Below are positions 1 to 64,000 of a stretch of DNA of 64,000 nt, one piece after another. A program made the position numbers and the translations under genes. Numbering within the stretch: the first letter of the stretch is position 1; every line of letters starts with the position of its first letter. Source of the stretch: Erythrobasidium yunnanense (Eukaryota; Basidiomycota; Cystobasidiomycetes; Erythrobasidiales; Erythrobasidiaceae); NCBI GenBank assembly GCA_001600175.1, contig BCJC01000003.1:558001-622000 (forward strand). The letters run 5' to 3'. The notes under the pieces were generated by a model. It searched no databases. It was not told where the DNA came from and saw nothing but the letters and a program-made list of their open reading frames with translations.

Positions 1-16
1 GACGCGTGACATGCAG

Positions 17-304
17 ACTATGCTACCGGCAAGAAGCGAGATGGAACGGACGAATATAGCGTTTACGAATTGAAGGTATGTCTTCTTACGCCTTGAAGAC
101 GCAAGTACGCCGGTCTGACCGGTCATCTGGCGATATGCAGCGCAACAATCCAGGCGGAAACTTCGAATGCAAGGCCAATTGTGCTGACGTGAGTCTCTTC
201 TCCCTCCTCGAAAATTGTGAAGCTAAACGCCCTGATTCCACAAGTGTCAAGCTGAAACAGACTGGAGCTCAAATACTGTTCTGGCGACATACTCGAATGT
301 GTGA
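17..304 (+). CDS. 3' end of a gene entering from the left, product unknown
   Basis: Three phase-consistent exons can be read: 17-75, 141-188 and 245-304 with a TGA stop. The joins are CAG/ACTATG, AAG/GTATGT, GCAG/CGCAAC, GAC/GTGAGT and CAAG/TGTCAA. The encoded tail is hydrophilic and has three cysteines (FECKANCADC), followed by a short polar end. The rest of the gene lies left of the window, so the family cannot be judged. The last acceptor is uncertain, because an alternative at 249 is also open and would give a different tail ending in RMCE. The call rests only on splice signals and frame continuity. Confidence 0.4.
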
Positions 305-925
305 GTAACAGACCAACAACAGCAGAACACGAGGACTGACAAGCATGATCGGTGCAGCCCTGTGATGAAAACGCCATAGTCAATTGACTGAAGCTTTATC
401 GTATCGCCAAGTCAGCCAAAGCAGGACCAGAGTTGATTTATCTGACTGTGCAGTCTGTTTCCAGTGATGATATGTGAAAGACTTTATATTGTGAATTACG
501 TTTCTATGTACAAAAGCTTGACCCTCCCAATGACGACCGAGTCTCAGTGGACTGTCCAATGCGGCTCCTAATGCCCAATTGCTGACATTGTCTTCTACTG
601 CCCAAATCTATAATGCCTAGATGAAACAGTACGTATGCGTGGCCGATACAGAAATGCACTACATAAACGCCTATCTGAACAATCTGAGAAGGAAGGAAGG
701 AAAGAGAAATCTACACATAAAACACTAAGGTTCTAGACACGAACGTTATACACACATTAAAATCTTGTTGAGTTCCACAGGTAAGAGCGGAGAGAGATGA
801 TTCATGAGAACGATGCCCGTGATTGTCCGTGTAATCCGTAAACTTTGCGTCCCTCTCGTGGCGGAGAATGCTTTCATCATGCGTGTAAGAAGAGTCTTGA
901 CAGGTCGACGAGGGAGTCCACGAAG
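305..925. other. intergenic, no gene seen
   Basis: This is probably the 3' flank of two convergent genes. Open frames here are short and overlap at random. There is a purine-rich stretch near 690-710. Confidence 0.5.
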
Positions 926-3439
926 CTAGCTCCAAGACATGCCAGGGCTAGGAAAACGATGATGATCGCCCCATCTTGAGGGCGTGGAATTGAGCTCCAA
1001 GAAGCGTTGCCTAGCAGCTTCCTCAGGATCCACACGGCCATGCGCCAAGAAGTCTGGTGAGAAAGTAGGCATAGGCGGCGTGGCTGGCGGCCCGTACATA
1101 GACGACCATTGTTTTGCGTCTTCTTCAAATCGGCTTCCAGTCGGAGCGGCGCTATGTTGTTGCTGATCAGTGTTCACCTCCCACGGGAATTGTGGAAATT
1201 GCATAGAGGGGATGCGGCCATGCTGTTTTGTGGACGCTCGAGATGCAGAGTATTGCAGACCTAGGCCAGGAGACCCAGGCGAATACGTCAGGAACGTCCC
1301 ATTATTGGAGTTGTAGAATGCAGAAGAAGCTGAAGGATAGCCGCTTGATGAAGCAGAATTTGCGATACTGCTCGATGACGTTGACGAAGGCACGCTGTGT
1401 CCGTACCCCAGTTTAGGAGTGACAGGTGCATACTGTCTCGATAATGAATGTGTAGACTGGTGCGTCCGTGTAAACTCTGCGCTGGGCCTGCGAAGCGGAG
1501 TAGTGGGGAATGCTGAAGGTGCCAGAACCAAGGACGAATCTTGGAAGTGTCGCTTGTAGTCCATGCGAGGCGTAGAGCTATGCGTAAAAGTAGGTTCACG
1601 GGCCATGCCTTGCGACGACGTGGAAGATCGCGTAGGCGTATGGGGCGGAGAAGCGATGACAGCTGACTCTGCCAACTCGAGCGGCGGTGTTGGTGACCCT
1701 GCTGGCGCTGCTGCAGGTCCCCCCGACTTGTCTGAAACGACTGTAAGCGGACTGGAGGAGATAGCTCGCGAAATCGCTTCTGCTTCCGCTGCTTCTTGCG
1801 AAGCGGCTTGGGCCTTGTTCGCCTCATCAAGCATCTTCTGCACCGAAGGAGGCAGCGGTCCACCTGTGCATCTGAAGCAGAACCAGTTGTCCGGCAGCTC
1901 CTCATCGTCCAGCTCCAGGCAGTCGAGATGGAACCATGCGATACATTTATCGCACTGCACCATTGGTTCCCCATCGTCGCCTCTATCGCAGATACAGCCG
2001 ATAGTAGCTTTGCTTCGGCCTTTACCCTTCTTCTTGCTTGAAGACCCTCTCTTTCCATTCGCAGCTGGAGCGGAAGCTGTGCTGGCGGGCGTAGCTGCAG
2101 GAGCGGGTGCGGCAGCCTTTTCAGATGCGATTGACCCCTTCTTGGTAGGAGAAGCAGGAGGTGTTGTGGTTTTGGTGTCTTTGGCAGCTCGTTTACTAGG
2201 CGAAGCCGTATCTTCCAGAGACCTAGCCGGAGCGGTGGGCGATGTCTTTGCAGGCGAAGAAACTCCGACGGGTGTGTCAATCTCCATGTGATCATCGAGT
2301 CTTCGCTTTCTCGACATTTTCAGCGGCGTGATGCTCTTTGCTGCCACTTGACCAGGCTGTGCTTCTTGCTGATACGCAGGCATGGCATTCTTATGCTGCT
2401 TCAAAGGCGTAGAGGCGCTCCTTTGCATCATATTACTGCTTGCCAATGCTTGAAGAGCCGGCAAGGGCGGGGCATCTCCAGCTGCGTTCGAAGGTCGGAT
2501 AGACAGATCCCACGACAGTCTCTTTCCGGTACTTCTCAGCATTTCGTCTCTAGCTTCATTCGACATAGAAGGCGGAGACGCAGTAATAGTCACATCTCCT
2601 TCTTCCTCCTGCTGCATCGATAACGAAGAAGAGGATTCTTTCGGCAGAGAGGACCAAACGCCTTCTTTCGCAGCATCCAGAGCCATCTCAGGCGAGTCTA
2701 GCCAAGCTTGTATACGACTCTTCCGCCGGTCCATATCGGTGCTGCCTGAAGCTGCAACTGCGGGTGGAGAGGAGAAAGCGAAGTCCTGAGGAGGCAGAGG
2801 AGGTAGAGGCATGCCCGCTTTCTGGTTGCTGCTCGTGAAGGCATTGATGGAGTTCATGGACGGGAAGGAAGAATGCAAGCTTGATAAGGAAGCAGTTATA
2901 TCATTCTCCGTCCCTGCTCTAGGTCTCGCAGACGTAGGTGTCGTCATCTCCGACCTAGCTGGATCTGCCATGAGATTCAACCCTACATTCCCTGTAGCAG
3001 CAGTAGCTGATTGCGGACTTGTAACGCCTAATCCCGTAGTAGGTGCAGGCGATCCCTTCGGCGTAGACGCTTTCGTGTTGATGGGAGTAAGAGGGAACTT
3101 CCATCCGCTCTGCAACTTCTGCTTCTCGGGATAGATAGGCGCCGTCTTCACGGAAGAGACGGAAGAGGGAGGCGAGAGCGTCGGTGGCATCGTTGCAGCG
3201 GCTTGCACGGGAGCAGTAGCAGGAGCCATAGCGTTATGGAGCGAGTACTGCTTCAGCAGATCCACGGAATGAGGTGGAGTGATGAGCGGTACGATGTGTT
3301 CGCCATTGGCAACAGCGTTGTAGGAGGGGGCATAACCGCTTTCTGACGATGCAGGATAAGTCCAATGCTGGAGATCTTCCTGCTGCCGAGAAGCCATATA
3401 TGCATCTGGGTGCGGAGCTTGGTGATACACAGGGGCGTA

Positions 3440-3482
<43 letters not shown>

Positions 3483-5270
3483 ATGCTGGAGCTGGGAGGC
3501 GAGTTCCGTGCTGACGAGTTGTTCGAAGAAGACAGGACGCGACTCATCAAGCCTCGATCTGGTGTTCTGCCCAACGATGAGCACGTCTGGCTCCTCATCA
3601 AGCCGGGCCTATCACATTCGAAAATCAGCACTGTCGTTCCCTTCAATAGTCAGAGAGCGGGCTGCAAATACTCACCTCGCTGATGAAGCTGTAGATGTCG
3701 CGGAAGACGAGAGGACCGAACTAGTTCTCATCATCCCGAAGCTCGTAGCTAGAGATGCAGAAGGCGTCATGGCCGCACTCTGCGGTGCCATGCCAGATGA
3801 GCCTATCGAAGAGCCCATTGAAGAGGCCACAGAAGAAGACAGCGGTGTCATCTTGCTTGGCGAAGCGAACGGCAATGCTAGCCTGGCTTTTCCGTCCGTC
3901 GAGATTGAAAAGACCAAGCCGGACGAAGCGCTCCCTGCTCCTCCTCCAGGTGTGGAAGAAGAGAGCGCAGGAGTGGCTTTGGGCGATGAGCCAAAGAGGC
4001 CGGGCGTCATTGATGTGGAGGTATTGCTACTACTCGTGCTTCCTTTTCTGCGCTGAGAGGCAGAAGCGTGCGAAGGCCTATAGTATGGCTGTTGAGAAGC
4101 TACCGAAGATGAAAGAGACGATGCCATAGCTGACGAGTTCAGCGAACTCGTTCTCGAGGGCATCAGGCCGCCTTCTGAGGAGATGGTAGTGCTTCGTCGC
4201 GCACGCACTGGCCCAAAGTTCGCTGGTGTACCATTGTACTCCAGAGGGGAGATAGGAGAGGAAGGCATCATTCCGAAGTCGAAGCGTCTACTTGCATTGG
4301 CGTTTGCAGATCCAGGTATCGAAGGAGACGATTGTGCGGAGGACGAGGAGCTCAACGAGGAAGACTGTCTTCTTGATAGAGAGCCCTGCGATATAATCGA
4401 GCCTCTATGTTGTTGCTGTTGCTGTTGCTGATACTGCATTTGCTGCGAACGAGCCATGGAAGCGAGATCCAGCGGAGCAGGCGAGTTTGCCAATGCATAG
4501 ACTCCCTCGTTCCCACTTCCATTTATGCTTTGTCGGCCATTGCTGCTACTACCGAAGAAATGGGGCTGTCCACTGCTGTTCGGTCGTATCGGGCTCGACA
4601 GCGGAGATGCTGGAATAGCATATACAGGTACAGCCTGCGACTGCGTTTGTGTCTGCTTTTGTAGTGTAGGAGTAGTGTTGTTATTGGCTTTTGCTGCGGC
4701 GCCTCGTTTATTCGGAGTCTTGCGAACGTTCTTGGTTGCTGGCTCTTTCATAGGCGATCCAAGCGAGTTGACAGCTGCTTTACTACTGAAAGGGAGGAAG
4801 AGAGAATGCATCAGCTTTTATGTTGACTGTGATAAGGTTGATCTTCCATCTGTCGCCGGCTATCACCACACTATGGATCGATAGCGCAATCTGCTCCCGT
4901 CTCTTAATTGTTGGGTGTGCCGGGAAGAAGGGGTAGCGGACTTTGATAGCGGAAGACGCAGGAGAGAGAGGAGTGTGATAGATAGTAGTACTTACATGGC
5001 TTGGGCATTGTTACTGCTGGCCGCCTGCGCTTCAATGACAGCCTCCATTTTCTTCGACCTTGCGGCGGGTGTCATTCCGGCTTTTTTGCCAGCTGCTTTG
5101 GAGGGCGATACCGAGTTGTTGTACATAGTATTAGGCGTATGCTGCTGCTTCTTGACTGCTTTCAGATGCTCTGGGATCCTCGTCTGTCGCTGCTTCTTTT
5201 GTTGGGCCGGCTGAGCGGGCGCAGTTGCTACTGCTGCAGAGTATGGCGGCGAGTCTGCGTAGGCCGACAT
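926..5270 (-). CDS. large PHD-finger protein (chromatin reader), about 1355 aa
   Basis: The model is exons 5270-4996, 4785-3676 and 3608-926, and all phases close (GCCAT/GTAAGT, TTTCAG/TAGTAA, GCGAG/GTGAGT, GATAG/GCCCGG). Near residues 993-1040 is a C4HC3 PHD finger: CICD, then QCDKC, WFHLDC and FCFRC. This fold usually reads the histone H3 tail, and a nuclear chromatin-complex subunit is the likely role. The rest is low-complexity Ser/Pro/Gln sequence with a polyglutamine run in exon 2 and another in exon 3. The basic N-terminus (residues 1-90) contains a PEHLKAVKK segment. No SET, bromo or other catalytic domain is visible, and Cti6/Set3-like assignments would be guesses. The start ATG at 5270 is the first in the exon. 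Confidence 0.85.
3439..3483 (-). repeat. CAG tract encoding about 15 glutamines
   Basis: This is a pure CTG repeat on the + strand (CAG on the coding strand) inside exon 3 of the PHD gene. Such tracts vary in length between strains. Read on the opposite strand it gives an artefactual polyalanine frame. Confidence 0.9.
4407..4434 (-). repeat. second, interrupted polyglutamine tract
   Basis: A short CAG/CAA tract in exon 2 of the PHD gene encodes about eight Gln next to a QMQY segment. It is less pure than the tract at 3.44 kb. Confidence 0.75.
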
Positions 5271-7239
5271 GGGATAGGATAGACAGACAGACTATGCTGT
5301 TGTACTCCTAGCTGATGCCGCGACACAGCCTGGCAGATTTCGAGCACCCTTTTTTCGAGCGACCGCACCCCTCCTTCGCTCGAACACTGAAACGTACGGG
5401 GACTGTCAGGATGGGATTGATGGGTGTTCTGATTGAATATTCGAGGTATTGGCGAGGTCTACCCTACCTTTCAACTTGTACGAAATCTGCTCAAGTCCCC
5501 ATTCAACTTTCAACGAGGGCTCGACCTCTGATTGATTGATCGAGCTCGAGGTGAGGGGGCAATGACTGGCCGATTAATGCTGATATGATAAGCAAGTCTA
5601 CCCTGACATGATATCAATGTTACGACATCTCTTATGTCCTTCGAACTCTGATCAACCTTTGAGTCCAGAGTTAGCCCGGCAGACCTATCGAAGACCTTGG
5701 AGATCAGTCCTCGACAGCTTGTCTCATTCTCATTCAAACTGTGAGGTCGGCTCTGCACTACGACTCTTTTATCCCGACTCCATCTCACGGAAACCTCCCT
5801 CCCTAGGCAAACCCTCTAGAAGCAGTCTTTCTGATGGTCATGACTCTCCCTGCCTATGCTACGTTTCTCCTCATATCGCTCATGCCATCTTCATCTTTAT
5901 CAAGCATCGTTTGATGACGTTCTTCCATCTTCCTGCTTCTCAGGCACGGCGCGTCAAGGACGCGTCTTCTTTCTTCTTCTACTTCTTCACCGTGAAAAAG
6001 CAGATGTCACTCAGCCTAGATGTGGGGCCCCGAGGAAGCTGAGCCGGGGCGCAATTAATTCGTTGTCCCTGAAGCGTGCTTCTCCCATGAAGACTAAACT
6101 TTATTCTTCACTCATCAAAGAGAGATCTGGACTTCCCGTACTCCCGCAGCTTCTCATGGAGGAGGTTGTGATTGGAGCGGAGTTGGGAATTCCGTCTTAA
6201 GTGTCAAGACTATCGTACGACAAGCATGCAGAGTGTGAGAAAGGCGCAACCATGCTCGGTGGCCCTCATACGCCTCAACAACTTATGCTCGAGCTGGAGA
6301 GTCTGGATTTCAGAGCATATGATGAGTCGCCCAGATGCGTAGTCACAAAGCATGCGAACATGGAGTCCCATCAGAACGTTTTCAATGCATATAATCAATG
6401 TCTCCGGATCCCCCGTAGGCTAATCTGCCTCATCACCCTCCACCCTCGAAGCTTCCCCTAGCTTGCTGAGAGCATACGCAATTTGTCACAATGACAAATG
6501 GGCGGTATACGTACAATCTGTCGCTCACATGTGGAGAGCGCAGCGGTGTGCAATGCAGCCATAACGCAGCCATGCAGATCGCTCTGAGCCGCCAAAAAAA
6601 AAAAGAACTATGTCAGGACTAGCTCTACCGCTTGTATCGTTTATTGCGCGCCTACGACCTCAGCACACATGGGGTATGTGCTGTACTAGCGTACATGTTT
6701 AAGCCGTCCCAAGTGACGCATAGTCAAATACGCACGATTGATTAGCCGGTTGGCGTGTGTACTCGCTCGCATTCGCAGAGCGTACTTTACAAAGGGTTAC
6801 AGAGGGTTTACAGAGGGTTTTGACTCGAGTCGCGTTGTAGCATATCTATACGTCATTAGCCATTCCGTCCGGATCAGCTTGACTGTATATATGAGGACGG
6901 TTGCCTTAAAGACTCCATTCACGGTCATACAGGTCTCGCAAGACTCCTTATACCTCTTGTCTACACTGTTATCTTTACTCTCACTGCGGGACAAAGAATG
7001 CCTACTGCCTTGAGTGAACCATACAGAATATGTGGAAGGATATGGGTGCCGTGCGAGTGCTGAGGTCGAGCGCGAGGGGTGAGAGATATAGAGCATCCGT
7101 ACACGAGATAGGATATCGTGAAGGAAAGAAGGGTAGACCGATCTGGCGTGATGACCAGGACATGCGTTTTATCGTGGGAGGATGACGAGGGTGCCCGCGC
7201 GGAGGAGCGACAAGGAGGGAAGTAGATGAGTTGCTTGTT
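5271..7239. other. long intergenic region, no convincing gene
   Basis: Almost 2 kb lies between the start of the PHD gene and the 3' end of the Dabb gene. It has pyrimidine-rich stretches near 5880-6000 and an A10 run near 6594. All frames are short and lack splice support. It most likely holds the PHD gene's promoter and long 5' leader. Confidence 0.45.
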
Positions 7240-7637
7240 CTACGCCATTTTGCCATCTTCGAAGTCCAGTACGGTAGCTCCCTCAACGAGTGGAAGGACG
7301 AACTTCTTGAATTTGTCATGCACGGGGTCCGTGTCTAGATAGTAGTCTCTTTCTTGAATGTTTCGAAAGACGCCAATGAACGAATGCTATCATTCACACA
7401 TCAGCTAATCTTGCCCTATCGCACGAGCATATGACGATCTTGACGCACCTCGAGACCGTGCGCTTGACCTTCAGGGCTTATATCACTTCCACCACTTATC
7501 GATTGGATATACTTCTGCCCATTCTCAAGTGTGCACCCATCTTTCATAGCTAGGAACTCGTCAAAGACTTGTCGTTTCTGCTCGGCCGTCGTGCTGGACT
7601 TGTACCCGAAATGGACGATGTGGTAGATGAGCGGCAT
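7240..7637 (-). CDS. stress-responsive alpha-beta barrel (Dabb) protein, 111 aa
   Basis: Exons are 7637-7449 and 7386-7240, with donor GAG/GTGCGT, acceptor GATAG/CATTCG and phase 0. The product begins MPLIYHIVHFGYK and has the Dabb layout: an N-terminal beta strand with HIVHF, a helix, a central GGSDISPEGQAHGLEHSF segment, then RDYYLDTDPVHDKF and a final strand. This is the usual length for single-domain Dabb proteins, which form dimeric barrels in the cytosol. Members range from stress proteins to small polyketide cyclases, so the substrate is unknown. A longer in-frame ORF upstream of 7637 lies in the leader and is ignored, because the family start fits MPLIYH. Confidence 0.88.
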
Positions 7638-8406
7638 GACTGGTGAGTTGTGGTGTGATGGAGAGAGGAGAGATGGATAGGGACAGAGGAGATAGAAGGG
7701 AACACAGAGGTGACCGGAAGATGAGTATCGGGCGAATTGGCAAGAGAGGAAGGGCGATTGCCCGGCTACCTCATTATATTGCGTAGATAGCAAGAGGCAT
7801 GAACAACATGCAATGTTATTCAAAGCGAGGCCAAGTCGCGCAGCGAGTCCAGGCACCCGAATCATCCACAGCAGACCTTAGCAGTTGGTAGAATTGTCCA
7901 TGTCCTCTGCGAAAGCTAACATACATCTGTTTCCATCTCTCTTTCTGTTCCTCTGCATAAACTGAACAAGCTAGCACTAAACAAGCTAGCACAAAGCTCT
8001 ACTCGGTATAACAACATAGCTAGTCGGGAGACAAAGATAGGCAGAACAGGGGTGGGAAGTTTTGGTTTGTTGATTGATTGGTTGATTGTTGAAGGAAGGA
8101 TACAGATGATGAGAATGTGGATTTTGGAGTTTGGCGACAGAGTAAAGACGGATCGGGCCAGCAAAGGACACGAATGTATTAGAGACAGTCGAAAAACGAA
8201 AGGGATCATTAAAGAAGGTTGAACGATAAAGAACGTGATGTAAAGAAAGTGTCGAAAGTCGAAGTTGTGAAAGAGTACTGTCCGTGGTACTGTCTTTTCG
8301 CCCGTGGGGATTGGAAGATGATCTCGTAGGAGGCATATGATGCGGATGCTCGAATCGCATACATGAAGAAGGCCGTCGAGAAGCTGTTCTGCCTTTCAGA
8401 GCTCCT
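7638..8406. other. intergenic, no gene seen
   Basis: Upstream flank of the Dabb gene and 3' flank of the membrane-protein gene. It contains a GATTGATTGGTTGATTG direct repeat near 8072-8089. The open frames carry no splice or composition support. Confidence 0.45.
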
Positions 8407-9902
8407 TCACCCCCTCCGATACGCCTCGACATCCTCCTGCGTGATTACTCCGGGACTCGCTCCTTCCCTCCTTCTATCCGGACTCCCACTGTCCGAAATC
8501 TGTGAGGCATGTCCTTCCAGCTGTTTCTTAAGCTTGTCCAACGGGCTCTGCGGGCTCGCTGATCGTGGCACGTTCTCACTCTCCGTCCTCACTGCTATCG
8601 ACATCGCATTATGTCCTCCGCTGCTTATACTGCTGTCGACCACGCTGCTGCCTTCGCTTCCACTTCGCGTAGTGCTCTCGCTAGCCGTACTTCGCTTCGC
8701 ACGATCTGGGCCAGAAGTCTGTCTCGCCCTCACTCGTTCCGAAGAAGAAGATGAAGACGCCGTAGAAGCATTTGAGGAAGGCCCTTGGTCCGGCTTGAAC
8801 CACCCGCTTACAGAAGCGGGCATGCTATCTGGTGACCCTATGCCAGAGAGCGGTGAGAAGGCTAGTGTGGATTTGTCAGTCGCTACTACCGTACCAGGAG
8901 GAGGAGCTAGTGGTTGTGGAGGGACGATCTCGATTCTTGAATGACGAAGATGCGGAGCGCCTGACATTCTGGCTGTTCCAGGTCGAGATGTAGATGGAAC
9001 ATTCAGGGACGACTGGCTGCCGAATTGAGTAGGCGATAACATCGATCGACGCCCGCCTAGTGATTCTCGACTGCGCGTAGTTGCTTGGAACGTCGAGAGC
9101 CGAGAACCTTGTGTACGTAGTTGATCGGTAGACATGCTTGAATCGCCGCGGATGTAGTTCAGACTCCCGAAGTGCGAGTTGGGTCTCGGTAAGCCTTGAG
9201 GAGAAGTAGGCCGCGAATAAGCGCCCAAAGAAGATGACGAGCCAGCTGTAGCTCCCTCTAGCTGATTGAGAGCGGCCATTCGCGAGTCGGTGGTAGATAG
9301 AGAGTGTGAAGACTCTGCACTATGCCCACCGCTGCCAAAGAGATGAGGTTGGCTTGTCATGTTGTTGAGAGAGCCTTCACTGCTCAGCGCAGCCAGGCTT
9401 CCACGACTGCTATATGATCCATGCGCGTATGCAGGATAGAGGAGTGTTGAAGTACTTGGTGACGGGCTGAAGGGTGAGAACGCGCTTCCAGACATCGTTG
9501 CGCGCTGTGTCATGAGCGGATGATGGTGTTGAAGCAGCGGATTCGGGCTCTTCGGCTCATCGGAGGATGAAGCGTAGGCATCGTATGATTGTTGTCGACG
9601 TCTCCACCAGCGTACGTATAGTCGATAGCAAATGAGTAGAACTATGATTCCGCCAACTATAGCCACGCAGATTATGGCTGCCAGAGGGAAATCGCCAGTC
9701 GCTGATTTGGCGATGGTGCTCCCATCGCTTGAAGAAGGTGGTATCGTCTGCGTCGCAGCAGCTGGAATAGAAAGATTCAGCTCTTTCCCCCTTCAAGCAC
9801 GCACGTGCCTTAGGCCAAGCCCGACGCATCGACGTAAAACTGACCTGGTTGAGCTACTGCCGCTACAGACGACGATGCAGCAGGCGGTCTTGCAGCGCTC
9901 AT
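8407..9902 (-). CDS. single-pass membrane protein with long disordered tail, at least 470 aa
   Basis: Exons are 9902-9845 and 9761-8407, joined CCAG/GTCAGT...TTCCAG/CTGCTG in phase 1. A Ser/Thr/Ala-rich stalk leads into a hydrophobic segment around residues 48-65 (AIICVAIVGGIIVLLICY). A basic stop-transfer stretch follows (RWWRRRQQ), then about 400 residues of Ser/Pro-rich sequence ending EDVEAYRRG. The topology resembles fungal sensor or mucin-like proteins with an outside stalk and a long cytosolic tail, but no named domain is visible. The ATG at 9902 is the only one in its exon. The frame stays open upstream across another exon, so the true start may lie further 5' (see next entry). Confidence 0.7.
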
Positions 9903-10300
9903 AGTGGTCTCTTCTTCAAGGGATCGCGGAGGAGAAAGAACCTGTCTAAACGATTTTCGGCGCGGTTTATAGCGCTTGTGCGATCTGAAGGAAGTAAATC
10001 GCAAAGGGCTAGGCGGAGGGAATAGCGTAATGAGATTGTCGAGGTTCTCTGCAGGCTAAAGGGTGAGCAGGGAGTGTATATTGATGTCAATGACTGAATG
10101 GCGATCCGCAGCTGACCGAATTGAACCTGCACGCCAAAAGCAGCCCAGCCAACACACCATCAGCTCGAATCGGATGAAGGAGCGTTGGACAGTCTTCATA
10201 CACACTTCGGAGTTCGCTGCTGATGCCTGCTTGTCTGATTCCAACAGCTCTTGCCTTTGTTGTTTCTACCTGGACCTCGCTCAAATCCAACTCTTCCAGA
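9903..10300 (-). other. probable 5' coding extension of the membrane-protein gene
   Basis: Upstream of the ATG at 9902 the same frame stays open to an acceptor at 10055 (CCTTTAG/CCTGCAG). It joins in phase 0, across a 61-base intron with GTCAGC donor, to an open exon 10117-10298 encoding ELDLSEVQVETTKARAV and a C-containing end (LLLACRFNS). Together with the stalk this would give an ectodomain before the membrane helix. No ATG in this frame was found, so the first exon is unresolved. This is inference from frame and splice signals only. Confidence 0.35.
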
Positions 10301-10650
10301 TACGTAGAACACCAACAGCTTCCTCTCTTGTTCCCTATGTACAGTGGATGGTCGAATGTCGTTTGGAGAATCTACGGATGCGCTCCAATCTCACAAGGTG
10401 CCGGGCGGAGCTGGCTTTGGCCTTGAACTTTTGAGCTGGAATCTTGAAGGGACTTGAAATGGATGAAGCTATCAACGTGAAGTAGAAGAAGACCTCGTTC
10501 CCATCGCTCTGCTGCTTCGTCGTTGCTGCTGGGAGCCAGCCAAGACTGACCCTCAGAACTCGCTCAAGCTCGATCAACAAACAAAAGCACGTGACCAGTC
10601 AACCCAAGACAACTCAGGACAAATCAGGCAGCTATCAACTCTTGACGGAC

Positions 10651-10869
10651 ATGCAGATCCTCTCGACTCTTGTCGCTCCTGCATCGCTCGAACCTGCCTA
10701 TCGTGAACAAGGTCAAGCGCGCCGCCATGCAGCGTACCTCCGGGCGGCGATGACAGCCGAGAGACGGGCAGAACCGAGCATGCACATCGAGACACCTCTA
10801 TCTGCTACGATGCTGCAGTCACTCTGCGCCCGGTTCACTCTCGCAACCGTACCCTGTACAGTGGAGTGA
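10651..10869 (+). CDS. small ORF, 72 aa, unrecognised
   Basis: A single-exon frame starts at ATG 10651 (MQILSTLVAPASLEPAYREQ) and continues with a predicted helical, Arg/Ala-rich middle. It has no signal peptide or known motif. It sits just before the small cysteine-gene array, but its sequence does not resemble that family. It may be chance. Confidence 0.22.
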   Translation: MQILSTLVAPASLEPAYREQGQARRHAAYLRAAMTAERRAEPSMHIETPLSATMLQSLCARFTLATVPCTVE

Positions 10870-11023
10870 AGACAAGGCCAGTGTACGAGCACCGCCCCTT
10901 CATGCAGCTACAAAGGAGCGATAGAGCTTGATAGGGGATCTAGGTCATACAAGGGAATCGATGGGTGATGACGACCACCTTTGACATCTGTCAGACACAA
11001 ACGGAAGACCCGTGGGAGACGAC

Positions 11024-11029
11024 TATAAG
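11024..11029 (+). promoter_or_regulatory. TATA box upstream of the first small CxxC gene
   Basis: TATAAG lies 135 bases before the ATG at 11159. It is followed by a CT-rich stretch (CTCTCTCTCTGCTCTCTTTC) and an A-rich leader, the usual layout of a regulated, well expressed fungal gene. Confidence 0.45.
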
Positions 11030-11158
11030 AGCGGGTTTCAGCAGCTCTCTCTCTGCTCTCTTTCGCTCACTCAACACTCTGAGAACTCATCTGCTCATCA
11101 GGATCTGCCTGCAAAAGCACCATAAAACAAGTTTCAAGCTTTGAGCCTTATAGACGAA

Positions 11159-11442
11159 ATGCCGACGAGATCCTTTACTGTGAACTTCCATCGCCAGATT
11201 TACAATCACACCTGGGGCTACATCTACAACCGCATGTGCGATATGTGCGGCAAGGTCGAAGACTGTGAGGAGCTGGATCGCACACGTACAAATAGGTCCA
11301 CCGGTAAACTCGAGACCACACATATCTACGTGTCAGTACATTCGTCCTCAGATTCTATGCTCACTGCTCCTTGCTGATAACGCTTTCCATATCCATACAT
11401 AGGTGTGAGGGCTGCAAAGGCAGGAACGCAAAATACAATTAG
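11159..11442 (+). CDS. small double-CxxC protein A, 70 aa (array member 1)
   Basis: Exons are 11159-11331 and 11403-11442 (TACGT/GTCAGT ... CATAG/GTGTGA, phase 2). The product has an N-terminal aromatic/Asn segment (VNFHRQIYNHTWGYIY), a first knuckle CDMCGK, a third Cys six residues on (EDCEEL), a linker with STGK, then IYV and a second knuckle CEGCKG near the C-terminus. Two CxxC pairs separated by 28 residues suggest one zinc site of ribbon or treble-clef type. There is no signal peptide. The intron splits the codon just before the second knuckle, as in the three genes downstream. Function is unknown, and the family is described here only from the sequence. Confidence 0.72.
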
Positions 11443-12631
11443 CTGTACCGGCCGACTAATCCCAGCATATTTTTTCACGTCTCCGCCGTCCACGTTAAGC
11501 GTTCCGTTGTCCTCCTGCTCCTATTACGAACCGCTTCTGACCCACCGACAAGAGCAACTGATACCACTGCCGTTCTGTCGCACCATTGTCTCACGGTCCT
11601 GCCATCACTCAGTACCGAGTGCTTGCGCTGACGAGCTAGTAAGGTGCTGAAGGGATCTCGTACCTTTGATAGCTTCAGGTCAAGGAACTGGCTCACTCAG
11701 TCGCTCCTCCGATGCGCAGATGTATATGTTACGTTACTGATCGCATGTCTGCGTATACTTCAGGTACTTGGCTAGCGTGCTCTCCGTCTGTGAGTTATGA
11801 CTGACCAAATGATTTGTCTCTATGCACGCATGGCCACAACGACCAATCAAGATATTCGGTACGCAAATCCCTTCAGCAAGCAGATTGAAGAGGCCGCTGT
11901 TGAAACAAGGCTTGGCGATACAAAGTTTGCAGCCATGCCGTTCACTGGAAAGGACATCGCGGTCTGGCGCAACCCTCCGAGGCGACGTCTATATTCCTAT
12001 TGAGCGTAATGGTCAACGGGTGATGCAGCAGGCGTGGGCGAATCACGGGTACCAGTTGGTACTATAGCTATGTTACCACTCAACATCGAGATACGAAAAG
12101 CATCGCTCAAACGCTCGGAATATCAAGATGTCCTCATGCCGGAGCCACTGTGGTTGACGAAGATTTCCGAGGATGGCCTACTTATCGCACAGCCCTCACA
12201 GCGCCGGCTTCAGTTTAGCCTAGCTACACATCTGCACTTGTGTAACTAGGACTAGCAGAGCTCAGCTTACCAGCTTTAAACTCCTCCCAGCGGGAGCGAT
12301 ACAGCGTGACATCGTCATCAGATCTGCCTTGGAGTAGCCGTTCGCATCATCCCCCTATGATAGATCGGGACCCATCGATGCAGAAGCCGGTGTGCAATGC
12401 CCTGTCAAACCTCACACAATAGTACCGCCTAATCGCAACACATGCAAAGGTTGTCTGGCTCGTGGGAACGCCCTACAGAGGAAAGCAAGCACCGCTCCTC
12501 GCTCCGGTACAAGGCGGCATACAAGCAGGGCGTCCTCCTCTCTTTCGTTCCACTACCTCCAGCTGGAACATCAAGCTAAAAGCTACCCAGAACCTTGCAA
12601 AACAAGGACTCCAGATCTACATCAGCAAATC
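11443..12631. other. spacer in the small-gene array, possible gene debris
   Basis: About 1.2 kb without a closed gene model. Near 12439-12453 the bases encode TCKGC followed by a basic stretch. This resembles the second knuckle and tail of the array genes but lacks an acceptor and a first exon. It may be a relic of a further copy or chance. Confidence 0.35.
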
Positions 12632-12893
12632 ATGGCGAACAGACCTGCAACTATTGGCGGCAAAGTCATGTCAACTTACATCTACAACGGCAAAGTGTAC
12701 TCGTACAGCGGCGGCCGCACAGCACACAAGCACACATGTGTGGCCTGCGGTGAGACCAATCACTGTGTCAAATACACATACAATGGCCATGTCATCTACT
12801 TGTAGATGGTAAAGCGTTTAAGGCTTACCTCGACGCTACTGATCGTCACTATGTCACGCTCGCAGATGCGTCTACTGCTGCAAGCCCCAATGA
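12632..12893 (+). CDS. small double-CxxC protein B, 65 aa (array member 2)
   Basis: Exons are 12632-12801 and 12866-12893 (TACTT/GTAGAT ... CTCGCAG/ATGCGT, phase 2). The order of elements matches member A: an Asn-Gly/aromatic segment (YIYNGKVYSYSGG), first knuckle HTCVACGE, third Cys (NHCVKY), a YNGHVIYL stretch, then second knuckle CVYCCK and a stop after two more residues. The intron lies at the identical position and phase. Identity to the other members is low outside these motifs, so the copies are old or fast-evolving. No secretion signal is seen, so a cytosolic or nuclear small zinc protein is likely. Partners are unknown. Confidence 0.72.
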
Positions 12894-13471
12894 GTGCGAT
12901 CGAGTTCGACAGAGCTCGCAATCCACTTTGTACTCTCTAATATTCTCCCGCTTTGTCTTGTTTTTCCCCAAGCACCTCCGTCCCATTCTCTCACCGAGTC
13001 TGGCTGTCCGCCGATCCGCTGACATCAACCAGCTATGAAAGCGTCTTATCTCAACTGAACCTATTCCCAGTTCCGGAGAGCGCCAGTCTGCGATGGTCTA
13101 TCCTTATGAGCGCAAATCCTTGTACGACTCACTGCTTTCTCATCCGATCCGCTGCGTGTCTCTCGCGATCGCTGAGAACATGAGAATGGCTCAAAGGGAG
13201 CATCTCCGTTTTCTCATCAGAACAAAGGTCGGTTTCTCCGCAACCTCCATGTTCCGCGTAACGAAAGGCATCCTGGCCTTCCATCGTTGTTGAAAGGCCC
13301 ATACGCACTACTTGAGGCTACAAGAGCGAGCTTTGAGCTCCCCTCTGCTCTCAATCGCAATCACCCGCAACAAGCTTAGACTTTCAGATACCGAAAGCTC
13401 AAGACAATCATCGCGCCCAGCAGACTTCAGGGAGATCTCAGCAACAGCTGCACATACCAGCGACACATAAA
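12894..13471. other. spacer in the small-gene array
   Basis: 578 bases with a pyrimidine-rich stretch near 12930-12975. One 66-codon frame (13093-13293) has neither splice sites nor family motifs. I treat it as promoter and leader of the next gene. Confidence 0.45.
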
Positions 13472-13770
13472 ATGTCCTCAGGTAACGAAACAGTAAGATG
13501 GCCATCTACCGTGGTCTTCAATGGCTACTGGTCACATAGCGGACTAGAGCCGGTCGCTGCGCAATGCAACATTTGCGGTAAAGCGGGCACTTGTTCACAG
13601 TACAACTCCAACGGCAACGCTTCGGATGTGTGAGCGCCCTCTTCTTGCTGATAGAAGGATCTGCAGGTACTAAGATTGGGTTCAGCTGTTATCGCTGCGC
13701 TAAATCAAACAGAAACAGAGCCCCAAGAAAGAGGTACGGCGGGAGACATGGTCATGGTCAGGCTTCTTGA
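13472..13770 (+). CDS. small double-CxxC protein C, 80 aa (array member 3)
   Basis: Exons are 13472-13629 and 13686-13770 (GATGT/GTGAGC ... TTCAG/CTGTTA, phase 2). It has the family order: VVFNGYWSHSG, first knuckle QCNICGK, third Cys (GTCSQYN), SNGNASDV, intron position, second knuckle CYRC. It differs by a 27-residue C-terminal extension rich in Arg, Gly and His (KRYGGRHGHGQ), which could bind nucleic acid or metal. A second possible acceptor at 13667 does not keep the knuckle in frame. Function is unknown. Confidence 0.7.
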
Positions 13771-14416
13771 GCAGCTGCTTCCCTTCCTTATTTTACTCTG
13801 CTCTGCTCAAACGTCTATTTGCTCCCTTTGGCGTAACATGCATACTCCATCCTCCCTATTTTCTCCGATTGAAAGCCATCCTTTCTTCTAGTATCGCGAT
13901 CCTGCCTAACCAGCTTACAATATGCGCAATCTCGTCTCCTCATCCTCGATTCGCGGAAACTGGAACGCAGCTGTCTTCGAACGGACCTACCTAAGATCCG
14001 GATGCCTGCTGTCTGACCATTTGCTCCTACCACTAAATCCCTTCGATCCTCAGACGCTGCGGCTTGCGCAAGGCCAGCGCGAGCTGAGCTGCTGCCACAA
14101 ATCACACGGAAGCTTCTTGCAGTCTACGAGTACGTTAGCTGGCTTGCTCCTCGCGGCAGAGAGCGCTAAAAAGCAGGAACACCCTTTACGAAAGACACCC
14201 TTCAATCCTCCTCTCGCTAGTCGACCGCGAGTCGATCGCACCTTTCAACGACATGGGGCCTTTGAAGAGCCTTTGTAGGTTAGCGTGCACTGCTCATCCA
14301 CGCTGTTTGCTCGCTGCCTTAAAAGCAGGCAGACCACTCAAGGGCCTCTCTTGCTTCTGATCCTGCACAAACCAGAATCAAGAGAATAAGTAATTGTACA
14401 CAGAGCCATAAGCAAG
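13771..14416. other. spacer in the small-gene array
   Basis: 646 bases with no closed gene. Frames across 13922-14278 are open but composition-poor and lack family motifs. The stretch before 14417 is CT- and then A-rich, as before the other array genes. Confidence 0.4.
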
Positions 14417-14668
14417 ATGCCTGAAAGGATCAGACTTAGCCAACTCGTCCAGCTGAACGGTCAAAGTTGGGTTTACAACACCTCCCAATCCGGGTACGAG
14501 ATGCAGGTCTGTAAGGCGTGCAGGAGGATTGGCATAACGAAGCTTCAGGAGTGCTACTCGTACAACTTCAATGGCAGACAAGCCTGGTTGTGAGTACCCC
14601 AACTACGCATGCCTTTTTGAAAGGGCTGAGAGTCGTCCTACAGCTGCAAGGGTTGCGCAACTAAATGA
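14417..14668 (+). CDS. small double-CxxC protein D, 65 aa (array member 4)
   Basis: Exons are 14417-14589 and 14644-14668 (TGGTT/GTGAGT ... CTACAG/CTGCAA, phase 2). The layout is VQLNGQSWVYN, SGYEMQ, first knuckle VCKACRR, third Cys nine residues on (QECYSYN), FNGRQAWF, intron position, second knuckle CKGC, and a four-residue tail. The gene shares orientation, length, intron phase and motif order with the three genes upstream. It is the last copy found, and the next gene is on the opposite strand. No known domain was recognised. Zinc binding is inferred from the cysteine spacing. Confidence 0.72.
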
Positions 14669-15002
14669 TCGTTCTTCGCATTCCGTCTGTATGCCGTCTT
14701 CACAGACTGTCCTGTCCTTCTGTCTGTTGCCAAGCGGTGCTCCCTCCCGTGAGGTGTTGTCTGGTCTGGCTTCTCGCAATGGATCCGACCTCATCTTCAT
14801 ACGTCCTGACACTGACCGATACACACGCCTTGAATGCTTTGACAAAGTGGAGTGTATGTATCCGCGAAGGCATTCTCGAGTAGGGTGGTGTAGTTTCGCT
14901 ATCGGCCGCTCATCAGCACATGCCAGCATCTTATATGCACCTCGAAAGGCATACCTATAGACATATACGAGGTTTGCGATAACACGAGGCCAGCTTTGCA
15001 CC
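14669..15002. other. intergenic, convergent 3' flanks
   Basis: 334 bases between convergent genes. Nothing beyond shadow frames is seen. Confidence 0.5.
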
Positions 15003-15407
15003 TTAAGGCGTGCCGCTTGCCATAGGATCGTCCTTGACTGCCTCTTTCGCGTCTTTATCTGCAGGACCAGCAGCAGTGTCTTCCTGTAGTGTGTCCAGCA
15101 TGCCATCGAGCTGCCCAAGTAAGCGGTCGAGCCTCTTCTCCATCTCGTCGCTTGCGATATCTGCCTGCTCGAGCTTCTGTAACAGCAAGGCCACGCTTTC
15201 GTCGTCCAGATTGGCGATATCCTCTTCTGAAGCACCTCGTAATGCTGCCAATATGGGTTGCAGTGCGCTATCTGACAGAATATCGGTGCTGTTTCCCGGG
15301 TTCAAGCTGCCAGGACCAGCGGCTGTAGTTGTGGATCCATTTGCATTGCTTGTATCATTGTTACTCGTTGCTAGAACGTCGTTTAGATAGTTCAAATCGT
15401 CGCCCAT
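15003..15407 (-). CDS. small acidic helical protein, 134 aa
   Basis: A single-exon frame runs from ATG 15407 to TAA 15003. The N-terminal third is Asn/Ser/Thr-rich. Residues 65-115 are acidic and helical with a heptad pattern (LDDESVALLLQKLEQADIA, MEKRLDRLLGQLDGML), so a short coiled coil is likely. Small fungal proteins of unknown function with this helical pair exist (possibly DUF5572), but I cannot confirm the family. It starts 72 bases from, and divergent to, the eEF1B gene, so the two may be co-expressed. Confidence 0.7.
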   Translation of the reverse strand: MGDDLNYLNDVLATSNNDTSNANGSTTTAAGPGSLNPGNSTDILSDSALQPILAALRGASEEDIANLDDESVALLLQKLEQADIASDEMEKRLDRLLGQLDGMLDTLQEDTAAGPADKDAKEAVKDDPMASGTP

Positions 15408-15479
15408 CTTGTTGATGCTTTCGTGTCAAGCGCCAACTTGGCTCTTCCTTCACCCAACCAAAAACTCTACTCTCACAAA
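15408..15479. promoter_or_regulatory. 72-base bidirectional promoter/leader interval
   Basis: The start codons of the acidic protein (-) and eEF1B (+) are separated by only these bases. The interval has an A/C-rich segment (CCAACCAAAAACTCTACTCTC) just before the eEF1B ATG, as in leaders of strongly translated fungal genes. Transcription must start from a shared or overlapping promoter. Confidence 0.5.
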
Positions 15480-16606
15480 ATGGTCGCTCTTGACGCTCTC
15501 AACGCCTACCTCGCCGACAAGTCCTACATCCAAGGGTGAGTATAGTCATATCCTGCATTGGCTTGCTATCCTCCATCTCCCCCTGCCCTTTTTCACCACG
15601 TTTTTTCAGCGATGAATTATGCTTTGGTCCGTGTTTCCGAGTTATGGCGTCGGGACTGTTGGGTTATAACAGTGCTCGGATTAAGACCCCGTACAGTACT
15701 CAGTCCTGTAAAGGCGCCTCGTCCCGCTATGGCGCCCTGACGAAAATTCCATATTTTTCCAAGCTATCTGAGAACAACCTCGTCGCATCCCTATACTACT
15801 TCTATAATTGTCAAAGAGATACAGAGAAGCTGACTGTGCTTCTCGCGAACCTTCCAGATACACTCCTTCCCAGGCCGATGTGACCGTCTACAAGGCCGTC
15901 GAGTCCTCTGCTCCTTCTGCTCAGTACCCTCACGCCGCCAGATGGTTCAAGCACATCGCTTCCTACGCTGCTCAGCACCCTGAGCTGCCCGGCGACTCCA
16001 GCAAGGACGCCGACTCCCTCATCCCCGCTGTAGCTTCCACCTCTTCTTCCGCACCAGCTGCCAAGGCTGCCGCTGCAGATGACGATGACGACGAGGTCGA
16101 CCTCTTCGGTTCCGATGACGAGGAGCAAGATGCCGAGGCCGAACGAATCAAGGCTGAGCGATTGGCTGAATACGCTGCCAAGAAGGCAAAGAAGCCTGCT
16201 ACCATTGCTAAGGTGTGTAGCACTGCTTTCAAAGTACGTATAGGACTCATCCTGACTGCTTTTTCTATTCCCTGCCCTCCAGTCCGTCGTCACCCTCGAT
16301 GTTAAGCCTTGGGATGACGAAACCGATATGGCCGAGCTCGAGAAGTCCGTCCGAAGCATCGAGAAGGATGGTCTCGTGTGGGGTCTCTCCAAACTGGTCG
16401 CAGTCGGCTACGGTGTCAAGAAGCTCCAGATCACCGTCGTCATTGAGGACGAGAAAATCTCTCTTGACGATCTCCAGGTAAGTTTATCATCAGACGCTAC
16501 GATACCATGAGTAGAGCTAACCTGTCGTATCGCGCGACAGGATGAGATCGCAGAGTTCGAAGACTACGTACAGTCTTCAGACGTACAAGCGATGCAGAAG
16601 CTTTAA
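15480..16606 (+). CDS. EFB1: translation elongation factor 1-beta (eEF1B alpha), 223 aa
   Basis: Exons are 15480-15535, 15858-16212, 16283-16477 and 16541-16606, and all phases close. The product has an N-terminal GST-C-like part ([20 protein letters not shown]), an Ala-rich acidic linker ([16 protein letters not shown]), then the guanine-nucleotide exchange domain ([42 protein letters not shown]). It ends [17 protein letters not shown], close to family consensus. It recharges eEF1A with GTP in the cytosol. The length is that of other fungal eEF1B proteins. The first intron is 322 bases, far longer than others in the window. Confidence 0.97.
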
Positions 16607-17418
16607 GCAGCATATTAGACGTTGTTACAGCTTCAAATTTGGTCGAAATCCGATGAAATCTCAGTACTTGGCCAATTCCCGGGCCCCTCGGCCTCAGCAC
16701 GGCTCTCCTACTCGCTGCTGTTCATTCATACTGATGTTCAATACTGTGTTAACACACACCGATATATCTGACCCGACTCTGCCCTTTCCTGGCCGTGAAG
16801 AGCGATTTTGGCTAAAATCTGAAGGGCAGCAGTAGCTCCTCCGCTCGGCGTAATGGAGAAGATCAATAGACTTCTTATCAGCACGACACACACTCATGAA
16901 GTGTTAGCGAGATCCCCGCCCGCTCTTAACCGCTATTGGTGAGGGCCTATCTGATCGGACTTCATCACGGCGGCCTGGCCTCACAGGTTCTTAACACTTC
17001 GCATCCTTTCCACACATAGGTGTGTCAGTCATAGCATCATTGAGCTACATGAGACCGTTTGGCTCGCAACGTGTGACCACCTCTTCGTCTTCTGCACAGC
17101 ATATTCTGAGCGCCTTGTTCCCACCTCTATCAGGCAGGGATATTGCTTTCAAGAAGGCCTTGAAACTGAGCGATGACTTCGCCGGATTTTCGCCTATCGC
17201 TGCATGCGACTCCCTCGTGCGTTTCTGACCTCGCCCGCCGCGCAGATAGCTGAGGCCCAGCAAAGTATAATTTCTCAGTATTGTGTGTGTGTGTGTGCTA
17301 CGCACTGTAAACCTATGCACCTTCACGAACGATGCTCGACTGCCGTATATGCTAATTTGCCAACAACAATGATTCCCCATAATGACGACCAAGCACACAA
17401 TGCTCTATAATACTTCTA
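16607..17418. other. intergenic between convergent genes
   Basis: About 0.8 kb of 3' flanks. A (TG)8 microsatellite lies at 17282-17297. There are no closed gene models and no tRNA-like boxes. Confidence 0.5.
17282..17297. repeat. TG dinucleotide microsatellite
   Basis: Eight TG units between convergent genes. It is the only clear dinucleotide repeat noticed in the window. Confidence 0.9.
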
Positions 17419-18962
17419 TTACTCATCTACTTCCCAAGGTAGTCTATCTGGATAGACAGCAGTCGGGTTATCCGGACAATACTCTAGCAAATTTTCCAAG
17501 TTCTTATTGCTCGTAAAATACGGGTGTATCCGCCTGAATGGGTTTCTCCCCCGTCTTTTCAAGAGTAGTATCCCATGACACCCATATAAGTCCGCAGAAT
17601 ACGGCTTCAAGCCAAATTCCTTTTCGCCAAGATAGGATTGCCCAGTCTCGCCTTCGTCGTCGATGCCGACATAGGTGAATGAGCTCAAGGGAAACTTGAG
17701 TGCAGCTCGATGCACATCAGTGAAGCGGGACCGCTTCATCCCGAAGCCGACCACAGTCACTCGCGAAGGGTATCGGCCAGTCACTCTGGAAATGCATGTG
17801 AGCCTCACAACTTATCCCTGATCGATAGTGGACTTACTCCTTGAATCGACATAGACTGAACAGCAGATTCTGGTACGAATCCATGGCAAATTGTTCCGTA
17901 GTCGCCCTTGGAAAGAAGACCGAAGTACCCGACTTATGACTATCGTCCTGCGTGAGCGCATCCGAATGCGCTTTGGCATCCGTAGTCTTTGTGGAATTGC
18001 TATTTGTGCCATCTCCAAGAGGTGCGCCTGAAACTCCAGCTATTTCCGGTGGCATCAACGAATTGGATGGATCGTACAGATTCAAAGCATTCGAAATGCG
18101 AAAGTAAGAATCTCCTTCGGTCTCTTGAGCTATAGTGCGTGTCTGTCCGCCCGAAAAGACCAGCAGAGACGAAGGATCTTGTAGTGCAAGCTCGACTCTG
18201 CAGACTTCGGTTAGCTCAATTAATATAACATAGGCGTCCAGCGCACCCCTTGATAATATGCTTAACAAAGGTCCGTATACTGCCGCCTTTCTGCATTGCT
18301 TCCAGCACCCAATTCTCATCTTGCACAATCTCGGATGCCTTTCTGCCTCTCCAGACTGCATGCCCAGGGACCATAATGAGGTGATCTAAAGATGCGAAGT
18401 TGACATTCTCTGTTGATGCTGCAGAGTTGAGCCAACTGGCGCCCGAAGCAGCCTGAGTCGCATGGTCCCCATCCACCGAATGCGCATCCAGCACATCCTG
18501 CTGGCCCTTCTGATGGCTATCCTTCCCATCTACATGTGCCGCGACTGGCTGTAACGGTGGTACATTGTTACGAGGAAGTGTTGCCCGTATGCTGAGTGGT
18601 AGCCTGTCTCTTTCGCCTTTCAACGGATGTTCATGCAGGTAGAACTTGACGTTGTAGATCAGACTTGCTATGCACGTCAGAACAAGCAGGAAGACTGCTA
18701 GATTTGTCGTTCTAGCTCGAGCAGTAAGGTGTGCAGGCGTAAAGAAGGTCAAGAACGCGACTGGCGACCGTTTGAGGGCATGAAAGAGCGATTCGCCATT
18801 CATAGGCAAGCCAAAGGATCCAGTACTGCTTGAGCTGCGATGATGTCGATGCGAACCACCGCTCAAACGCCCTCTGCTTCGACGGCTTAAAGTCACGGTA
18901 CTGTTGGGAGTCGAATAGAGAGGTAGAGACGTCGCAGAGGACGCGCTGGCTCGTCGTTCCAT
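17419..18962 (-). CDS. type II membrane protein with DUF218-like domain, 480 aa
   Basis: Exons are 18962-18247, 18197-17838 and 17785-17419, and all phases close. A Ser-rich cytosolic N-terminus precedes one membrane helix near residues 87-106 (NLAVFLLVLTCIASLIYNV), so the rest would be lumenal. The lumenal part shows the order of DUF218 (ElyC/SanA/YdcF-type) proteins: HLIMVPGHAVWRGR, SLLVFSGGQTR, the acidic ETEGDSYFRISNAL, and VTVVGFGMKRSRFTDVH. It ends with a YGCHG and PFRRIHPYF tail typical of fungal members. The biochemical role of the fungal proteins is not established. It is divergent from the two-helix membrane protein with only 90 bases between starts. Confidence 0.85.
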
Positions 18963-19052
18963 CGTGCCAGAATCTTGCCAGCTACGCTACGGCATTTGAT
19001 GGCCAGAAAGTTTTGGTGCTTCTGCTTCAAGTCGATTGGGGAACGAGAGAAG
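18963..19052. promoter_or_regulatory. 90-base divergent promoter interval
   Basis: It separates the DUF218 gene (-) and the two-helix membrane-protein gene (+). No clear TATA box is seen. Two membrane-protein genes sharing a promoter suggests joint regulation. Confidence 0.4.
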
Positions 19053-19618
19053 ATGATGTACTGCCTTCGAAGCTGTGAATCTGGAACTCCTGGAGACTCT
19101 GGATCTACCTAATGTACTGATATCTCTACGTATTCAGTCCTCGTCCTGCTCCTTCTCCCGCTGCCCGGTGTACCTCCCTTGTTCACCATCCTTTTCCTCA
19201 TTGCTTTCTACCTTAGCAAGCGGCCATGGTGAGCTAAGATTGACTGCCGGATACTGCTTCATTCGAGCTGAGCGCCTTGTTGCCCAGCGTCTACTGCACG
19301 ATCTTGCTGGTAGCCATGTTCGCATCTACATGCTATTGGGACATCACGCCGGTATCTCAGTCAGCAGATGGCAGTCTGCAGTTCAATCTACACAACACCA
19401 CGACCGCGCTGCAGCGATGCTGGTGCGACTCTAATGGGGGCAATCTGCTCAAACCCAGGCTATATGGCCAGCTCGAGCAAGTCGCAAATTCCACTTTACC
19501 ATCCTCGAACAATACCGCAATACTATCTGAGTCAGCCAACTGGCTTAGCCGGGCAGTCGATCACGCCTCCAGCAGCTTCGTGGAGAGAATATTCGGATTC
19601 AAGATCAGTCTGTACTGA
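19053..19618 (+). CDS. small two-helix membrane protein, 147 aa
   Basis: Exons are 19053-19074 (22 bases), 19138-19228 and 19288-19618. The joins are AGCT/GTGAAT, TTCAG/TCCTCG, CCATG/GTGAGC and CCCAG/CGTCTA, in phases 1 and 2. The product starts MMYCLRSFLVLLLLPLPG. It has hydrophobic stretches at about 8-29 and 36-50 flanking SKRPCVYC, then a soluble part with NNT/NST sites for N-glycosylation and a CWC pair. It looks like a small ER or vacuolar membrane protein. I do not recognise a family. A TACTGAT branch-site-like sequence before the second exon supports the first join. Confidence 0.68.
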
Positions 19619-19960
19619 AGCATAGTCTCAGAATCGCAGTATGCAGTTAGCTTATTGTTGTTGTGATTGTATACAAAATGAGATTGATACGCCCCCGAGC
19701 CTTACAAAGTCTCAGACAAGTATAAGACTACGCACAACGAAAAGCTCGAAAAACTGTCGAGGGACCACTGAATATATGAACTATAAGAAAGGACGTCCAA
19801 CTAGTAACTACTGCTATACCGTACAACAAGAAGCCCTAGTAAACCGTCGTAGCTAATTTATCTATAACAGCTATAGTCGCAGAAGGGTATCTAGATTGTG
19901 TTGATGTCCGTCTTCTTGGCGTGCTCGACCAGCGAACCGCCTTCTTTACTTTATGCTTTC
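19619..19960. other. intergenic, convergent 3' flanks
   Basis: 342 bases, AT-richer than the genes around it. No gene is seen. Confidence 0.55.
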
Positions 19961-22900
19961 TTAGACTGAGACGTCTGTCGCAAGACTATCTGAGGACAGA
20001 TGCTCAATGATCGTCAGATCGCTCGGATCCACCGTACTATAGTTCCCACCGCTTCCATTGCTTCCTACTGAGGCAGTCAAGCTGAAGTGCTTTCCTGTTT
20101 CTGCAATGAACATAGTTGGAGCACCTTGACCGTCCTGAGACTGGAAGGAAGGGTCGATAGCCGAAGGAGGGAGCGAGCCACCGTATTCAGCGACATAGGA
20201 AGTTGCGGATGGAAGTCCATAGTCGTCTAGATTGGCGAGGAAGGGCACGCTGCCATCCTCTGTTGGCATATATTGGTAGCTTTGAAAGCCGGTCGAACCC
20301 GTATCGGGCGTGTTGAGTAAGGCTGAGACTGGCTGCATCTCCATCATAGAAGGTGCAGTGAGGTATTGCTCGAAAGAGTCATTACCTTGCCGTTCGCTGC
20401 CTTCTGCCAGTCTAGGAAGACCCTCGCTTTGGTACATAGTACCGTCCGGCGCTTGCTCCATCAAGATATACTCGACGCCAGGCTGCGAGAATGTCGGAGG
20501 CACTTCTTGATGGCTGGCTGATGCTGAAACAGAGGGTACTTGATATGCCATCTTCATCATATTGTATGCATCGTTTGATGGATAGAAAACACCGTCAATG
20601 ACGAAACCATCTTGTCCAACAGGATGCTGGGGTATAGATGCTGTGACAGCGAAAGGCGCAGCAGGCGATGAGTTCGCACGATACATGCTGCTGCTACTTG
20701 GTGCTGACAGGCCTTGCGTGTTTGCGATTGAGCGCATCGCTGGTTGTTGCGAGTGTGCTCTCATGCCCGCTGAGACTTTGCGTGGAGAGGACTGACTACG
20801 CCTAAGCTGGGTTGGCAGTTGTCGCAGGGCCTGTTGATACATCTGCGGTTGCTGAACAAGCTGCATTGACTGATCAGGTGTTTGCGCTGGGACGAATGTG
20901 AAAATGTGATTTTGTTGAAATTGATCATATGCGCCTTGCGCCTGGTACTGAAGCGCCTGGCCTCCCAAGTTTCCAGTGACCGTTGTAGCACCTTCTGGCG
21001 TCTGATACAGCTGATGCGAAGGTGCCATACCCATCGAGGACGATGGACCATCACCATCGACTAAAGGTAATCCGTATGGCTCCGTCACTTCTTGGAACAA
21101 CAGCTGTTGAGGCGGAGCGTTCGTAAGACCAGCAAGCAGTTCCTCGATGCTCAAGAAAGTCTCGCTGCCGTGCACTGGTCTTGGGACAGGATGCTGTATG
21201 TGCGAATACATGCTAGCTTGTTCCACAGCTGTCGGAGATATCGGACCGTAGACTAGCTGCTGCGGCGAAGTCGAAACTGGCGGGTGCGTGACGCTGCGAG
21301 CCATCGAAGATGCCGTAGGCTGTTGATATCTTGGGACCGTCTTTGACCTGCTGCTGGAAGCAGTGACAGAAGGTGACTTTGCGAAAGACCTTTGCCTCGC
21401 CTGCGATGGAGTTGAGAGGCGCATCTGAGAGTTCTGCATATGTACACCAATGTTTACGGACGGTGACATTCGACTCGGCGTGCGAGATGTGGAAGGCACG
21501 ACCACTTGAGACGCGGCGGGCGAAGCTCGAGACCTGCCGTTCAAGCCTTGCTGCTGAGCAAAGCTGCTGGCATTCTGCTTGAACAGCTCTGCTTTGCTTG
21601 AAGCGACAGCAGATGTCTTCGACACCGGTACAGGGATTCGCGATCTCGCTTTGAGCGGTGTGGTAAGTTGACGCGATGAGCTCGAGACAGAGGCCTGCTT
21701 CACTGGCGAAGGGGAAGGAGGGCATGTCCGACTTTCTGGCGCATCAAGAACCGCGTTCACTGCTGTAGGCAAGCCAAGAAAAGCAGGGTCGAAAGATGGC
21801 ACAAAGTCCCCGATAGGCGTACTTGGTACCGGAATATCGAGGTCTTCGCCTCCATCGTCCGCGTATCCTGTAGATGACTGTCCTCGTTTATTTCCATAGT
21901 ACGGGATGACCTTGTCGGGATGTTCCGGTGAAGGTGTCGAGTATCTGTTATAATCTTGATTCGAGGTCGACGAGCTGAGGGTCTTCTTCTTGGGGTTATA
22001 TTTATAGTCTGTTTGAAGTCGGAGGCTTAGCACGGCGCCCAATTGCCAGAGCAGCCATCTTACCGGGATACATCGCCATGTGCTCGGCTTTCTTGCGATC
22101 CGCCGCTTTGTTGTAGTAGTCTCGAACATTGTTCGGTTCAGAATGCCATGCGTCTAGGAAAACATCATCCGTCAGTCAGGATGCTCAGGCTCCAAGCGTT
22201 TGCAGCCACTTACGGCTCAACAGCTGGCTAAGAGTCGCCTGCGGCATCCCTGCGATTTCTGGCTTCCCCTTCAATTCCTTCAATCTATCTGATCTATACA
22301 AGATCCAAGCATTTGGAGGTCTGTTAATCTTCCCTGGCGTAGACTTCTTGTTATGATTGCGCTTTTCAGCGGGCATCGATTTCGAGAGCGAGTCTTTGAC
22401 AGGTGGCGTGGGCGGTTGAGCTGTTGGTAGAGGAGGAATAGACGCTGCATTGGCAGTGGACGTTGTGGGAGGACGAGAGGCAGAGGAGCGCTTAAGGGGT
22501 GCGATAGTCCGCTTAGCTACAGATGGGCTTGGAAAAGCTTGAGCTTGAGGCGGCGATGTCCTTGGGCTCTGCAGAATGATGTATATCAGATTTATTGACG
22601 CGGTGAGTGTGAGTTCGCGAACTCACGAATGCCAATCTTGCCGAAGGCGATTCGGGCATTGGATCCGCTTCAGAAAGCGACAGTGCAGCAGCTTGTCGTC
22701 TGACCTGAGATGCGAACAAACTCATAGCATCATCTGAGCTACCTGCGACTGGGTTCGCGAACGGTGCGAACTGCTGCTCATCGGGCGGAGTAAGATTGAA
22801 AGCTTCAACCGCAGGGATCACTGCAGTAGATTGTTTAGGAGGCGTCGAGAAGGATATCCCGTAGGGTCCGTTCCATGCTTCGAGGGCAGCTGCATCCAGA

Positions 22901-23514
22901 CCTGCTGGTGCGGAAAGAGGGAAGTCTCGAGCTGATCCTGGGAAGAAGGCATAGTCTTCTGCCATAGGATAGTGATATGTAGAAGATGAAGGAGGGGATA
23001 GAACAGAGACATCGAAGGTTGCACCGGCAGAATGCGGGAATGACGCCGATAGATGGGCAGAGGAAGCTGGCATGCTCGTGAAGAGGGAGCCTTTCCTGTT
23101 GCTTCTGATAGATGGTGAGGAAGGTAAAGACATGGACAGATTGTCGTCCTGCCCTTGGAATAGATGAAACTCGCTGTTGTTGTTTGAAGTTCGCCTCTGC
23201 CGGACGGACTTCGAGAGCGATGCAGCATCATCCGAAGCTTTTCTCTTGCTTCTACTACTAGCCATGCTTGAAGAGAACGAGGATGTTACCGGAGAGAGTA
23301 TTTTGGCTGTGACATCGATTTCGGGCGTCGCAGGTCCATGATCGATGATTGAGCTTGCCGAAGAGGTCGATTGCCGCAGCGTAGTATCTTGCTCGACTGG
23401 TATGTCTTGCTCCATTTCTACTTGCGATTGCTCTTCTTCGCGCTGCTTGATGGATGAAGAGCGAGTGAGTCTGGTTGCGACTCTGCGTCGAGCCAGCGCT
23501 GAGCTCGGTGCCAT
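19961..23514 (-). CDS. MATA-type HMG-box transcription factor, 1126 aa
   Basis: Exons are 23514-22627, 22568-22214, 22153-22064 and 22008-19961, and all phases close. The HMG box lies near residues 376-450: INRPPNAWILYRSDR, ATLSQLLSHAWHSEP, VRDYYNKAADRKKAEH and YPDYKYNPKKK. The N-PNAW start and YPDYKY end are hallmarks of sequence-specific mating-type/pheromone-response HMG factors in fungi. The box is cut by two introns. The N-terminal 370 residues are disordered with a basic start (ARRRVATRLTRSS), and the C-terminal 680 are Gln/Ser/Pro-rich, as in activation domains. It could be a Prf1/Mat2-like regulator or another HMG family member. Sequence alone does not settle which. Confidence 0.88.
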
Positions 23515-25072
23515 TTCGATATCTAGCGCACGCCGCCCAAGCTGGATGTCAGATGATAGTGGACAGGTTGTGTCTTCGCAGATATGCGTATACGTCGGGC
23601 CACCGTCAACCTAAAAAGACGACAGGACGTTTCGGTGACTGCAGCGAAAGAAGGTCAGTCAACATTTTGCATGTACTCCGCTCGTCCAGAACATAAACGC
23701 ACACTGCGCTGCGAATAGAAGCGTTCAAGATGAGCTGTCGAAGATGCAGCAGGATTGGCGTGAGCTGTAGCAGCAGGAAACCCAAGCTTTCGCTGCTGCC
23801 GCGCCCGTGGCCTTAGCCATCAGATGCATTCGATATACCACGAGCTCGCAGTGGACCGTGCGGTATTGCAGACGAGCGTTGGACGCCCAAAGCGCCCATC
23901 TTCAACGGCCGGCGCCAGTCAACAAAAGGCAGTGTGTTTGGGCCATGACAGTGACAGGTGCATTAGGATGGTCATTATCGACTGTTGGCTCTTCTCGAAC
24001 TGGTGATCACTGGTTTGTTGCTGCTTGATATCTTCGCTAAATGCGATTCAGTCGTGCCGGCAGCCTGCGAAAAGGATGCATGTTTGGATCTGTACGGAGC
24101 ATCGCATCGCATGTTCTTCTCAAGACGTTATGGATGTAAAGGCTAAGATCGGCTTTCAAGTTCATGGTACACGAAAGAAGCAAGAATCAAGGCGAAAATG
24201 GAGTGACTTTCGAGGATTCCGCTATCATGTCAAGGCTATCAACAGGCGACAAGGATCTCCTGCAATGCTCCTGCTCCCTCTCTGCCTGACTGCTGCTTCA
24301 TTCTTGGTTCTGTTCTTCTCCGATTCTCACTCTGCAAAATACGCGACACTATGTAGACTTCGGCTGCCCGGCGACTGCGAGCTAACTGAAGCTGTGGACG
24401 ACTCTCTTTGGGACGATATTCCTGCTTGATGGCTGCTCGACCGGGCATAGCGCAAACATCCAAACCGCTTCTGTCATCATCGACCTTTGACGTACCTGAC
24501 CGTGTGCCGCTCCCCGTAGAGTTTCTCACTGACAGCTGTCCTCTTTCCTTACACGATTTCCATCTCCTCTCTGAATCTGAACGCCCAACATTTTATCGTG
24601 TCCTCGTCACCAAAGAAACACCTGCTCGTGTATCTAGAGCCAAAAAATTCCAGTCGTGACAGTGAAGCTTCTTCTACTTGTCCGTGCATCGTATATAGCA
24701 GTTAATGTTATAATGACCTTTGAGCATCTGATAGGTTTAAGAGATGCCCACCCCAAGCATCAGTGCAGCTAGTTAGCCAGTGGAAGCGAGCGAAGCGCAA
24801 GTGCCCAAGCTTCACTTGCAAAGCATGCCATGGCAGGCATAAGGAATTAGGGAGCATTCAGAATGCGGTCTAAGCAGACATAGGCATGGCTCAGAGGTAT
24901 GAGATGAAGCGCAGAACTGAATTACGAAGGCTTGGAAGCCACTAGTTTTAGAATCTATAGGCTACAAGTTGGCCAGACGGCTTTCAGGAGATTTGCAGTG
25001 TCCGTTATCGGAGCTGAGGTGTCGCTTGCATCTGATGATGCTGCTCGTAAGCTGCACATTCCGATTGCCCCT
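23515..25072. other. upstream region of the HMG gene, one weak small ORF
   Basis: About 1.6 kb. The only item of note is a 54-codon frame on + (24265-24429), whose product starts with a hydrophobic stretch (LLLPLCLTAASFLVLFF) like a signal peptide or anchor. It has no further support. A long regulatory region is expected for a developmental regulator. Confidence 0.4.
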
Positions 25073-26428
25073 CTATCCGGCAACGAAGACGGCAGGTCCG
25101 GCAACCATATGGGGCAGGATCAAGGTTAGGTTGTAGGGAGTGAGGAATGGGTTGTCGTTGACAAGAGCGACGAAACCTAATATTCAAGGACCAATCAGTA
25201 TGTGCCACCTCAGCCTGTACAGGAGAAGAGTCTTACCTGTACCGTTGATTGCCGGGCCAGTCTTTGCGATGTCTGTGTTGTAGACATCACCCTTTGGCAG
25301 GTAGGCGTATCCGGTTGTCTCGGAGGTAAGGGTGAGGGGAGCGTATGTAGCATTGAGCTGATGAGTCCAGAGAGCATACTTAGGTGTTGATCCACCTGGA
25401 GATACGGTGGTGTAGCTGTTGTTGGGTCCGACCTTCTCGCCTGCAGGTGTCCATGAGAACTCGATCTTGTCTCCTGGTGCTACCAACTGCGAAATGTTGG
25501 TGGATACGGCAGACTTGGAGCCTTCACGAATAAGAGTAGGGTTGTTGTTGACGGTCAACGAAGCATAGTTGGACCAGGCGATGCGGGGAGTCTCGGCAGG
25601 GCAGCTCTGGATGTATGGAGCTAGCAGAGTCCATTGCCACGCCTGGGGAATACCGGCTTCGAAGTAGACGTCCATTCCGGGTGCACCGATGAACTGTCTG
25701 AAGGCCATCTGTTGACGAGCCTCGGTAGCGATACTCTGGGAGAGAAGTGTGGCAGAAGGCTTCGAGTTGAGCTTGGCGAGGAAACCCCAGACGCCTGTAG
25801 ATAAGAACAGTAAGTACCATACCTATATCTAAAGTACAAATGCGCGAAGCTTACCGGACTCTCCCCATCGAGTGAGCTTAACGTTGAACTCCAGGTACGA
25901 GCGAACGTCATCGAAAGCTCCAGAGTAGTTGTATGTGCACTGAGGAGCAGCGCCAGGTCCGAGAATGTTGGACAAGAGCTGAGCATGTCCAGTCTCCTGG
26001 TTGGCCATGAATTGCAGGAAGTCGCGATATGACTGGGTCATTCCGGCCTCCTCGAACTCGGCTACCGAGAATCGCTGCAGACCATAGTTGAATAGATCGA
26101 GCTGTATAAAGAGGAGCCTATCAGCACGCAGCCAATTCTGATGCTTCTTTGCCAAACTTACCTCGATCCACTCCTGGTAAAGACCAAGATTGAAAGAGCT
26201 GTAGTCAAAGTCGGAGATAGCTCTGTATACAGGCTTGTCGATGGTGTTGTTGCCCATAGGGTCGATGACTGAGACGGTCAATCCATTTCCACCGTCGCCG
26301 GGTACGGAAGGGTTGGGTCCAGTACCGCCTGCACTGGTCTTCTTGCCTCCATTGTTTCTACCCTCGAGAGGTGCTGCTGATACTGCAGCTGCGCCGACTG
26401 CTAGGGTTGCGAAGAAAGCTGCCTTCAT
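25073..26428 (-). CDS. secreted ferritin-like Rds1-family protein, 391 aa
   Basis: Exons are 26428-26162, 26101-25855, 25794-25237 and 25176-25073, and all phases close. A signal peptide (MKAAFFATLAVGAAAVSAAP) is followed by a Gly/Pro-rich stretch and a ferritin-like four-helix region. Metal-ligand-like motifs are in YQEWIELDLFNYG, EFEEAG and NQETGHAQLL, and later IATEARQQM. A beta-rich C-terminal third with several NxT/S sites ends in a hydrophobic PHMVAGPAVFVAG stretch. The family includes stress-related Rds1 of fission yeast and many secreted fungal proteins, and enzymatic activity is not established. The start at 26428 is chosen because the upstream in-frame ORF lacks a signal peptide context. 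Confidence 0.92.
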
Positions 26429-27233
26429 ATTGTATGATCTTCTGACTTTACGAAAGGAAGGGGAAGACGGACGCGATGGGAGTGATGGAAGTGAAGACAA
26501 GAAGGAGGATGGAAAACTTCTTCAAGTAATAACAAAGTATCATCCGGACACTTGACGAGGAAGCTCGAAATTTTGCCACTGGGGGGATCGTCATAAGGGA
26601 GGATCATCGTCGACTTGAAGCGGCCGAAAGAGCTGACAGAGCGAGCAAAGTGTGCGTATCGAGCGTCTTTCTTGCTGGAAGAGGCAAACGGGAACCCCAA
26701 GCTAGTATATTCTCGCTCCTCGCCCAGGTCCGTTTTGGCTGACTGTTCAGATTTCGCGGTGATCTATTTGCATGTGTGCATGTCATCACGGACAGCAGGA
26801 CGGCGGCTCGGATAGCATTCTAGGATGATTCTCTCGTCGACTTGAACGCGTAAACATCTTGTGATGGTCCTGCAACTGTTAGCCAAGTTGTCCAGGATTG
26901 TGCCTAGAGCCAGCTGTCTTATACATACATACTTACAAAACGAGGGCTGCACTTCCAATCCAATGGTAGAGTATATCCTTGACAGACGTATCAGTCAAGT
27001 ACTCTGTCAGTGAAGCCGACAGCTTCAGACGGTTTTGTCCTTTTCATGCTGGAAGGTTGTCCTCATGTGGACATCTGTTCCTTTAACACTAGCATGACCT
27101 TGCTATACCTCCTATTTGCTACATAGCATATGACGCTGATCTCCGAACGTCAATACGAGCTCAAGGGATGCACCAACCCGCGATGCGCTATCATGATGGC
27201 TTTTCGCAGGTCGCCTGTTCCAGCCTTCTGCAG
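26429..27233. other. intergenic, no firm gene
   Basis: About 0.8 kb. On the minus strand at 26764-26990 a donor (TTTT/GTAAGTATGT) and two acceptors allow short open joins, but none reaches a start codon, so I make no call. Confidence 0.4.
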
Positions 27234-27945
27234 CTAGGAAGATCGCTTCTCCAGGTGTTGTTCAAGCATGTAAGCGTCGTACTTGATGCTTGCATCTTGT
27301 CGCTGTGCAGATCCGACGATGATAGCTGTATTGAGGTACGCCAAGCGGGGCGATCCAGTCTCGAGCTTCAAGCGGAGCAGAAAGGTGTATTCAGAGACGT
27401 GGAGTGTTGCAACGTCTGCGCCTGTACGTCATTATAGCAATTAGCTGGCTAGTAGCGAGTCTTGCTGTTGCAAGCAACGTGGAACACGCGCACCTTCTGG
27501 CGGATGTCGCACACCCTCGCTATGGACGAGAATGGTCTCCCCTTCATCCGTCTGCAAGCAGTACTTTGCATCAGGTCTGTCGCGCGGTGTAGAAGGTCAG
27601 AACTTCGAGCTTGTTGTTCGAGGTTTCTCGCGACTGACCGGGCCGTCGCATCGTTCTGGACGAGGAGGGCATCAAAGCCTAGCGGTAGGACTTTACCATT
27701 GATGAGACCAGAGAAGGTGCCGCCTTTCAGGGGGATAATACGCCTTTCGGAACCTGCACGCGCCAGAAGAAGTCGAGGACCGAAGAGCCAAGTCAGTCCT
27801 GGCTGAACAGCGTCCTGCGGAGTTCGCGCGCAGATTGCTACATACCACCGCCATTATTGCCAACGTTTAGAGGAGCATCAAGCTCGCATTCGAGCGTAAA
27901 GAGGTGCTTGAGTCCGAGGCCGGGCAACCCAGAAGCTGATTGCAT
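27234..27945 (-). CDS. DUF3237 family protein, 161 aa
   Basis: Exons are 27945-27846, 27753-27639, 27576-27494 and 27421-27234, and all phases close. Family motifs run in order: GLKHLFTLECELDAPLNVG, RRIIPLKGGTFSG, GKVLPLGFDALLVQ, YCLQTDEGETILV and the C-terminal YLNTAIIVGS. DUF3237 proteins are small beta-barrel proteins of bacteria and fungi with no settled activity. There is no signal peptide, so it is likely cytosolic. The third-exon acceptor (GCGACAG/ACCTG) was preferred because it alone keeps the YxLxTDEGE block in frame. Confidence 0.88.
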
Positions 27946-28189
27946 ATCGCGCGAAGACGATATGGAAGAGCGGGTAGCTTGCAAGATGTAGAGAAATGAG
28001 AATGATGTGTGTATATGTTGTTGCTGCTTTATTATCACAAGCTCTCTACTTGTACTGTTAATAGACTGATGCCTAAGCCTTGTACTCAGCAGCTGTCTCC
28101 GCCTTACAAAGGGTGTTGTAACAATGGCCTTCTGATTACTGCTCTAGTATATCTGTACGTGTGGGGCGTCCGTGTGCAGCTTCCTTAGC

Positions 28190-29126
28190 TTACAGCTCAG
28201 CCTTGTGGTGCTTCCTCCGTGCACCTTCGGCTTCGGCTGTGCTTCCCAGAACGTTCTCTTCAACGTAGTCGAAGACTCTGTGTACATGATTGACATCAGC
28301 AAAGAGAGCTTTTGAACGCGGAAAGATACTGTTGAAGCTTACTTGTCAGTAGCCTATGTACGGTGGAATCGAAAGACGATAGGAGTCAGCCCAGACCCAC
28401 CGGCAGTTGATAGGATAGACGCACATATTCCACAGGATGATCAAACATGATCGGCAGAAGCGGCACGATAGCCAACCCGACCATCGTTGGTCCCCAACCT
28501 TTCACTCTCGTATTATTACTTTTGAGGAAGATAGGCGCCGAGTATTTGACTGCACTATGTATCGTGACAGCCGGTAGGACTATACTCGCCAACCCTTGAA
28601 AGACAGTTCTTCGAGCTACTCTTAGGCCTATCTCCGTCGCTGCGCTAATCTCGGCTTGATCTGAGGCTTTGCTGCCTGCTATACTTTGTTTTGAAAGACG
28701 GTCTTGTCGGTCAAGATGCGCTTTGTAGCCTTCGTAGCCAATATCGCCTGCGACGTAGGCTATCGAAACACCATATGCCGCAGTGACGACTTTGCGGTTG
28801 ATAATTGGACGAAAGGCTTCTCCGACGTCGCTAGGACCTTCTAATCAGCGACATTGCTCGACCTCAAATCACTATAACATCCAGACTTACCTCGTATAAG
28901 CCAGATATCGAGCGGCAGGAAGCAGGACGGGACGTATTCGACCAATGAGACCCAGATAACGGGCTTTTGTCTCTGTAGTATCAACTTCGCCATCTACTAT
29001 ACGTTGCTGTTTCTCCATGGCCAAGTCCATGACGGAACTCGTTGCGCTTCCGCTCGTCGACGGCGACCCAGATGAGGAGGAGGTAGAAGCAGAGGAAGTT
29101 GTGGTAGTAGTAGTGGTAGTGGACAT
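28190..29126 (-). CDS. MTFP1: mitochondrial fission process protein 1 (MTP18/MTFP1 family), 246 aa
   Basis: Exons are 29126-28891, 28830-28425, an 11-base exon 28353-28343, and 28277-28190; the sum is 247 codons. Conserved segments are RPVLLPAARYLAYTSDVGEA, RPIINRKVVTAAYG, VAGDIGYEGYKAH, QGLASIVLPAVTIHS and MFDHPVEYATDKVFDY. The protein sits in the inner mitochondrial membrane and promotes division in animals. The fungal homologues have the same core. The N-terminus here carries a long Thr/Ser run from repeated ACC/ACT codons, so it may differ in targeting. ATG 29126 is used because a TTG precedes it. Confidence 0.9.
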
Positions 29127-29684
29127 GGTATGAAACTTCACTTGCGTCAAAGGAATGCAGCTAAGGAAGGGAGGTTTATCGGATTGAGCGACAGAAGGAA
29201 ACCCAGGCGGGTTCTGGCTGGTCCTTTACGCCTCTATAGGTGAGAAAGTTCTGGAGATGTTGTAGAGTTCAAGACGTTGCGACTATTTACTGCTGCTTGG
29301 AGCTCGAGATAGGGGCCAAGGCTGTTTGCAGATCCGGCAGTGTCGCTACGAAACAGGCCTGTGAAGCTTGAAGGCTACTAGATGTCGAGTTTGCGGTAGA
29401 TGAGCGCTGTCAAGCGTCTGGAAGGTACGACTTTAGCTAGCACGAAATGAAACGTAGGCTTGAGCAAGACCTACGTGTCATTTTTCGGCTTGCAAAACAT
29501 CATAGCCCGGCTGAAGTGTCTCTGTAAAGAGAGATTGCAGTTCTGCTAGTGTTACAACAACGCCTTGATAACTCTCTGACTGCTCTGGAGGATGAGAACA
29601 AAGCTATGTACTCTTGCTGAACGGACATTGCCTCTTGCTATGCTACTGAGACTGATTTGACTTTTGAGAGTAGTGTTGATTGGG
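29127..29684. other. intergenic, no gene seen
   Basis: 558 bases between the MTFP1 start and the 3' end of the next minus-strand gene. It holds promoter and terminator material only. Confidence 0.5.
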
Positions 29685-30729
29685 CTATTCGTACATGATG
29701 AGACGAGCAAATTCGGATTCGGACATCGTGAGCGCCTTGTCCAGCTCGAGTGGTTTCTTCTGCAAGAAGGGTATCAGAGTGACATCAAAGAGCAGTTAAA
29801 TCAAGGCGTACCTGTTTCGATGCACCTCCTTCTGACTGCCATATATCCTGTACTGCCCTCCGCGAGTCCTGTTTCCTGCTCTTTGACCGACCATTCTTAC
29901 TCGATAAGCCGGTAGGCGTCTGATTGCCCGAATCATCCGAGTAGGAAGCTTCTTCCTCTAGCTCGTCTTCGTCATCATCTACACCACCTGCGCTTGCGGT
30001 TCTATAGCTTGCTACCGTCCCATACTGATCTTCATCATTTTCTGACGTTTGCTCTGCCGGGCCTTTGCCGTGCCTGCTACTGCCTGACGACTTCCTCACC
30101 TTCTGCAAGGAGTATATCGAGTTGTCTGTCGTCTTCTTCTCCGCCCGCCAGAGTGTGTCGTTGCCTGCGCTAGACCCTACTTGAGGAAGTGCACGGTGAC
30201 CGGCTGGAGTCGATGCTATTCCGTCGTCCTCAGGCGAGTTGCTCGCTGTCGAACCTGAGCCTGATGCTTCCATATGCAATTGCGGTATATGGCCATTCGT
30301 GACAGAGACGATCTTCCTGCAAGCACGGAGAGGACATACCGAGTCAGCCGAACCCAAACCAGCTGACCGTCAAGGCAGTTTTTGCCTTACTCTGCAGCTT
30401 CTTCGATGATCCTGTCGAGTCTGCGCTGGTATTCGACCAGAGCTTCGTCGTCAAACGCTTTAGGGGGAGGGGCAGCGACGCTTTGAACGAGCCAAGTCGT
30501 CAGTCATAGGATGACCAGGGAAATAGGCAGAGGGATCCAGGTAATTCACAATGGCAAGATGTTGGGATCCAGGAGGGGTGTCTGCTCGTTTGGCTGCGAC
30601 TGTTTCGTCCAGCGCATCGATGGATCTCAGCTTTTTTCGGACAACCCAACACCGTCGTTTCGTATCGCGGCTCACGTCGTTCGCTATGCTTTTGCGCTTC
30701 TTCCTGCCTATTCCACAGCACGAAAACAT
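29685..30729 (-). CDS. LAMTOR1/Ego1-like membrane adaptor candidate
   Basis: Firm exons are 30480-30391, 30316-29812 and 29759-29685, and their phases close. The first encodes APPPKAFDDEALVEYQRRLDR followed by IIEEAAEKIVSVTN, resembling the helix of LAMTOR1/Ego1 (EQALL..IL.KTA.NIIDVS). A Ser/Asp/Glu-rich disordered middle and an end with LTMSESEFARLIMYE follow. The putative first exon starts at ATG 30729 with MFSCCGIGRKKRKS. A Cys pair by a basic stretch suits palmitoylation, but the usual myristoyl glycine is absent. The only phase-consistent donor (30653, GTGTTG) is weak, so the 5' end is uncertain. If correct, it anchors Rag GTPases for TORC1 signalling on vacuoles. Confidence 0.5.
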
Positions 30730-31243
30730 GGCCAGAATATCCAGCCAGCGCCAGCGATGCAGCCAGAGGTTGCGAGAGGAACTAAGGGAAAAGCCCAAGA
30801 GGAGCCGGAGCTCAAGCTGATGGTGAAAACTGAAGATATAGATACACAACAGCGCAGAGTCAATCCGTATTCTATCCTATGCGCAGCACTGCTTCTGCCT
30901 GATCCATTTTACTGCTGCTCGAAAACCGGACGTCATGCCTATATCCAGCCAGAAGAGCTTCTGGTTGATTCCAGCCTCTACAACCGCTTCTAAACTGTTC
31001 TGTCTATCATGAGAAGGCACTTACTGATGCGTGCGAACGCGGCTGCCGTTGTTGTCGAGAATGCCGGCAAGAATGTCAACGCGATGCAGATGGTACATAC
31101 TTCGTCCAGCTGTGCGGGCTAGTCTGACTCACATCAAATTCAGTAAATAAACACTCCCTGAAGTATGTCTTCGCTGCAAGGGAGACGAGATTCTCTTCTC
31201 CGACAACTAGACATCCCTGAAACGCAATCGTATCGCTCTCAAC
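30730..31243. other. divergent upstream region
   Basis: About 0.5 kb between the Ego1-like gene (-) and glyoxal oxidase (+). No gene is seen. Confidence 0.5.
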
Positions 31244-33831
31244 ATGAGGCGATCTGTACCAGTACTACTCTTACTACGTACAGTGCTCTTTACTACTGCC
31301 GCCCAGCAAGAGGTCTCTTCAGCTTGGAACGGTCAGACGACGCCCGGCAGCGATACCACCCAAGTCGATAAGACGCCCTTTACTCCTTATTGGGTTCCCT
31401 TTGGTTCTCATTCGATAGACGACGCCAATCAAGACATCCAATACAGCCCTTATGAAGCATGGTCGACTTCCTCCTGTGCGGACTGTATTGGCGGATCAGA
31501 GCACATAGCAAGTACTACCGGCGCCAAAGTCATATACACGTTTCATGGCACCAGTATCGACTGGTACGGTACAAGATCGGACAAGAGTGGAACTGCAAGA
31601 ATTTGGCTAGATGGTCAAGAGAAGGCGAAAGTCGACACCTATTCCACCCACAGGCAGAGTCAGCAAATGCTCTTTCATGCGGATCACCTATCTTACACCA
31701 AGCATACCCTCGAGATCGAGGTTGTCGGGAATGGCAATCCTGACTCGAAAGGCTATCAGTTCAGCGTTGATGCCTTCGTCGTGCAAGATCAGGCTGTCAA
31801 GCAGACGAGGTCGCTGAACGTGGGCAAAGGCAAGATGCGAAAAGAACGAAGATCAGCTCGAGGTATAAAGAGGTCGGATCAAGACAGATGGACTCTGGCT
31901 ACAACTGGCAACTCTGGAATATCCGCCATGCAGCTCGCAGTAGTCGACGACAACCGCGTCCTCCTCGTAGACAAGGTCGAGCACAATCTCCTGACTGTCT
32001 CTGGTCATCCAGCTTGGGGAGCACTCTATGATTTCCGTACCAACAAAGTCCGCCAAGCTCTCGATCTCGCTTCTAACTCTTTCTGTGCAGGAGGCAGCTT
32101 CCTTAGTAATGGTACCCTGATCAACATCGGAGGTAACCCAGTTTCGAAAGACCATACTGGATCAGCGGACTTCGGAGACGTTAATGGACTGCAGAGTATC
32201 AGGATGTTCACTCCGTGCGAGAAAGGGAGAGATGACTGTGAGATGGTCGAAGATCCGCAGAGGATCAGAATGGCAAGCCCGAGATGGTACTCCACCGCAG
32301 CGAGGCTAGGTGATGGGTCGGCGTTCATCATGGGTGGAGCCATCAAAGGTGGATGGCAGAACAACAAGTAAGTCGACCTAACCCTGCTCAACGTCTTCAT
32401 AAGCTCAACTCTCTACCCACAGAACCGCCAACAATCCTACCATTGAATATTATCCACCTAAGAACATTCACGGATCACTTGGCCTACCCATTCCCTCTCC
32501 TTTCCTCGTAGGCACGCTCAATGCGAATCTCTTTCCCATCATCTTCTACCTTCCGGACGATACGCTCTTCGTAGCAGCGAACACGCAAGCCATGATATAC
32601 GACTGGAAGACCAACACCGAGAGACGTCTGCCCGATATACCCAACGGAGTCAGAGTCACTTATCCTATGGCAGCTGGAGCTGTCCTGCTTCCCCTTACTC
32701 CTGCAAATCGATATAAGCCTGAGATTCTTATCTGCGGAGGGTCTACATCAGATGACACGTTGGCCAGCTATGAGCATACCTCGCAAGAGCCGGCATCGGA
32801 CCAATGTGTCAGGATGGTATTGGACGGAGAGGGCATAGCTGCTGGATGGCAGGTAGAGAGGATGCCTGAAGCAAGGCTGATGCCGGATCTCGTTCTTCTG
32901 CCGACCGGAGGCGAGTCTTTCGCAGCGACTGTCCCTATCCGTGACTGACTATGTATATACGCAGACGTCCTGATTGTCAACGGAGCTGGCAGCGGAGTTG
33001 GAGGCTATGGAAACGTCAAAGACCAAGTTGGCCAAAGCAATGCTGCAAATCCAGTCTTCACTCCCACGGTCTACAGTCCTTCGGCTCGTCGTGAAGCTCG
33101 CTTCGCAAGCCAGGGCATGCCGACCTCGAGTATCGCGAGGCTGTACCACAGCGTTGCATCGCTGGTCCCGACTGGCGAGATCATGATAGCTGGATCAAAT
33201 CCCAATCTCGATAGGACGGTAGTTGAATATCCTACGTAAGCATATACCCCATACTTACCCGAAAGTAGCGGCTAATGCTTTCGTTTCAGCGAATATCGGG
33301 TTGAGACATTATCACGTAAGCATATCCAAATGCACGGTACGAAGTGACGAGCAGCACTGATCAGTGTGGATAGCACCCTACATGAGACAAGAGCGACCAT
33401 CCTTTGAGGGCCTACCTAGCAATATCGAGTATGGCAAAACCTTCCGCTTGTTGGTGAAGCTATCTGAGGCTACGAAGACAGATGATATCTCTAGTATGTA
33501 TATACTCCCTGCCCAGCCATAGCCAGCTGACATTGTCTGCCTAGTTGCCCTCATGGATCTCGGTTTCGTCACGCACAGTGTGCACATGAATAGCCGACTT
33601 GTCAATCTTCAGCTGCAGACTCTGATTGGTGATACTGAAATCGTCATTGAGGGCCCTCCTTCAGCACAAATTTATCCACCTGGTCCCGCTTGGCTCTTCC
33701 TACTTGTTAAAGGGGTACCGAGCGAAAGTCGGAAAGTTATGGTCGGAAATGGATCTGGCCCTCCCGTCGACAAAGAAGCTATCGAGCATGTCTTGTTACA
33801 CACGAAAGCGTTGGCGAAAGAACACAGCTGA
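31244..33831 (+). CDS. glyoxal oxidase (copper radical oxidase, AA5_1), 771 aa
   Basis: Exons are 31244-32367, 32423-32910, 32965-33235, 33290-33315, 33374-33493 and 33545-33831, and phases close. After a signal peptide (MRRSVPVLLLLRTVLFTTAA), residues about 65-182 form a beta-sandwich-like domain (YTFHGTSIDWYGT, ARIWLDGQEKAKVD, HTLEIEVVGNG). The oxidase follows. The expected copper-radical residues are present: Cys281 in NSFCAGG and Tyr349 in RWYS (the cross-linked pair), Tyr-His in ARLYHS, and the last His in THSVHM. The secreted enzyme oxidises aldehydes to acids and makes hydrogen peroxide. The intron at 32911-32964 is GC-AG, and the fourth exon has only 26 bases. Confidence 0.93.
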
Positions 33832-34376
33832 GAGAATACAAGAAGCCGTCAATGATCAAGCCCCATAATCCAGTCTACATACACCATATTCAGTAAATAG
33901 ATAGACAAGAAGCCTAAGACATAGAGTAATTCCCTATATTCCCCACGTAAATTCCATTAATCTGAATCGTAGTTCAGCCTGCATTGTCGCGCGGTAGGCA
34001 AAGGGGAACAAAGATTACCTGACTGACGAAACTGACAATGCCCTATTTATTATGATACTTAAGCGGAAATGGTAAGGTTATACCTACCGTACGGCTTTAC
34101 TCGCAACCAGCAGTATTGTCGGGTCCATGCTGAGACCGATGGAAAGTCAATGGATGCTCTGAGTATACATTGCCTGTAACGAATGTGGTTCATGATCTAT
34201 CTAGGAACAATGCAGTCTAACGAATGTGGGAGAAGAGTCCGTATCTCAGTGTCTATAAGTCTATGAAATGGTTATGAAGCCAGGGGTCTATATATATTTT
34301 GGGAGTCTATTTCGTACGTGCATTTACATAGCAGGAGGGTCCGTGTCTCCGTGCTCCAGTCTTGAGAGCGCATCGA
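33832..34376. other. intergenic, convergent 3' flanks
   Basis: 545 AT-rich bases. No gene is seen. Confidence 0.55.
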
Positions 34377-35633
34377 TTAGAACCGTCCAGCTGGTCGCAT
34401 GGGATGCCCCGCATAGCTCATCCGACGTTGTTTCATGCGCATCTCCTCTTCGTGACGCAGACGATGTGCTAGATCTGCCGCTTGGATGGCTCTCGGATCC
34501 GAGTATACACGCATTCTCCTAGGATCCTCCGCTCTAGCCATATGCCCAAAATGCACCGCGGCTTTCTCTCTGCTTTGATCCATCCTGAAGCGCAACAGAT
34601 CCGTGTTGTCTGACAGTACGCGCATACGAGCTTGCTGAAGCCGGATCTCGTGGCTTTGGTTGTACGTAGGGCTAGGTGAGATGTGAGGCCTGTTCAGATG
34701 GGGCACAGGTGAAGAAGGTCTGCTATTGAATCGAGAGTTTGGTGCACTGCGGTAGCCAGGAGGCGGAGAAGTCATAACGAGATGCGCAGGGATGGTTCTC
34801 GTTCGATTGGGAGTTCCAGGTCGGGAGTTGGGTCGACTGTTCGGCCGAGAATTTGGTCTTGAGTTGGGTCTGGAGACTGGACGCACGCCGTATGCGAAAT
34901 CATCTCCTGGACAGGGGGAAATCGGAGGTGTCGTAAAGGAGGTCGTTGAAGACGAGAGCGGTGAGCGAAACATCGGCGAAGAGGGATGTGATGAAGATGC
35001 AGACAGCGCTGGAGATCTGAACATCGGCGAGTCCAAGCAGACCACGGGAGTTGGAGGGCGCGGGACGACCGGAACAGGTAGCACAGGAGGCGCCAAATGT
35101 GCTCGCAGCGCCATAAGGCATTCGCCCAACTCGTTTCTGCCGAACCAGATGTTGCCCTTTGCGATCTTGTAGCGGCCCCACATGTAGTGTCGTTCATCGA
35201 AGATCAAGATGTCGTTGCTGTGCTGGCAAGTCAGCATCATCGCAGCCTTGGGGGGTATACACTTACCCGGTAGCTAACAGCTGTTCCACAAAGCAAGGAT
35301 CTCTCGCACAGATACCCTCCAGAGTAGCGTACATCTTCGCCTTAGAAGCGCTCTGCTTGTATAGCGAGATAGTGCTGGATAGCTTGAGCGCATACTGATA
35401 GATAGTGTGAGGTCGGCCTGATGCATAGATCGGGCCGTGCGTTGGTATTGTCGTAGCAGTAAGAATTCGCAGCGGTCGAGCTGGGGTGCCAGGGAGAAGG
35501 TTGTATGCCTGAGCAGGTGATTCGTAAGGCGAGACTGGTTCCAACATGATGTGTCAGCAGCTTCAACACTCAGAACAAATTCTGTGAACTTACTGAGCTT
35601 GGGTGCACGAGCAGAGCGGACGAAGAAGGGCAT
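34377..35633 (-). CDS. NADAR-like domain protein with disordered Arg/Pro tail, 382 aa
   Basis: Exons are 35633-35594, 35534-35267 and 35217-34377, and phases close. Residues about 45-143 match the NADAR/YbiA pattern: PIYASGRPHTIYQYALKL (like TxEHYxQAxK), KMYATLEGICARDPCFVEQL, LATGNDILIFDE, then YMWGRY...GRNELGECLMALR. NADAR proteins cleave N-glycosidic bonds of ADP-ribose-linked or riboflavin-related intermediates. The catalytic core here is short and divergent, so activity is uncertain. The remaining 240 residues are Ser/Pro/Arg-rich with five tandem SRPN units and a basic helical end (RHEEEMRMKQRR). Confidence 0.72.
34826..34885 (-). repeat. tandem Ser-Arg-Pro-Asn coding repeat
   Basis: Five near-identical 12-base units encode repeated SRPN within the tail of the NADAR-like protein. 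Units of this kind change copy number by slippage. Confidence 0.75.
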
Positions 35634-36167
35634 GGTGGTAATGAGTGACTAGAGTTAATCAGCAGAGAACGGAATATAGCAGCAGCCGTGACAGAAAGTG
35701 AAGAGAGTGTGATACTTGAGAAGACGAAGAGAGTCAGGAGCGCTCGTCAAGTGTTCTTGTCTAGGGCATTTTGATCTTGCCCAGGGGAAGCGCAGATCAG
35801 CGTGACAGAGCAGGCACATCCGGACACGAGCTAGGTCATATCGTACGCTGCGTTACGATGCGGCAGATCCGGAATATGCTTTCTAGGCCTGGTCAACCTT
35901 CCCATAGCGTAACGGGAACTGGCATTGAGCAGGCCGCATTGGCAGGTTTGAAGAAGCAACTGTCTGCAGGAGGTAGCGTGGAAGAGAGCATGCTGTAGCT
36001 ACCGGTATGGCAATTGCTTGAGAGTGCCTATTATTACGTTTCCAGTAAGAATGGGTCTGATAGAAATAGGCAACATGGAAGAAGCGTCAATTGCCTTGCA
36101 GCAGCAAAAACACTTAAAGCATTCGGTCGGAAACAGCGTGCACGCATATCACCTGAAGCAGGGTAAA
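35634..36167. other. intergenic, no gene seen
   Basis: 534 bases upstream of the NADAR-like gene and downstream of the decayed copy. Nothing is supported. Confidence 0.5.
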
Positions 36168-36808
36168 CTAGGCATCGGCCTTTGCACTCTTGTCTGCAGC
36201 CGGAGCAACTGGCTCTCGTGTGACAGGTCCCCAAACCTTCGTATCTGCATTGAGTGAGATCAGTAGCTGATGTAGAAGCTCAAAGTACTGATCTCCACCT
36301 ACATCGCTCCCCCATAAAGCCGGGATCTGGCCAAGAGGGAGCCTTTCGAGCGTGACCATTGAACACGTCTTCATGATTGCCAGACTTTGTACGACTAAGG
36401 ACCGCACGTATACCTTGTAGTTTTCTGACACGAGCATCTGGCATGCGGCCCCTGAAGTATACAGCTGTGCAGGGTTGTTCAAGTCAGCGTCAGGCCGGAT
36501 TCAGCAGAATGTGATTACGACCAACGCTTTCCATCCGAGTTACACGTGATGTAGCCATGCAGCAGCTTCCCGTCCAAACGTTCATCAAGGGATTGTACTC
36601 TCCCAAATATGCCTCGTGCGCCCTTCGGAGGGTTTTTGGCTCTGTCTAAGCTTTGACTGTTGCTCCAGCAGTTCTCTGTGACACTACGGTCGGTAGCATA
36701 GCCATCTGACGAGAGACGCTTGACTGGAGCAGGCCGCTAGGCGACCTTTGCTGAAGTAGCGCTGGTCGACGCACGTCGGCTAGAGCACGGTGCAGAAGCT
36801 TGGGACAT
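36168..36808 (-). pseudogene. decayed tandem copy of the gene at 37.1-37.8 kb
   Basis: From ATG 36808 the first frame reads MSQASAPCSSRRAS, then meets an in-frame TAG at codon 24 (36737-36739). Beyond it the homology continues: ENCWSNSQSLDRAKNPPKG, RVQSLDERLDGKLLHGYI, then YFRGRMP, SGNHEDVF and a last exon TKVWGPVTRE. Both donor sites kept in the neighbour (GTGAAC and GTAAGG) have GA in place of GT here, so two introns could not be removed normally. Flanking upstream bases also match, so the duplication took in the promoter. Nothing suggests a mobile element. It could still be transcribed. Confidence 0.7.
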
Positions 36809-37136
36809 TGGTCTTAAGCTGCTCTGATCTTGCTAGGGAGCGGAAGCAAGCGTGGAGCGCGAGCGGACCTGGCTTTTCAGCGTGCGATGGCAGTGTCCGT
36901 GTCAAGGCAGTGGAAGAGGCTTGAAGGGGAAAAAGGGAGGAGGAATTCAGCGCAGTCTTTGATTGGTAAAGCCAGCAGAGTGACAGATTGGCTCGCACCG
37001 TCTGGCCATACTTCTGAAAGTCCCAGGTTTAGCGCACATGCTGACTGCGAAAGGGGGATAAATCTTGGTCAAGAGCACGCAACAACCGCAGCAGACGGAG
37101 ACAACGCATGGTGAATGTCAACAGCCGGCTGGGCGA
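36809..37136. other. spacer between the tandem copies
   Basis: 328 bases. Parts (GAGCGGAAGCAAG..., CTTTTCAGCGTGCGATGGC) resemble the bases just upstream of 37776, which marks the duplicated unit. Confidence 0.5.
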
Positions 37137-37776
37137 CTAGACATCGGGTGCACCAGTCTTATAACGAGCCGGGGTGAGCTCTTCTCGGGTAACAGGACCC
37201 CATACTTTAGTGTCTGCAGGAGCTAACGTCAGTGAATGCTTAACGTCTTACAGATAGATGGCACACACAGCCCTCGCCAAAGCAGCCTCCATTAGGCCAA
37301 GACAGAGCCTTACAAGCAGACCCATGCAGGACTTCGCCATGATTGCCAGAGGGGGAGCGCTTCAGCAGCCATCGAACAGGCTTTGCTTTCTTGACAAACG
37401 GATACTGGGGTATTCTTCCCTTGAAGTAGTCAGCTGTGCGATCATGATCAGCTTAGCAACAATATGAATTTCCAAGTAACGACTGACGTTCACCGTCCTT
37501 CCCTTTAATGATGTAGCCATGTAGAGCTTTGCCATTCAAGCGAGCGTCAGTGGACTGCACGATCCTCTCGATGCCTTCCGTGCCCGGTGGAGGGTTCTGG
37601 GCTCGTTTCAGGCTCTTGTCATTTCCCCAGCAGTTTTCGTCCCTGTCATAGTCGGTGACACAGCGGTCTGACTCTGATGAAGGTCGTTTGGGAGGGGATG
37701 GTCGTCGAGCTGCCGTAGCTGGAGCCGCACTCTGTGAGGCTCGTCGACTTTGGGATGGGGTGGAATGCTTAGACAT
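37137..37776 (-). CDS. unrecognised protein, 159 aa, intact member of a tandem pair
   Basis: Exons are 37776-37494, 37433-37314 and 37213-37137 (GACG/GTGAAC, GCACAG/CTGACT, GCTT/GTAAGG, CTGCAG/ACACTA), and phases close. The N-terminus is Ser/Pro/Arg-rich and basic (ARRPSPPKRPSSES). The conserved part, judged against the decayed neighbour, is ENCWGND, SLKRAQNPPPGTEGI, RLNGKALHGYIIKGK, DYFKGRIPQYPF, SGNHGEVLHG and TKVWGPVTREE. There is no signal peptide or membrane helix. I know no domain with this order. The second intron's frame is also open for 23 codons, so a retained-intron form is possible. Confidence 0.65.
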
Positions 37777-38481
37777 GATTGCAGTCGATTGTTCTCGTCT
37801 GAAGAAGCGGAGACAAGAGCCAAACTGTACGATGGAGCAGACTTTTGTAGCGTGTCATGGCGGTGCGATACGACACTTCGAAAGGAAGCAGTCGGTTGCT
37901 GAGAACGCGTTCGAAGCCTTGTGGTAGGGGTGGTCTTAAGGGCTGTGTGGGGATACGACGAATCTGCCTGGCCGGAAGATAAAAGATGAGTTGCTTGGAC
38001 AGACCAGCAGCAGCGGTCTCGACCTTGATACCGCGAGCATTGGAGTGGTCGCACAGTCCGAGATTCTTGTTGAAGTGTCTACCATGAAGGGCGCTTCTTC
38101 TTGCAGTTATGAATTGAAGGATCAGCCTTGGAATAGATGCGAGTCTAGGAATCTACATGTGAAGGCATCTACAACAATAAGGACGAAGCGGTCATGATTA
38201 TTCAGATCGAAGGCGTGAAAGCCGAGACTGCACACTCTACACTACGTATGCTGTTCATACGTGATGTAGAATGTACGAACAGCCTTTGTCCGCTTATCGA
38301 TCGATTTTGCCATAAGGTATACGTAGTAGGAAAGTCCATGTGTCTGAGAACCGCATGCAACAGCGCGAGGAAATGCTAGACAAGGAGCGGGTATGCCAGT
38401 TGATGGTCGTAAGGTCGTCGTGAGGAGTCGTGAAGGAGGGCGGAGAAGGCGCCTATAGGTTGAGGATGGCCGAGGTATGCT
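37777..38481. other. intergenic, no gene seen
   Basis: About 0.7 kb upstream of the unknown gene and downstream of the phosphatase gene. The small frames have no splice support. Confidence 0.5.
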
Positions 38482-40432
38482 CTAGCCGTCGTTAGGACCA
38501 AAAAGGCCCGCGTCAAGCACCCCTCGAACATCCGGAACTTCGGCCAGATCGGCAAGGAACTACAAAAAGACAAGGAAAGGCCGTCAGCGCCAGCGAAGTC
38601 AATCTCTTTGCATAGCGAAGTGGCTTACGTGCTGGAGATCCGTCAGTTCTGTGTCATGCGGATCATTGAACCAGCTCGACACCGGTACGGCGTTGTTGGG
38701 GTGGAAGATATAGGATGCGGGCGAGTTGTCGATGATGATAGTTTCGCCTATCGGCCGCCCTAATTGAGAGAGATCTTTGACATAGTTGCCCTTGTGGTTA
38801 TAGCAGCTTTCACGGAAGAGCCGATGCTTGACGACTTGGTGGATATCCAGGTGGTCCAGTACAGGATCGGCGTACTGAGGATTCTCGTCAGCTTAGCTAC
38901 ACGCAGTAACAGTACTTCTACTTACTTTTGACAGACTTGCAGTGAAGACGACGACCTCGTAGATTTCGCCCATCCGCTTCATGAAGGCGTCTACACCAGG
39001 TCGCTTGAGGACATATACGTTATGAACTTGGTTTTCGATCTCAACAGGGACAATGAAGTCGGGAGAGTGGGTTTGCTGTTGATGCTCGTCAGTCAGAGAT
39101 GGTCCAAGACGGAAAGAGTGCAGGACATACCTTGAAGGAGGAATGAAGAAGGGTTTCGTCCAGATCTAATACCAAGCACTTGCGCCCGCGGTCGCTAGGC
39201 GTCAGCTCTGCTAAGAGCGGCCGTGGGTTGCCGTTCTCGTCTATAGGTATGCCAGCACCACCGGCAGCTATTATGCGCTCGTCCTCATCCATATATTCTT
39301 CGTCGCTGTCTTCCACTACTTCCTCTCCAGCAGCTGACGACACTCTACTTTCATCGCCTGCAGACACGAGGTCTGACCCTGCTGTGCCCGATGTAGGCAT
39401 CTGACTACTCGCTTCCCCGGAACTTTTCCTCCTCGAAGATTTCTTGGTGGGTGTGAGACCCTCGCTACCTGGAGCTTGCACAGCTCCTGATAGTACACCT
39501 TCGGTCTCTTCTAAAGAGAGCACCTGGCCCTCTTTACTGTTGGCTGCTATAATTTCTGGTGCGATGTCGGTTTTGGGCGATGGGGGAGCAGTGATAATCG
39601 GGGTTCCAGGCTGTGAAGGAGTACCGACCGGCATCATCATGACATTCGCTGCAGAAATGGTGCTTGCGACTGTTTGTCCCGCCGATGATGCACTGGGAGA
39701 AGATGTCCCGAAAGCATCGCCAGACTTGGCTTGCAGTCCGCTTTGCGTGACATTCTTAGTCGGGGATTGTTGAGTAGAGGGCAAGGTGACATTCTTCTTC
39801 ATTGCATTGGCCGTTCCAGGATTTCGCTCAGTCATTGTCGTATTACTATCGTCGTCAGCGTGGGATGACGAGAAGCAGGAAAAGAAGGATGACCAGAACG
39901 ACTTCCGCTTCTTCGTCCCCGATGGCTTTTGCGAAGTGGATGCAGCGTTACGTGAGGAAGGAGGATTTGCAAGGCCTGGAGTCGCGCCAGAATTGGGAGC
40001 TTCAGTGCCCACGGTCGCAGCTGATGCATCTAGCGATCACCTTAGCAAGAACAACACGTGTGGTGACGGCCAGAACATACCGGCTCCAGCGCCAGGTTTC
40101 ATGGCTGACTCTGATGTAGAGGCTAGCGAGCCTTTCGTATCGTTCGTAGACATAGTCGCATATTGAGCCGACAGCTGTGCGACCTGCGACGGTTGCTCAG
40201 GCGCTTGCTGCGATTCATCCTGTACCACGACTATCGGTGTTTCGGTAGAAGCGCTGTTTACTGAACTATCCGTAGCCAGCGGCGCAGCAACGCTTGATTT
40301 TGCCTGTGTAGACTGCGGTGCCGCTTTCGTCGAAGCTGTCCTTTTCGTTCCTTGCCTAGGTCGTGCTGGTCGCGGGGCATTTCGAGCAGGTTGGCCAGTA
40401 GGGGATACCTGCGTTATCAGCGACGCAATAGC
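38482..40432 (-). CDS. FCP1/NIF-type protein phosphatase (PSR-like), 5' exon unresolved
   Basis: Exons are 40432-40081, 40029-39131, 39075-38926, 38874-38629 and 38559-38482, giving 574 residues in frame. A disordered N-terminus with SFFSCFSS near a Lys stretch precedes the catalytic domain. That domain has the DxDxT motif in [55 protein letters not shown] and [15 protein letters not shown]. This is the SCP/Psr class of Asp-based Ser/Thr phosphatases, which in yeast act at the plasma membrane in stress response. The first exon here begins in phase 0 (CTTCAG/GCTATTGCG) without an ATG, so at least one short 5' exon is missing. Confidence 0.85.
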
Positions 40433-41462
40433 CTGAAGACGAGAAGAAAAGCGTCAGCATGACACCCATATAAAGTTCTCGCTTCCTGCAGTCTGGCTGG
40501 TCGGTAAGGCAAGGAAGGGCATGTCGGCAGTGATCCTTTGCGAGCGGGCAGCCGTGGTCTTTCCAGATGTGTTTCTCGACGGGGTCTTCTTCTCAATGTC
40601 GCTGTATACGCTTGTTTGCGTATTATATCCCTTCGTCTACTGCTTGGGGTCCTTCTGGCCATGCTTTCACATGCGCTCTCCGCTTCAGGCGCTTGATCTC
40701 GTCGAGCTCCCCGAGTCGTCTAAGGCCAGCCAGAGGTCGCATTTTGACGGGTGTATATGTATCGGGATGTGTTGGATCGTTGAGACTGCTGCCTGTACGC
40801 TTCGCTCGTCCTAAACGGGATCCCTGCCCTCCCGGTGCGACCTTGCCTTGCCAGACCCAGCCAGACCGCCTGCGATTTTCCGCCAGTTCTCAGGTGAGAT
40901 TCCAACTCACATCTTGCGAAGGAGTACTACTCCCCGCAGGCGCTGCCATCGGACGCCTTTCTTGCTGGATTTATGTCGAAAACGGCGCTGTTTCCCGAGA
41001 TGTTGGACGAAAGTTGTCCCTCAAGTTGCGGCGCTTTATGAAGCAGCTTTTGCGATATCTAGACAAACAGCTTGACTTTCGTACGTTCTTGCGGCCTAAC
41101 TTTCCTCGAAGTTCACGCTTTGGCAAGAAGAGAGCGGAAATAAACAACAAAATAGCAGAAAATAGCATGAAAGCTCGAAAGTAACGCAGCAAGATATCGT
41201 AAGCGATTAGTAGAAGTAGTCAATGCACAACGCCTATGTGGCTCGATAGCTAGTTGTCAGGTCGCAAGATGGCGGGGATGCTTCGGAAGAAGAAGAGACA
41301 AGGAGCCCATTGCCTGGTGATATGCATTACTTTGACGCTATATAGACGTGCTTCATCAACTTCTACTAGCCTAGCATATGATTCTCTAATTCCCCTCGCC
41401 AATTCATGCGCCTGCACTGGCCCTTCCTCAAATATCGCCATGTGAGCTACTTCATCCTCCTT
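40433..41462. other. probable unresolved coding exon(s) on the minus strand, then intergenic
   Basis: From ATG 40950 (minus) short exons can be read, including a hydrophilic run SGWVWQGKVAPGGQGSRLGR ... TYTPVKMRPLAGLRRLGELDE between 40870 and 40640, and another run DIEKKTPSRNTSGKTT further down. They look coding but do not join cleanly to each other or to the phosphatase. They may be its 5' exons or a small separate gene. 41200-41462 holds nothing supported. Confidence 0.35.
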
Positions 41463-44400
41463 CTACCAACCTTTGAGCAGATCGTCGTCGTCGAAAGGAC
41501 TGAAGCTGCTGCCGGCTGAAGTCGTTCGCTGGTTGGATCCGTTGACTATAGCTGCGGCGCTAGGCGAGTTAGGCTTGCCGTGGCCTACAGCATTCGCAGA
41601 TTCTGCAAATGGGTTCGTGCTGCTACTTGACCCAGGGATCCCTCGATAGGCTCCGATGGGCGAGGCCCATGTATTCGAGCTTCCGGCCAACTCCAGGGAA
41701 GACGTCGACGGAGTGGCATTGTGATTGTGCTTCAACCCGGGAGGGATGTGCATGTTATTTGCCGTATGACCTTCGAAAGCTGCCTTGGCATCCTGGTGAT
41801 TGACTTGTGGTCTGAGCTGACCAAACGACGGCGATGCTGGAAGCGGTCGATTGAAGCTGAATGCCTTCGCATCGGGGTTCAGAGACAGGGCATGTCTAGC
41901 TTTCTCGAACAGCGAATACTCGTGCGGAGATGAAGAGGATGTAGCTGTGAATGCTGACATCTTACCGGAAGACGATTGTGAAGTAGCTGATGTAAGAGAC
42001 GGAGAAAGGCTCTCTCCAGCCGATACAGCAGACCGTGCGCCGTGGGAGAAGATACTCTCAGGAGGCGAGACTGCTAGATCGCGGACAGAGCTGCTCTGAC
42101 CAATGGGCGATTGCGAGCTGAAATTCTTCGGATCTACCCTGCTGTTGCTTACTTTGCGAGATAGACTGGCCATGGGCGCATCGAAGGGGAAGTCGTCCAG
42201 AGTGTCCCAAGCAGAAGCCGTACCGCCAATGTTGATAGGTCGGTTGGCCAAGCTTACAGGACTAGCATCGCCTTGCATCTTGTCGCCTCGGTCATCGCTG
42301 TTGAGTCTATTGATGCCATGACTGAAGGCCTGATGGGCAGCACTAAGCGTGGGAGACGGAGAAGTAGGCATTTCCACATCGTCAAGCATGTCGAACAACT
42401 GGCTAGGAATAAGAGACGCTTGGTGAGGCGTCATCGGACTGAGCGGATTAAGCATGTGAGCGGCGCCGTTGACGGAAGAAGAGGACTCGGAAGATCCAGA
42501 GTGCTTCCTCTCCAGTTGAGGAGCATCCAGCCTTCGTGTTCCTATATGACCAAGATAAGTAGGCTTGCCAAGAGCACTTGTAGCAGGCGGAGTCGTCTTC
42601 TTCTGTGCGATGATAGCGTCTTCAAGAGGGCTTGTATCAGTTTCTGCACGAAGCTGGCTGTTCTCATCGGCGAGCTGGCCTTTGTCAAGCTCTGTCAGAT
42701 CGCCCAACGGCTTCAGATCTGGCGAACCTGGCGGCCCAAAAGGAGCAAAGGTACCAAGAATCCCCGACATATCTTCAGAATCTGTCTCACCGCCGTAAGA
42801 AGTTGGGCCTTCTCGGAACTGGCGATGATAGAGCGAAGTTGCCGAGCTATCTCTATTTGATCCAAGAGCACCCGAATGCAGATTCGAGACTGCAGCGTTT
42901 GAGACCGGCACAGGAGTGTTCGCGTGAGGGGGTCTTCGATGTTGCAGTCTGTGTTCCAAGAAGCTGTTGCCAAACGGTCCTGCATAGTGGGGACCGTGTA
43001 CGTCGGCCTTAGCTGATCCAGCGTGACCAGGAACAGCTTGCGCTGAAGTGAAGCCAGGAGGAGTACGAGCGGGCGATGCTGGTCTTGCATTGTCTTCCGA
43101 GGAGAGGGACTGATTGACATGCGAATGAGGGTGAGGATGAGGGACGCTGCTATACGGCATGCCGGCAGCAGAAGCGTTCTCGTAGTACTGATTGAGGTTT
43201 GGTGAAGAGTTTGATGCTGGGTGGGAGGAGGGGTGCCTTGGCACCATGGCAGACATTGGAGGTGGGCCTCTGCCTGCGTTCATGCGCAGACGAGCTGCTT
43301 GTGCTGCCTCATCGCGAAGATGGACTAACTCGCCTTTGCGTTCCTCTATCTCTCCCTCAAGCTGTTGCACCCTTGTCGAGAGTCTCTCCGTAGCTTCGAC
43401 TTCCTTCTCGACAATGTCTTCACGCGCATTCACATCCTCCCTCAGCTTTGCTAGCCTTTCTGCTCGTTCCTGCCTAGTCTTTGCAATCTTTTCGTTATGC
43501 TCTTTCTCCCTCTTTTCCACTTTGCTCAGCTCGTTCTTGACCTTTGTAACCCGATCTTCTACAGTCTTCTTCTGTGCCCGCGCAGAAATAAGTTTCTTTT
43601 CTGCTTCTAGCCTGTTCTGCTCTGCCGAACGCTTCACATCTTCAAGGTTCTTCATGCGACTCTTGAGCTCGGTGCGAACATTATCTTCATCGGCTTTCCG
43701 CGTACGCAGTTCCTCTAGTTCTGAGTTTAAGCGTACTTGAGTTGTTTCTGATGTAGCGCGAAGTTCGTCAAGCTGATTCTGCAACAATGCGCATGCAGGC
43801 GAGACTGTCGATGACTCTTGATCGGCGGCAGGCGCTGTATGAGACACAGTCGCGAGCTGAGCATCTTCCCCCTCGTGGAGAGGAATTGCTGATCGACCAT
43901 TAAGCTTGATCACCGCCTCAGCTTGCGTCCGTTCGTTCCCTCCGGCAGCGCTTGTTGACGAAAGGACCTTGTTCCTGGTCGAAGCATCAACATGGAAGGG
44001 CAAGCCAGGCAAATTCTTGTCGGCATCAAGATCGAGCGGATCTGATTGGTTACGCTGAGCGGAAGAGCTTTCTCCCTGACCGGTAGTCGTAGCATCTGGC
44101 GAGCTGACAGGCAGAGGAGATACCTCGCCGCTATTTGCACGCTTAGCGGTGTTGCGGGCACCACTGCTCGTGACGACCAGGCGCGGTGTTGGGGATGACC
44201 GTCTCTGACCAGCTCGAAATGATGCAAGATTGGAGTTACTGTTCGCCAGCCTTTGAATATGCTTAGATCGGCTGTTGCTGTTCGAGGCGCCAGATGTTGT
44301 TCCGTTGAGAGCATTTTCAGAGTTGGCTGATGTCGCTGCGCCGCTTATTTGCTTCGAGGAGTTATCGACAAGGGTAATTTGACCGTCTTCCAGCGACTGA

Positions 44401-45798
44401 GGCATGCGAGCTGGTGAGACAGGCGTTAATATAAAGTTTCTCCGTTTAGCGATTTCTACGAGACTAACGTTCATCTAGCTTAGACTCGCTGACAGAAACC
44501 TCGTCATCGACCTGCTCTTCAACTGCAAGGATGGCATTTGCCGTTCTCGTCCTTTCCCTTGCCCCTGAAGTCGAGGTTCCATCGTCTATAGTCCACCAGT
44601 AACCGAGAACGCCCACAAAGTAACCGCCTTGCTCGACCCACGGGTTTGTAGATGCGATAGCTGCTAGATTGTTGGCCAGCGAAGATACAAATCCACCTCG
44701 CTTTTTGCTGCTAGCGCTATCGGCCTTGGCAGCTGAAGAACCTGTCGCCGAGTTTGCGATCACTTTCTTCCCCTTGATGCTTGCTTTTCTCGAGCTTTGA
44801 TTGGCGACTCGTGCTTTCTGGCTAGTAGGCAGCGGAGCAGGCAGAATTTTGACCGTGGAGAAGAGTGCATAGCTGGTCCGGACGTACGAAGGAGTCTTCA
44901 ACGAGATTGTGACGCGGTTGGAGAACGATAAAACGTGAGGTCTTCCATTGTCGCCGTTGATAGAAGCTGGCTTTCCTTTCGGTTGCTGCTGCGAAACGTG
45001 CTGTTGCTTCTTGCTAGATGAGACACCCGCAACAGAACCCGCATGACCGTTCTGCACTTCTTTCCTGCTCTTGTCCTTTGATGCCGAGGTAGAGGCAGAT
45101 GCTGAGCTGTTATGCGTAGTGACTTTGCCGGGACCGGCAGCCGTTTGCGTATTCGCTGGAGGAGCAGGATTCTTGAAGCCTCCAGGCGCGGAGAAAGCAG
45201 CGGATGTATCTGGTTCTGCGGCTTGCAGTCTCTTGAGATGAAGTCGAAACGATAAATCGGTGAGATGAGCTCGAAAAGAAGCGTCCGAAGGGTTTGTCAG
45301 GTAGGCTAAATTGGGATGACAACAGAAGATGACAGCATTGTCAGTATATGTTTTCCAGTATTTGTGTATCGTCTCTGTCTGTGTGATTGCTGTAGCTTGG
45401 CTTCGGCGTATCTTGAAGCAGATCGTCCAGCGATTTCGCTAGCTTCTTTTACAGCCCGACTTTTCGTCGAGAACCGGTGACCGCTGGCATGCTCCAACAT
45501 TGCAGAATAAGGCGTATGTGTCTTGATGATATTGCAGCCTGTGGTATGCTCTTGCTCGTTTTCTTTTGCATTGGAAAAGGCGCGGAGATGTGGGTGTTCG
45601 GACGAAGCAGCAGTGGGAAAGCTTACCGAGCAGTACGAAGCAGAGTAGACCTATCCAGCAATAGACTGCATTCTGACCGGTAACAGCAGCGGCCGTCCAG
45701 TCCAGAAGCAGCGGCTGGCCTTCGCTGCTCCCAGCTTCATGCAGCCCAGCCCGTCCGAGCAGCGCAGCCAGCAAGGCAGGCCATAGACCGGCCGTCAT
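41463..45798 (-). CDS. large membrane-linked coiled-coil protein, about 1334 aa
   Basis: The large exons 45305-44469 and 44410-41463 are firm (GAAC/GTTAGT...CACCAG/CTCGCA). A probable start is 45798-45627 plus 45438-45391. It encodes a hydrophobic N-terminus (MTAGLWPALLAALLGR, YCWIGLLCFVLL) joined to an acidic exon (AKSLDDLLQDTPKPSY). A basidiomycete-type soluble region follows (FRAHLTDLSFRLHLKRLQ, SFSNRVTISLKTPSYV). A coiled coil lies near residues 580-730 (QLDELRATSETTQVRLNSEL onward), then a long Ser/Pro-rich tail ending DDDLLKGW. The join into the 45305 exon needs a GC donor and is less certain. Function is unknown. An organelle tether or scaffold would fit the layout. Confidence 0.65.
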
Positions 45799-46144
45799 TT
45801 GCTGAGCTTCGTCGTCGTCGTCGTCGCTGGCTGGCTGGCTTTCCTGTTCGCTGATCTCGCTGTATTGGACTCGAGAAGACCGGCTTTAGCTGCCCAAATT
45901 GACTAGTGTTTGCGTTCCGAGGCGAAGCAAGTGCAAACAGAAAACTCGGAAACGAGTTATTGGAGTATGCAGTATGTAGTATTATCATCATAAATCACAC
46001 AACGAGGCAGCGGCAGCACTGAGAAGCTGGAAAGAATGAAGAGATGACATGATATTAGGTGACAGTACATTGACAGCATCAATCGAAAGCGGGAACATCA
46101 GGTATACTGAGGAGGAGAGGGGCAGAAGCGAATGAGAGAAACTC
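45799..46144. other. intergenic, no gene seen
   Basis: 346 bases between the start of the coiled-coil gene and the 3' end of the Rab7 gene. Confidence 0.55.
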
Positions 46145-47165
<1,021 letters not shown>

Positions 47166-47414
47166 GATGTTCAGATGATGGGATCGTTATGGGGTCAAGC
47201 CAGCGCTGTCCGCGAAGTCAATACCCGTCAAGTCGGACCTCACGAATCGAGCAAGTAACATACCGCAAGGTGGATGGCGATGCTTTCCAGAACAATAGAA
47301 CAATGCTAAGATGATGAAGGCTTGCAACAAGCGTCGACCCGATCCTTCTGCATCGCTCGGAACTGCTCATAGCTGACATATGATATTCACTAGGTTAACT
47401 CAGGGATGTGCAGA

Positions 47415-48307
47415 TCACCACTGTATAGTGCCCTCTGCAGCGATCATCTTGCCGATATCTGCGTCCCTTTCTCCCTCCACCACGCTCTTCACGAGTCTAC
47501 CTCCAACCATTGGATCGATAGCATGCATGGCAGCATGCATCTCCTTAGTCATGCCGCCAAAGCTCGTAGCGAGCAAGCCTGGGTTGACGGCATGAACGAT
47601 AACTCCGTCGTTCTTGAGTATCTTTGCCCACTCGAGAAGCATCATGTTCATGGCGGCTTTGCTAGCACGGTAGGTTGGAAGAGCAAAGTATCCTTGCTTG
47701 GGCCAGCCCGCAGGAGGAGGGTGATTGAGTGGGATAGCTGGATCCGAATGCTCGTTCAACGAAGCGATGGAGGTTGTGATGAAGACAACCCGCGGTGCCT
47801 TTGAGAGTAAGAGAAGGTCCACAAAAGTCTCGGCGAGAACATGCGCTGACGCTACGTTGACACTGAAAGCCCGCTCGTATGCTTGGCGGACCGTCAGCTG
47901 GCCGAAGCTGACCTGCATGTCGTAATTGATGCCTGTGATGTTAAGGAGTGGATATTCAGCTCTGTGATCCACCTTTCTCCAAGATAGAGCTTCTCACCTG
48001 CGTTATTAATCAATACATCGAGTCTACCAGCTTCCTTGGCGATCTTCTCATGCGCAGCTTTGATACTAGCATCATCTTCTACGTCCAACTGGACAGGAAT
48101 GACCTTGCTCGACCCAGCTTTGAGCGCGGCGTGTAATGCTGGATCCGCTTCGAAGGCTTTAATGGCTTCATCGGCTCTCTCAAGAGATCGAGAGCCCATA
48201 TACACAGTGTAGGATCTTGTGTCATCCACTAAGAGAGACTTGACGGTCGCTACGCCTAAGCCAGCGTTTGCGCCTGAGATGAGAACTACGGAAGAGTGGG
48301 AGGCCAT
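47415..48307 (-). CDS. short-chain dehydrogenase/reductase, 275 aa
   Basis: Exons are 48307-47998 and 47932-47415 (GCAG/GTGAGA...ATCACAG/GCATCA, phase 1). It is a classical SDR with SGANAGLGVAT (NAD(P) binding), LDVEDDAS, VLINNAG, the catalytic Ser in FITTSIASL, and Tyr/Lys in TYRASKAAMN, then VHAVNPGLLATSF. Basic residues after the second strand (GSRSLERAD) suggest NADPH. The substrate is unknown. There are no membrane or secretion signals. The Ser replacing the usual Thr in the first motif is common. Confidence 0.92.
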
Positions 48308-48797
48308 GGAAAGCGAATCTAGAATCGACAGGGAGGCGGAAATCTGCCGGGGTCTATAGATGAAGGAAAGGAAGAAGAGAGTCAGTCCGTGACTTGCATC
48401 ATCTTGTACCCCGTATACGGCTCCGCTACGCGAAGGCCAAGGCACCACGTGACCTCTATCATCAGTAAGCAATCAAGATTGTTAAGCAGATGAAGGCAGG
48501 CATACGCGTCGCAGCGGCAGCCATATATACGTTGCGTGTACGCTGCCGCCGCCCGTCATATTGGCTGACACAGGATGTGGGCTGCACTGGAATTGTGAAG
48601 GGCGTGCGGAGTCATCGTATTAGGTAGAAACGCTTATGGCGAGATACTCCTTGTTTAGCATTTGGAAAGTTGGAGAGCATGGAGAGGAATGAAGATATAA
48701 CATTATTTGACATGCGGACTCGAGACAGGCCTACCGAGAAGATCGTCTAGATGTCTTTATAGCGTCTAAGGATCGCACATCCGTTTGATTGTGTATG
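48308..48797. other. intergenic, no gene seen
   Basis: 490 bases upstream of the SDR gene. No supported feature. Confidence 0.5.
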
Positions 48798-49220
48798 TCA
48801 TGTAGGGGCTTTCTTCGATGCTTGCCCCTGTAGGAGATGGTAGCTGTCCATCATGGGGAAATACATGATCCGTACAGCCTTTCCATCTTCAAAGAGCTGA
48901 TCGACGGGCTCTACCGCAGTGTCTTGCATGATGTAGGGTGTAAGTTGTTGCCTAGCATCGCTAGCTTGCTCGACTGTGCTCCGAGTGAGACTCGCATCGT
49001 ACACGTGGACCGGATGAGCTGTTCGAGGCTGAGCAGCAGGTCTCCATATCAAGGTAGAGTCGCCAGAGCCAGAGATACTGAATACATCTCGAGGCGGTTT
49101 ACGCGTATAGGTTGCGACTGGAAAGTAAATCCTGAAGGGGTCGTCTACCGATATGCCTACGGTAGAGCTGCCAGAACTGCCTAGGCTTGCAGGAAAAGGG
49201 ACGGCCGGCGTCGATGACAT
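48798..49220 (-). CDS. unrecognised small protein, 140 aa
   Basis: A single-exon frame runs from ATG 49220. Composition is gene-like, with no low-complexity bias: DDPFRIYFPVATYTRKPPRD, DSTLIWRPAAQPRTAHPVHV, QQLTPYIMQDTAVEPVDQLF and MYFPMMDSYHLL. There is no signal peptide, membrane helix or known motif. It may be a small mitochondrial or cytosolic protein. It is divergent from the DUF2415 gene 461 bases away. The in-frame ORF continues upstream of the ATG without another ATG. Confidence 0.5.
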   Translation of the reverse strand: MSSTPAVPFPASLGSSGSSTVGISVDDPFRIYFPVATYTRKPPRDVFSISGSGDSTLIWRPAAQPRTAHPVHVYDASLTRSTVEQASDARQQLTPYIMQDTAVEPVDQLFEDGKAVRIMYFPMMDSYHLLQGQASKKAPT

Positions 49221-49681
49221 GATGACTGTTGTTGTAGATGCAAAGCCTGCCAAGGGCGCTAGGTGCTCCAGCAGAGACCTGGCTCGATCGGACTCTGGCC
49301 GTGTTCGCCCTTTCGACCGTTCGACCAAGGAATGGAAGCTGTATACGACGCGCTCTTCTGGCTCGCGACAGCCTATCGCAGACTCATCATGTATGGGCGG
49401 TCTTTTCGGGTGTCTTATAAGTAGCTTTCCCAGCCTGATCGCATATGAGCGGCTCCAGCTGCAGAGGCAGGATTAGGCTGTAAATGCAGTAGTAGATTCG
49501 CATAAGTAGAGACATGATGTTTGCGCGTTCGACCACTTTGACAGGTGAACGCCTTTGAAATACGCTTGCTTTGGCTTGACGAAGGGGTTGGATCAGCCCA
49601 TCCTGCTGGCAGCTCTTCTCGAGCTCTTCCAGCCGGAAACATCATGACCATCGAGCTTGAATACTTTGAAGGGCCGTCTTC
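49221..49681. other. divergent upstream region
   Basis: 461 bases between head-to-head genes. No clear promoter motif was picked out. Confidence 0.5.
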
Positions 49682-51480
49682 ATGTGCGAGCACTTCCAAG
49701 GGAGATCCATATCAGACGAGCCGGCATTTGGTGAAGAAGGACCGAACCCGCAGTCTGAGCTGCAGAACGACATGCATCCATCCACAGGTTCGCCATGCCC
49801 AGAGCATTAGCTTTTCTCCCTGTTCTTGCGCCAAAAGCTCATATCGCATATCGGAATGATGCAAAGTTACGAGATCTCCTCGTGTGCCCTTCGCAGGCTG
49901 GCGAACTCATCGCCCATTCATACCATACTGTCTCAAGATATACCTTCGGTAGAAGGGGATCTGGTGCGCCTGGTCGAAAGGTCCGTGTTAATCAGGTCCT
50001 GCTCGATCTGGTACACTTCGCTTATCTACCGGCCCACAATTCTGCGGATATAGGAAGCTCTGCAGGCGCTACAGTTCATACCTAACGTTCTTGCGGGAGG
50101 ATGCGGTCTTCTGGCTTTCGGAGGGCATACAGCCGAGCTGGCATTACGGTCGACAGACAAGTTGTCATCTTGGTGTCTTCAGACGGTATGTAACGTCATA
50201 TAGAGTAATAGAAGGGTGGGCTGATGCTGCGAACCTTCTCATCCTCGTCAGCGGGCGGGGAAGTCCATCAATAACTCCATTCATATAGCCCCATCACCTT
50301 CTCATGCCCTCTCGATACCGCATATACTCGTCTCCAACAACGACTGTCATATCTACCGCTACAATTTACATTTTCCAAAGCGGTGGGGATCGCTTGAAAT
50401 CGAGCATGAATGGGTAGCGGGAGAGGTGGATCCGGCAACTGGTGCTACAGGAGGACCACAGCTGCAGGCTGTAGACAAGATAAGACTGGATACTCCGATC
50501 AATCATACGAGTATCAGCCCGGATGGACGAACGATGATCGCGGTAGGCGACACGAATCAAGTAGCTATATTCGATATCAGCAACAGCGGCACTACCACGC
50601 ATATTGAGACCATAGAAGGTGAGTATTTATCGTTTGCTCGCCATTGCAAGCAGGACTCAGACCCGTCTAATCAGTCACGGACGATGCATCTTTCTCGACA
50701 TCCTGGTCGCGGACTGGAGAGCATTTCGCAGTAGCTTCGCAAGATGGCTACGTGACAATATTTGACCGGCGGCAACTCAAGCCGTTAAAACAGTTCACCA
50801 CTTGCCAGAAAGGAAGTCTAGCAGGCGCAGCTCGAGTAGTCAAGTACTCACAAGGTCCACACGAGTTACTCGCATTCTCAGAGCAGAAGAACTTTGTGCA
50901 TATCGTTGATGCACGGACGTATGAATATACAGAAAGGCTATATCTGCCGGCGGTAGAGATACAGGAGAACCAGAAGCTGGAATATGGAGGAAGGGCAGAA
51001 TCGATAATGCGAGACTTCATGAGGCATCCTTTGTTGCTGGAAGATGATCCGCATCCCGCCGTAGCGAGAACTAGTACGCCGAATCCATGGGATACGTGGC
51101 CATCAGATGCCATGCCACCGCAACCTGCACTAGATTGGCGAGACTGTCCACCAGAAGATATGCTCCATCTACCCATTCCTCCTGTCAGAGCGCGCGGAAG
51201 CTACTCGGCTTCCTCAACTAGCGAGCCCAGCCAATATTGGGCATCGTCTACCCCAGCAAGCGCTCCTCGAGCTACTATAGCATCCATTCTTGGAGCTCAG
51301 TCGGATGACGGACCGCCCGCTACATCCGGCTCCTCTTCATCGGCAGGATCGACAGCAGTGACAGGCTTGGACTGGGACCCATCTGGGCGTTTCCTCTACG
51401 CAAGTATGGAGAAGATCATCCTCGAATGGGAAGTGGATGCCGACAGTAGACGGTGTCATCCTTATGCGACGTACTTATAG
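49682..51480 (+). CDS. DUF2415-type WD40 protein, 520 aa
   Basis: Exons are 49682-49787, 49838-50010, 50075-50185, 50252-50618 and 50675-51480, and phases close. The family start KLRDLLVCPSQAGELI, NVLAGGCGLLAFGGHTAELA, and repeat blades (HTSISPDGRTMIAVGDTNQV, RTGEHFAVASQDGYVTIFDR, GLDWDPSGRFLYASMEKI) match the fungal DUF2415/WD40 proteins of unknown role. A Ser/Ala/Pro-rich loop interrupts the last blades. The N-terminus (MCEHFQGRSISDEPAFG) was chosen because it is the first ATG that splices in frame. An alternative is ATG 49795. Confidence 0.85.
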
Positions 51481-51703
51481 GTTTTCTGGCACCTATTCAG
51501 AAAGTTGTTGTGTTCCGCCGAAGTAGAAGTCTGTCGTTATATAGCAGTATCGATTTTGTAGCCTCTTTGTGTGAGAAAGGTATCCAAGCTTGGTCGGCTT
51601 CTCATTTATAGCTATATCGGTCACCCCTGCTTTGACCAGCCCGTGCTGTCTTGTCTCCGCTTCGAGATGCTACAGGACCTTTACCGCTTCTCATGCAGCT
51701 ATG

Positions 51704-52708
51704 TCATCTCCATATCTTGACGCTTCCATCGCTGCTAGCCGTGACGAACATATCCATCTCGTCCGTTGGGGCCTGTTCTACCCAGAGCACAGACTTCTCC
51801 GCAATCTTGACTTCATCTATTACCCTCTTGTTGTCCGCTAGATCCCACCTCCAGAACTTGCCATCTTCATCACCTGCAATCACGGTAGCTTCGCCGTGTC
51901 CGAACGCAGAGTGGATTCGGTAGGAAGTGTTCCGATGGCCTTGATAGCGCTGTAGCTCGCTGCCGTCTGAGCGGTCCATGAGATGGATGGTGCTGTCGAG
52001 TGCAGTCACGAGCATAGTTTGTGCATCCTTCGTCAGGCAGACAGAAGTGATGGGTTCTGCGGACAGCAATTTCAGCTGCAGGTAAGATATTGGATATAGT
52101 AGAAGCTCACGATCAAAGAAGTCAGATCGCAACTCTCCCATTCTCAAATCGTAGGTCCTGACATGTCCGTCGACGCTGCTCGCTACGATCTCCCTATCTC
52201 CAAGCACCACACAAGTGATGCTATCCCTCGCTTCTTGAAGGATCTGGATGGGTCTGCCTTGCTGGCTCTTCACGTCCCATAAGCGAATCGTAGCGTCGAA
52301 AGAACCGCTTGCTAGGACTGTAGATTCGGCATTGAACGCTACACTGTTGATGCGTCCATTATGACCTGTATACCGCTTGATGATAGTAGACGTAGGCACA
52401 TCCCAATACATTGCGCTGTTCAAACCACTATCAGCTTGCTGATGCCTGGCTTTTCGACATGATTCGGGCTTGCTTTACCTTCTATCACCACCGCAGCTTG
52501 CAAATCTGCTGTTATCATGCGCGACGCTGATTCCGAGAACTTCGTAGCCATGCCCGCTATAAGAGCTAACGAGCGCGCCCGTCTGGGCATTTACGAGCTT
52601 GATGGACCGGTCTTGACCACCGCTGAGGACATAGCTTCCATTCGAATTGAAGACGGCGCAATGTGCTGGACCGCGAGCGTGTGAGTAGGAATGCAAGGCA
52701 TCGAGCAT
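51704..52708 (-). CDS. WD40 protein WDR83/MORG1 homologue, 295 aa
   Basis: Exons are 52708-52479, 52415-52111 and 52056-51704, and phases close. Seven blades are visible: AHCAVFNSNGSYVLSGGQDR, SGHGYEVLGISVAHDNSRFA, GHNGRINSVAFNAESTVLAS, ARDSITCVVLGDREIVASS, VDGHVRTYDLRMGEL, PITSVCLTKDAQTMLVTALD, and a last SSDGSVKIWR. Order and spacing follow human WDR83, which scaffolds ERK signalling and also joins spliceosomes. The second intron is 54 bases, a multiple of three, with no stop, so retention would add 18 residues. Confidence 0.92.
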
Positions 52709-52795
52709 TGCTCAAGGATGGAATAAGTCAGAAGAAGACCGAGAAAGACTTCGTTATTGATGACAACAAAACAGCAGAGAAAATCTAAGGTACAT

Positions 52796-53890
52796 CTACA
52801 GAGCGAGTCTATAACTCACGTATCGCCCGGCGGTCTGCATTAGATGGGTTAGCGGACTCGAGAGCAAGAAAGCGGTAGAGAGCGCTCACCTCGGATGGAC
52901 GGATGATCTTGACGACCTGTCCTCTCCTCAGACCATAATACCTCGCTACAGGGTCTGCTAATTGGATTCTCGGCAGCTGAGTGTCCTTCAGACGGCTAGA
53001 AGAAGGGATCTGCATCAGCAGAAGCTCGAAGAACGATAGCGTCGCTACATACTATTTTGCGAGCAATGCTTTCTTCTCTTCCGGCGATAGAACAGAGTGC
53101 TGAGGTACTAGTTCATGGTGTGTGATGTTGACTAGCAATTCTGCTTCGTTGAACGCCTCGACGTCTATCCCCAGTTCCGAGCGAACATTTTGAATGGCCT
53201 GTCAAGCATCATTTCAGCATATATATACGTAGCGCATAGTATCAGCTGACCTTCTGCGCCGCTGGCGTCAGCTTGCCATCATAGATGAAAAGTCCCTTCT
53301 TGATGCTTTGCTGGTCTAACACTTCCAAGATTCTGCGAGAGCCAGCATGAGACACATACGATGCTAAGGCGAGCTACCTGGAGTCGGACGCACCGTCGAA
53401 TAGGCTTGATACCGACACCGGCTTTCTTTTCCTCGTCAGAATAGTAAACGTAAATCTTCTCCCCTGCTTCGTCTTGCGCCTGGAAGTTGAGCGTTGTCTT
53501 ACTGTGAACGAGTGTTATTGATCGCATTAGCATATATACTTTGATAACGAAGATGCGCCATAGCTGGACAGCGTTTTCGTAGCCGGATCTCGGGGCAGCT
53601 GGCCAGCATGCAGGCATTTCTTCTTGACATAGGCCATATAGATGATATGAACTGACTCTAGGGTGCCTCCGGGCGCATGTTCCGCGACAAAGTCGTCGTA
53701 TGAAATGTCGATTTCGGGCTGCGAGACACCGTATTTCTGCAGAGCCAGGTCGAGCAAGACAATGCATACTATCTCAGCATCTTTTTAGCTATCTGGCGCC
53801 TGTCTCTCAGCCCACCCTGTCTCTGATCATTTCTTTGACGGTTCTGTTGACTCTGTGCAGTCGCGAAATCAGGCGAGCTCCGTCATCCAT
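52796..53890 (-). CDS. RPB5: RNA polymerase I/II/III subunit RPB5 (RPABC1), 211 aa
   Basis: Seven exons (53890-53816, 53736-53657, 53501-53394, 53332-53251, 53198-53053, 52995-52890, 52834-52796) close in phase. The N-terminal jaw domain starts [20 protein letters not shown]. The C-terminal assembly domain is near-invariant: [59 protein letters not shown]. It is shared by all three nuclear polymerases. The length matches the family (about 210). For the first intron I chose the CTGCAG/AAATAC acceptor because [13 protein letters not shown] then aligns with the usual RDRGYxVxQxELD. A nearer acceptor would add 12 residues. Confidence 0.96.
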
Positions 53891-54034
53891 CTTGATGTTT
53901 TCTGTGAAGTGTAATGATGGAGAGCTGACAGCCTTGTAGGAGCTTTGATTGATTTACTTGAAGTCGAGGTGAGATTGACCCTGTGTGACCTTCTTGATCA
54001 GACTGCGATACTAAAGGTGTACCTTGAAAAGCTG

Positions 54035-54372
54035 CTACTTCGAGTGAGGCCGACGACTGGTCTCGTTGCTCTCGATGGCTCTAGCAGTACACACGCGCTC
54101 GCATATCCTTTGGCCATCTTGCCGCACCTCTTGTCGAGAGGATCCGCTTGGGCTCACTTTCGCTCCTAGACTGATGCTGCATGCTTGGGGTATGGATGGA
54201 TGAGAAGAGACGTCGTATCCTCTATGTGCTGGAACAGTGTGAGAGCGACAGACAGCTTACCATTCTCAGCTACCGTAACTCTACGAGCTCCCTCCCCTCC
54301 ACGATTGACATGGCCTGCCTCCACTGCTTGTTTATAATCCTCATGCATCAACTCCTCACAAAGCGTCCGCAT
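54035..54372 (-). CDS. unrecognised small protein, about 80 aa
   Basis: Exons are 54372-54261 and 54165-54035 (AATG/GTAAGC...GTCTAG/GAGCGA, phase 1). The first exon is gene-like (MRTLCEELMHEDYKQAVEAG, RRVTVAENG). The second is Ser/Arg-rich. Another acceptor (CACATAG/AGGATA) also stays open but leaves a 39-base intron, so the tail is uncertain. No domain is recognised. It lies just upstream of RPB5 in the same direction. Confidence 0.38.
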
Positions 54373-54657
54373 TTCTTATGCTAAATTACACGCATACGCG
54401 CAGTGCTCAAAAAAGTCTCACCCAAACAAAGGCCTGCTATGCCTTTTGCAGCACAACAACGGAGACGCTGCTGTAGGTCTGCTCGTCCTCTCTGCTGGCC
54501 TCTGTCTCTCTCTTCTCTTCAACCCACATCCAACGGAGATAGTCGCACAACCGCTCGCAGCCATCTTGAAAGACTCACAGTGAATTAGATCTCTCATAGG
54601 CAGGTCTACCAGGGACGGCAAAGACTTACCATCAATCTTTCATTCAGCCTGCAAAGA

Positions 54658-55339
54658 ATGCCACAACAGCATAAGCGACGCATCAGTAGCAGTTCCGAAG
54701 GATCAGATGTCTCGATGGGTGGAATGGATCGTCCCTACGCCCAGTCACAGAGCAAACGCAATAGGCCTTCGATATCTGTCACGACCGAAGATGACGTTCG
54801 TAGAGAGCTCGAATTGGCAGCAAGAGCCGCAGCAAATGAGGGATATAGCAATCTATCTCGCAGCATCGGTAAGTCAACGACATTCGCTGTAAGGCGATTC
54901 ACATCTGACAGCTGCCTTGTTAGTTGACAAAATGACAGATCCGTTATACCACAAGCGTGCCGACTTACTTAGGAAAGCCTGGACACAGCTTCCCCCAGGC
55001 CTGCAGAGTACCATCAACGCAAACAACGTCAACTTCGATCTGGCCCTGCAGTGCTTGGAGGCTAAGCGACATGCAGCTATCATGCGACGAGCCTATGTTG
55101 CTGTCCAGCGAGAAGAGGAGGCTGCGGCCGAACGACAGAGGCAGATCGATCGCTTAAATCGTATGAATCTGAACGACGAGCACTATGGAGGACCGGACTA
55201 TTACGGTCGGCCATATCCTTCGGATGGGTACCCAGACTACCGAACGAGAGGCTCGTCCAGAGGCCATTCCAGAGGCTATTCCAGAGGCTATGATAGCCAT
55301 AGTCGAGGCCGTGGTCGTGGTCGCGGTGGTAATTACTAG
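54658..55339 (+). CDS. RGG-tailed protein, possible RNA binder, 208 aa
   Basis: Exons are 54658-54868 and 54924-55339 (ATCG/GTAAGT...TTGTTAG/TTGACA, phase 1). A basic/Ser start (MPQQHKRRISSSSEGSD) precedes a helical middle with Arg/Ala/Glu (EDDVRRELELAARAAANEG, KRADLLRKAWTQLPPG, MRRAYVAVQREEEAAAERQR) and a C-terminal region of Tyr/Gly/Arg repeats (SRGHSRGYSRGYDSH, then RGRGRGRGG). RGG ends bind RNA and are methylated. The helical part matches no domain I know. Confidence 0.75.
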
Positions 55340-55797
55340 GAAAGCGCATGCCTTCCAAGACTACTGCATCCTGTACCGATCAGTAAACCTAGCCCGACTT
55401 CTCTCTTTTGACTTGTTGTCCTTTCTCCTTCTGCGCGGTTCGTCTACGGCTTCGAACGATTTGACAACTATACTATTTATCCTGATTTTATCCAAAGCTG
55501 ACGAATGCTGTCTCAATCCCTCCCAGTCAAACGTCTGTTCTTCGTCGCACGCTGTCAATACATCTGTTCTCGATCTTACAACGTCCTTGAGCAACCTAGT
55601 CTCGCTCTTGGTTCGATACGAGATCTGCTGTCAGCTGTTGTATTGCCTTTGTGCATGTAGATGCAATGTACTGCTTCACGTGTTCAGGCTTTACGAAGAG
55701 GAACACTCCTTAGACGCTTGCCAATCCTTGACGCCTTGAAAGCTTCAGTTTCTATCGATATACAAATCAGACAGCATCCCAGACCCCTCGTCAATCG
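55340..55797. other. intergenic, no gene seen
   Basis: 458 pyrimidine-rich bases. This is the 3' flank of the RGG gene and the promoter of ARL5. Confidence 0.5.
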
Positions 55798-56631
55798 ATG
55801 GGCATAGCCTTCTCAGCGCTGGTCAGCATCTCGACCTTTCTATCAAGAATCCGGTCGCGCATGTTTCGCTGAAGCCTATCTGCTTGTTCACTTCCCCTAC
55901 ATCCTGTCCTCTATCCTTGGTACTCCTTGTCGTCTGCCTTCGCAGTGGGAGCGCGTCTTCGGCAAGCAAGAACTCAAGGTCTGCCTACTTGGACTCGACA
56001 ATGCCGGCAAGACAACGACATTGTATAAGCTCACTCTGGGAGAGGTAGTGTCGACAGCGCCAACGGTACGCATTTCCTCGGCAGCCGTGTCCCTTGAGCT
56101 CGCTAATGACCCTTCGATGAACACAGATCGGGTCAAATGTCGAAACATTCCAGCATAAGAACCTCAATATACGCTTATGGGACATCGGCGGACAAAGCGC
56201 GTTACGGCAGTCATGGTCGCAATACTATGCCAAGTTAGGCTGTCTCTGCTTAACATCGTTACCAACCGCTGACGCAGTCCTTTCCAGTGCCATAATACTA
56301 GTGATAGACTCAACGGATAGAGAGCGCTTATCGATAGCCAAGACGGAGCTACATAAAATGGCGACCGACGAGAATCTAGCTGGTACAGCCATGCTCGTGC
56401 TTGCGAATAAACAGGATGTGAGAGGGTATGTTAAGACATACACGTACATTGCTGGAGACGAAAGCTAATTCAAGCACTCACAGGTGTATGAAGGCAGCGG
56501 AAATAAGCGAAGGACTCGATCTGACAGCACTGAAAGACCGGCCCTGGCATATAGTCGCATGCTCAGCACTTACGGGAAAAGGATTAGATGATGGCCTCGA
56601 TTGGCTTACGTTACGGCTAAGCGGGAGGTAG
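55798..56631 (+). CDS. Arf-like GTPase ARL5, 178 aa
   Basis: Exons are 55798-55821, 55946-56065, 56127-56233, 56288-56425 and 56484-56631, and phases close. N-terminal MGIAFSALW carries the myristoylation Gly and amphipathic helix. G motifs are GLDNAGKTT, the switch Thr in APTIGSNVE, WDIGGQ, NKQD and SALTGKG. The GSNVE block, DSTDRERL and [16 protein letters not shown] identify ARL5 rather than ARF1 or ARL1. ARL5 acts at the trans-Golgi in GARP-dependent retrograde traffic. The short first exon was found by its match to the family start. SALRQSW replaces the usual ESLRSSW. Confidence 0.93.
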
Positions 56632-56836
56632 CTTTCTTCGACCCGACCTTCCTCTTTTTTCCTCGCCATATGTCTCCTCGTTTTCCTTTCGAAATGTTGT
56701 TGATAGTCTAGTTATAGATGTACAGATCAATGGATGACTTTTGAAGGTCCTTTATAAGCATCAGTACTCGTTCCGCTACATCAGCACGAGATCATCCTCC
56801 CTCGCCAGATGCCGGCAGATATAGACTGGCGCGGAG

Positions 56837-57820
56837 ATGTCTAACGTGGCAGTTTCGCAAGTCTACGTAAATGTGAGAAATCGATATAAAACGCTCCTTC
56901 GGCTAATCGAGCTCTCAGTGCATTTCGCTTCCATTAAGACTGGCCGCAACTGGACCGGTCTGGACAAGGGACTTGAAGACTCGGATGACAGCCTCTTTTC
57001 AGCGTGCTGCCTGCTTGGAGCATGTACTTTGGATTTTGATCGCAGCAGACACCTCCCTCTTCCTTCCAAACAACAGACCTGCTTCATGCTTGACTTCACT
57101 GGAGCCCGGTGCTCCCTCCATCAACGCTTTCCAGAGATGAACAATTACGTCGATATGTCAGCTGCAGCTGTGCTGAACAAGCTCGTTGCGGACAGGGCAG
57201 AGGAGCTGAGCCAGGCGGTGCGTCCTTATCTTGGCTCCGAGGGCATAAGGAGATGACTGATCGATTTTCTTTATGGTAGCTCACTTCTCTCCCTCAAGTG
57301 CAAGGCCCACAGACTGTCTTCTTTCGATACTTGCAGCACGACTATCTAGGTAGTTCAGTGAAGGTCGGTAGATGGGAGCGGGTGTACGAGCTTCACGGTC
57401 CCTCGTACAATCAGTGGACGTCAGCATTCTCAGGCCACGCTTCCGTCCCTCTAGTAGTGCAGATCGAAGTCAAGCATGCAGAGAGGGAGGTGCAGGAGAA
57501 GAGCCAGCCGACTTTCGAAGTCATGCGAGTCGTCAGCGACAGTGAAGTGCCTCAGCTGTGAGTAGCTCGACTTTCGTTTCGAGCTGCAGCTGATCCGCAG
57601 AGATCTCTGCAGTGCGATCATCAGTGTGTCAACCTTGGTAGGTGAACAGGAGGACAGCCTCACGTATCGCAGAACGGGAGTAGCCATGCCACTGGAGGAC
57701 TTGATGCAGCGGTTCGGAACATCAAAGTCGGTTGCTGGAGTGCTTGGCGCATGTCTTCCTTCTGGCTGCCGGAACATGTTTGGTCTCTTTGGGACGAAGA
57801 CCGGGTATATCTCGTTGTGA
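56837..57820 (+). CDS. unrecognised protein, up to 292 aa
   Basis: Exons are 56837-57217, 57280-57557 and 57601-57820 (CAGGCG/GTGCGT, GGTAG/CTCACT, CAGCT/GTGAGT, CCGCAG/AGATCT), and phases close. The first exon is open for 127 codons. The protein may instead begin at the inner ATG 57136 (MNNYVDMSAAAVLNKLVADR), giving about 192 residues. Later segments: GPQTVFFRYLQHDYLGSS, RWERVYELHGPSYNQWTSAF, VPLVVQIEVKHAEREVQEKS, LTYRRTGVAMPLEDLMQRFG. It looks like a globular alpha/beta protein. I do not recognise its family. Confidence 0.6.
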
Positions 57821-58221
57821 AGCTTGTATTTCAGAACAGATGCCCAGGAGACTGTCTCTACCTGCAATAAACCACATTCTTTCACATCAGTTGGGATCAG
57901 GAAGGGTTTATATGTGGAATTTGCCATTGATACAAAAAACAAGGAAATCAACATACTAGCACAGGCACTCTCGAGTAGTCTTACTTGTGGTGTTATGTGT
58001 ATATTCAAGGAGGACAAGGGTCTAAAAGGAGGTTGAGGATCGGAAGCAAAGCCAGGTGAAGACGAATCAAGGTCTTATCGAAGACAGACGTAAGGAGACG
58101 CTGTGCGACTCGATAGGTTCTGGCAGGGTGTCAAAGCTCCTGGATGACGTAAGATGGAAAGGTCGTGCGAAGTGTGATGAGGCGTAGCGTGACGTTCTTC
58201 GTATCGTCTTTCTCGGGTCGC
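57821..58221. other. intergenic, convergent 3' flanks
   Basis: 401 bases. No gene is seen. Confidence 0.55.
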
Positions 58222-59488
<1,267 letters not shown>

Positions 59489-59728
59489 GGCGGGATAACT
59501 GCTCAAGTGGGTGCGGGTCAAAGAGTTGCAAGGCAAGTCAGGCAAATGCAGCACAGCAGCGTAATGTACGACATAGTAGTAGGGGTTTCTCAGTACCCTT
59601 CGCATTCGTGCCACATGAAGCTGTTAGGTTGATTAGCTAACGAATGACCTGTCTCTGACGGTGATCTTCGATATGCACCAATTCCTGTTCGAGAGCTCAA
59701 TTTACACCGTGACATGCTGTAAGGCTTA

Positions 59729-60932
59729 TCACGAATGCGTAAAGCTCGCGCGTCTCTTCTCGGCAAAGGCGCCCATGCCTTCTTTTTGGTCATTCTGCAA
59801 GCGATGATCAGCTAAGAAGCTATTGCAGGAGTTATGGCTTACTGTTGCGAATAGCATGTGGAACAGTCTCCTCTCGAAGGTGAGTCCCGAATGAAGCGGA
59901 AGCTCAAAAGCTAGTAACAGAGAATCAGCATGTCTTCTTCCGAGATAGTACATGTGCGTGGCTCACCCGCTCCAACAGCTTCCTTAGCAGCAATGACACT
60001 CAGTCTGCCTTTATCGCAAATCTTCTCTGCTACCTTGACAGCCTCCGCAAGCGTTTCTTCGTGAGTGTCGCTAACGACTCTCGAGACGAGTCCCCAGTCC
60101 GCTGCTTCTTTCGCTGAAAAGTTTCGTCCAGTGAGGATTATTTCCATCGCTCGTGATTTGCCAATGGCGTGAGTGAGTCGTTGTGTGCCTCCTGAGCCAG
60201 GTATGACACCGAGCTTCGCGTCCCTTCAGTATCGCTGACAACTAGTCCCGAAAGTCGACTCACATTGATCTCTGGTTGTCCGAAAGTTGCATTAGAGCTT
60301 GCCAAAAGGATATCACACCTGCAATGCTGTTCAGTTCGAAGCAGTAAAGAGTGTGAGCCTTGCCTACATCATAGCTAATTCGCATCCTCCACCAAGCTAC
60401 ACGTTACTTATCAGCATATATACATCGTATACTCAAGTGAGGCGGCGACTCACAGCATATCCGCTGACCGCGCCAATAATAGGTTTCCTAACGCTGTTCA
60501 TCTTCGTCCAATGCCCGAGAAACTGGTCTCTGTAGACTTGTGCAAACTGCTTGTCTTTCATCTCCTTGATGTCTGCTCCTGCCGCGAACGCTTTCTGAGA
60601 TCCGGTAAGGACGATGGCTCCGATGTCTTGGCTTTCATCAGATAGCGACATGGCATCGTTCAGCTCGTGGAAGAGCTCCGAGTTAAGGGCATTCAGCTGT
60701 ATACCTTCATGTCAGTATGGTATTAGCGAAGGAGAGGGACGGGTGATAGGGAACCAACAGCTTTCGGACGGTTCAGAGTAATCAGCGCGACAACTCCGTT
60801 CTTGCCAGTCGTTTCAACAAGGATGTTCTTGTAACTTGCGCTTGCAAAGGTCGATGACCACCGCGCTCGGCTGCCGGCTTTCAGCGTTCCCAGAACCTTG
60901 AAGCATGATGTAGGGCGGGCCAGCATGGACAT
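59729..60932 (-). CDS. mitochondrial enoyl-CoA hydratase, 293 aa
   Basis: Seven exons (60932-60759, 60696-60454, 60396-60368, 60318-60264, 60213-59967, 59910-59843, 59794-59729) close in phase. An Arg/Ser-rich presequence ([20 protein letters not shown]) suggests mitochondrial import. Crotonase features: [24 protein letters not shown] (oxyanion-hole segment), [16 protein letters not shown], and the catalytic Glu pair region [17 protein letters not shown]. The C-terminus has [19 protein letters not shown]. It catalyses the hydration step of beta-oxidation. The third exon has only 29 bases. The start lies 147 bases from the divergent KTI12 gene. Confidence 0.95.
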
Positions 60933-61079
60933 GTCAGGATACGTTTCTTGCAGACTTCAGAAGCTGAATAGAATAGAGTAAGGTGGAAAGAGTCTTCAGT
61001 TTCGGTCAACGTGAAGCCAAAGGCCGTCATTTTCCAGCTTGAACCTGAATCAATACTTTCGTCTTTAGGCGCTGAAGCC
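60933..61079. promoter_or_regulatory. 147-base divergent promoter interval
   Basis: Head-to-head starts of enoyl-CoA hydratase (-) and KTI12 (+). No TATA-like element stands out. A shared promoter is likely. Confidence 0.4.
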
Positions 61080-62185
61080 ATGGCGCTCATCAACATATCT
61101 GGCTATCCATGTTCAGGCAAAACGACACGTGCAAAGCAGATACAAGCTATGCTTCAAGAACGCCAGTCTCTACCCGTCCTGCTGCTGAACGATGAAACGC
61201 AAAACATCTCGAAACAAGCTTATGACTGTGTGCTTCTTGGTTTTCTGATCTGATTATCTCATCTCGTCCTTACCATGCTTTGCCCACAGCTGCTTCTACC
61301 GAAAAACCAGCAAGAGCCAACCTCTTCTCAGCTGTAACAAGAAACCTATCTTCAGAGAGAATAGTTATCTGCGATTCTATGAACTATATCAAGGGGTATA
61401 GATATCAGCTATACTGCGCTGCGAGAGAATCGCGGTGCAGGACCTGCACGGTAAGCTTATCCTCCCGCCTGATGCAGGAAGCATCACTCACCTATTCTGT
61501 CCACTATCCACTCATAGATACAAGTCGCCGCACCAGCAGTCGAATGCAAAGCATGGAACGAAGCCCGGCAAGAAGGGAAATATACGCCAGCAACGTATGT
61601 CGTTTTAATCGAATACCAAATTATCAATATCTGATAGATATTCAGTCTAGATAACCTCATATCGAGATATGAAGAACCGTCACCCTTCGTGCGATGGGAC
61701 TCGCCCTTGATCACGATTCCTTGGGAAGATAAAGAGCTTCCAATCGAAGGGATACTTGAGGCCATCACTACCAGTGACTTGCGGCCGCCGAATCAAGCTA
61801 CACATGTGGTAAGCTTAGTCGTGCAGCAAGTAGTTCCGGAAGATGAAGCTGAGATGTACCGCTTCAACAGACGCAAGCGGGAACCACAGATTACCTTACT
61901 TCGATAGAACAGACTTCATCAAGTCTGATAGCTGCGCTTCTTTCCGCGCAGACAACGAACCCTGGCGGCGGCCAGCTCACTTTCCCGGTGACGCTCTCCT
62001 CAGGCTCTGTACCCAGCACGAAAGTGTCAATACAGCTGCCAGCGCGGACTCTGACGATGCCACAGCTACAACGTCTGAAGAGACAATTCATAGCACTGCA
62101 TAAACAGGCTACCGTCATGGAGGAGTTTCCGCCCACAAAAATTGCGGATTTATTTGCCAACTTCATACAGGATAATCTGACATAG
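61080..62185 (+). CDS. KTI12: KTI12, Elongator-associated P-loop protein, 287 aa
   Basis: Exons are 61080-61227, 61290-61450, 61518-61594, 61646-61808 and 61871-62185, and phases close. The N-terminal P-loop is GYPCSGKTTRA. The kinase-like motif is IVICDSMNYIKGYRYQLYC, then ECKAWNEAR, DNLISRYEEP and RWDSPLITIPWEDKELP. The C-terminal tRNA-binding part has LKRQFIALHKQ and ends with FANFIQDNLT. KTI12 supports Elongator in modifying wobble uridines of tRNAs, in the cytosol and nucleus. The size is typical of the fungal family. Confidence 0.94.
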
Positions 62186-62502
62186 CCATTCCAGGATGCG
62201 TTGTTAGTCTTTCGTTTATTGTTGTTGTGATATCGAAGGGAAGCCTAAAGTACTCCATCCCTCCTCTCTCCTTCCCCTTCCCTTTCTTTCCTACCTCATT
62301 TCCTTCCCTCTGCTTGGACGAGATTCGGTCAAGCGATTCTTTCAGCCTTACTCTATTCTCTTACTCCAAGCGAACAAGCTCTGTCCCGTTCTGCGCTCAC
62401 AATCGTTCTGCAACTTACAGCTCTGGCCTGGCTCTCATCCCGCGAAGGATTAGACACTGCTAGACAAAGCAAGCTTTCCATGCTATATCCAAGCTCTTGA
62501 GC
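62186..62502. other. intergenic, pyrimidine-rich leader of the next gene
   Basis: 317 bases with a CT-rich tract at 62252-62320 (CCTCTCTCCTTCCCCTTCCC...), typical of fungal promoters. No gene is seen. Confidence 0.5.
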
Positions 62503-64000
62503 ATGTCGTGCAATGACATACCAGTACCGCCCTGGTTCTATTATGTCGAGCAAGATCTCGTGACTGCACTCCGCGAGGCCAACGAGCAGTATGTGCGGCA
62601 GGAAGAGGAACGATTCAAAGCTGGTCCTACTGCAATTTACAATGTATTGGGCAACACAAATCGCAAACGCAAGCGAAAGGGTCAGCAGCCTTCAGCGCCT
62701 CGATTGCAGCGCGCCGACAAGCAAGAGCAGCCTAAAATCAAGAAGCCACCTTTATCTGCTGTGAGCACTGTCTTCTCCAGCTTATTGACGAACTTATACT
62801 TCGTCTCGCAGTATCAAGTTTTCATGAGCATCCGAAGCGCCGAGGTGCGAGCTAATAATGAGAATGGCAATATCAGCGCCGCCGACATTCGCAAGGCAGT
62901 CAATGCGCAATGGAACGGCATGGTATCGGTGAGTGCAGACCCTAACTATAACCGCGAAGATACGAGATCTGAAGTATGTTCACATCGATTCAGCGTCAGC
63001 GAGCGCCTTACGAAGCCGAGTACTGGAAACAGAAGGAAGCATTTGAAGAGGAGAACCCCGACTGGAAGGAGCAAGCAGCAGCAGCAAAGGCCAAAGACAA
63101 GGAAGGTGAAGATATCGAGATCGATCTTGGAAAAAGTCAATTCGAAGAGGCTTACCGTGAAGCGAAACGGCGAAAGAAGGAGGAAAGGCAGCAAAGACTT
63201 CCACCTCGCATTCGTCAGAAGAAGGACAAGGAGAACGTCTTTGGTCCGAGACCGGAAGAGCGCCCACTGCCGAGCGATTCAAGCCTGCTGAATACAAGCT
63301 CAGACATCGACACTCATCTTCGAGGCTCGTTGCGAAAGCCCTCAAACAGCTCAAAGCAAGGTTTCCGCAAGACCGAGGTGGACGACGTCAACCCTATACC
63401 AGTCAAGCTAGCCCCAACCTTCCTTGAGCCAGCCAAAGTATATCCTGTCACAGCTCCTCCTTCGAAAGAGCAGAAGTTCTGGCAAGCACCGACTTCTCGA
63501 CCCAAGCAAGCCTTTCCGGCTCGGACATATTCGAAGAAACAGATCGGTGCATTCGCGCCACGCGTCAGTAAAGCCAAGCTGGAGTGTTCTGCATGCAAGT
63601 CTGCGGGTCTTACCGGGCCTTGGCTGCATCACTCCGAAAGTACATGCCCTACGAAAAAGGCGCGACTTCCTGACGAGATACAACTGCCTACAAAGCCACC
63701 GGTACCGTCTAAGCCTGCAGAAGCAACTATTTCTTCTTCTATGCCGCTTATACCGTCTACATCGAAGTCTTCCTCGACGGACAAAGAGATTCCGCTGTTG
63801 TCTTCGGGAGTTCCGCTCATCGTCGAGAAAGCTGAGAAGTCAGCGAAGACAGAACTCACATCAGCACCAGCAACAAAAGATTACTTTAGAACAGATAACA
63901 ATGTTACTGGATCAACTACGCCGGCAAACACTGTGTCGCGTAGATCGTCGAGCGCAGGTGCTCGAGTTTCGCTTGGATCTAGCGATGACCCCATTGATCT
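62503..64000 (+). CDS. HMG-box protein with Cys/His finger, cut by the window end
   Basis: Exons are 62503-62760, 62812-62928 and 62994 to beyond 64000, and phases close. The HMG box spans residues about 80-150: KIKKPPLSAYQVFMSIRSAE, ISAADIRKAVNAQWNGM, RQRAPYEAEYWKQKE and ENPDW. It is a non-MATA, structure-specific type. The rest is basic and disordered (EAKRRKKEERQQR). Near residue 320 is a CSACK...HHSESTC arrangement that could bind one zinc, preceded by KKQIGAFAPRVSKAKLE. Many Ser/Pro/Lys follow to the edge. Likely nuclear and DNA-binding. A replication or chromatin role is a guess. The C-terminus is outside the window. Confidence 0.82.

Follow-up and report, generated by a model that had tools for sequence, protein, structure and literature searches.

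Four small predicted genes, here called g1 to g4, lie on the + strand within 3.5 kb at positions 11159-14668 of the window, the whole 64,000-nucleotide stretch of Erythrobasidium yunnanense DNA that was analysed (Table 1). Rebuilt from the DNA, all four models encode short proteins (70, 65, 80 and 65 residues, respectively), in agreement with the four genes of 65-80 codons described by the first-pass annotation. The four introns run from GT to AG, all in phase 2, and span 54-71 nt. Each splits the codon directly before the second CxxC (a V, L, V and F codon in g1 to g4), again as had been described. The donors of g1 and g2 are unusual. A CTNA branch-like site, which is a common word, occurs in every intron 13-26 nt from its end, and none of the four genes has an upstream in-frame ATG.

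In the spliced proteins, only five or six of the 65-80 residues are cysteines, which are grouped in knuckles; 28, 18, 18 and 23 residues lie between the two CxxC motifs of g1, g2, g3 and g4. Their isoelectric points are 8.7, 9.1, 9.6 and 9.4 in the same order. Two elements of the architecture first proposed stand in part. The third cysteine, placed 5-9 residues after the first CxxC, is found at 5 residues in g1, g2 and g3 but at 10 in g4; the Asn-Gly segment, attributed to every gene, is present in g2-g4, whereas g1 has IYNHTWGY instead, with TGK further on.

Table 1. Exons and introns of the gene models g1 to g4 (window positions)
Feature	Position	Strand	Description
g1 exon 1	11159..11331	+	first CxxC CDMC, plus third Cys
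g1 intron	11332..11402	+	71 nt, phase 2, donor GTCAGT
g1 exon 2	11403..11442	+	second CxxC CEGC, through stop; protein 70 aa
g2 exon 1	12632..12801	+	first CxxC CVAC
g2 intron	12802..12865	+	64 nt, phase 2, donor GTAGAT; retention gives TAG at exon edge
g2 exon 2	12866..12893	+	second CxxC CVYC, through stop; protein 65 aa
g3 exon 1	13472..13629	+	first CxxC CNIC
g3 intron	13630..13685	+	56 nt, phase 2, donor GTGAGC; retention gives TGA at exon edge
g3 exon 2	13686..13770	+	CYRC, Arg/Gly/His-rich tail, through stop; protein 80 aa
g4 exon 1	14417..14589	+	first CxxC CKAC
g4 intron	14590..14643	+	54 nt, phase 2, donor GTGAGT; retention gives TGA at exon edge
g4 exon 2	14644..14668	+	second CxxC CKGC, through stop; protein 65 aa

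Between g1 and g2, a 57-codon ATG frame (MATTTNQDIRYANPF..., 11831-12001, + strand) is unlike the members by eye and has no Pfam match. Downstream, at a distance of about 0.8 kb, a translation elongation factor 1 beta gene occupies 15480-16302 (+ strand; EF-1_beta_acid, E 3e-15 in the frame 15808-16302), position 15480 being our reading of its start. The minus-strand frame between this gene and the array (15006-15425) has no Pfam match. Elsewhere, the window holds a long frame with a PHD finger (926-3649, - strand, E 1.1e-9), a glyoxal oxidase N-terminus (31211-32371, + strand, E 6.1e-16) and, at 50671-52474, two adjoining WD40-type frames on opposite strands, of which the + frame also matches DUF2415. 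Nothing in the window reaches an Rfam gathering score, and no tRNA was detected there.

Chance expectation and coding signal

The arrangement of motifs and intron was formulated as a search grammar at three levels of stringency. With strict donor and branch rules, the narrow grammar recovers only g1 and g3 and nothing in 40 shuffles. After these rules were relaxed for g2 and g4, the grammar, thus tuned on the four genes themselves, matches g1-g4 alone in the window, 200 kb of flanks and a 3.1 kb locus on contig 1 (L006). The same grammar with a phase 0 or phase 1 intron gives no match in these sequences, and none appears in 60 dinucleotide-shuffled windows. Because of this fitting, a looser grammar was applied, which admits any intron phase, a CxxC anywhere in exon 2 and a protein of 45-110 residues. 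Across the window, 20 flank pieces and 12 loci from the GATA search (300,885 bases of the same genome, partly overlapping), it finds eight loci, four of which are the array. Each of g1-g4 is parsed with a phase-2 intron directly before a CxxC, and g3 also allows further parses. The proteins of the other four loci lack NG and are unlike the members by eye; one of these loci (L010) shares the phase and place of the intron but yields a Cys-rich reading without the motif. Arithmetic from this background gives about 0.05 loci expected per 3.5 kb, against four observed.

The coding signal differs among the four genes. In the nine long frames of the window, GC at codon positions 1 and 2 is 0.50-0.58 and GC at position 3 is 0.49-0.55; the corresponding values are 0.41-0.43 and 0.65-0.68 for g1, g2 and g4, and 0.52 and 0.51 for g3. 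On the general codon score, all four genes fall under the nine long training frames, at percentiles of 0.20, 0.26, 0.53 and 0.20 for g1 to g4 among the stop-free stretches of the window, a low score that no doubt stems in part from their odd amino-acid make-up. When only synonymous choice is scored, the real value is reached by 10 of 2000 random recodings for g3, 87 for g4, 101 for g2 and 419 for g1, so that the result is clear for g3, borderline for g4 and g2, and negative for g1. In all six pairs, conservation is lower at the third codon position than at the second, by a slight margin for g2-g4, in alignments made from the proteins, which favour this outcome.

Kinship of the copies and search for relatives

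Similarity among the copies was compared with shuffled proteins in which the cysteines and the first Met were held fixed and the remainder permuted over 2000 rounds, the tails of g1 and g3 having been trimmed beforehand. The real alignment score is reached by no shuffle for g2-g3, by two for g3-g4 and by three for g2-g4; for g1 the counts rise to 22 with g3, 27 with g4 and 158 with g2. In leave-one-out profile searches against 8,237 other open frames, g3 is recovered at E 0.0076, g4 at E 0.016 and g2 at E 0.58, the last ranking under two unrelated frames; g1 is absent among the nine rows listed for its search. On the strength of these shuffles and profiles, g2-g4 are one family as judged from their sequences, and g1 is a member chiefly by architecture, place and intron. 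The tandem duplication first proposed thus holds for g2-g4, which share similarity beyond the cysteines and a common intron, and is weaker for g1. Identity between copies is 24-31%, and the divergence is too great for dN/dS to bear out the diversifying selection first suggested. DNA repeats within the array are short, the best three-copy repeat coding for YIYNR in g1, YIYNG in g2 and YNSNG in g3. No 6-mer is common to the four 500-base upstream stretches, against a mean of 2.5 in shuffles.

The earlier statement that no known family matches is upheld. Pfam returns no family at E <= 10 for any of the four proteins, in a search whose filters discard most matches with E values over about 0.1. Four NCBIfam families (E 0.013-2.1) and ten PHROGs families (best E 0.0085) were each hit by one member and were dismissed as chance; the best NCBIfam match scores 15 bits, where the curated cut-off is 300. 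A profile of g1-g4 matches 33 PDB sequences, mostly generic zinc proteins, the best being a C2H2 protein at E 0.025. A match of g3 to a gamma-tubulin complex protein (E 0.00045) was rejected, as it is summed over four repeats of the tubulin-complex protein with no single stretch passing and the cysteines are mismatched; g2 queried alone in the same kind of search gives no match. Against 5.8 billion proteins, the alignment of g1-g4 yields one candidate and nothing at E <= 10, and in this kind of search g2 alone meets no protein sharing three words. As a control, a long flanking protein recovers 11 relatives at E <= 1e-5, the best 41% identical and from a Cyphobasidiales metagenome assembly, with a Microbotryomycetes isolate, two Rhodosporidiobolus and one Sporobolomyces among the others named. 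By this one control protein, the host is probably a Pucciniomycotina basidiomycete with no near relative in the database, and a fast-evolving protein of 65 residues could escape the search. The lineage specificity first proposed for the family is drawn from the lack of matches in this database, where relatives could have been overlooked. The titles and opening lines of abstracts in the literature searched describe no such family, which is no proof of its absence from print.

Within the 20.9 Mb genome (10 contigs), each protein recovers itself and no convincing further copy, a census that is insensitive because single members fail to recover one another. A composite query typed from g1-g4 finds g3, g2 and g4 alone at E <= 10 and misses g1. 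The one doubtful match, L006 (E 0.039 with g4), turns up again at E 0.17 and 0.10 in two of the leave-one-out searches; it has neither the NG/aromatic pattern nor a second CxxC in frame and was rejected as a member.

The low identity, the lack of relatives in protein searches, the unusual donors of g1 and g2 and a codon signal that is missing in g1 and weak in g2 and g4 are what would be expected of decaying or never functional frames, the drifting remnants of an old family. This reading is nonetheless improbable: in all four genes the frame has stayed open across 65-80 codons, five cysteines align and the splice sites are usable, shuffled sequence gives nothing comparable, and the flanks give four unlike readings. 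The array appears to be a real, orphan, tandem set of genes, and its proteins are probably zinc-binding.

Predicted protein, metal site and intron

All four spliced models carry both CxxC knuckles in one short domain, which fits the single zinc site earlier proposed for the pair; the zinc itself is inferred. AlphaFold predictions on the exon 1 parts, with the second CxxC outside the modelled region, have low confidence (mean pLDDT 46.1 and 43.5). The first NG lies between two strands in both runs; around the second NG, strands appear in run 1 and only two-residue strands in run 2. Because Asn-Gly is a favoured tight beta turn, a fold is proposed in which two hairpins, turning at NG and each linked to one CxxC knuckle, would surround a single zinc.

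The likely reading, preferred here from the sequence features, is that g1-g4 are four old, fast-diverging tandem copies encoding basic, apparently non-secreted Cys4 zinc proteins that contain a zinc-ribbon-like binding module. One small ancestral gene would have given rise to the four copies, whose products are 65-80 residues long. The two CxxC knuckles, which would jointly hold one zinc, may sit on a pair of short beta-hairpins, with Asn-Gly at the turn of each in g2-g4. The folded unit would most likely serve as a module for binding a nucleic acid or a protein partner, a role proposed because the proteins are basic, have a Cys4 layout and, in g3, end in an Arg/Gly/His-rich tail; the isoelectric points and this tail suggest that the partner may be a nucleic acid or an acidic molecule. 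Architecture and intron position appear to have been preserved in the copies as the rest of the residues drifted.

Small size, cysteine content and tandem arrangement are also features of secreted cysteine-rich effectors and metallothioneins. The N-termini of g1-g4 show no hydrophobic, signal-like stretch by eye, and the few cysteines are set as knuckles, which makes this assignment extremely unlikely. For the host interaction or allorecognition earlier put forward, nothing was found in favour.

The position of the intron raises a further alternative, in which its retention would truncate the protein before the second CxxC, so that splicing would switch zinc binding on or off. Continued into the intron, the frame reads TTG TAG in g2, GTG TGA in g3 and TTG TGA in g4, so that translation would halt immediately ahead of the second CxxC and half of the predicted metal site would be removed in three of the four genes; two of the four donors are, moreover, unusual. 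But a phase-2 intron with a GTRAG donor stops the frame at once wherever the preceding base has no influence, and introns of this phase with usual donors tend to do so by default. The stop at the exon edge thus largely follows from intron phase, and the pattern is suggestive at most. Retention in g1 meets no stop at the edge; translation would continue for 14 codons, yielding a product that lacks the second CxxC. Such splice gating is unlikely. A paper on the mushroom Schizophyllum commune takes up intron retention as a theme, as far as the frequency of the term there indicates (counted 16 times; PMC5034255). The wider proposal, that stand-alone Cys4 zinc proteins restricted to one basidiomycete lineage have a new two-hairpin fold and an intron between the halves of the metal site, with splicing deciding between a metal-binding and a half-site product, is highly improbable.

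If expressed, the old tandem copies of a Cys4 zinc protein preferred here would form a compact unnamed family; with 65-80 codons and last exons of 25-85 bases, genes of this kind may readily escape annotation. They offer a small case for how far a protein drifts while its metal site and intron stay; by themselves, they do not point to a new mechanism.

Comparison with known zinc proteins and tandem families

GATA fingers are defined by CxxC-x17 or x18-CxxC and carry WR and LCNACG motifs. The spacing CxxC-x18-CxxC in g2 and g3 and the G that follows the first knuckle in three genes out of four are shared with this family (PF00320), and g1-g4 could be derived GATA-type fingers that have lost their DNA-contact residues. 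However, g4 and g1 have spacings of 23 and 28, the WR and LCNACG motifs are missing from all four, and none matches PF00320 (Pfam, E <= 10). The intron also lies elsewhere. Of 12 GATA matches in the same genome, the nine over the cut-off all have a frame that runs unbroken into the second CxxC, and none has an array-type intron, position being judged by the open frame and the three matches under the cut-off being left out of this count. Since the genomic GATA frames are unbroken where the array genes have their intron, a GATA origin is unlikely as judged from sequence, although the intron may have moved; descent with loss of the contact residues is very unlikely when all these differences are taken together. 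Two pairs of GATA matches lie about 1 to 2 kb apart (C7:527078-528080, L030 and L037; C1:3630473-3632528, L038 and L034, with L038 under the cut-off), and the frame breaks in these pairs suggest introns elsewhere in the finger than in the array genes.

Zinc ribbons and Cys4 knuckle proteins, such as the ClpX zinc domain and TFIIB-type ribbons, are a second point of comparison. Unlike these, g1-g4 have a predicted hairpin-like segment at the N-terminus and a third Cys in addition, and their profile has no significant sequence match (in the PDB search, best E 0.025 to the C2H2 protein; ClpX zinc domain, E 0.51). Two CxxC knuckles are common to both; a beta-hairpin probably joins them, and one zinc would be expected. 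Lineage-restricted tandem gene families also exist in fungi. In contrast to these, g1-g4 form one array with no convincing dispersed copy, as far as an insensitive search can tell; the local clustering, the low identity and the kept intron are features that the array has in common with such families.
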